DNA from: a virus
Reading direction: 5' to 3' (one strand)
Length of the DNA: 24,001 nucleotides
Virus record (IMG/VR): IMGVR_UViG_3300038441_001018
Span: 1 to 24,001 of that record
Position 1 is the first letter of the stretch; the number at the start of each line of letters is the position of its first letter. The notes under the pieces are model-generated. The model searched no databases and had not been told where the DNA came from. It saw only the letters and a list, made by a program, of their open reading frames with translations. The position numbers and the translations under genes are program-made. Shown in pieces: positions 1-24,001 of this stretch.

Positions 1-640
1 CTTGAGGGGCGGCTTGAGGGGCGGGCTTCGGAGACTCTCCGGGGCTGTTCTCTCGTGCGTCGGGCTCGTCCAGGGCGCGCAGGTCGTCCAGCATCGACGT
101 GGATCCGGGAGCGGCCTCGTCGGGGCTCTCCGGGCCATTCTCGCTGGCCTTCAGTTCGCGGATATTGTCGCGGGTCAGGCTCTCGCCCTGTTCGATGCGC
201 TCACCGACTGCAGTCAGCACGCTGTCGGGCGCGCTCAGCAGTTCCTTGAGGTGGGAGAGTGGCAGCTTCGAGACCATGTCCTGGGTGATGCGGCCGTCGC
301 CGACTTGCTTGGCGAGGTTCATCAGTTTGTTGGCAGTGGTTTTGTTGGTGATCGGCGTGTTGGCTGCTCGCCACTGGCCGAACTGCAGGTCGCCGGGGAT
401 CAGCAGGCGTGCCTCGTTCAGCAGGCGGCCGATGCCGATCTGCATCCGGACGTGGTCACGCACGCCCTTTTCGAAAATATCGCTAAGTTCGGTGGAGATC
501 TTGCCCAGGGCGGCGATGCCTGCGGCGTCCACCCCGTGGTTCCACTTCGAGCCGTCTTGGGTGCTGTTCAGCGGGGCCATGCTGCCTGCGGGGGCTGGCG
601 AGTTGCCCAGCTCTGTTGCGTATCCGTCTTTGTAGCTCAC
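1..640 (-). CDS. DUF3102-like phage protein (3' end beyond window)
   Basis: The reading frame starts at GTG 638-640 and is still open at base 1, so the C-terminus is missing; 213 residues are visible. An AGGAG sits about 8 bases before the GTG. Residues 50-110 contain the pattern IGIGRLLNEARLLIPG followed by FGQWRAAN and a helix with TTANKLMNLAK. This resembles the DUF3102-type module (an 'I G..L..A K..' helix, then 'F..W' and a helix-turn-helix-like segment) found in phage and plasmid proteins. A proline- and acid-rich tail follows. The family has no settled function; a DNA-binding or regulatory role is only inference. The gene appears to be preceded by its own weak promoter (684-712) and a small hairpin (661-675). 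The longer minus-strand frame starting at 683 is a different frame and a shadow. Confidence 0.8.
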   Translation of the reverse strand, partial: MSYKDGYATELGNSPAPAGSMAPLNSTQDGSKWNHGVDAAGIAALGKISTELSDIFEKGVRDHVRMQIGIGRLLNEARLLIPGDLQFGQWRAANTPITNKTTANKLMNLAKQVGDGRITQDMVSKLPLSHLKELLSAPDSVLTAVGERIEQGESLTRDNIRELKASENGPESPDEAAPGSTSMLDDLRALDEPDARENSPGESPKPAPQAAPQ

Positions 641-683
641 TGATGTTACTCCTGTTGGCGGGCGCTTCGTGCGCCGGGGTCAT

Positions 684-712
684 ATTCTATCACGCGACCT
701 GGACCGGCGCAA
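684..712 (-). promoter_or_regulatory. Putative sigma70 promoter P0 with hairpin leader
   Basis: On the minus strand this reads TTGCGC, 17 bases, TAGAAT (-35 at 707-712, -10 at 684-689). The -35 box is weak (3 of 6) and the promoter lies inside the 3' end of the upstream gene. Support comes from the leader: the expected start near 677 is followed at once by a hairpin, GGCGC-ACGAA-GCGCC (661-675), the same layout as at the stronger promoters of this window. Confidence 0.45.
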
Positions 713-1004
713 GATAGGGACAGTCTGCGATGTCATGTTCTTTGAGCAAACCGCTGAGCTGGTCAAGCAAAAGCGCGGCCTCATCGGTGCGTTTCTTGGC
801 CATAGCAGTCAGAGTGTTAGCCAGGGCGATGGCGGCATCGCGAGGGTTGCGGTGGACCTGCCAGTCCTCAAGCCATAGATCTTTCTTGAACTCGCTGTGG
901 TAGTTCTTAAACCGGCCGAGGTCGTTGTAGGCCTTGCCCGGTGTTAGTCTTTCGATCCGGCGCATTCTGATGTTTGCGTGCCAATATCCGTCAAGCCTGG
1001 CCAC
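690..1004 (-). CDS. Hypothetical phage protein, 104 aa
   Basis: No family recognised. I start it at GTG 1002-1004, which overlaps the last base of the TAG stop (1004-1006) of the upstream gene and has GGGAGG 7 bases before it; a TTG start at 1019 is possible but less well placed. The protein has a basic, aromatic N-terminal half (residues 5-50, with WHANIRMRR and WLEDWQVHRN) and a helical C-terminal half rich in Ala and Leu, ending in a segment with two cysteine-free loops. It is soluble and has no signal peptide. It belongs to the long leftward operon, and its stop is followed by the leader of the DUF3102-like gene. Confidence 0.75.
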   Translation of the reverse strand: MARLDGYWHANIRMRRIERLTPGKAYNDLGRFKNYHSEFKKDLWLEDWQVHRNPRDAAIALANTLTAMAKKRTDEAALLLDQLSGLLKEHDIADCPYLAPVQVA

Positions 1005-1282
1005 TACGCGTCCTCCCAACGAGCGATGCAGCGTTCGCCCTCGAACTGTTCAACCAGCACATAGCGGCCGGTGTGGCTCCTCGCCGAGAACACGGCAGTG
1101 GCTGGCCTAGATCGGTACAGAGTCATACCCTCACCGTTGTAGGGCCCGCCCTCGCATATGCAGTTGAACGGCTTCTCGGGGGTCGGCTTCTGCTTGTGGC
1201 TAAACCCTACAGGTGACTTAGGCAGTCGAGGCGCCTTAGGCGGCATCAGGGTGTTTTTGCGTAATGGTCGGTTCTTGGCCAT
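1004..1282 (-). CDS. Hypothetical phage protein, 92 aa
   Basis: The start is ATG 1280-1282 with GGAG about 7 bases upstream; the in-frame TTG at 1294 would lie inside the preceding gene and is not needed. The N-terminal 40 residues are strongly basic and proline-rich (MAKNRPLRKNTLMPPKAPRL), likely disordered or nucleic-acid binding. The C-terminal half has a compact beta-rich look with CICEGGPYNGEGMTLYRSR and a final WEDA. The pattern 'GGPYNGE.M.L.....TAVF......GRYV' resembles a short domain common in phage hypothetical proteins, of unknown role. The gene is translationally coupled to its downstream neighbour through the overlap at 1002-1006. Confidence 0.75.
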   Translation of the reverse strand: MAKNRPLRKNTLMPPKAPRLPKSPVGFSHKQKPTPEKPFNCICEGGPYNGEGMTLYRSRPATAVFSARSHTGRYVLVEQFEGERCIARWEDA

Positions 1283-1284
1283 GT

Positions 1285-1470
1285 CTATCTCCAAGGGTGG
1301 CGGGCCCAGGCGTCGAATCGATCCTTGGTCGCCCTGATGGTATCCAGGTTTCTATTCCTGGCGACGATCTTGCCGTCATTCCGGACTAGGTGGTATATGA
1401 TAGAACCCGCGCTAGGCGGGTCCACCCTGTACCGCCATACCGGCTGGCTATCAGCGGATGAGTCCAGCAC
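1285..1470 (-). CDS. Hypothetical small phage protein, 61 aa
   Basis: The frame begins with GTG 1468-1470, inside the 3' end of the exonuclease gene (20-base overlap), and ends with TAG 1285-1287, two bases before the next start. No strong ribosome binding site precedes the GTG, so the start is uncertain and translation may depend on coupling. The product has a short hydrophilic N-terminus, then WRYRVDPPSAGSIIYHLVRN, a basic stretch with RNRNLDTIRATKDRF and a terminal WARHPWR. I recognise no family. Its position filling the gap between two real genes is the main support. Confidence 0.6.
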   Translation of the reverse strand: MLDSSADSQPVWRYRVDPPSAGSIIYHLVRNDGKIVARNRNLDTIRATKDRFDAWARHPWR

Positions 1471-2185
1471 GGCGCCAAGCCTTGATCAGGTACTGATCTT
1501 GGTTGTCGGTGCCCAGATACCACTTGATGTAGGACCACGGGACGTTTTCGATTGGTTCGCCTTGGTGTTTGCCGAAGCCCATCACCTTAGGAATGCGGGC
1601 GTCTTCGCTGGCCAAATAGAGGTCTTCCCAAGTATCAAGCTTGACACCGCGATCAAACATGACGCGGATCAGGTACTGCAGAAGGATTGCGCAGTTCTCG
1701 ACGTCGTCGGCTGCCCGGTGGGCGTTTTTGAGTCGCTCGCGAGCCCAGGCCAGATCATTGTGGTGGCGGCCGATGTAGTAGATAAGAGCGCTCTGGTTGT
1801 GGGCGTCGGCTTTCGGCAGCTCCGAGCGGGCCAGGGCCAGGGTGCAAATGCGGCGGACACCCATATCAACACCCATCACCTCGGCGTCGAAATCGATGTT
1901 GTGGCCGATCAAATAGTCGCAGAACGCGGGCATCATATAGCCCCCGTAGTGTGGCATCCCCTCGATTTCCGAAGGCAGGATGTGGTGCGCAGCCATGGCG
2001 CCCAGCTTGATCGGGTCAGGGCTGCCGAACATCTGGTTACGGGTTGCCTTGAACGAGCCGAGGTTGACGTTTGCAAACTCGACTGGGCTGGCGTAGTCGA
2101 TATGCAGTTCGCCCAGCTCGATCACCTTCGAGGTCTTGGGGTCTTTGTCGGTCGCTTCGATGTCGACAATAACAGCACGGGCCAT
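1451..2185 (-). CDS. DnaQ-like DEDDh 3'-5' exonuclease (ExoX type) with DUF3820-like C-terminus
   Basis: A 244-residue protein starting at ATG 2183-2185, with AGGAGA 8 bases before it and an ATGA overlap with the upstream gene. The exonuclease signature is complete: ExoI at residues 7-13 (VDIEATD; D8 and E10), ExoII at 94-100 (GHNIDFD; D98) and ExoIII at 156-161 (HRAADD; H156 and D161), the spacing of DEDDh enzymes. Residues 202-224 (FGKHQGEPIENVPWSYIKWYL) match the short DUF3820 motif found at the C-terminus of exonuclease X-like proteins. The expected activity is 3' to 5' removal of nucleotides from single-stranded DNA with two metal ions, in replication, repair or host DNA breakdown. The extra upstream in-frame codons to 2293 lack a ribosome binding site and lie inside the neighbour. 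Confidence 0.9.
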   Translation of the reverse strand: MARAVIVDIEATDKDPKTSKVIELGELHIDYASPVEFANVNLGSFKATRNQMFGSPDPIKLGAMAAHHILPSEIEGMPHYGGYMMPAFCDYLIGHNIDFDAEVMGVDMGVRRICTLALARSELPKADAHNQSALIYYIGRHHNDLAWARERLKNAHRAADDVENCAILLQYLIRVMFDRGVKLDTWEDLYLASEDARIPKVMGFGKHQGEPIENVPWSYIKWYLGTDNQDQYLIKAWRRAGLIR

Positions 2186-2415
2186 CAGTTGTTCTCCTGG
2201 TTGGTGCGGTCGGGCAGCGCTTGCTGCATGAGGGCGATTGCTTTTTCGAGAGCGCCGAACTGTGCCTGCATCAGCTCGGTTTTGATTTGACACATGCGGC
2301 GGGTGCTCGGGGCCGTGCGCAGGCTCATCGTTTTGGTGTGGTTGTCGTCGATGGCCGTGCGCAGAGCATCTTGCATGGCAAGAAGCATAACCACATCGCG
2401 TTCAGTTGGGGCCAT
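2185..2415 (-). CDS. Hypothetical helical phage protein, 76 aa
   Basis: It starts at ATG 2413-2415 after GGAGG (spacing 8) and overlaps the upstream gene by 14 bases; its TGA overlaps the ATG of the exonuclease gene. The protein is almost entirely helical, with heptad-like runs of Leu, Met and Ala (VVMLLAMQDALRTAI and MQAQFGALEKAIALMQQAL), which suggests a small coiled coil or helical bundle. There is no signal peptide or membrane segment. Tight coupling to the exonuclease makes a partner role possible, but that is inference. No family is recognised. Confidence 0.75.
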   Translation of the reverse strand: MAPTERDVVMLLAMQDALRTAIDDNHTKTMSLRTAPSTRRMCQIKTELMQAQFGALEKAIALMQQALPDRTNQENN

Positions 2416-2788
2416 TTTGGGCCTCCTGTTGCTGGGCGGCGTAGGCCCAGGCCAGCAGGTGCATCGCAACCTTGATTGCGTTCTCTGGGCCCTCGATTGC
2501 GACCCAGTCTTCGTTCTCACCCTCGTCGCGCAGCCACATTCGGCCGCGATACTCAGCGGCGTCGAAATCAACAATAATCTCGCTCCGTTGCAGGCCCTCT
2601 GGATGCAGGGTTATACCTTCCGTGTAGTCCGGCAGCTGTGGCAAGACCAGGAGGGCGCAGCGGTTTTCTTTGGGGTGGGGACTATCCCAAATACGGGTCA
2701 CAATACCCGACGCCTTGTCGTCCGGGTGGACCTTCTGCATATAAGGAGCGAAATGCTCCTGTGCGTACAGGATCTGCAGCTTACTCAC
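2402..2788 (-). CDS. Hypothetical phage protein, 128 aa
   Basis: GTG start at 2786-2788 with AGAGGAGA about 8 bases before it, overlapping the TAA of the upstream gene by 8 bases. It is an acidic, mixed alpha/beta protein. Residues 1-70 contain several beta-like segments (RCALLVLPQL, ITLHPEGLQRSEIIVDF); the C-terminus is one helix (AIKVAMHLLAWAYAAQQQ). No catalytic motif stands out and I do not recognise the family. The start codon lies inside a 12-bp palindrome, ACTCACGTGAGT (2783-2794), which could help fold the translation start region but which I do not interpret further. Confidence 0.75.
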   Translation of the reverse strand: MSKLQILYAQEHFAPYMQKVHPDDKASGIVTRIWDSPHPKENRCALLVLPQLPDYTEGITLHPEGLQRSEIIVDFDAAEYRGRMWLRDEGENEDWVAIEGPENAIKVAMHLLAWAYAAQQQEAQNGPN

Positions 2789-3371
2789 GTGAGTTCTCCT
2801 CTAGGGTGACTAGTCGTTCCAACTCAGCCAAGGCCAAAGCGATGCCCTTGGTTAGATCTTTGATACGGGCAGCTCGCGGGTTATCACCCTTCTCGGCGGG
2901 CTTGAACGAGGCAGCGGTCCAAGGCCAGAAAGACAAGCCGCCGTGGGGCAAGATATACGCAACCGCACCACGCGCCAACTCTTCGTCGCGGTACTGCATA
3001 TCCAACGGCTGGATGTGGCGGTGTTTCTCGATCTGCTCGCGGCGTTCATTGACGACCATCATCAGTGGGCGACCCAGGGAGCACACGCGCACGAGATCAA
3101 AATCAGACAGCGAGTGATCGCCGACGATGACTCGGGGGTCGTGCGGCGAACGTCGTCTTGGCGGTGCTTTGGGCGCTGGTGGGCGGGGCAGCTCGATCCC
3201 CGCTGCTTTCAGCTGCTCAAGCGTAGGGTTGACGTTCAGTGGCAAGTTCAGGTCCTTGCGTAGCTGCTCGATTTTCTTGCTGGTTTCGGTAGGCATCGGT
3301 TGATATCCCTTCGGCGGTTTGACTGACGGCATCGGGAGGAAGTTAAACCACGGGCGCAGGAACATACTCAT
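2781..3371 (-). CDS. Conserved phage protein of the RREQ...WPW...FKP type, 196 aa
   Basis: The C-terminal 105 residues carry a pattern common in phage hypothetical proteins: an ERREQIEKH helix, then Y-DEELARGAVAYILP, then WPW and FKP, and a last helix (KDLTKGIALALAELERL). The family has no established function. Residues 30-80 form a proline-rich, basic linker (ELPRPPAPKAPPRRR). The start is uncertain: ATG 3369-3371 and ATG 3363-3365 both have AAGG 6 bases upstream, and ATG 3294-3296 has AAGGGA at 9. The first choice overlaps the HNH gene by 29 bases. Confidence 0.8.
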   Translation of the reverse strand: MSMFLRPWFNFLPMPSVKPPKGYQPMPTETSKKIEQLRKDLNLPLNVNPTLEQLKAAGIELPRPPAPKAPPRRRSPHDPRVIVGDHSLSDFDLVRVCSLGRPLMMVVNERREQIEKHRHIQPLDMQYRDEELARGAVAYILPHGGLSFWPWTAASFKPAEKGDNPRAARIKDLTKGIALALAELERLVTLEENSRE

Positions 3372-3825
3372 CCTTGACCTTGAACAGCACGGCCTCGCCG
3401 CGATGAGTGTTGGTCCGGCTATCGACCGGGTCGAGGTGGTGCGGGTTACAGCAAAGCCGGTTGCGGCAGAGATGATCGAGCAGGATCTCGCGTGGAACTT
3501 CGACTGCCGTGATCAAAACATAGATCAGGCGATGTGCAACCGGCTCCTTGCCCTCCCAGCGCAGGCGCCCGTACCCGTTGCGGTTTTGACGGCCAGCCCA
3601 CTGCCAGCACTTTGGGTGCTCGCGTCCGTACTTTTCGAGGTACGCAGCCGGGGCCTGGGTGAACATCAACTGATCGGCGATCTTGTCGGGCAGCGTGGCG
3701 ATTTTCTGCATCGAGCGCTCTGGGCAGCACGATAGGCGGCCGTCCTGGCGCAGGGACGCCAACTGGCGGGCCGGGTCGATGGTGGTAGAGCCGCAGCCCT
3801 GGCACTTGAATATTTCGCGGTTCAC
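3343..3825 (-). CDS. HNH endonuclease with N-terminal zinc ribbon
   Basis: A 160-residue protein that starts with GTG 3823-3825, overlapping the TGA of the preceding small gene (GTGA). Residues 8-34 have CQGC and CC pairs, likely a zinc ribbon. Residues 73-140 carry the homing-endonuclease-like HNH fold: C73-W, GYGRLRW, AHRLIY (H98), the DHLC motif (D117, H118, C120), CCNPHHL (C125, C126, N127, H130) and a final RTNTHRG. It would nick or cleave DNA. Because it stands alone between two unrelated small genes, it may be a free-standing homing enzyme or may have a role in host DNA breakdown; it is far from the terminase genes, so a packaging partner role is less likely. Confidence 0.88.
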   Translation of the reverse strand: MNREIFKCQGCGSTTIDPARQLASLRQDGRLSCCPERSMQKIATLPDKIADQLMFTQAPAAYLEKYGREHPKCWQWAGRQNRNGYGRLRWEGKEPVAHRLIYVLITAVEVPREILLDHLCRNRLCCNPHHLDPVDSRTNTHRGEAVLFKVKDEYVPAPVV

Positions 3826-3938
3826 AGGATATTGCCCTCGAACTGGATGATGATGCCTAGCGCAATGCCCAGAGCGATACCTACTACGAATGTCCCGAGC
3901 GTCATGACTGCATACAACGTTGATCGTTTGACTATCAC
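3822..3938 (-). CDS. Small single-pass membrane protein, 38 aa
   Basis: This frame is short. It starts with GTG 3936-3938, overlapping the stop of the upstream gene as GTGA, and ends with TGA 3822-3824, overlapping the GTG of the HNH gene the same way. Residues 1-6 are basic (VIVKRS). Residues 8-31 form one hydrophobic helix rich in Val, Ile, Gly and Ala with two glycine-spaced repeats (GIALGIALGIII), typical of a single membrane span that may oligomerise through small-residue packing. The tail QFEGNIL is short. Overlaps on both sides are strong evidence that it is translated. The function is unknown. Confidence 0.75.
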   Translation of the reverse strand: MIVKRSTLYAVMTLGTFVVGIALGIALGIIIQFEGNIL

Positions 3939-4225
3939 CGGTCCTCGCCTCGCTCGTGGTGGTTCAGCAACTCGGCAGCACGCATGCGGTCAATCAGGTC
4001 TTGGACCTTCTCGATATGCAGGTAGAGGAACCCGACCAGGTTGTCGAGATTATCAGAGGCGCCTGGGCGATTGGCCGGTAACAGCGGCTTGACCGCGTCG
4101 CGGATCGCTTTGCGGCGGTTCAGCCCCAATTGGTGGGCATCGGCCTCTGCCTGGGACGGGAAGGTCCGGCCATCAGTGGTCTGGAACATCGTAACAGTGG
4201 ACACGCCGTGGGATCTAGGAGTCAT
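3935..4225 (-). CDS. Hypothetical phage protein, 96 aa
   Basis: ATG start at 4223-4225, overlapping the lipoprotein gene by 11 bases. The motif MFQTTDGRTFPSQAEADAHQ at residues 13-32 is a familiar short element of phage proteins (a target-like 'F.T.DG..F.S..EA..H' segment), and the next ATG (M13) is a possible alternative start that would begin exactly at that element. The C-terminal half is helical, with a run of hydrophobic residues (LVGFLYLHIEKVQDLI) that looks amphipathic rather than transmembrane. No catalytic residues are recognised. Confidence 0.75.
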   Translation of the reverse strand: MTPRSHGVSTVTMFQTTDGRTFPSQAEADAHQLGLNRRKAIRDAVKPLLPANRPGASDNLDNLVGFLYLHIEKVQDLIDRMRAAELLNHHERGEDR

Positions 4226-4442
4226 GTTGGCATACCTTTGGTTTGATGATCTCGATGGTGAGGAAACCGTAACCGGGGCACTCGTACTGCTGGTAGGTCT
4301 TGTCGCGGTAGCGGATTTTCGAGTCAGGGCCGGTCATTACGACGCAACGGGTTTGGTCGCGGGGCGGCAGGGGTTGGGTGCCGGGGGCAGCACAGCCGAC
4401 CAGGACGGACGCTGAAACGGCCAGGATTGCTAAGCGGATCAT
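4215..4442 (-). CDS. Small outer-membrane-type lipoprotein, 75 aa
   Basis: It starts at ATG 4440-4442 with AGGAG 8-9 bases upstream and an ATGA overlap with the preceding gene. Residues 1-17 form a signal peptide ending in the lipobox LVGC (C17), so the mature protein would be a 59-residue lipoprotein. The residue after the Cys is Ala, not Asp, which favours sorting to the outer membrane. The mature part has a Pro-rich start (APGTQPLPPRDQ), then three further cysteines that could form disulfides in the periplasm. It is not nested in an Rz-like spanin gene, so a spanin role is unlikely. Phage lipoproteins of this size outside lysis cassettes include receptor-blocking exclusion proteins (Llp and Cor types); that role is inference. 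Confidence 0.82.
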   Translation of the reverse strand: MIRLAILAVSASVLVGCAAPGTQPLPPRDQTRCVVMTGPDSKIRYRDKTYQQYECPGYGFLTIEIIKPKVCQHDS

Positions 4443-5092
4443 GGGCGCAGCTCCTGGGCTTGGTTGACTTTTGGCCGGAAGGTCGATGACCACTCACGGC
4501 CAACCTTCTTGCGATGGGCCTTGGTTTTGGCGCAGCTGTCAACGGCACTGGGGCGGCGGTCGCCGAATAGGGCCGGAATGACGTCCTCACCCTGGCGCAG
4601 CCTGGTATTGAACGTCGAGTAGCTGATCGTAACGTACTCAGACCACAGGCGGAACAGCTCTAACGCAGTGCCGCGCACGCCGCACAGGACGTGATCACGC
4701 TGGTTGTCGGTCATGGTAGCCCGTCCCCGAGCCAACGCCTCTTTGACCTTGTCACTGACCGGCTTCCCTCGCAGGTTCTCATTGTAGCGACGGCGAGCCA
4801 GAGAACTGCCCGATGCCCACTCGATGTCCGGCATTGCGTCGGCCAGGAGGTTGAACCGGTAGTGGCTGATCTTCAGAGTTCTGCGGGCCTCGGTCTTGCT
4901 CTGGCCGTTGGCCGCGCACTGACGAATCAGGGTTTCGATGTCTTCGTGTTCCGAGCGAAGGCTGCGGGCCACGTGGTTGACCTTGCGTAGGGCGTCTACG
5001 AGGGGGTGGGTGGTCGGCAACTCTTCGTTTTCGAGTAACTCGGCAGCTCGCTCAAGATCGTTGATCAGGCGGGCCATGATCGCCTTGTCCAT
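4439..5092 (-). CDS. Putative DNA-binding protein with two helix-turn-helix segments, 217 aa
   Basis: ATG 5090-5092 shares a base with the TAA of the gene before it and has GGAG 8 bases upstream. Two HTH-like elements can be seen. Residues 56-92 (CAANGQSKTEARRTLKISHY, then MPDIEW) have the usual phage pattern of a Q-S/T-E-A helix followed by a recognition helix. Residues 139-172 (GVRGTALELFRLWSEYVTIS, then TFNTRLRQGE) match the 'S..ELA...GVS.STFN.RLR.G' type common in phage accessory proteins. A basic stretch links them (SSLARRRYNENLRGK) and a basic tail follows. It is a candidate regulator of this arm; the target is unknown. It lies second in the operon read from the promoter at 5345-5373. 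Confidence 0.72.
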   Translation of the reverse strand: MDKAIMARLINDLERAAELLENEELPTTHPLVDALRKVNHVARSLRSEHEDIETLIRQCAANGQSKTEARRTLKISHYRFNLLADAMPDIEWASGSSLARRRYNENLRGKPVSDKVKEALARGRATMTDNQRDHVLCGVRGTALELFRLWSEYVTISYSTFNTRLRQGEDVIPALFGDRRPSAVDSCAKTKAHRKKVGREWSSTFRPKVNQAQELRP

Positions 5093-5313
5093 TACGGGTG
5101 CTCCGTGATTTCGAGGCTGAGGGGGCCGGTGGTGTGGATAGAGGTGATGCGAGCGCCGTCAGGAGCCTCGATCACGCGGCGGTAGGCTTCGATGCAGACG
5201 TACCCGCTGACAGTCTCGCGGTGGACAAGCCCGCCAGGGGCGCCGAAATCGATGGTGGCGGTAGCCCCCGCATCTTTTGAACCCAGCTCGGTGACGCGAA
5301 TTTCGATGTGCAT
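5092..5313 (-). CDS. Hypothetical small phage protein, 73 aa
   Basis: First gene of the long leftward operon. ATG 5311-5313 follows GGAGAG by about 10 bases. The product looks like a small beta-rich domain: IEIRVTELG, ATATIDFGAPGGLVHRETVSG and ITSIHTTGPLSLEITE alternate polar and hydrophobic residues. No signal peptide or cysteine pattern suggests export, and no family is recognised. The leader is only about 25 nt and its ribosome binding site lies in the stem of a hairpin (5324-5340), so translation may be limited by folding of the 5' end. Confidence 0.72.
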   Translation of the reverse strand: MHIEIRVTELGSKDAGATATIDFGAPGGLVHRETVSGYVCIEAYRRVIEAPDGARITSIHTTGPLSLEITEHP

Positions 5314-5344
5314 TTTTGTTAGCTCTCCGGCGATTGGAGATTAT

Positions 5345-5373
5345 AGTATAACACGTCCTGGGGCTCCTGTCAA
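5345..5373 (-). promoter_or_regulatory. Strong sigma70 promoter P1 with SD-sequestering hairpin
   Basis: On the minus strand it reads TTGACA (5368-5373), 17 bases, TATACT (5345-5350). It is the only promoter I see for the roughly 4.6-kb gene string from 5313 to about 690. The expected start near 5338 lies in a hairpin, TCTCC-(7)-GGAGA (5324-5340), whose right arm is the Shine-Dalgarno of the first gene. Thus the first gene's translation could depend on how this short stem folds. Confidence 0.85.
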
Positions 5374-5398
5374 GCAGGATTACCCCGGACGGCTGATC

Positions 5399-6865
5399 TT
5401 ATTTGACCACTACACGATGGCAGTTCTTCTCAACCCAGGACGGGCGGGCGACCGATGGCTGCCACTGACCTGGATAGCTATCGCCCCGGAAGTCGAGCCA
5501 CTCGACCAGGCGATCACCGTCACTCTCACGGATGCGGTAGAACACCGTCTTGTCGTATTGCTCGACGTTGAGGTCGACGTGGGTGACGTTGTTGGCGAAG
5601 CAGTACCAGAATCCTTGCCCACCGGACAGGCCAGAATATAGAGCAGCCACTGCGTCACGCTGGATGATCAACGGACTATCCTGCTCGGCACCCTGGATTG
5701 CAGACAGGTCGCTATTGGTGATCTGCGCTGATAGCTCAGCCAAGATCGCGTCAGCGTCGGCACGGGCGGTGGTCTCGGATACGATATTGACGATCACCTG
5801 GTCGGGAAGTGCCTGCTCTACGCGATCCTCTTTCGCTGTGGGGTACGCCGCCTCAACGTCGGCAAGGCTGATGACGTGGCTCTCAAGGTAGCTATCATCC
5901 AAGTCAGTCGGATGCCACAAGTTGTCCTTCGCGTGCCAGTATTGCCACACCCCGCCTTGTTTCTTGTAGTGACGGCGGTTGCCGTTGGTGCAAATCCGAT
6001 AATGGGTGGCGCCTTGCGGGGCGCTGTCGACATGGAAGCCCGCCCCGATCCCCGCGAAGGTGTACTGACCGTCCTCGCCCGTGGCTTTGATGGTGATAGT
6101 ACCTACGCTGTTGATACTCCAACCACCGGCCTGGATGGTCACTTTCGATTCTGGAAGGGTGAACGGCAGGGTGATGACCCCAGGCTTGTGCGGGCCTGGG
6201 GCAGGTGGGAACCCGCCGACCGGCATAGGGTCCGCGTTTTTGAAGCGCTCGCGGGCCTGCTCACAGAACGATCTCTCTTTGCGCACGTACTTGATCGGCC
6301 AGTTATGCTCGCGGCCCAGGAACGTGCCATCCCACTCGCCCTCGAATCGCGGCAGCGGTTTGACGCCCAGGCCGTGGAAGTGCTCAGTGGTCTTGTCGTC
6401 CATGTGCCAACTGACTTGGTGGCCCATCGGCAGAGTAACATAGACCACAGCACGGCCGGTTTTCTCATCGAAACCGTAGCCTGCCTTCGGGTCATCGACA
6501 GATTCGGGAGTACCCGCGTAATCTGAGTGCACGAGGGTCAGACGGGCGAGGGCAATGGCCAGCTGATTACGCTCATAGTAGACCCCATTCAGGCGATCCT
6601 CATGCTGAGCGACGACCACCTTTGCAGAGTCGACGCGGCCCTGATCATAGCCTTCTTGGCGAGCCCTGCGTTCGAACTCGGCCACCTGGTCGGCCGAATA
6701 GAGAGGGTCATCACACGACAGTTTGTGTGGCTTGACCGCCGCGATTTCGACGTCGCGTACCACTTGAGGACCGGAGACCAGACGATTGCGCTCGGTGGTG
6801 ACGCGGGCCACTGGGTTGAGATCAACGGCTGGGGCCTCAGCGGCCTGATTGCAGGTGTCAGACAT
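5399..6865 (-). CDS. Large conserved phage hypothetical protein, 488 aa
   Basis: ATG 6863-6865 follows AAGGAAA by 8 bases and overlaps the upstream gene by 8. The first 110 residues contain DDPLYSADQVAEFERRAR and YYERNQLAIALARL, a helical pair common at the start of phage hypothetical proteins. Residues 135-200 (VYVTLPMGHQVSWHMDD, then a WDG-containing segment at 178-180 and KYVRKERSF) resemble the often-seen 'LP.GQVSWH..D...F..L......WDGH....K...' module. Residues 260-330 are beta-rich with several Trp, and residues 340-488 form a separate region. The protein therefore looks like several modules joined in one frame. No active site is recognised, and the role is unknown. It is the last gene of the unit from the promoter at 7637-7665. 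Confidence 0.8.
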   Translation of the reverse strand: MSDTCNQAAEAPAVDLNPVARVTTERNRLVSGPQVVRDVEIAAVKPHKLSCDDPLYSADQVAEFERRARQEGYDQGRVDSAKVVVAQHEDRLNGVYYERNQLAIALARLTLVHSDYAGTPESVDDPKAGYGFDEKTGRAVVYVTLPMGHQVSWHMDDKTTEHFHGLGVKPLPRFEGEWDGTFLGREHNWPIKYVRKERSFCEQARERFKNADPMPVGGFPPAPGPHKPGVITLPFTLPESKVTIQAGGWSINSVGTITIKATGEDGQYTFAGIGAGFHVDSAPQGATHYRICTNGNRRHYKKQGGVWQYWHAKDNLWHPTDLDDSYLESHVISLADVEAAYPTAKEDRVEQALPDQVIVNIVSETTARADADAILAELSAQITNSDLSAIQGAEQDSPLIIQRDAVAALYSGLSGGQGFWYCFANNVTHVDLNVEQYDKTVFYRIRESDGDRLVEWLDFRGDSYPGQWQPSVARPSWVEKNCHRVVVK

Positions 6866-7160
6866 CGGAGTTTCCTTTCTGTTGGTTGTTAAGACGGTTG
6901 ATGAAATCGGTGATGGGCTCGCCGAAGACGATGACGTTAGGCCGGGTGCCTAGAATATTCGGACCTGGGCGGGTGCCGAACATCGGAAACATGATGCTAT
7001 TGGCGGACATGGCGGACCCGAAGGCCTGGGCGTGCAGGGACTTGCCGCTGTAGATGACGCATCCATCACAGTCTCGGACAAGCTCCACCAAGTCGCGGGT
7101 CGTGAGCAAAACGGCGCTGAGTGTGGGAATCCAAGGCGTGTGCTGTCCGGCGTATTTCAT
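6858..7160 (-). CDS. Hypothetical phage protein, 100 aa
   Basis: I start it at ATG 7158-7160, which overlaps the TGA of the upstream gene (ATGA) and has GAGG 6 bases before it, rather than at the in-frame GTG-like codons further up. The product has a hydrophobic core with a CDGC pair at about residues 32-35, SGKSLHAQAFGSA, and a repeated GTRP motif (FGTRPGPNILGTRPNVIVFG). GTRP-NVIVFG followed by D suggests an alpha/beta fold, but the GKS here is not in a Walker A context. No family is recognised. Confidence 0.75.
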   Translation of the reverse strand: MKYAGQHTPWIPTLSAVLLTTRDLVELVRDCDGCVIYSGKSLHAQAFGSAMSANSIMFPMFGTRPGPNILGTRPNVIVFGEPITDFINRLNNQQKGNSDV

Positions 7161-7600
7161 ACCGACCTCGCCTGGATACAAAACTCATTGACCGCCCCGA
7201 AGTCAAGGGCAAGCACACCCGACTGAGGCACGACCGCGTCCACGATTTTGAGGCCCAACTGAACTAGGGCATTGAGGTGCTCAACTCGGCCTGTCATGGC
7301 GGCCAGTTTGGCCATGCAGTCGGTCTGATCGACGGCCCCTAGATGGTTGTGGATTTGCAGGAGCGCAGACAGGTGGACCTGGGCCGCAACGCCGTCGCTG
7401 GTGTGGCCCTGAGCCCAGTACGGACGCCGCTGCTCATAGCGGTCGACTTCCCCTCGGAGACTTTCGACCTCGGCGAGAGCTTTCTCGAACGCGGTCTGGA
7501 GGCGCGCGCACAAGTCCACGAGGTCGGAGAAATGGTGCGGCGACCCTTCGAGGTCGGTAGGCTCTAGGTCGTAGGCTTTGAGGGTGTCTGGCGTTGGCAT
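7157..7600 (-). CDS. Hypothetical helical phage protein, 147 aa
   Basis: ATG 7598-7600 with GGAGA 6-7 bases before it; first gene behind the promoter at 7637-7665. Residues 20-55 form a long amphipathic helix (FSDLVDLCARLQTAFEKALAEVESLRGEVDRYEQ), a probable coiled coil. Residues 75-125 carry a second set of helices with hydrophobic spacing. The end has a small mixed region (VVPQSGVLALDFGAVNEFC). It appears cytoplasmic. Coiled-coil proteins of this kind in phage early regions often act by contact with another protein, but nothing here shows which one. Confidence 0.78.
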   Translation of the reverse strand: MPTPDTLKAYDLEPTDLEGSPHHFSDLVDLCARLQTAFEKALAEVESLRGEVDRYEQRRPYWAQGHTSDGVAAQVHLSALLQIHNHLGAVDQTDCMAKLAAMTGRVEHLNALVQLGLKIVDAVVPQSGVLALDFGAVNEFCIQARSV

Positions 7601-7636
7601 TTCGGTCTCCGGCGAAGGATCGAGGGCGAAGGTTCT

Positions 7637-7665
7637 ATTATAGCACAGTCAAGGGCGTAGCACAA
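7637..7665 (-). promoter_or_regulatory. Sigma70 promoter P2
   Basis: The minus strand reads TTGTGC (7660-7665), 17 bases, TATAAT (7637-7642). The -10 box is perfect and the -35 box matches 4 of 6. The start would be near 7630, some 30 bases upstream of the 147-aa gene. Its leader contains the direct repeat CCTTCGCC twice but, unlike most promoters in this window, no hairpin at the very 5' end. Confidence 0.8.
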
Positions 7666-8147
7666 GTTGTTGAATGGCAAACATCGGAGGGCAAAGGGCG
7701 AGCACCAAAGAGAGTCGCGGTGGTCCGGGTGGTCCGGGCTGGATCTTTAGAATCTGGACCTGCCAGAGGCCGCGTCGTTCGGGGCCTGGTCCGGGTGGTC
7801 CGGGTGGTCCGGGTTCTCTGAGAGAGAAGGAGAGAAGAATCCTCCCCCTCCCCCCGGACACCGGCTGCGGCCCGGCTCTGGTGCTCGTCCAAGACCCGGC
7901 GAGGGTGGGGGGAGGGGAGGGTCGGCGCCCGGTCCGGTCTCCGAGAATATGGTCCGGGAGTACCATAGCTCTACAGCCCGCGTCGTTCGGGGCCTCTGGG
8001 CGGTCCAGGTTCGGACATAGAGCCCGGACCATACGCAAGAAGTTCCCCCAGGCGACACCCAAGGGCGACACCCAGGAAACCATCCTCCCTCTGGGCTTCG
8101 GCCGCTTCTGGTACGTGTTCCCGGCCTCGAAGGGGAGGATCTCTGCT
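7666..8147. repeat. GGTCCGGG-repeat island without a convincing gene
   Basis: This 480-base stretch is the largest gap in the leftward arm apart from the control region. It holds two tandem runs of the 9-bp unit GGTCCGGGT (two units at 7722-7739, three at 7788-7814), single GGTCCGG elements further on, and an 18-bp direct repeat CCGCGTCGTTCGGGGCCT at 7770-7787 and 7978-7995. Purine-rich and C-rich runs (7820-7860, 7900-7925) flank these. All six frames show long open stretches, the usual result of high GC content. One minus-strand frame (7649-8173, 174 codons) begins with ATG after GGGGAGG but reads as Gly-Pro-Pro runs with rare codons, so I do not call it a gene. Composition and repeats differ from both flanks, which suggests acquired DNA. 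Confidence 0.65.
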
Positions 8148-8312
8148 CTAGGGCCTGTGGCGTTGCCGCACATAGTCCTCCCCTGTTAGCTCCTTCCAGC
8201 GCCAGCGGGCGGCGTCGAGGCTCTTGTGCGTCGAACGGTAGGAGCCTTCGATCCAAATGTTGTAGGACTTCGCCGACTTGCGGTAGATCCCGTGCTTGAC
8301 TTTGTACGGCAT
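8148..8312 (-). CDS. Small basic protein with AP2/Arm-like N-terminus, 54 aa
   Basis: ATG 8310-8312 comes 1 base after the TAA of the upstream gene; the frame ends with TAG 8148-8150. The protein is strongly basic. The pattern YRKSAKSYNIWIEGSYRSTH followed by an Ala-rich basic helix (LDAARWRWKELTG) resembles the three-strand-plus-helix DNA-binding modules (AP2 or integrase Arm type) found in phage proteins, here without any catalytic part. A nucleic-acid-binding role is therefore plausible but not proven. The ribosome binding site is weak (only AAGG about 10 bases before the ATG); translation is probably coupled to the upstream gene. Confidence 0.7.
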   Translation of the reverse strand: MPYKVKHGIYRKSAKSYNIWIEGSYRSTHKSLDAARWRWKELTGEDYVRQRHRP

Positions 8313-8313
8313 G

Positions 8314-8535
8314 TTATTTGACCTTGAGTTCGTGCAACAGACTGGTGGGCTGCCCGTCGCGCAGGTGATTTCCCTCGAAAATGCGGTAGAACTGGGCCTC
8401 TGGGCGGTAGGCCGACGCCCTGGCGACATACTCGTGCTGGGCCTGGACGTCCGCATATGGAACGATGCAGAAATCGACTTCGACGGTCGGGGCGCCAGTG
8501 GTGTAGTCGGCGCGGTAGAATCGGGCAAAGATCAT
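8314..8535 (-). CDS. Hypothetical small phage protein, 73 aa
   Basis: ATG 8533-8535 with AGGA about 11 bases upstream; it ends 1 base before the next start. The N-terminal half is beta-like (MIFARFYRADY, TVEVDFCIVPYADV), the middle is helical (QAQHEYVARASAY), and the tail carries FYRIFEGNHLRDGQP. It appears soluble. No family is recognised. It is the middle gene of a three-gene unit (43, 73 and 54 aa) behind the promoter at 8736-8764. Confidence 0.72.
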   Translation of the reverse strand: MIFARFYRADYTTGAPTVEVDFCIVPYADVQAQHEYVARASAYRPEAQFYRIFEGNHLRDGQPTSLLHELKVK

Positions 8536-8559
8536 GGGGCGTCGGTCCTAGGTCAGATC

Positions 8560-8691
8560 TTACAGGGCGACTTCCAGGGCGCGGATTTTAGCACGCAGGG
8601 CGGCTTTGTCGGCCAGCTTGGCTTTCGAGGTCATCGCGCCCAGCATGTGCTCCAGGGTGGCGATGCGGGCTTTGATCTGGGCTGCGTTCAT
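8560..8691 (-). CDS. Very small helical protein, 43 aa
   Basis: ATG 8689-8691 with GGAGAG about 8 bases upstream, TAA at 8560-8562. The product is a single continuous helix: AAQIKARIATLEHMLGAM, then KAKLADKAALRAKIRALEVAL. Leu, Ile, Ala and Met recur with heptad spacing, so a two-stranded coiled coil is likely. The positive and negative residues alternate, as in short dimerising peptides. It lies directly behind a clear promoter with a hairpin leader, which supports real expression. The function is unknown. Confidence 0.8.
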   Translation of the reverse strand: MNAAQIKARIATLEHMLGAMTSKAKLADKAALRAKIRALEVAL

Positions 8692-8710
8692 TGTCTTCTC
8701 TCCGGTCGGT

Positions 8711-8764
8711 GAGGCTGTATTGCCTCCATATGTTTATTGTAACATACGGATGCCCCTTGCACAA
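8711..8764 (-). promoter_or_regulatory. Sigma70 promoter P3 with hairpin-capped leader
   Basis: The minus strand reads TTGTGC (8759-8764), 17 bases, TACAAT (8736-8741). The expected start near 8729 is followed 2-3 bases later by the hairpin GAGGC-(6)-GCCTC (8711-8726). Just downstream of the -10 lies AATAAACATAT, also present at the promoters at 8991 and 10713. Around the -10 there is a near-perfect inverted repeat, CCATATGTT-(6)-AACATACGG (8726-8749), a possible operator. Confidence 0.85.
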
Positions 8765-8793
8765 TACCTGCTGCATGGGTCCGACGAACGGTA

Positions 8794-8946
8794 TTACGCC
8801 TCCCAGACCAGGGACAGCTGGGCTTCGCTGCGGCGATCATCGTTGGTTGCAAAGAAAACCTTCTTGCCGAGGCCGTCGCGCTGCGAGAACACGAAACGCA
8901 CGCCGTTTGCTTGGGCCCATTTGACGGTTGCTTGCTTAGTCCACAT
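8794..8946 (-). CDS. Small phage protein, 50 aa
   Basis: ATG 8944-8946 with GGAG 8 bases before it, TAA at 8794-8796. It is the only gene between the promoters at 8991-9019 and 8736-8764, so it is a one-gene unit. The protein has an N-terminal helix (TKQATVKWAQAN) and a beta-rich second half (GVRFVFSQRDGLGKKVFFAT, then DDRRSEAQLSLVWEA). It is small, soluble and cysteine-free. I recognise no family. Its own strong promoter and hairpin leader suggest high early expression, as for host-directed phage proteins. Confidence 0.8.
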   Translation of the reverse strand: MWTKQATVKWAQANGVRFVFSQRDGLGKKVFFATNDDRRSEAQLSLVWEA

Positions 8947-8966
8947 GATCTGATCTCCGGCTCGGT

Positions 8967-9019
8967 GGGGCCTATCCCCTCCATATGTTTATTGTACCAT
9001 AACCAGGGCCCTTGCACAA
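8967..9019 (-). promoter_or_regulatory. Sigma70 promoter P4 with hairpin-capped leader
   Basis: The minus strand reads TTGTGC (9014-9019), 17 bases, TACAAT (8991-8996). Boxes and downstream element (AATAAACATATGGAGG) are nearly identical to those at 8711-8764, so the two promoters look like copies. The start near 8984 is followed by a short stem, GGGG-(5)-CCCC (8967-8979). Confidence 0.85.
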
Positions 9020-9023
9020 GTAT

Positions 9024-9047
9024 GCCCGCGCATATAAGCTCGCGGGC
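9024..9047 (-). terminator. Hairpin between the 96-aa gene and promoter P4
   Basis: The inverted repeat GCCCGCG (9024-9030), 10-base loop, CGCGGGC (9041-9047) lies downstream of the 96-aa gene and just upstream of the next promoter, as a terminator would. The bases after the stem on the minus strand are ATACTTG, not a U-run, so it is at best a weak intrinsic terminator. Confidence 0.4.
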
Positions 9048-9049
9048 GC

Positions 9050-9063
9050 GTTCCACGTGGAAC
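9050..9063. promoter_or_regulatory. parS-like site 1
   Basis: GTTCCACGTGGAAC is a perfect 14-bp palindrome. It equals the core of the bacterial chromosomal parS site bound by ParB (consensus close to TGTTCCACGTGGAACA). It lies in a non-coding gap between the 96-aa gene and the hairpin ahead of promoter P4. A chance match of 14 bases in 24 kb is very unlikely. Confidence 0.75.
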
Positions 9064-9076
9064 TAGAGTGGGCACC

Positions 9077-9367
9077 TCAGTATAGAGCCGGTTTGCGGAC
9101 GATACTATAACCCATCACGGTGCCGTAGGCATCAACATGCACGGTCAGGTCGTAGGGGATCGCCTGCGATGCACAGTAGTCCATCACGACCCAGACCAGG
9201 CTGCCCATACTAGAGTGGTTGGAATGTCCGGCTTCGACGAACTCGGCGGCTATCACTTTGGCAGTACCTAGACGAACGGCTCGCGGGTGGCCGATGGCGT
9301 TGGCCGGGGGCAGTTGCATCTTTCGACCGTCGCCAAGCCAGTCAATCACAGATTCGGGGATGCGCAT
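9077..9367 (-). CDS. Hypothetical phage protein, 96 aa
   Basis: ATG 9365-9367 with AGGAG 9 bases upstream; TGA at 9077-9079. The protein has an N-terminal helix (ESVIDWLGDGRKM), a middle with AVRLGTAKVIAAEFVEAGHS, a hydrophobic segment (MGSLVWVVMDYCASQ) and a C-terminal beta-like part (YDLTVHVDAYGTVMGYSIVR). It looks like a compact alpha/beta domain; no active site is recognised. It is the last gene of the unit that starts at the promoter at 10713-10741, and parS-like site 1 lies just past its stop. Confidence 0.75.
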   Translation of the reverse strand: MRIPESVIDWLGDGRKMQLPPANAIGHPRAVRLGTAKVIAAEFVEAGHSNHSSMGSLVWVVMDYCASQAIPYDLTVHVDAYGTVMGYSIVRKPALY

Positions 9368-9377
9368 GTCGGTGCTC

Positions 9378-9575
9378 CTAGAATGGGAATACGATAGGTT
9401 TGCGGCGCTTGCTGACCAGGATACATACTATACCAGGGCTCATGCCCTTCGGCAAGGGGCGGCCGACGACTTGATACTTGACCTCGGGAATAAACCAACG
9501 GCGGGTGCCGCCGTGGTCTTCCAGGTGTTGATCATCGACCGTGGCCCCGCACTCGACGGAAGTTGGCTTGCTCAT
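9378..9575 (-). CDS. Hypothetical small phage protein, 65 aa
   Basis: ATG 9573-9575 overlaps the TGA of the upstream gene (ATGA); the stop TAG (9378-9380) runs into the ribosome binding site of the next gene. The product is basic and beta-rich: VECGATVDDQHLEDHGGTRR, then WFIPEVKYQVVGRPLPKG, and a hydrophobic strand followed by a basic end (GIVCILVSKRRKPIVFPF). No family is recognised. Its position inside a coupled string of four small genes is the main support. Confidence 0.72.
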   Translation of the reverse strand: MSKPTSVECGATVDDQHLEDHGGTRRWFIPEVKYQVVGRPLPKGMSPGIVCILVSKRRKPIVFPF

Positions 9576-9847
9576 GACTTCCGGCCTCGGTCAAACGCGT
9601 AGATGTCGTAGAAGGGCAAGAACCGGACGGGGCAGAACTGGGCGCCCTCGATGGTCTGCTCGACCTGGACAAACATGGACTCGGGGTAGACCATTAGCCG
9701 AAGGGCCAGGGTGCTGGTCCAGCGCAAGCCGACGCCGTTAGGCCCGACCACCAGCGCGAGCGTTTGGCCCCTGCGGCGTGGCAGTTGGTGCGGCTCGGGG
9801 TTGAAGGGCTGAGGGGTGCGGCCGGTGGGCGTAGTTTTCTGTTCCAC
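9572..9847 (-). CDS. Hypothetical phage protein, 91 aa, start codon inside a parS-like site
   Basis: I start it at GTG 9845-9847 because GAGG lies 6 bases upstream; the in-frame GTG 9857-9859 and TTG 9878-9880 have no ribosome binding site. The N-terminal 30 residues are proline- and arginine-rich and probably disordered (PTGRTPQPFNPEPHQLPRRR). The rest looks like a beta-rich domain (QTLALVVGPNGVGLRWTSTL, then LRLMVYPESMFVQVEQTIEG). The C-terminus has CPVRFLPFYDIYAFDR. The GTG start is the centre of parS-like site 2, so binding of ParB there would cover the translation start on the DNA. The function is unknown. Confidence 0.72.
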   Translation of the reverse strand: MEQKTTPTGRTPQPFNPEPHQLPRRRGQTLALVVGPNGVGLRWTSTLALRLMVYPESMFVQVEQTIEGAQFCPVRFLPFYDIYAFDRGRKS

Positions 9848-9855
9848 GTGAAACC
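9840..9855. promoter_or_regulatory. parS-like site 2
   Basis: TGTTCCACGTGAAACC matches the classical parS consensus TGTTCCACGTGAAACA at 15 of 16 positions. It lies 790 bp from parS-like site 1 and overlaps the start codon of the 91-aa gene. The two sites differ only in one position of the core (GGAAC versus GAAAC), both forms being known in bacterial parS sites. Confidence 0.75.
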
Positions 9856-10065
9856 TCACTTGAGGGACAAGATGCCCCAATCGTCGGTACCGTCTTTGAG
9901 TTCGTTGAAGGGCACGGCGGCGACCTCAACCACGATGCGCGGGGTAAGCCGCACGGTTTTGTGACAGCACTCGGTTACCGTAACCACCGGGCGGCAATAG
10001 CCTTCGGCGTTGTGCTGCGCTCGGATCGGGACTTGCAACTCCCGCCTGCATTGAGGGCATTCCAT
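9856..10065 (-). CDS. Small zinc-ribbon-like protein, 69 aa
   Basis: ATG 10063-10065 with AAGGAG 7 bases before it. The N-terminus MECPQCRREL has a CxxC pair at residues 3 and 6; further Cys at 24 and a CC-H group at 33-35 complete a likely zinc ribbon. The C-terminal part (VRLTPRIVVEVAAVPFNELK) is beta-rich. Such small zinc ribbons occur in phage early regions and can contact RNA polymerase or DNA, but no partner is visible here. It is the second gene of the unit behind the promoter at 10713-10741. Confidence 0.78.
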   Translation of the reverse strand: MECPQCRRELQVPIRAQHNAEGYCRPVVTVTECCHKTVRLTPRIVVEVAAVPFNELKDGTDDWGILSLK

Positions 10066-10110
10066 CTGAAGCTCCTTGGCCGCCTTGCGGCGGCACTTAG
10101 TTCGGGGTTG

Positions 10111-10665
10111 TTAGACTTCGGCTTCGTCGTCAACCAGGTCTTTGCCAGCGGCCCAGGCCTGCAGTTGCTCCAGGGTGAAGTCCTCGCGGCGGTAGGCTGC
10201 GCGGATGCGGTTGCCCGCGTTCATGCGGCGGCTGCCTGGGTTCAGGTGCTGCCATTTCTCCCAGTGGTGGAACTCTGGCTCGCCGAACACCTTGTCGGCC
10301 AGGGCGCATGCCTCGCTCGGGCTCATGCCTCGCATTGCTTCGGCCACTGGGTCGCCGTTGTCCAGGCTGTGGTTGCCGTTGTAGCTGGTTGTCTTGGCGT
10401 AGGTCTGGCGGTACTTGCGCAGGGTTTCGGACATCTTGCCTTCCTCCTCTTCCTCCTCGCCATCGTCTTCCTCGCCCTGGACGTCTTCCTTGAACTGGGC
10501 TGCGGCTTCCAGCCATTCGGCCTCGGTCCAGTCGTTGATTTTTTCGACGCCCTCGACTTCTTCGGTGTTGCCGTCGAACTCGAATTCGAAGCCTTCCTCA
10601 CTGCGCACCAGGGTGACGCCCAGGGCAGCCAGTTTTTTGTTCAGGTGGTCGATGCGCAGTGCCAT
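10111..10665 (-). CDS. Two-part phage protein with acidic linker, 184 aa
   Basis: ATG 10663-10665 with AAGGAA 8 bases upstream; first gene behind a consensus promoter. Residues 1-62 form a small domain (RIDHLNKKLAALGVTLVR, then INDWTEAEWLEAAAQF). Residues 63-77 are almost all Asp, Glu and Gly (QGEEDDGEEEEEEGK). Residues 78-184, starting with a Met, carry a pattern I have seen in phage hypothetical proteins: ETLRKYRQTYAKT, NGDPVAEAMRGM, LNPGSRRMNAGNRIRAAYR. The protein therefore looks like two modules joined by an acidic linker. The C-terminal module, by its regular 'LNPG..RMNAGNR.R.A' motif, may bind nucleic acid, but this is not established. Confidence 0.8.
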   Translation of the reverse strand: MALRIDHLNKKLAALGVTLVRSEEGFEFEFDGNTEEVEGVEKINDWTEAEWLEAAAQFKEDVQGEEDDGEEEEEEGKMSETLRKYRQTYAKTTSYNGNHSLDNGDPVAEAMRGMSPSEACALADKVFGEPEFHHWEKWQHLNPGSRRMNAGNRIRAAYRREDFTLEQLQAWAAGKDLVDDEAEV

Positions 10666-10686
10666 GTCGGTGTTCCTTCTGTTGGG

Positions 10687-10741
10687 CGGGGCGGCGTTGC
10701 CCCGATATGTTTATTATACCAAAGGGAGGGGGCCCTGTCAA
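10687..10741 (-). promoter_or_regulatory. Perfect-consensus sigma70 promoter P5 with hairpin-capped leader
   Basis: The minus strand reads TTGACA (10736-10741), 17 bases, TATAAT (10713-10718), the full consensus. The start near 10706 is followed at once by the stem CGGGGC-(6)-GCCCCG (10687-10704). Downstream of the -10 it shares AATAAACATAT with the promoters at 8736 and 8991. It should be among the strongest promoters here. Confidence 0.92.
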
Positions 10742-10753
10742 CCCCCTGCCATA

Positions 10754-11023
10754 CTACCGTTCGTCGGGTGTTTCGGGGTCGAGGGCGACCCGCAAGCGAG
10801 CGATGGCGAGGTCGTTGTTCTTGGCGTGTAGCGGGCTCACGACCTGGACCGCATGTTCCAGAGTCTCTTCGAAGTGGCAGCTGATGTAGGCCGCGCTGCT
10901 GCGGGTTGCTGGCTTGGTCTCCAGCACGAAGTCGACGGTAGCAGCGGCCAGGCGGTTAGCGACTTGCAGGGCGACGTCCATGGGCAGCTCTCGGACGAAT
11001 CGTTTGTGGGTGCGATGGATCAT
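10754..11023 (-). CDS. Hypothetical phage protein, 89 aa (first leftward gene)
   Basis: ATG 11021-11023 with GAGGAG 9 bases upstream; TAG at 10754-10756. It is the gene nearest to the control region on the left side and has its own promoter (11054-11082), so it should be the first to be made. The protein is basic at the N-terminus (MIHRTHKRFVRELPM) and then helical (DVALQVANRLAAATVDFVLE, with HFEETLEHAVQVVSPL). It could be a small regulator because of its position next to the operator array, but no clear helix-turn-helix is visible, so that is speculation. Confidence 0.78.
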   Translation of the reverse strand: MIHRTHKRFVRELPMDVALQVANRLAAATVDFVLETKPATRSSAAYISCHFEETLEHAVQVVSPLHAKNNDLAIARLRVALDPETPDER

Positions 11024-11053
11024 GGGAGTCGGCTCCTCTATTGACGAACCTCT

Positions 11054-11082
11054 AGTATAGCACGGTTTGGGCGCCTTTGCAA
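11054..11082 (-). promoter_or_regulatory. Sigma70 promoter P6 (leftmost-reading promoter of the hub)
   Basis: The minus strand reads TTGCAA (11077-11082), 17 bases, TATACT (11054-11059). The start would be near 11047. It faces away from the operator array; site 1 of the array lies 38 bp upstream of its -35. The leader holds only a 4-bp stem, GGAG-CCGA-CTCC, that includes the ribosome binding site. Confidence 0.82.
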
Positions 11083-11119
11083 GTACCGTTCGGCCTAGGG
11101 CGATCCACGATTACTGGGC

Positions 11120-11392
11120 GTCAGACGCTTGACGCGGCCTAATCCTATGAATCGGGCATGTAATGGGCTCGACGTCAGACGCTTGACAACACACCTGATT
11201 ACACCTCGATTTATGTCGTTACTACATGTCAAGCGCTTGACATACTACAATCATATGAATCAGCCATGTAATAGGCCAGGCGTCAGACGCTTGACATCGG
11301 TCTTGTTTATGTCCGGATTTATGCCGTTATTGTGCGTCAAGCGCTTGACACGGCCTAATTCATAAATCGCAGCGATGCGTCAAAAACTTGAC
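11120..11392. repeat. Array of six 14-bp dyads, 54-bp period (operator, iteron or packaging site)
   Basis: The dyads are GTCAGACGCTTGAC at 11120, 11174 and 11282, GTCAAGCGCTTGAC (a perfect palindrome) at 11228 and 11336, and GTCAAAAACTTGAC at 11379. The first five are spaced exactly 54 bp and the last 43 bp, so all fall close to the same face of the helix (about 5.1 and 4.1 turns). The DNA between them alternates: segments after sites 1, 3 and 5 share CCTAAT/ATGAATC-like blocks, while those after sites 2 and 4 share a block with CGATTTATG or GGATTTATG that looks like the reverse complement of the first kind. The last interval is shortened by 11 bp. The sixth dyad overlaps the -35 of the rightward promoter. 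No gene lies in 11024-11451. Confidence 0.85.
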
Positions 11393-11441
11393 ACCAAACC
11401 TCGGTCGTGGTACAATTTGCCTATGCCCGGACAAAACCGGG
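11388..11441 (+). promoter_or_regulatory. Rightward sigma70 promoter PR with hairpin-capped leader
   Basis: TTGACA (11388-11393), 17 bases, TACAAT (11411-11416). The -35 is the right half of dyad 6, so a protein bound there would touch RNA polymerase directly. The start near 11423 is followed by the stem CCCGG-(6)-CCGGG (11426-11441), which runs into the ribosome binding site of the first gene. No other plus-strand promoter is visible up to the right edge, so it may drive the whole packaging and structural operon. Confidence 0.85.
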
Positions 11442-11451
11442 GAGAACGAAG

Positions 11452-11712
11452 ATGAGAACGTACGAATATGACCCAAGGCTCTTTGAGGACTGCGACCCTC
11501 ACCGAATCCCGTTCGGGGAGCCCGGCTATGACCCGTTCCTCGATGCCGCGCTGCCAAAGCTCCGTGCTCGGGACCTCCTCGACCCTGCGAACCTCGCAGT
11601 GCGTCAAGCCATCCTCGATGGCAGACTAAGGAGATTCTACTATGGCCGACGCCTCGAACATCTACGGAATGACAGCCGCCGAGCAAAGCTCATTCTTAGC
11701 CGAACAGCGTGA
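11452..11712 (+). CDS. Hypothetical small protein ahead of terminase, 86 aa
   Basis: ATG 11452 follows GGGGAG by 8 bases. The first 60 residues look like a real protein: MRTYEYDPRLFEDCDPHRIP, a GYDPFLDAALPKLRARDLLD segment and NLAVRQAILDGRLRR. The frame then runs 71 bases into the small terminase gene before it meets TGA 11710-11712, so the last 23 residues (basic, RRLEHLRNDSRRAK) are dictated by an overlap with the start of that gene. Such a long overlap is unusual in this operon. No family is recognised. Confidence 0.7.
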   Translation: MRTYEYDPRLFEDCDPHRIPFGEPGYDPFLDAALPKLRARDLLDPANLAVRQAILDGRLRRFYYGRRLEHLRNDSRRAKLILSRTA

Positions 11713-12163
11713 GAACGGCTTCCAAGCACTGAGCCAGGGGCAGCGGGCCTTCGCCCTCGACTTTATCCAGTCGGGCAGCATCCCCCAGGCCTCTCAGGCA
11801 GCTGGCGTCAAGCCAGAAACCGGCCGCCGTTGGGTCCGCGACCCCCTGGTATCCGGGTTCATCCACTACCTGAACCAACAGAAAGAACACTACTCGCTGA
11901 TCGACGCCAGCTTTGTCGAGACCCAATACCTGAACCTCCTGGGCAAGTTGCTCGGCGAAGAGCAGGTCTCGATGGTCGACAAGGACGGCATGCAGATCGA
12001 GCGCAAGAAATTCGAAGGCGCCGCAGCCGTTGCCTGCCTCCGTGACCTGGCCAAGATTTCCGGCCACTACAAGGAAGATGGCAACACGATCAACGTCCAG
12101 GTGACTACGCTCACGGACGAACAAAAACGATTCTTGGATGAGAAGCTCAACAGTGCGTACTAA
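11642..12163 (+). CDS. terS: Terminase small subunit
   Basis: ATG 11642 follows AAGGAG by 9 bases; 173 residues, a normal length for the family. Residues 30-75 form the DNA-recognition part: ALSQGQRAFALDFIQSGSIP, then QASQAAGVKPETGRRWVRDP, a helix-turn-helix of the Terminase_2 kind in which the second helix reads the packaging site. Residues 78-115 are a helical oligomerisation region, and the end (TLTDEQKRFLDEKL) would contact the large subunit. The protein recognises the phage DNA and hands it to the motor. It is followed directly by the large subunit gene, whose start it overlaps by 26 bases. Confidence 0.85.
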   Translation: MADASNIYGMTAAEQSSFLAEQRENGFQALSQGQRAFALDFIQSGSIPQASQAAGVKPETGRRWVRDPLVSGFIHYLNQQKEHYSLIDASFVETQYLNLLGKLLGEEQVSMVDKDGMQIERKKFEGAAAVACLRDLAKISGHYKEDGNTINVQVTTLTDEQKRFLDEKLNSAY

Positions 12164-13670
12164 TCTCGCCCACAGTCAGATAGCAGAAGGGGTCGCGAAA
12201 GCCACCCCTCGTCCGTATCTGGCCAGCGAGATCACGCCTGAGCAGCTCCTCAACCACATCCGTGAGAAATGCGAGAATGACTTCTCGTTCTTCGTCCGGT
12301 ACTTCTTCAAGGCCCGCAAGGCGACCAAGTTCGTCTTCAACCGCCATCACCACGTGATCTGCCGCGACCTCATGAAGGTGTATGAGGGTCACCCAGACTA
12401 CGAGGGCTACATCTGCAACATGCCCCCGCGCTACGGCAAGACGGAAGTCATCGTCCTGATGTTCCCGCTGTGGTGCTATGTCAAGAACCAGCGTTGCGAG
12501 TTCATCCACCTGAGCTACGGTCTGCCCCTGGCCCTTGAGAACTCCGACGCGATCCGCACCGTCATGAAGTCGGCCGAGTTTACGCAGCTATGGCCCCACA
12601 TCAAGACCAAGGACACCAAGGACAGCAAGCACGCTTGGGCTACGGCCCAGGGCGGCACCTTCCTCGCGGCCCAGGCTGGCGGTTCGGTCACTGGTTTTGG
12701 TGCTGGCCGCCTCGACGAGTGGGATCCGGTCACTGATAAGTTCACTTTCAGCGGCTGCATCCTGATCGATGACCCGCTCAAGCCGGATGATGCCAAGCAC
12801 GACACCAAACGCAAGGCGGTCAACGAGCGCTGGCAGTCGACGATCAAGTCGCGCCGGAACAGCCCGAAGACCCCGGTCATCTGCGTCATGCAGCGCCTGT
12901 CCGAGGATGACTTTACGTCCGAGCTTCTGGCCGACACCGACATCAAGTGGAAGCACCGGGTCATGCCCGCCTTGATGAACGAGGATACCGCCAACGAGAC
13001 CGCCCTTTGGGAGGCCAAACATAACCTGTCCGCCCTCAGGAGTCTGGCCCTCACCAACCGCTATGTGTTCGACTCCCAGTATCAACAACGACCAACGCCG
13101 AAGGGCGGTGCAATGTTCGAGCACTGGGAGAAACTGCAGGTGGTCCAGGCCGCTCCTCGGATGCTCAAGATCCTACGCTATTGGGATAAGGCGGGCACCC
13201 AGGGCGCTGGCGCCTATACCGCTGGTGTCCTGATGGGCTGGGCAGAGGATGGCCTTTACTACATCCTGGATGTGGTCCGGGGTCAGTGGTCCTCTACCGT
13301 CCGTGAGATGCACATCCGCCAGACGGCTGAGATCGACGGGGTATACGTCCACGTCTGGATTGAGCAAGAGCCGGGGTCGGGCGGTAAAGAGTCCGCAGAA
13401 TCGACCATCGGCAAGACCCTAGCCGGGTTCACCTGCCGTGCCGAGCGCCCAACCGGTGACAAGGTGCTGCGTGCTGAACCGCTCGCCGTCCAGATCGATG
13501 CGGGCAACGTCCGGATGCTCAAGGGCGACTGGAACAAGGCGTTCCTGGACGAGATGAAGAAATTCCCGGCTTCGAAGTTCAAGGACCAGATTGACGCCGC
13601 CTCGGGCGCGTTCAACAAGCTGGCCGTACCATCCGCCATGGGCATCTTGATGCCAGGAGCTGGCCAATGA
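12138..13670 (+). CDS. terL: Terminase large subunit (packaging ATPase and nuclease)
   Basis: A 510-residue motor protein. The ATPase part has the Walker A element PPRYGKT (residues 96-102), Walker B CILIDDP (207-213; D211, D212) and a coupling motif CVMQRLSEDDF (249-259). The nuclease part has the acidic residues D350 (RYWDKAG), E409/E411 (WIEQEPG) and D483/D486 (FKDQIDA), in the RNase H-like order of gp17-type terminases. It pumps DNA into the prohead and makes the terminal cuts. I give ATG 12138 as start, although no good ribosome binding site precedes it; GTG 12153, with GAGAAG about 8 bases upstream, is an alternative five codons in. Confidence 0.95.
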   Translation: MRSSTVRTNLAHSQIAEGVAKATPRPYLASEITPEQLLNHIREKCENDFSFFVRYFFKARKATKFVFNRHHHVICRDLMKVYEGHPDYEGYICNMPPRYGKTEVIVLMFPLWCYVKNQRCEFIHLSYGLPLALENSDAIRTVMKSAEFTQLWPHIKTKDTKDSKHAWATAQGGTFLAAQAGGSVTGFGAGRLDEWDPVTDKFTFSGCILIDDPLKPDDAKHDTKRKAVNERWQSTIKSRRNSPKTPVICVMQRLSEDDFTSELLADTDIKWKHRVMPALMNEDTANETALWEAKHNLSALRSLALTNRYVFDSQYQQRPTPKGGAMFEHWEKLQVVQAAPRMLKILRYWDKAGTQGAGAYTAGVLMGWAEDGLYYILDVVRGQWSSTVREMHIRQTAEIDGVYVHVWIEQEPGSGGKESAESTIGKTLAGFTCRAERPTGDKVLRAEPLAVQIDAGNVRMLKGDWNKAFLDEMKKFPASKFKDQIDAASGAFNKLAVPSAMGILMPGAGQ

Positions 13671-13873
13671 CCGCCCTTTTCGTACTGACCGTCGTGACCA
13701 CCAAACAGCAAGTGTTGGTCCGCGCCCGTTGCCTATCTTGTGCCCGCAACAAAGCGGCCGACGAGGCGGGCGGCGAAGGCCCACTGGTCTGGATGGACCC
13801 GAACCAATCGACCGTAGAACTGCTGCGCCCTGACGGCAAGGCGGGGGTCATCATGCGGGGGGCTCTCCTGTGA
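13667..13873 (+). CDS. Small CxxC protein between terminase and portal, 68 aa
   Basis: ATG 13667 overlaps the TGA of the large terminase gene and its own TGA (13871-13873) overlaps the GTG of the portal gene, so it is coupled on both sides. It has one CxxC pair (residues 22 and 25, RCLSCARNK), then a short charged loop and a beta-like end (STVELLRPDGKAGVIMRGALL). One pair alone could bind zinc only as a dimer or with the adjacent residues. Small proteins are often found at this position in siphovirus operons; the role is unknown. Confidence 0.75.
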   Translation: MTALFVLTVVTTKQQVLVRARCLSCARNKAADEAGGEGPLVWMDPNQSTVELLRPDGKAGVIMRGALL

Positions 13874-15303
13874 GCGGGTCCAAGAAGCTGGCTGTGAACG
13901 CCGAGAAGCAAATGCAGCTGGCCGTCAATGCGGCCGTCGACCAGTATCGCTTGGAAATCAAACGCCAGCAGATGATGGTCAACCCAGGGTTCGCGGGCGG
14001 CTCTATGACCCCCGGCCTGGATGCCAAACGTGGCCAGTCGTGGTGCGAGTTCGGCTGGAAGGCCCATCTTGACTTTATCGACTTCTACAAGCTCTACTCT
14101 CGCGGCGGTATCTCTGCAGGTGCCGTCAACAAGCTGGCAGGTCGCTGCTGGAGCACCAACCCGTGGTTGGTGGAGGGGGATAAGGACGATAAGGACATGG
14201 ACGTCACTCCTTGGGAGGAGTCCCTCAAGCCAGTACTGCGCCAGGGCCGCCTATGGCGCGCCTTTGCTGAGGCCGATAAGCGCCGTTTGGTTGGCCGCTA
14301 TTCGGGCATCATCCTTCGGGTCCGCGACAGCCGTCCTCTGAATATGCCAGTGATGCGGGGCCGTGGCCTCAAAGAACTGATCGTGGCTTGGGCTGGCTCC
14401 CTCTATCCGGTCAAGTACGTGACCGACATGGCCGCTGAGAATTACGGTGATGTGGCGATGTGGCGATACAAGGAGCCGTCCTTGGGCGGTCAGCCAGCTC
14501 GCGATGTGGATGTGCACCCTGACCGGGTGTTCATCCTGGGCGATTGGCGGGCTGACGCCATCGGGTTCCTGGAGCCGGTGTTCAACAACTTCGTCAACCT
14601 TGAGAAGACCGAGGGCGGTAGCGGTGAGTCGATCCTCAAGAATTCGAACCGCTCCATTCACGTCAACTTTGACGGCACTGTCGACCTGCGCAACGTCGCT
14701 GCGATGTACGGCGTTGATCTGAACGGCCTGCAGCAGAAGTTCAATGACGTGGCTCGTGAGGTCAACCAGGGCAACGACATCCTGTTCGTGACCCAAGGCG
14801 CCCAGGCCACCCCAATGGTTGCCAACGTACCCAACCCGCAACCGATCTACGACATCAACCTACAGTCGGTGTCGGCCGGTGTGGATATCCCATCCAAGAT
14901 CTTGGTCGGCAACCAGACCGGCGAGCGTGCTTCGACCGAGGACGAGGCGTACATGAACCGCCGCTGCCAGGGTCGCCGGGTCAACGAACTCAACTACGAG
15001 ATCCAAGACTTCTTCGAAAAGCTGGTCGACCTGCGCATTATCGATGCCGCCCCTAACGGCGAGTTCGTGGTTGAGTGGGATGACCTCAACGAACCTACCA
15101 CCTCCGAGAAGCTCGACAACGCGGCTAAGATGTCCAAGATCAATGCCGAGGCCACTGCCGGTGGTATGGGCACCGAGATCTTCTCCCGCGAGCAGATTCT
15201 TGGCGCGGTAGGTATGGAAGACATGGTTGACGTGGACGCCGATCCGCTGCCAGACCGTACTGAGGAGGATGAGGAAGAGGAAGAGGAGGTGGCCAATGGC
15301 TAA
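13870..15303 (+). CDS. Portal protein (DUF1073-like)
   Basis: A GTG start at 13870, coupled to the gene before it, gives 477 residues, a normal portal length. Recognisable parts are the DFIDFYKLYSRGGISAGAVN segment near residue 70, the YSGIILRVRD and RGLKELIVAWAGSLYP region around 145-180, the VHPDRVFILGDWRADAIGFLEP region (about 215-240), typical of DUF1073-type portals, and IPSKILVGNQTGERASTEDE (about 345), which fits the stem or crown loop of these proteins. The C-terminus ends in a long acidic run (EEDEEEEEEVANG). It should form the 12-fold ring at one head vertex through which DNA enters and to which the tail is joined. Confidence 0.9.
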   Translation: MSGSKKLAVNAEKQMQLAVNAAVDQYRLEIKRQQMMVNPGFAGGSMTPGLDAKRGQSWCEFGWKAHLDFIDFYKLYSRGGISAGAVNKLAGRCWSTNPWLVEGDKDDKDMDVTPWEESLKPVLRQGRLWRAFAEADKRRLVGRYSGIILRVRDSRPLNMPVMRGRGLKELIVAWAGSLYPVKYVTDMAAENYGDVAMWRYKEPSLGGQPARDVDVHPDRVFILGDWRADAIGFLEPVFNNFVNLEKTEGGSGESILKNSNRSIHVNFDGTVDLRNVAAMYGVDLNGLQQKFNDVAREVNQGNDILFVTQGAQATPMVANVPNPQPIYDINLQSVSAGVDIPSKILVGNQTGERASTEDEAYMNRRCQGRRVNELNYEIQDFFEKLVDLRIIDAAPNGEFVVEWDDLNEPTTSEKLDNAAKMSKINAEATAGGMGTEIFSREQILGAVGMEDMVDVDADPLPDRTEEDEEEEEEVANG

Positions 15304-16231
15304 ACCAGCCATCCTCCCCCTGCGCCCACGCGACCCCACCGGGGTCGATGCCCTTGAGCGTAAGGCCATCGGTGATTTCCGAGCCCGCTTGAAGAAGATC
15401 AAGAAGGCCTATGTTGAGGGCTTGGATCGCATCCCGGCCGACCTCGCGGTCAACGCCAAATATGCCTACCGCCTCGACCCCGGCATGCTGAACTCGATTT
15501 TGGGTAGTGCTGGCGCAACTGTAGACTCGCTACTCCTCGAAGGCGGGAGCGAAAACGTATGGTTCTTCCAGCAGTACGTCTCCCTGGCATATGCCCGTGG
15601 CGCCGCCCAGGAACACGCCAACCTCAAGAATCAATCCCCGGTCTACCAAGCCGCTCGTGGTACTCTCGCTGAGGTTGTGAATCGCCCGGCCTACCGCAAC
15701 CGTATCGCCCTGATCGCCTCCCGTGAGTACGAGGAGATGCTAGGTCTAGGCGCTGAGGTCAAGAAAAACATGGGCCGCGTGCTGACTGACGGCGTTGCCC
15801 GTGGCCGCAATCCGCGTGAGGTGGCTAAGGACCTGACCCGTCAGCTAGGTATTGAGGAGTCTCGCGCCCGCCGTATTGCACGCACCGAGATCACCACTGC
15901 CCTGCGCCGCGCTCGTTGGGATGAGCACGATGACGCAGTAGACGATCTTGGCCTGACCTTCAAGCTGATGCACTACTCGGCCCTGTCGCCGACTACCCGC
16001 AGAGGACATGCCGAGCGCCACGCATTGCTCTACACCTCCGAAGAAGTACGCGAGTGGTACTCAAAGGACGGCAACTCGATCAACTGCAAATGCAACCAGA
16101 TCTCCGTGCTGGTTGATGAGGATGGGGCGCCAGTAGTGCCCCGGATCATCGAACGGGCGCGGGCAACCGAGAAGAAGATGCGCGCCAGGGGCGAAGGCCC
16201 GTGGGCCACTGACGAGAGGAAGGCAGCATGA
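15296..16231 (+). CDS. MuF-like minor head protein (head morphogenesis)
   Basis: ATG 15296 overlaps the portal stop by 8 bases and has GAGGAGG 6 bases upstream; 311 residues. The C-terminal 110 residues carry the MuF/SPP1 gp7 signature: RIARTEITTALRRARWDEH, then HYSALSPTTRRGHAERHALL, then NSINCKCNQISVLVD. The N-terminal 200 residues are helical. Members of this family bind the portal during assembly and are thought to be ejected or to stay inside the head. It lies directly after the portal gene, as is usual. No fused toxin domain follows the MuF part, unlike in some relatives. Confidence 0.9.
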   Translation: MAKPAILPLRPRDPTGVDALERKAIGDFRARLKKIKKAYVEGLDRIPADLAVNAKYAYRLDPGMLNSILGSAGATVDSLLLEGGSENVWFFQQYVSLAYARGAAQEHANLKNQSPVYQAARGTLAEVVNRPAYRNRIALIASREYEEMLGLGAEVKKNMGRVLTDGVARGRNPREVAKDLTRQLGIEESRARRIARTEITTALRRARWDEHDDAVDDLGLTFKLMHYSALSPTTRRGHAERHALLYTSEEVREWYSKDGNSINCKCNQISVLVDEDGAPVVPRIIERARATEKKMRARGEGPWATDERKAA

Positions 16232-17550
16232 AACCCCAGGTGGTCTTGCGCGTCAATAAGGCTGAGGGCGGTCGCGTCCTGGCCAACATGTATACCAAGG
16301 TCAATTCGAAGGCGATCAAACGCGTCACCTACAACGGCCGCGAGCATTGGGTTATCCCAAGCTACACACTACCAGCCAACGTAATCATGAACGGCGGCCT
16401 GTATACCGCCGAGGAAATCGACGCCCACTACAAGGGTCTCGAAGGCACCCCGGCCCCCCTGGGCCACCCGGCAATGGACGGCAAGTTCATCAGTGCCCGA
16501 GTTGCCGAAGGCCTGAACCTCGGTTGGGTTGGCGCTTGGAACCGCAACGTCAAGAAGTCCGGTAACCGCATCTACCTCGAAAAGTGGGTCGACATCGAGG
16601 TCGCCCAGCAGACCGAGAAAGGCCGTGAGCTGCTCGCACGTCTGGAAGCCCTTGAGAAGGGCGATGACGTCCCGCCAATCCACAGCAGTGTAGCGATGTT
16701 CCTGATCGAGGAACCCGCAGCTGAGGGCGAGGAACATGACTGGGTCGCCCGCATCCAAGAAATGGACCACGATGCTATCCTCCTGGATGAGGTAGGTGCG
16801 GCAACCCCAGAGCAAGGCGTAGGCCTTATGGTCAACGCCGACAAGGCTCGGTCTTTGGTGGCCAATGCAGGTGTTCTGAGTGAGACCAGCGTCCGATCCC
16901 AGGAGCGCCGGTTGGAGCAGGCCGCACGTGACCGATTTGTTACCGAGGGTGACGACGGTTGGGTGTTCATTGCGGACTTCGATGACAAGCAGGCTATCGT
17001 GGTCGTGAGCGGCGATGCTTCCGTCTACGGCTATACCTATGCAGAGGGTGTGATCACCTTCGAAGACAACGGCACTCCTGTCGAGCGCCAAGAAAGTTGG
17101 GTACGTCGCCTTCCAGGCGTTAATGCCCTGCTGGACTTCCTTAACCCAAACCGGGCTCGGCCCGAAAACCTCCCCAAGGAGAGCGACATGCCCCTGACCA
17201 AAGAAGAAATGGCCGAGATCACCCAAGGTGTCGGCGCCGTAGTTGCCAACGCACTGGCCGATGCGCTCAAGCCAGTCGTTGACGGCTTGGGTACCATCCA
17301 AGCCAACCAGAGCAAGTTGGAAGAAGGCCTGACCGCCAACTCTCGTCGCGAAGAGGACGAGATGCGCCAAGTGGTCAAAGAGAAACACGGCGAGATCATC
17401 GCCAACAACCTCAAGGGCGAAGACCTGATCAAGGTTTACAAGGAATGCGGCACCGCCGCCCCCCTGCTGAACGGCAACCACAGCACCCAGAAGCCAACCG
17501 GCCTGGGCGTCCCGGCCGTCGATGACTACTTCCGCGAAGGTGCCAAGTAA
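16228..17550 (+). CDS. Prohead protease with C-terminal scaffold part (DUF2213-like)
   Basis: ATG 16228 overlaps the stop of the MuF gene (ATGA); 440 residues. The first 205 residues look like a DUF2213-type prohead serine protease: GLYTAEEIDAHYKGLEGTPA, PLGHP (H80), VPPIHSSVAMFL (S153 or S154 as nucleophile) and DHDAILLDEVGAATPEQGVG (H181, D182). This part would process the scaffold and the capsid precursor. Residues 225-300 form a beta-rich linker region. Residues 321-440 are helical with a coiled-coil look (KPVVDGLGTIQANQSKLEEG) and can also be made alone from an internal start at 17188. The catalytic assignment is by eye. Confidence 0.85.
   Translation: MKPQVVLRVNKAEGGRVLANMYTKVNSKAIKRVTYNGREHWVIPSYTLPANVIMNGGLYTAEEIDAHYKGLEGTPAPLGHPAMDGKFISARVAEGLNLGWVGAWNRNVKKSGNRIYLEKWVDIEVAQQTEKGRELLARLEALEKGDDVPPIHSSVAMFLIEEPAAEGEEHDWVARIQEMDHDAILLDEVGAATPEQGVGLMVNADKARSLVANAGVLSETSVRSQERRLEQAARDRFVTEGDDGWVFIADFDDKQAIVVVSGDASVYGYTYAEGVITFEDNGTPVERQESWVRRLPGVNALLDFLNPNRARPENLPKESDMPLTKEEMAEITQGVGAVVANALADALKPVVDGLGTIQANQSKLEEGLTANSRREEDEMRQVVKEKHGEIIANNLKGEDLIKVYKECGTAAPLLNGNHSTQKPTGLGVPAVDDYFREGAK
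17188..17550 (+). CDS. Nested in-frame scaffold protein, 120 aa
   Basis: Inside the protease gene and in the same frame, ATG 17188 (MPLTKEEMAEIT) is preceded by AAGGAG with a spacing of 7, as good as any start in this operon. The product would be the helical C-terminal third of the protease polypeptide: an N-terminal amphipathic helix, a coiled coil (about residues 30-75) and a short tail with GNHSTQKPTG. Nested scaffold starts of this kind are known from lambda (C and Nu3) and many siphoviruses. The shared C-terminus would let protease and scaffold co-assemble in the prohead. Confidence 0.8.
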   Translation: MPLTKEEMAEITQGVGAVVANALADALKPVVDGLGTIQANQSKLEEGLTANSRREEDEMRQVVKEKHGEIIANNLKGEDLIKVYKECGTAAPLLNGNHSTQKPTGLGVPAVDDYFREGAK

Positions 17551-17566
17551 CGGTCCCGGCCGTTAC
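17547..17566 (+). other. Hairpin at the end of the scaffold gene
   Basis: GTAACGG (17547-17553), 6-base loop, CCGTTAC (17560-17566) forms a 7-bp stem across the stop codon of the protease/scaffold gene. No U-run follows, so it is not a normal terminator. It could stop 3' decay or mark an mRNA cut site just ahead of the highly needed decoration and capsid genes. Confidence 0.55.
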
Positions 17567-17595
17567 CGCCCCTCCCACAAACTAGGAGATACGAC

Positions 17596-18051
17596 ATGGC
17601 ACGTTTCCGCCGCATCAATATCGACGGCAAGTCGCTGTACAAAACCGAAACCCGACTCCTGCTCGCTGCTGCCTTCCCAGGCACCGTGCAGATCATCAAC
17701 GCTGACGATAAGTTCGCCGTAGGCAACGGTACCGTGGGCAGCCCCCGCCTGTACTTGCTGGATGAGAACGCGTTCGAAGGCCTGGACTGCATGACTCAGA
17801 TCCCTGCAGGCCATACCGCCATCGGCAACTACATCGAGGATGATCGCGAGTTCGCCGTCCGCATGGCAGCCGGTACCTACCGCAAAGACCAATCGGTCTA
17901 TGTCAACGCGACCGGCCAAGTGACCCTGGTCCCGGCTACCGCTGGCACCTACCGTGCTATCGGCTACGTCCAGGAGCAGGACGAAGTTACCACCACTGAC
18001 GTGGACCTGATTCGCATCCGCGTCCAGTTCCACACCATCACCAACTCTTAA
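17596..18051 (+). CDS. Putative head decoration/stabilisation protein, 151 aa
   Basis: ATG 17596 follows TAGGAGA by 8 bases. The protein is beta-rich from end to end, with short strands and glycine turns: LLAAAFPGTVQIINADDKFA, FAVRMAAGTYRKDQSVYVNA and VTLVPATAGTYRAIGYVQEQ. It has no signal peptide. Its size, beta content and place between scaffold and major capsid genes fit a capsid decoration or stabilising protein, which would bind the outer face of the mature head. I infer the role from position and fold; I do not recognise a specific family, and DUF2190-like proteins at this place are an alternative reading. Confidence 0.75.
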   Translation: MARFRRINIDGKSLYKTETRLLLAAAFPGTVQIINADDKFAVGNGTVGSPRLYLLDENAFEGLDCMTQIPAGHTAIGNYIEDDREFAVRMAAGTYRKDQSVYVNATGQVTLVPATAGTYRAIGYVQEQDEVTTTDVDLIRIRVQFHTITNS

Positions 18052-18063
18052 GGAGCGGCCAGT

Positions 18064-19185
18064 ATGTTCTTCACCCCTCAAGCGCTGGCGGCCAACCGCC
18101 ACATGAACGGCCACTGGGCCGAACTCTGGGCCAACCGTAACGTCTGGAACAACCAGCACGACCAGATGTTCGCTGCCAACCGTGCAGCCATGTCGCCAGA
18201 AATGTTGGCGGCAAACAACCTGCAGTTCGAACTGAACGGCAACGCCCTCGCAGGCTTGGGCCGCGAATTCTGGCAGGAGGTTGACAACCAAGTCATCCAG
18301 CTCCGCAACCAAGAGATTGGTATGGAGATCCTGGACGACCTGCTCGGCATCCAAATCACCTTGCCGATCGGCAAGACTGAGCGCCTCTACAACATGGTCG
18401 GCGACATCCATGACGATGTTCAAGTGTCCATGGATGGCCAGGCTCCGTACACCTTCGATTCGACCGAATACTCGAACGATGGCGACCCGGTGCCTATTTT
18501 CACCGCTGGCTATGGTGCCAACTGGCGCAAGGTCCTGGGCCTGAACACTGTCGGTGTTGACTACATCCTCGACAGCCAGCGCGCCAAACTGCGTGTGTAC
18601 TATCGCAAGCTGATCTCCTACTTGCTGGATGGCGATTCCCGTATCGCTGTCAATGGCAAGCCGGGCCAAGGCTTGCGCACCCACCGTAACACCCATAAGA
18701 TCAACCTGGGTTCGGGTGCCGGTGGCGTCAACCTCGACCTGACCACTGCAACTCCTGAGCAGCTGATTGCCTTCTTCGGCATGGCCGGTGCTTTCGGTCA
18801 GTGGATGCGCTCCCAGCGCTTGGCTCGCCTGGACGTGCTGTGGGTTTCCTATGATGTGTGGGCCAACCTGAACAAGCCATATCTGATCGACCTGGGCGGC
18901 GCCAACGGCCAGATCACCGGCACTGTGCTCGATGTCGTGATGCGCTTCGCGCAGATCGCGTCGATCCGCCCGACCTATGCCCTGAACGGTAACGAGTTCC
19001 TGGGCTACGTCCGTCGCCAGGACTACGTTGCTCCTCTGGTCGCGATGGCCACTGGTGTGATCCCGCTGCCGCGTCCGATGCCTCAGCACAACTTCAACTT
19101 CCAGATCATGGGAGCGATGGGTGTTCAGGTGACTCGCGACGACGAGGGTCTGGGTGGCGTGGTTTACGGCGCTAACTTGGCCTGA
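18064..19185 (+). CDS. Major capsid protein
   Basis: ATG 18064 follows AAGGAG by 9 bases; 373 residues, a typical HK97-fold length. The N-terminal 65 residues are helical and Asn/Ala-rich (NRHMNGHWAELWANRNVWNN). Then come strands and loops of the HK97 fold: LLGIQITLPIGKTERLYNMV (E-loop region), APYTFDSTEYSNDGDPVPIF, a P-domain helix (DSQRAKLRVYYRKLISYLLD), and an A-domain with WVSYDVWANLNKPYLIDLGG and IPLPRPMPQHNFNFQIMGAM. It resembles major capsid proteins of pseudomonad siphoviruses (DUF6260-like); that family name is from memory. It forms the icosahedral head shell. Hairpins flank the pair of decoration and capsid genes. Confidence 0.88.
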   Translation: MFFTPQALAANRHMNGHWAELWANRNVWNNQHDQMFAANRAAMSPEMLAANNLQFELNGNALAGLGREFWQEVDNQVIQLRNQEIGMEILDDLLGIQITLPIGKTERLYNMVGDIHDDVQVSMDGQAPYTFDSTEYSNDGDPVPIFTAGYGANWRKVLGLNTVGVDYILDSQRAKLRVYYRKLISYLLDGDSRIAVNGKPGQGLRTHRNTHKINLGSGAGGVNLDLTTATPEQLIAFFGMAGAFGQWMRSQRLARLDVLWVSYDVWANLNKPYLIDLGGANGQITGTVLDVVMRFAQIASIRPTYALNGNEFLGYVRRQDYVAPLVAMATGVIPLPRPMPQHNFNFQIMGAMGVQVTRDDEGLGGVVYGANLA

Positions 19186-19195
19186 GCCCACTAAC

Positions 19196-19217
19196 GGCGG
19201 CGTCTTCGGGCGCCGCC
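19196..19217 (+). other. Hairpin after the major capsid gene
   Basis: GGCGGCG (19196-19202), 8-base loop with TTCGG, CGCCGCC (19211-19217) is a 7-bp all-GC stem in the 48-base gap after the capsid stop. There is no U-run, so full termination is unlikely; it may slow polymerase or protect the upstream mRNA. Confidence 0.6.
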
Positions 19218-19233
19218 CATAGGAGATTTCGAA

Positions 19234-19593
19234 ATGCCAGAATTTATCGTAAAGGGTGGTCTGTTCGGCGTCAAGGCAGGCACCCGTGTCACCATCGACA
19301 ACCCACATCCGGCACTATTGCCGAATCTGACCCCCGTAGGTTTTCAGACCGAGGGCGCAAACGTCGAGGCACTGATCCCGGAGCCCGTCAATCCGTTGGC
19401 GCAGGGCGGCCAAAACCCGGATGGGTCGTTCATCCAGAAGTCGAATGACTTCGACTGGGAGATTGTCCGTCAAGACCTGATCAGCGAGTTGGATGACGCC
19501 GGTACCGAGTACGACGCCGATGCTCCGGCCGCCGATCTGGCCCTGCTGCTGGACGAAGAAGTACGCGAAGGCATCAAGATGTCCGCCGAGTAA
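19234..19593 (+). CDS. Hypothetical structural-region protein, 119 aa
   Basis: ATG 19234 follows AGGAGA by about 9 bases. The first 40 residues form a small beta-rich unit (FIVKGGLFGVKAGTRVTIDN, then LLPNLTPVGFQ). The middle is Pro- and Gln-rich and the last 45 residues are acidic and helical (LISELDDAGTEYDADAPAAD). It lies between capsid and head-tail connector genes, where many siphoviruses have a small protein of unknown function. It may be a head or connector accessory protein, but there is no sequence feature that settles it. Confidence 0.75.
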   Translation: MPEFIVKGGLFGVKAGTRVTIDNPHPALLPNLTPVGFQTEGANVEALIPEPVNPLAQGGQNPDGSFIQKSNDFDWEIVRQDLISELDDAGTEYDADAPAADLALLLDEEVREGIKMSAE

Positions 19594-19634
19594 GACCCCA
19601 GGGCAAGGACGCCCACTAATTTGGAGATGGCGCC

Positions 19635-20021
19635 GTGACGAAAGACCAAGCCCTTGAGTTCCTAGACACCTATGGTATTGAGGTGCCTGACTATCTGGTC
19701 GACGCTATCTTGGCCCTCGCGTCTAGCCGCGACGAGTGCCTGAACGAAAACTACCCACCTGCAGTCGTGACGTTGATCCAATCGTACTTGCTCGCCCTGT
19801 TCGCCGTGGCCCAGGGTGGGCGTTTGGTGACGTCCCAACGGGCGGTAAACGGCGCATCGAGGTCATTCCAATATAAGTCAACGGCCGAGTTGTGGCGGGG
19901 TCTGACTGGCATGCTCATGCAGCTTGATACTGAGAACTGCATCACCGGCATCATCCCGGTGGATCCTTCCCAACAGGCCTTCGTCGGGATTTGGGTGGGC
20001 AAGGGAGGGTGCCACGGATGA
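19635..20021 (+). CDS. Head-tail connector (adaptor) protein, 128 aa
   Basis: GTG 19635 is preceded by TTGGAG about 9 bases upstream. The protein is helical at the N-terminus: TKDQALEFLDTYGIEVPDYL, then DAILALASSRDECL, then a long helix (AVVTLIQSYLLALFAVAQGG) and WRGLTGMLMQLDTENCITGI. This helix arrangement matches adaptor proteins (gp6/gp15-like) that form a ring below the portal. The call also rests on position: it is the first of a coupled group of connector and tail completion genes. Its stop overlaps the start of the next gene. Confidence 0.75.
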   Translation: MTKDQALEFLDTYGIEVPDYLVDAILALASSRDECLNENYPPAVVTLIQSYLLALFAVAQGGRLVTSQRAVNGASRSFQYKSTAELWRGLTGMLMQLDTENCITGIIPVDPSQQAFVGIWVGKGGCHG

Positions 20022-20359
20022 GCAGCATCGCCCGTTGGAGTTACACCGAAGACGCTGAGGTCAGGCCGGTCCTGGACTTCGATCCCATGACCCAGAAGCC
20101 CGTGTACGGCGACCCCTACATGATCAAGTGCGCATGGCAGGACAAAGCTGAGGCCAGGATGTCCCCGGAGACCGGCGAAGAGTTCTTGACCACACGGATA
20201 TATTCGACCGAGGACCCTCGCCCTAAATTCGGCGATGAGATCCGCCCTGTGAGCGATCTGATCGCAGGCGAAGATTGGCAGCGCATCCGCGTGCTGGACA
20301 AGTTCCCCATGAGCATGTTCGGCAAGAAAGAGAAACCTGACTTTGGGTTGGTGACTTGA
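20018..20359 (+). CDS. Head-tail joining / head completion protein, 113 aa
   Basis: ATG 20018 overlaps the TGA of the connector gene (ATGA) with GGGAGGG 8 bases upstream; 113 residues. The product is mostly beta: IARWSYTEDAEVRPVL, a PYMIKCAWQDKAEARM segment, FLTTRIYSTEDPRPKFGDEI and a final IRVLDKFPMSMFG. This 'small barrel with a phage stopper-like ending' matches head completion (stopper) proteins of the gp16/gpFII type in shape and length. The identification depends on gene order between adaptor and tail completion genes. It would seal the portal channel and provide the tail docking surface. Confidence 0.7.
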   Translation: MSSIARWSYTEDAEVRPVLDFDPMTQKPVYGDPYMIKCAWQDKAEARMSPETGEEFLTTRIYSTEDPRPKFGDEIRPVSDLIAGEDWQRIRVLDKFPMSMFGKKEKPDFGLVT

Positions 20360-20360
20360 T

Positions 20361-20759
20361 ATGCCAGTAGACGGTATCCAGCGGGTGCGTACCCGCATCA
20401 AAGCAACCTTTGCCGATATCCGGGGACCCAGGACTCGCGAGGCAGTCCACGTGATTCTGTCCCAGGGGGCGGGTATCGCCTCGACCATGACCCCCATCGA
20501 GACCAGCAACCTGATCAACAGCCAAACTGAACCGCGCTTGGGCGACACCCCCACGGGCGTCAATGGCGTCGTGGCCTATACGGCTGAGTACGCTGCCGCC
20601 GTCCACGACGCGCCTGGCACCCTCAAGGGCCAGGACCGCGAGACAGGCGTTGGGCAATATTGGGACCCTGCCGGTGAGCCCCAATTCCTCTCGAAAGGTT
20701 TCGAGGAGGTCAAACCGGCCATCCCGGCCATCCTCAGAAGGATATACAAACGTGTTTGA
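20361..20759 (+). CDS. Tail completion protein, HK97 gp10-like
   Basis: ATG 20361 starts 1 base after the stop of the previous gene. The 132-residue protein has the features of HK97 gp10-type proteins: an N-terminal helix (QRVRTRIKATFADI), a helical segment, an ETSNLINSQ loop, the VAYTAEYAAAVHDAPG strand-helix typical of the family ('Y A.. vE.G'), and the end FLSKGFEEVKPAIPAILRRI. Such proteins act at the neck-to-tail junction in siphoviruses and are needed to finish the tail. The last 8 bases overlap the next gene. Confidence 0.85.
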   Translation: MPVDGIQRVRTRIKATFADIRGPRTREAVHVILSQGAGIASTMTPIETSNLINSQTEPRLGDTPTGVNGVVAYTAEYAAAVHDAPGTLKGQDRETGVGQYWDPAGEPQFLSKGFEEVKPAIPAILRRIYKRV

Positions 20760-21120
20760 GTCTCTCAAAGATTGGGTGCAAGCGGCCATCACAGACTCGT
20801 TCACACTCGCTGACGGCGGGTTCCCTGACGGACCGGCGTTTGCACCTAAGCATATGTGCGTCATTCGAGGTTCCGGGGGCCCTGCTCCCGACGTTGAGGA
20901 CCGCCGCCCGCGATACAAGTTGTTCATCCTGGGCCCACAGAAAGACCGTGCAGCAGTGAGCCGAGTTCGTGAGGCTGCTGAGGCACTGATGCAGGCATGC
21001 CAGGGCGATACCGCACCATGCGGCGCCGCCTCGGTCAAAGCGCTGGGGGAGCCTATCGGCCCCTCTTATACGGCAGAAGATCGGGCTTGGGTGTCCATCG
21101 AGCTGCAACTGACCTACTAA
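20752..21120 (+). CDS. Tail terminator protein, 122 aa
   Basis: GTG 20752 with AAGGA 9 bases upstream; overlaps the previous gene by 8. I reject the longer in-frame extension to 20563, which lies wholly inside the gp10-like gene. The protein shows helix-strand pattern of tail terminators: WVQAAITDSFTL, KHMCVIRGSGGPAPDVEDRR, YKLFILGPQKDRAAVSRVRE with helix AAEALMQACQG and the ending WVSIELQLTY, a strand typical of the minor capsid/terminator family. It would cap the growing tail tube and join it to the head completion ring. Gene order supports this: it is directly ahead of the major tail protein. Confidence 0.8.
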   Translation: MFESLKDWVQAAITDSFTLADGGFPDGPAFAPKHMCVIRGSGGPAPDVEDRRPRYKLFILGPQKDRAAVSRVREAAEALMQACQGDTAPCGAASVKALGEPIGPSYTAEDRAWVSIELQLTY

Positions 21121-21138
21121 CCTTGTGGAGGCCATGAC

Positions 21139-22134
21139 ATGGCGTGCAAGAAGCTTAAATTTACGGGCAAGGACGTTATCGTCCGCTATGCCATCGGCTG
21201 CCCTGACCAACTCCCGCTCGAAACCGAGTGGAAGCGGATGATGGCCCTTCGTTCGCGAGGTCTCGAAATCACTTGGGACACCGCTGACGCAACTGATGGC
21301 GACTCGGTCGGCGCACTGCGCGAAAACATCGCGACTTTCCAAGCACTCTCGATCTCCGGTGACGGTACGGTCAAGGTCGCTGGCGCTGGCGCTGAGAACC
21401 ACCGCGAGTTCACCAAACACGTGGCCAAGCCTGATGCCACTGGTGGCCAGCCAGTGATGTGGTTGCAGCTCATCTACCCGGACTTGACGTTCACCGCTTT
21501 CTGCTTGGTGAGCACTCTGTCTCGTACCGGCGCCTACGACGACGTCGTGACCTACGCCTTCGAAGCGTCGGCTACCGCATCTGACTTCGGCTTGATCGTT
21601 GAAGACACCCCGGACGCCGATGCGCCGGACCCTGCGTCGATCCAGTTGGTGCCAGACACCCTGAGCATGACTGTCGGTGAAACCTTCGACTTCCAGGGCG
21701 TTGTCCTGCCGGTTGGTTCCCCGCAAGGCTTGCGTTGGACTTCGAGCAACCCGTCTGTGGCGTCCATTGACCAGGTCAGCGGTGTTGCTACCGCACTTTC
21801 CGGGGGCTCTGTCACCCTGACGGCTGCGTCCTCGGTGTCGCCGGGCGTTACTGAAACCGCTGCGTTGACCGTGGCTCCTCTGGTCGCAGGCATCACTGTC
21901 AACCCATCGGCAATTTCGGTGGCTGACGGTGCTACGGCCCAGATCACCGCAGCAGTATCGCCGGTCGGCGCAGCACCTGGCCTGGTCTACGAAAGCCTCA
22001 ATCCGGCGATCGCTACGGTCAATAGCAGCGGTCTCGTGACCGGCGTCGAGCAGGGCACTACCTCGGTCCGCATCACCAGCGCGGCCCGCCCATCCATCAC
22101 CTCGACGGTAGCCGTTACCGTCACTGCGCCTTGA
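21139..22134 (+). CDS. Major tail protein with two Big_2 Ig-like domains
   Basis: ATG 21139 follows TGGAGG by 8 bases; 331 residues. Residues 1-155 form the tube domain (EITWDTADATDGDSVGALRE, the QALSISGDGTVKVAG strand pair, MWLQLIYPDLTFTAFCLVST). Residues 167-246 and 250-330 are two bacterial Ig-like (Big_2) domains; each has the motif 'I.V.P...S..VG.T', a 'W.SSNPSVASID..GVATALSGG' core (residues 200-223 in the first; YESLNPAIATVNSSGLVTGVEQG in the second) and a final beta strand. The tube domain stacks in rings along the tail; the Ig domains would stick out and may touch the host surface. Confidence 0.88.
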   Translation: MACKKLKFTGKDVIVRYAIGCPDQLPLETEWKRMMALRSRGLEITWDTADATDGDSVGALRENIATFQALSISGDGTVKVAGAGAENHREFTKHVAKPDATGGQPVMWLQLIYPDLTFTAFCLVSTLSRTGAYDDVVTYAFEASATASDFGLIVEDTPDADAPDPASIQLVPDTLSMTVGETFDFQGVVLPVGSPQGLRWTSSNPSVASIDQVSGVATALSGGSVTLTAASSVSPGVTETAALTVAPLVAGITVNPSAISVADGATAQITAAVSPVGAAPGLVYESLNPAIATVNSSGLVTGVEQGTTSVRITSAARPSITSTVAVTVTAP

Positions 22135-22775
22135 TCCTAACGGAAATCGGAGAAGTAGGAGTGCACGTTGGCGACAGCGTGCACGTCCTGCGACCGTCGC
22201 TCTACGCAATGTCCCGGATCGGCCCTCCGGCGTATATCGTAGAAGTTTATGCGGCGGTCATGGCCGAGGGCCTCACGGGGCACCAAGCGAAGACCCAGGA
22301 AGAATGCGTATATGAGGTCCTGACTTGTTGCACTGAGGAGGACATCACGCACCTGATCGGGGCCTATGAGCATGATGACGTGCTGGGCAGGTTCATGTAC
22401 ACACCGGGGTTGATCCCCAAGAACGAGATGTTGCACTTGGCGAGATGCCTGGTGCGCCACGGCGTCACTGGCTCTGTGGAGCCGCTGCCCAAGGAGGAGG
22501 GCGAAGAAGACAATGAGGACAACTACGTCTCTGAATTCGATGCCAGGCAGCACGTGGCCAACGCCACCGCCCATTTGGGGATGTCTGAGCAGCAGGCTTG
22601 GAACACCACCATGACAGCATTGGTGGATTCGCTCAGAGTCAAGTTCCCGCCGATCAAGGATAAGGACGGCAAGAAACCTAGCAAGCCCCCATCCGCTGCC
22701 GAGTACGATGCGGCTATGGAATGGGCCGACAAAATCGAGGCCAAGCGCAAGTTGCGACTGGGCATCAAGGACTAG
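22131..22775 (+). CDS. Tail assembly chaperone-like protein (DUF6246-like), 214 aa
   Basis: It starts with TTG 22131, which overlaps the TGA of the major tail gene (TTGA), or with GTG 22161, which has GGAG 8 bases before it. I prefer the first because the N-terminus (LTEIGEVGVHVGDSVHVLRP, then SLYAMSRIG) looks complete only from there. Residues 1-115 form a compact helical part like gpG-type chaperones (IVEVYAAVMAEGLTG, a CCTEEDI segment); an acidic linker (EEGEEDNEDN) follows, then a helical C-terminal part. Such proteins prepare the tape measure protein for tail assembly. No slippery site or second frame is visible, so the long form seems to be made directly. Confidence 0.75.
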   Translation: MILTEIGEVGVHVGDSVHVLRPSLYAMSRIGPPAYIVEVYAAVMAEGLTGHQAKTQEECVYEVLTCCTEEDITHLIGAYEHDDVLGRFMYTPGLIPKNEMLHLARCLVRHGVTGSVEPLPKEEGEEDNEDNYVSEFDARQHVANATAHLGMSEQQAWNTTMTALVDSLRVKFPPIKDKDGKKPSKPPSAAEYDAAMEWADKIEAKRKLRLGIKD

Positions 22776-22777
22776 AC

Positions 22778-24001
22778 ATGGCAGAAGACGCTGGCAGCAT
22801 CTACTATACCGTTGAGGCACGGACCGATGCTTTGGTCATGGGCGAGCGTCAAGCCAACCAAAGTCTGGACAGGCTTCAAACGGGGTTCAACAAAACCGAC
22901 AAGGCGGCTGAGAGTCTTGGCGGCGGGCTCACATCGCTGGCCGGGATCATCAAGACGGTGATCGCCGCATCGGTGCTGCGCGATATCGCTGGGATGGTCC
23001 AGGGATACCAGGAGATGGAGGACCGAATCCGTTTGGCAACCCGCAGCATGGACGAGTATAATACCGTCCAAGACCGGCTTTTGAATACCGCCAACGCCAC
23101 CTATCGCTCGCTGTCTGAGGCCCAGGAACTGTACGTCCTGACTGCCGAATCTCTTCGTGGCATGGGCTATACGCTGAACCAAGCCCTGGACATCCAAGAC
23201 TCGCTGTCGTTTGCCTTCGTCCGAAACGCCACCAGCGTAGAACGGGCCGACAACGCGATCAAGGCCGTTACCGGGTCGATGAACAAGGGCAAGGTAGAAG
23301 CAGACAACTGGGAAACCATCATGTCAGCGATCCCGTCTGTGGTCAAGGGGATCGCGGATGCCTCCAAGCTCACCGAGCGCGAGGTCCGTACCCTGGGCTC
23401 TACCGGCAAGTTGACCGCTCAGCAACTCTCGGAAGGCCTGCGCAAGTCTCTAGATGAGAACTCTAAGGCGGCGGCCAGTATGTCCAATAACCTGCGTGAT
23501 GCCGGGGTGCGCGTTCGTACCGCCTTCACCCAAATGTTCGTGACCATCGAAAATCAAAACGGCACCCTGCAGGCTCTGACCGACACCATCATTAAGGCAG
23601 CCGACCAGTTGTTGGCATTCGGCCAGAACGGCGACCAGGTGGCAGCGGCACTGTCTAACGTAACAAGCGCAGCTACAGTCCTAGCGGCGGTATACGCAGC
23701 CCGCCTGTTCGGGCCGATGGCCGGGTACCTGGCCTCCCAGGCGTCGTTCTTGTTGGCGACCTATAACCAGACCAAAGCGGATACCGCTGCGGCGGCAGCC
23801 ACCCTGCGTCGGACAGCCGTCGAAAGAGAGGCGGCTGTGGCTGCTGTCGCCGTGGCCAGAGCAGAGATGACTGCCGCGACCGGCACGAACGCCCACGCAA
23901 CTGCAGCCGCCGCACTGACAGCCGCCCGTGAGCGCGCTACCGTCGCGGTGACTGCCCATGCAGCGGCCCAGCAGCGCGCAAACGCCATCATGACGGTCGG
24001 C
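22778..24001 (+). CDS. Tape measure protein, N-terminal part (continues beyond window)
   Basis: ATG 22778 lies 2 bases after the TAG of the chaperone-like gene; 408 residues are visible and the frame is open at 24001. The start shows YYTVEARTDALVMGERQANQ and a helical coil. Residues 85-230 contain the tape-measure domain typical of long-tailed phages: SLSEAQELYVLTAESLRGMG, IKAVTGSMNKGKVEADNWE, MSAIPSVVKGIADASKLTER and LGSTGKLTAQQLSEGLRKSL. Residues 290-350 have a hydrophobic stretch (LSNVTSAATVLAAVYAARLFG) that may enter the membrane during DNA ejection, followed by a long alanine-rich helix. It sets tail length and fills the tube. Confidence 0.9.
   Translation, partial: MAEDAGSIYYTVEARTDALVMGERQANQSLDRLQTGFNKTDKAAESLGGGLTSLAGIIKTVIAASVLRDIAGMVQGYQEMEDRIRLATRSMDEYNTVQDRLLNTANATYRSLSEAQELYVLTAESLRGMGYTLNQALDIQDSLSFAFVRNATSVERADNAIKAVTGSMNKGKVEADNWETIMSAIPSVVKGIADASKLTEREVRTLGSTGKLTAQQLSEGLRKSLDENSKAAASMSNNLRDAGVRVRTAFTQMFVTIENQNGTLQALTDTIIKAADQLLAFGQNGDQVAAALSNVTSAATVLAAVYAARLFGPMAGYLASQASFLLATYNQTKADTAAAAATLRRTAVEREAAVAAVAVARAEMTAATGTNAHATAAAALTAARERATVAVTAHAAAQQRANAIMTVG

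Follow-up and report, generated by a model that had tools for sequence, protein, structure and literature searches.

The only divergent gap of the window (the whole stretch of 24,001 nucleotides analysed here, from IMG/VR virus record IMGVR_UViG_3300038441_001018) carries a series of short dyads, the last of which runs into the -35 box of the promoter preceding the packaging and structural genes. This raises the question of how the late genes of such a phage are controlled, and which of the dyads matters for that control. On the basis of comparison with relatives, there is good support for the last dyad (dyad 6) being a conserved operator of the late promoter, and a protein probably docks there, where it would shut out host RNA polymerase and keep the virion genes silent early in infection. 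The features concerned are as follows.

10754-11023, minus strand: first gene of the leftward operon, 89 aa
11054-11082, minus strand: leftward promoter, TTGCAA-N17-TATACT, at the opposite end of the gap
11120-11133, no strand: dyad 1, GTCAGACGCTTGAC, putative expansion copy, closest to the leftward promoter
11174-11187, no strand: dyad 2, GTCAGACGCTTGAC, putative expansion copy
11228-11241, no strand: dyad 3, GTCAAGCGCTTGAC, putative expansion copy
11282-11295, no strand: dyad 4, GTCAGACGCTTGAC, putative expansion copy
11336-11349, no strand: dyad 5, GTCAAGCGCTTGAC, counterpart of the distal pair member in relatives (43 bp from the next dyad here, 32-34 bp there)
11379-11392, no strand: dyad 6, GTCAAAAACTTGAC, predicted core operator, its right arm being the first five bases of the -35 box
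11141-11350, no strand: tandem repeat of a 108-bp unit, the two copies having 76% identity over 102 aligned nt
11388-11416, plus strand: late promoter, TTGACA at 11388-11393, N17, TG at 11408-11409, TACAAT at 11411-11416
11426-11441, plus strand: hairpin in the 5'-UTR, CCCGG-ACAAAA-CCGGG, with a Shine-Dalgarno-like GGGGAG at its 3' arm
11452-11712, plus strand: ORF1, 86 aa, first late gene, conserved in all relatives
11642-12163, plus strand: small terminase subunit (terS), Terminase_2-like, below the Pfam cut-off
12138-13670, plus strand: large terminase subunit (terL)

All six dyads are exact matches to GTCA-N6-TGAC and lie inside the gap (11024-11451), with steps of 54, 54, 54, 54 and then 43 bp from one to the next. 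A first-order Markov model of the gap gave a mean of 0.007 such dyads by chance, with a maximum of 1 across 5000 trials. Each copy of the 108-bp unit includes one A-type and one B-type dyad, and the odd and even spacers of the array pair up mutually. The arms of dyads 1-5 are intact and the spacers of corresponding units are 47-57% alike; judged from these repeats, dyads 1-5 are mostly a lineage-specific tandem expansion of the 108-bp unit. No match was found when the region was compared with Rfam, or in near and distant DNA searches of known phages using the dyad region. A second element, CATRAATC or similar, was also observed to recur between the dyads (11134-11378) in alternating orientation.

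The late promoter agrees with the consensus at 11 of 12 bases, has a 17-base spacer and a TG preceding the -10 box, and no other near-consensus promoter pointing rightward stands in front of the late operon ORF1-terS-terL; it is reasonable to expect the late transcript to start near 11423. Dyad 6 ends in CTTGAC, and TTGAC is common to its right arm and the -35 box. The claim of the sequence-only reading that this dyad runs into the -35 box was therefore borne out, and TACAAT follows 17 bases after the complete hexamer TTGACA. A promoter census revealed that near-consensus promoters elsewhere were mostly leftward early ones, and a dyad was present at none of them. Several of these early promoters have CGACGARCGG just upstream of the -35 box (10766-10713 on the minus strand of the window, and in relatives). 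With regard to the leaders, the hairpin just past the late start is kept in relatives although its sequence changes, and a hairpin is also present in early leaders, for example at 10687-10704.

To place these features in a wider set of phages, viral contigs were searched with TerL and ORF1, which yielded G001 (50.4 kb), G002 (49.7 kb), the short contigs L060 and L078, and three phages that are farther off (G003, G004 and G005; TerL 48-49% identical). The late operon of G001 and G002 runs in one direction and the early operon in the opposite one, and the dyad gap is the divergent point of the genome. Other scans added little: a first scan of genome contigs with TerL gave no relative, the promoter-pattern scan of the collection returned G001 and G002 only, plus matches of unrelated appearance, and among the matches listed for the dyad-pair scan of the collection, those examined outside the lineage had no ORF1-terS homologues.

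The control region of all five relatives G001-G005 carries only two dyads before ORF1-terS-terL: one on the -35 box and, 32-34 bp upstream of it, a distal copy whose centre varies. Of the six phages, four (the window, G001, G002 and G003) have exactly the same sequence, GTCAAAAACTTGAC, for the copy on the -35 box, and G004 and G005 depart from it by one base (GTCAAAATCTTGAC). Across the window and G001-G003, 9 of 9 dyad positions outside the -35 box are invariant, compared with none of the 18 positions upstream and with 3 of 14 within the promoter spacer (3 of 32 for the flanks together); by this count, the site on the -35 box is conserved beyond the requirement of the promoter itself. Matches to GTCA-N5-TTGAC in G001 and in the contigs of G003-G005 were limited to the pair in the gap, which is also the only pair in G002, where further matches are scattered singles, one of them inside an open frame. 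In addition, the sixth -35 base is a G in G001 and G003-G005, which perfects or extends the symmetry of the dyad (GCGTCAA...TTGACGC in G001) and weakens the -35 box, as if operator quality outweighed promoter strength in these phages. In the near-identical G004 and G005, the distal dyads have their centres in opposite orientation, AGGC versus GCCT (GTCAAAGGCTTGAC versus GTCAAGCCTTTGAC; L082 3183 and L083 3183), and a symmetric dimer site would thus fit. It should be noted that dyad 6 had been regarded as the deviant copy of the array. Its centre is indeed unlike those of the other five and its 43-bp step is the only one of that length; the odd-one-out reading does not hold, since this copy is the most conserved across relatives, which suggests that dyad 6 is the conserved ancestral core and not a divergent sixth copy.

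L060 and L078 (TerL 74%) are closer relatives than G003-G005; they keep TTGACA-N17-TACAAT and have no dyad, the left dyad arm being replaced by TTTCTTCATRAAA in L060 (1954-1980) and L078 (near 3590-3612). The two group apart from the dyad carriers in the TerL tree (94/93). When the tree is rooted on outlying phages, an ancestral gain plus one replacement takes as many events as two separate gains; the former is favoured because the core sequence is identical in both dyad groups. The promoter layout is conserved among relatives both with and without the dyad, and the late promoter is probably independent of it. The presence of TTTCTTCATRAAA upstream of an unchanged promoter might reflect a swap of regulator specificity.

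These dyad-free relatives bear on the mode of action. It had been proposed that a protein bound at dyad 6 would either compete with RNA polymerase or touch it as an activator, and only competition remains as the best reading. Some phage activators do bind across a -35 box, as lambda CII does while touching sigma; the array lies upstream of the start, and the -10 box of G003-G005 is the weaker TAAACT, all of which would suit a protein that activates the late promoter by contacting RNA polymerase from the -35 region. However, a promoter so near to consensus, with TG before its -10 box, should have little need of such help, and its persistence without the dyad in L060 and L078 argues that the dyad is probably not an activator site on which the promoter depends. 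We therefore regard activation as unlikely.

Two further explanations would separate the dyads from transcription. The first is that they form a packaging site (pac or cosB-like) read by the small terminase. They do precede terS, repeats close to terS are a common form of terminase site, and G001 has a 127-base contig terminal repeat, with contig ends that split purZ. Nevertheless, a packaging site is very unlikely because TerS proteins 66-68% identical to that of the window occur in L060 and L078 without any dyad; nor does dyad presence go along with resemblance between the N-terminal halves of TerS, and the fusion of the core dyad to the -35 box would be left unexplained. The second, that the dyads are iterons of a replication origin, appears extremely improbable. 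The array is repeated, and the gap is more A+T-rich than the genome and marks the maximum of the cumulative GC skew, whereas gene direction also accounts for the skew there, the core consists of one dyad fixed on the -35 box, and relatives have two dyads or none. Such a role might, with low probability, apply to the distal array, but it would leave the core unexplained.

The reading that we prefer is that dyad 6 is a dimer-binding operator that would occlude the -35 box and repress the single late promoter until the regulator is lost, titrated or inactivated, and on the sequence comparisons we consider this fairly likely. Because the downstream arm of the dyad is the -35 box itself, a protein reading that arm would exclude sigma-70 region 4 from a promoter that its near-consensus boxes should otherwise make strong. 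The spacings of 32, 34, 43 and 54 bp are near whole helical turns, and 0.7% of random sets fit equally well when the pitch is left free within limits. Overlap with the -35 box, symmetry and near-whole-turn spacing together make a repressor with two or more cooperating dimers the best reading. We infer repression by a predicted dimer at dyad 6, and protein binding and timing likewise.

The switch might operate in the following way. A regulator on GTCAA-N4-TTGAC would cover the bases recognised by sigma-70 region 4, leaving host RNA polymerase unable to open the near-consensus promoter; the operon of ORF1, terminase and structural genes would stay off, while the early leftward near-consensus promoters, being free of dyads, would fire at once. 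Late expression would begin once replication had diluted the regulator, or once it was removed or inactivated. The dyad on the -35 box would be assisted by a second one located three to four turns upstream, and in the phage of the window this upstream part would have been enlarged to five copies by tandem duplication. The sequence-only reading had given the five distal copies a possible role in raising local concentration. This part was not upheld: five copies are particular to the phage of the window, and relatives manage with one at 32-34 bp, so that a large distal array appears unnecessary for the basic switch. Its further suggestion, that no phage RNA polymerase or sigma factor is needed, agrees with the results, as neither turned up among the part of the relatives' proteins examined. 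The copy that matters would be the dyad on the -35 box and not the distal array, which gives a concrete late-transcription switch for what are probably 2-aminoadenine-genome phages (see below), with the base pairs to alter named.

Which protein might read the dyads? Two candidates are encoded in the window.

2-640, minus strand: DUF3102-like protein, truncated at the contig end, candidate regulator
4439-5092, minus strand: phrog_3190-like protein, predicted helix-turn-helix at residues about 50-102, candidate regulator

Together with a host MarR protein, these make three tentative candidates with roughly equal chances, each of them doubtful when taken singly, and the rest of the probability falls to an unrecognised protein. 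The DUF3102-like protein, the candidate with the best conservation, is found in all dyad phages at 55-75% identity, with an almost invariant helical block, and its AlphaFold model is a helical domain (pLDDT about 80) for which a PDB search listed no match. The only other DUF3102-like relatives found were in Vibrio phages of the phiVC8 type; phiVC8 carries a homologue, yet its late promoter is without such a dyad, which counts against this candidate. The phrog_3190-like protein is 25-50% identical among dyad carriers. Its AlphaFold model contains the helix-turn-helix, and the weak best matches, below significance, were often DNA-binding domains of MarR/ArsR proteins; homologues in Pseudomonas phages (phi297) provided no lead.

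A host MarR becomes a candidate because the dyad pair also occurs at bacterial MarR/FMN-reductase loci. Paired GTCAAG(C/T)GCTTGAC and related sites precede FMN-reductase genes adjoining MarR (PF12802) genes in Lysobacterales, Actinobacteria (Janibacter) and others. Bacterial MarR/FMN-reductase loci with paired GTCAA-N4-TTGAC are at the following positions.

L272, 7741
L290, 7056
L313, 4220
L281, 1414
L292, 3561

In the Lysobacterales loci the first dyad is fused to the TTGAC(A/T) -35 box of the promoter, and dyads 3 and 5 of the window have exactly the sequence of the Lysobacterales site. The phages searched yielded no MarR gene: tblastn of phages with two bacterial MarR proteins gave nothing significant, and Pfam analysis of 47 early proteins of G001 and G002 had no MarR among the 25 families listed. 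This match raises the possibility of a borrowed host operator, in which a host MarR-type repressor would bind the dyads and the copied operator would tie late transcription to a host signal (quinone/redox). We consider this rather unlikely, since the strictly conserved AAAC centre of the dyad on the -35 box differs from the centre of the bacterial sites, such palindromes recur by chance (62 stretches in 257 Gb), and 2-aminoadenine DNA might disturb minor-groove contacts. The fuller version, in which 2-aminoadenine phages have fused a host MarR-type operator with the -35 box of their only late promoter and a host stress-sensing repressor times the virion genes, seems improbable.

The 2-aminoadenine context comes from the relatives (for background on such phages, see PMC12884076, PMC8342488 and PMC8515928). 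PurZ of G002 scored 342.9 bits (NCBIfam cut-off 300) and DpoZ of G001 scored 753 bits (cut-off 500); PurZ is also present in G001 and G005, DpoZ in G002, G004 and G005, and the relatives encode DatZ-like and DUF5664-type (PF18909) proteins as well. The PurZ, DpoZ and DatZ/MazZ-type genes are located as follows.

G002, 27931-29049 (L074:7931-9049)
G001, 2917-4842 (L070)
G001, 48127-49507 (L072)

As they encode PurZ and DpoZ, the relatives are probably 2-aminoadenine-genome phages, in which Z would replace adenine. The window does not span the Z genes, and its own phage would carry 2-aminoadenine by inference from these relatives. A protein encoded at 10111-10665 on the minus strand is acidic in its N-terminal half and strongly conserved in its C-terminal half; among known phages it matched mainly the PurZ-encoding phiVC8-type Vibrio phages, Alteromonas ZP6 and Stenotrophomonas BUCT555, and it is possibly Z-associated.

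The proposed device is of a known kind; to our knowledge, late control of the dyad-bearing, probably Z-genome phages has been undescribed so far, and literature searches on phage late control gave no match to a system with a dyad on the late promoter. The 2-aminoadenine podophages of the phiVC8 type and BUCT555 share the two-operon layout with a divergent gap and, as here, have one near-consensus sigma-70 late promoter upstream of ORF1/terS/terL. In contrast, their gaps have direct repeats of 27 or 20 bp and lack GTCAA dyads, and the dyad pair was absent from the phiVC8, BUCT555 and PSA28 genomes. The bacterial MarR operators at FMN-reductase loci have the same GTCAA-N4-TTGAC in pairs, whereas marR adjoins the site there and none was found in the phages. 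T7 Gp5.7 is a small phage DNA-binding protein that shuts host-RNA-polymerase early promoters on the phage genome (PMC5569994). Here, by comparison, the site is on the late promoter and highly sequence-specific.

Mycobacteriophage L5, a phage without its own polymerase, has repressor sites that lie in promoters and contain TGTCAAG, which is the -35 hexamer on the other strand. Its stoperators are asymmetric 13-mers bound by a monomer, with more than 20 across the genome (PMC9283540), whereas the dyads described here are symmetric and their pairs confined to one gap, apart from the scattered singles of G002. An asymmetric monomer site of the L5 type does not agree with the dyad symmetry or with the occurrence of both centre orientations in G004 and G005. 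With respect to lambda, the relatives' genes examined included none recognised as a CI-like repressor or an integrase. The lambda OL/OR operators, where a dimeric repressor sits over the -35 box, resemble the present arrangement in that several dyads lie both on a sigma-70 promoter and upstream of it, where binding would exclude RNA polymerase, and in a helical spacing that allows cooperation. They differ in that the target here is the late operon and that the -35 hexamer itself serves as the downstream arm of the core dyad.
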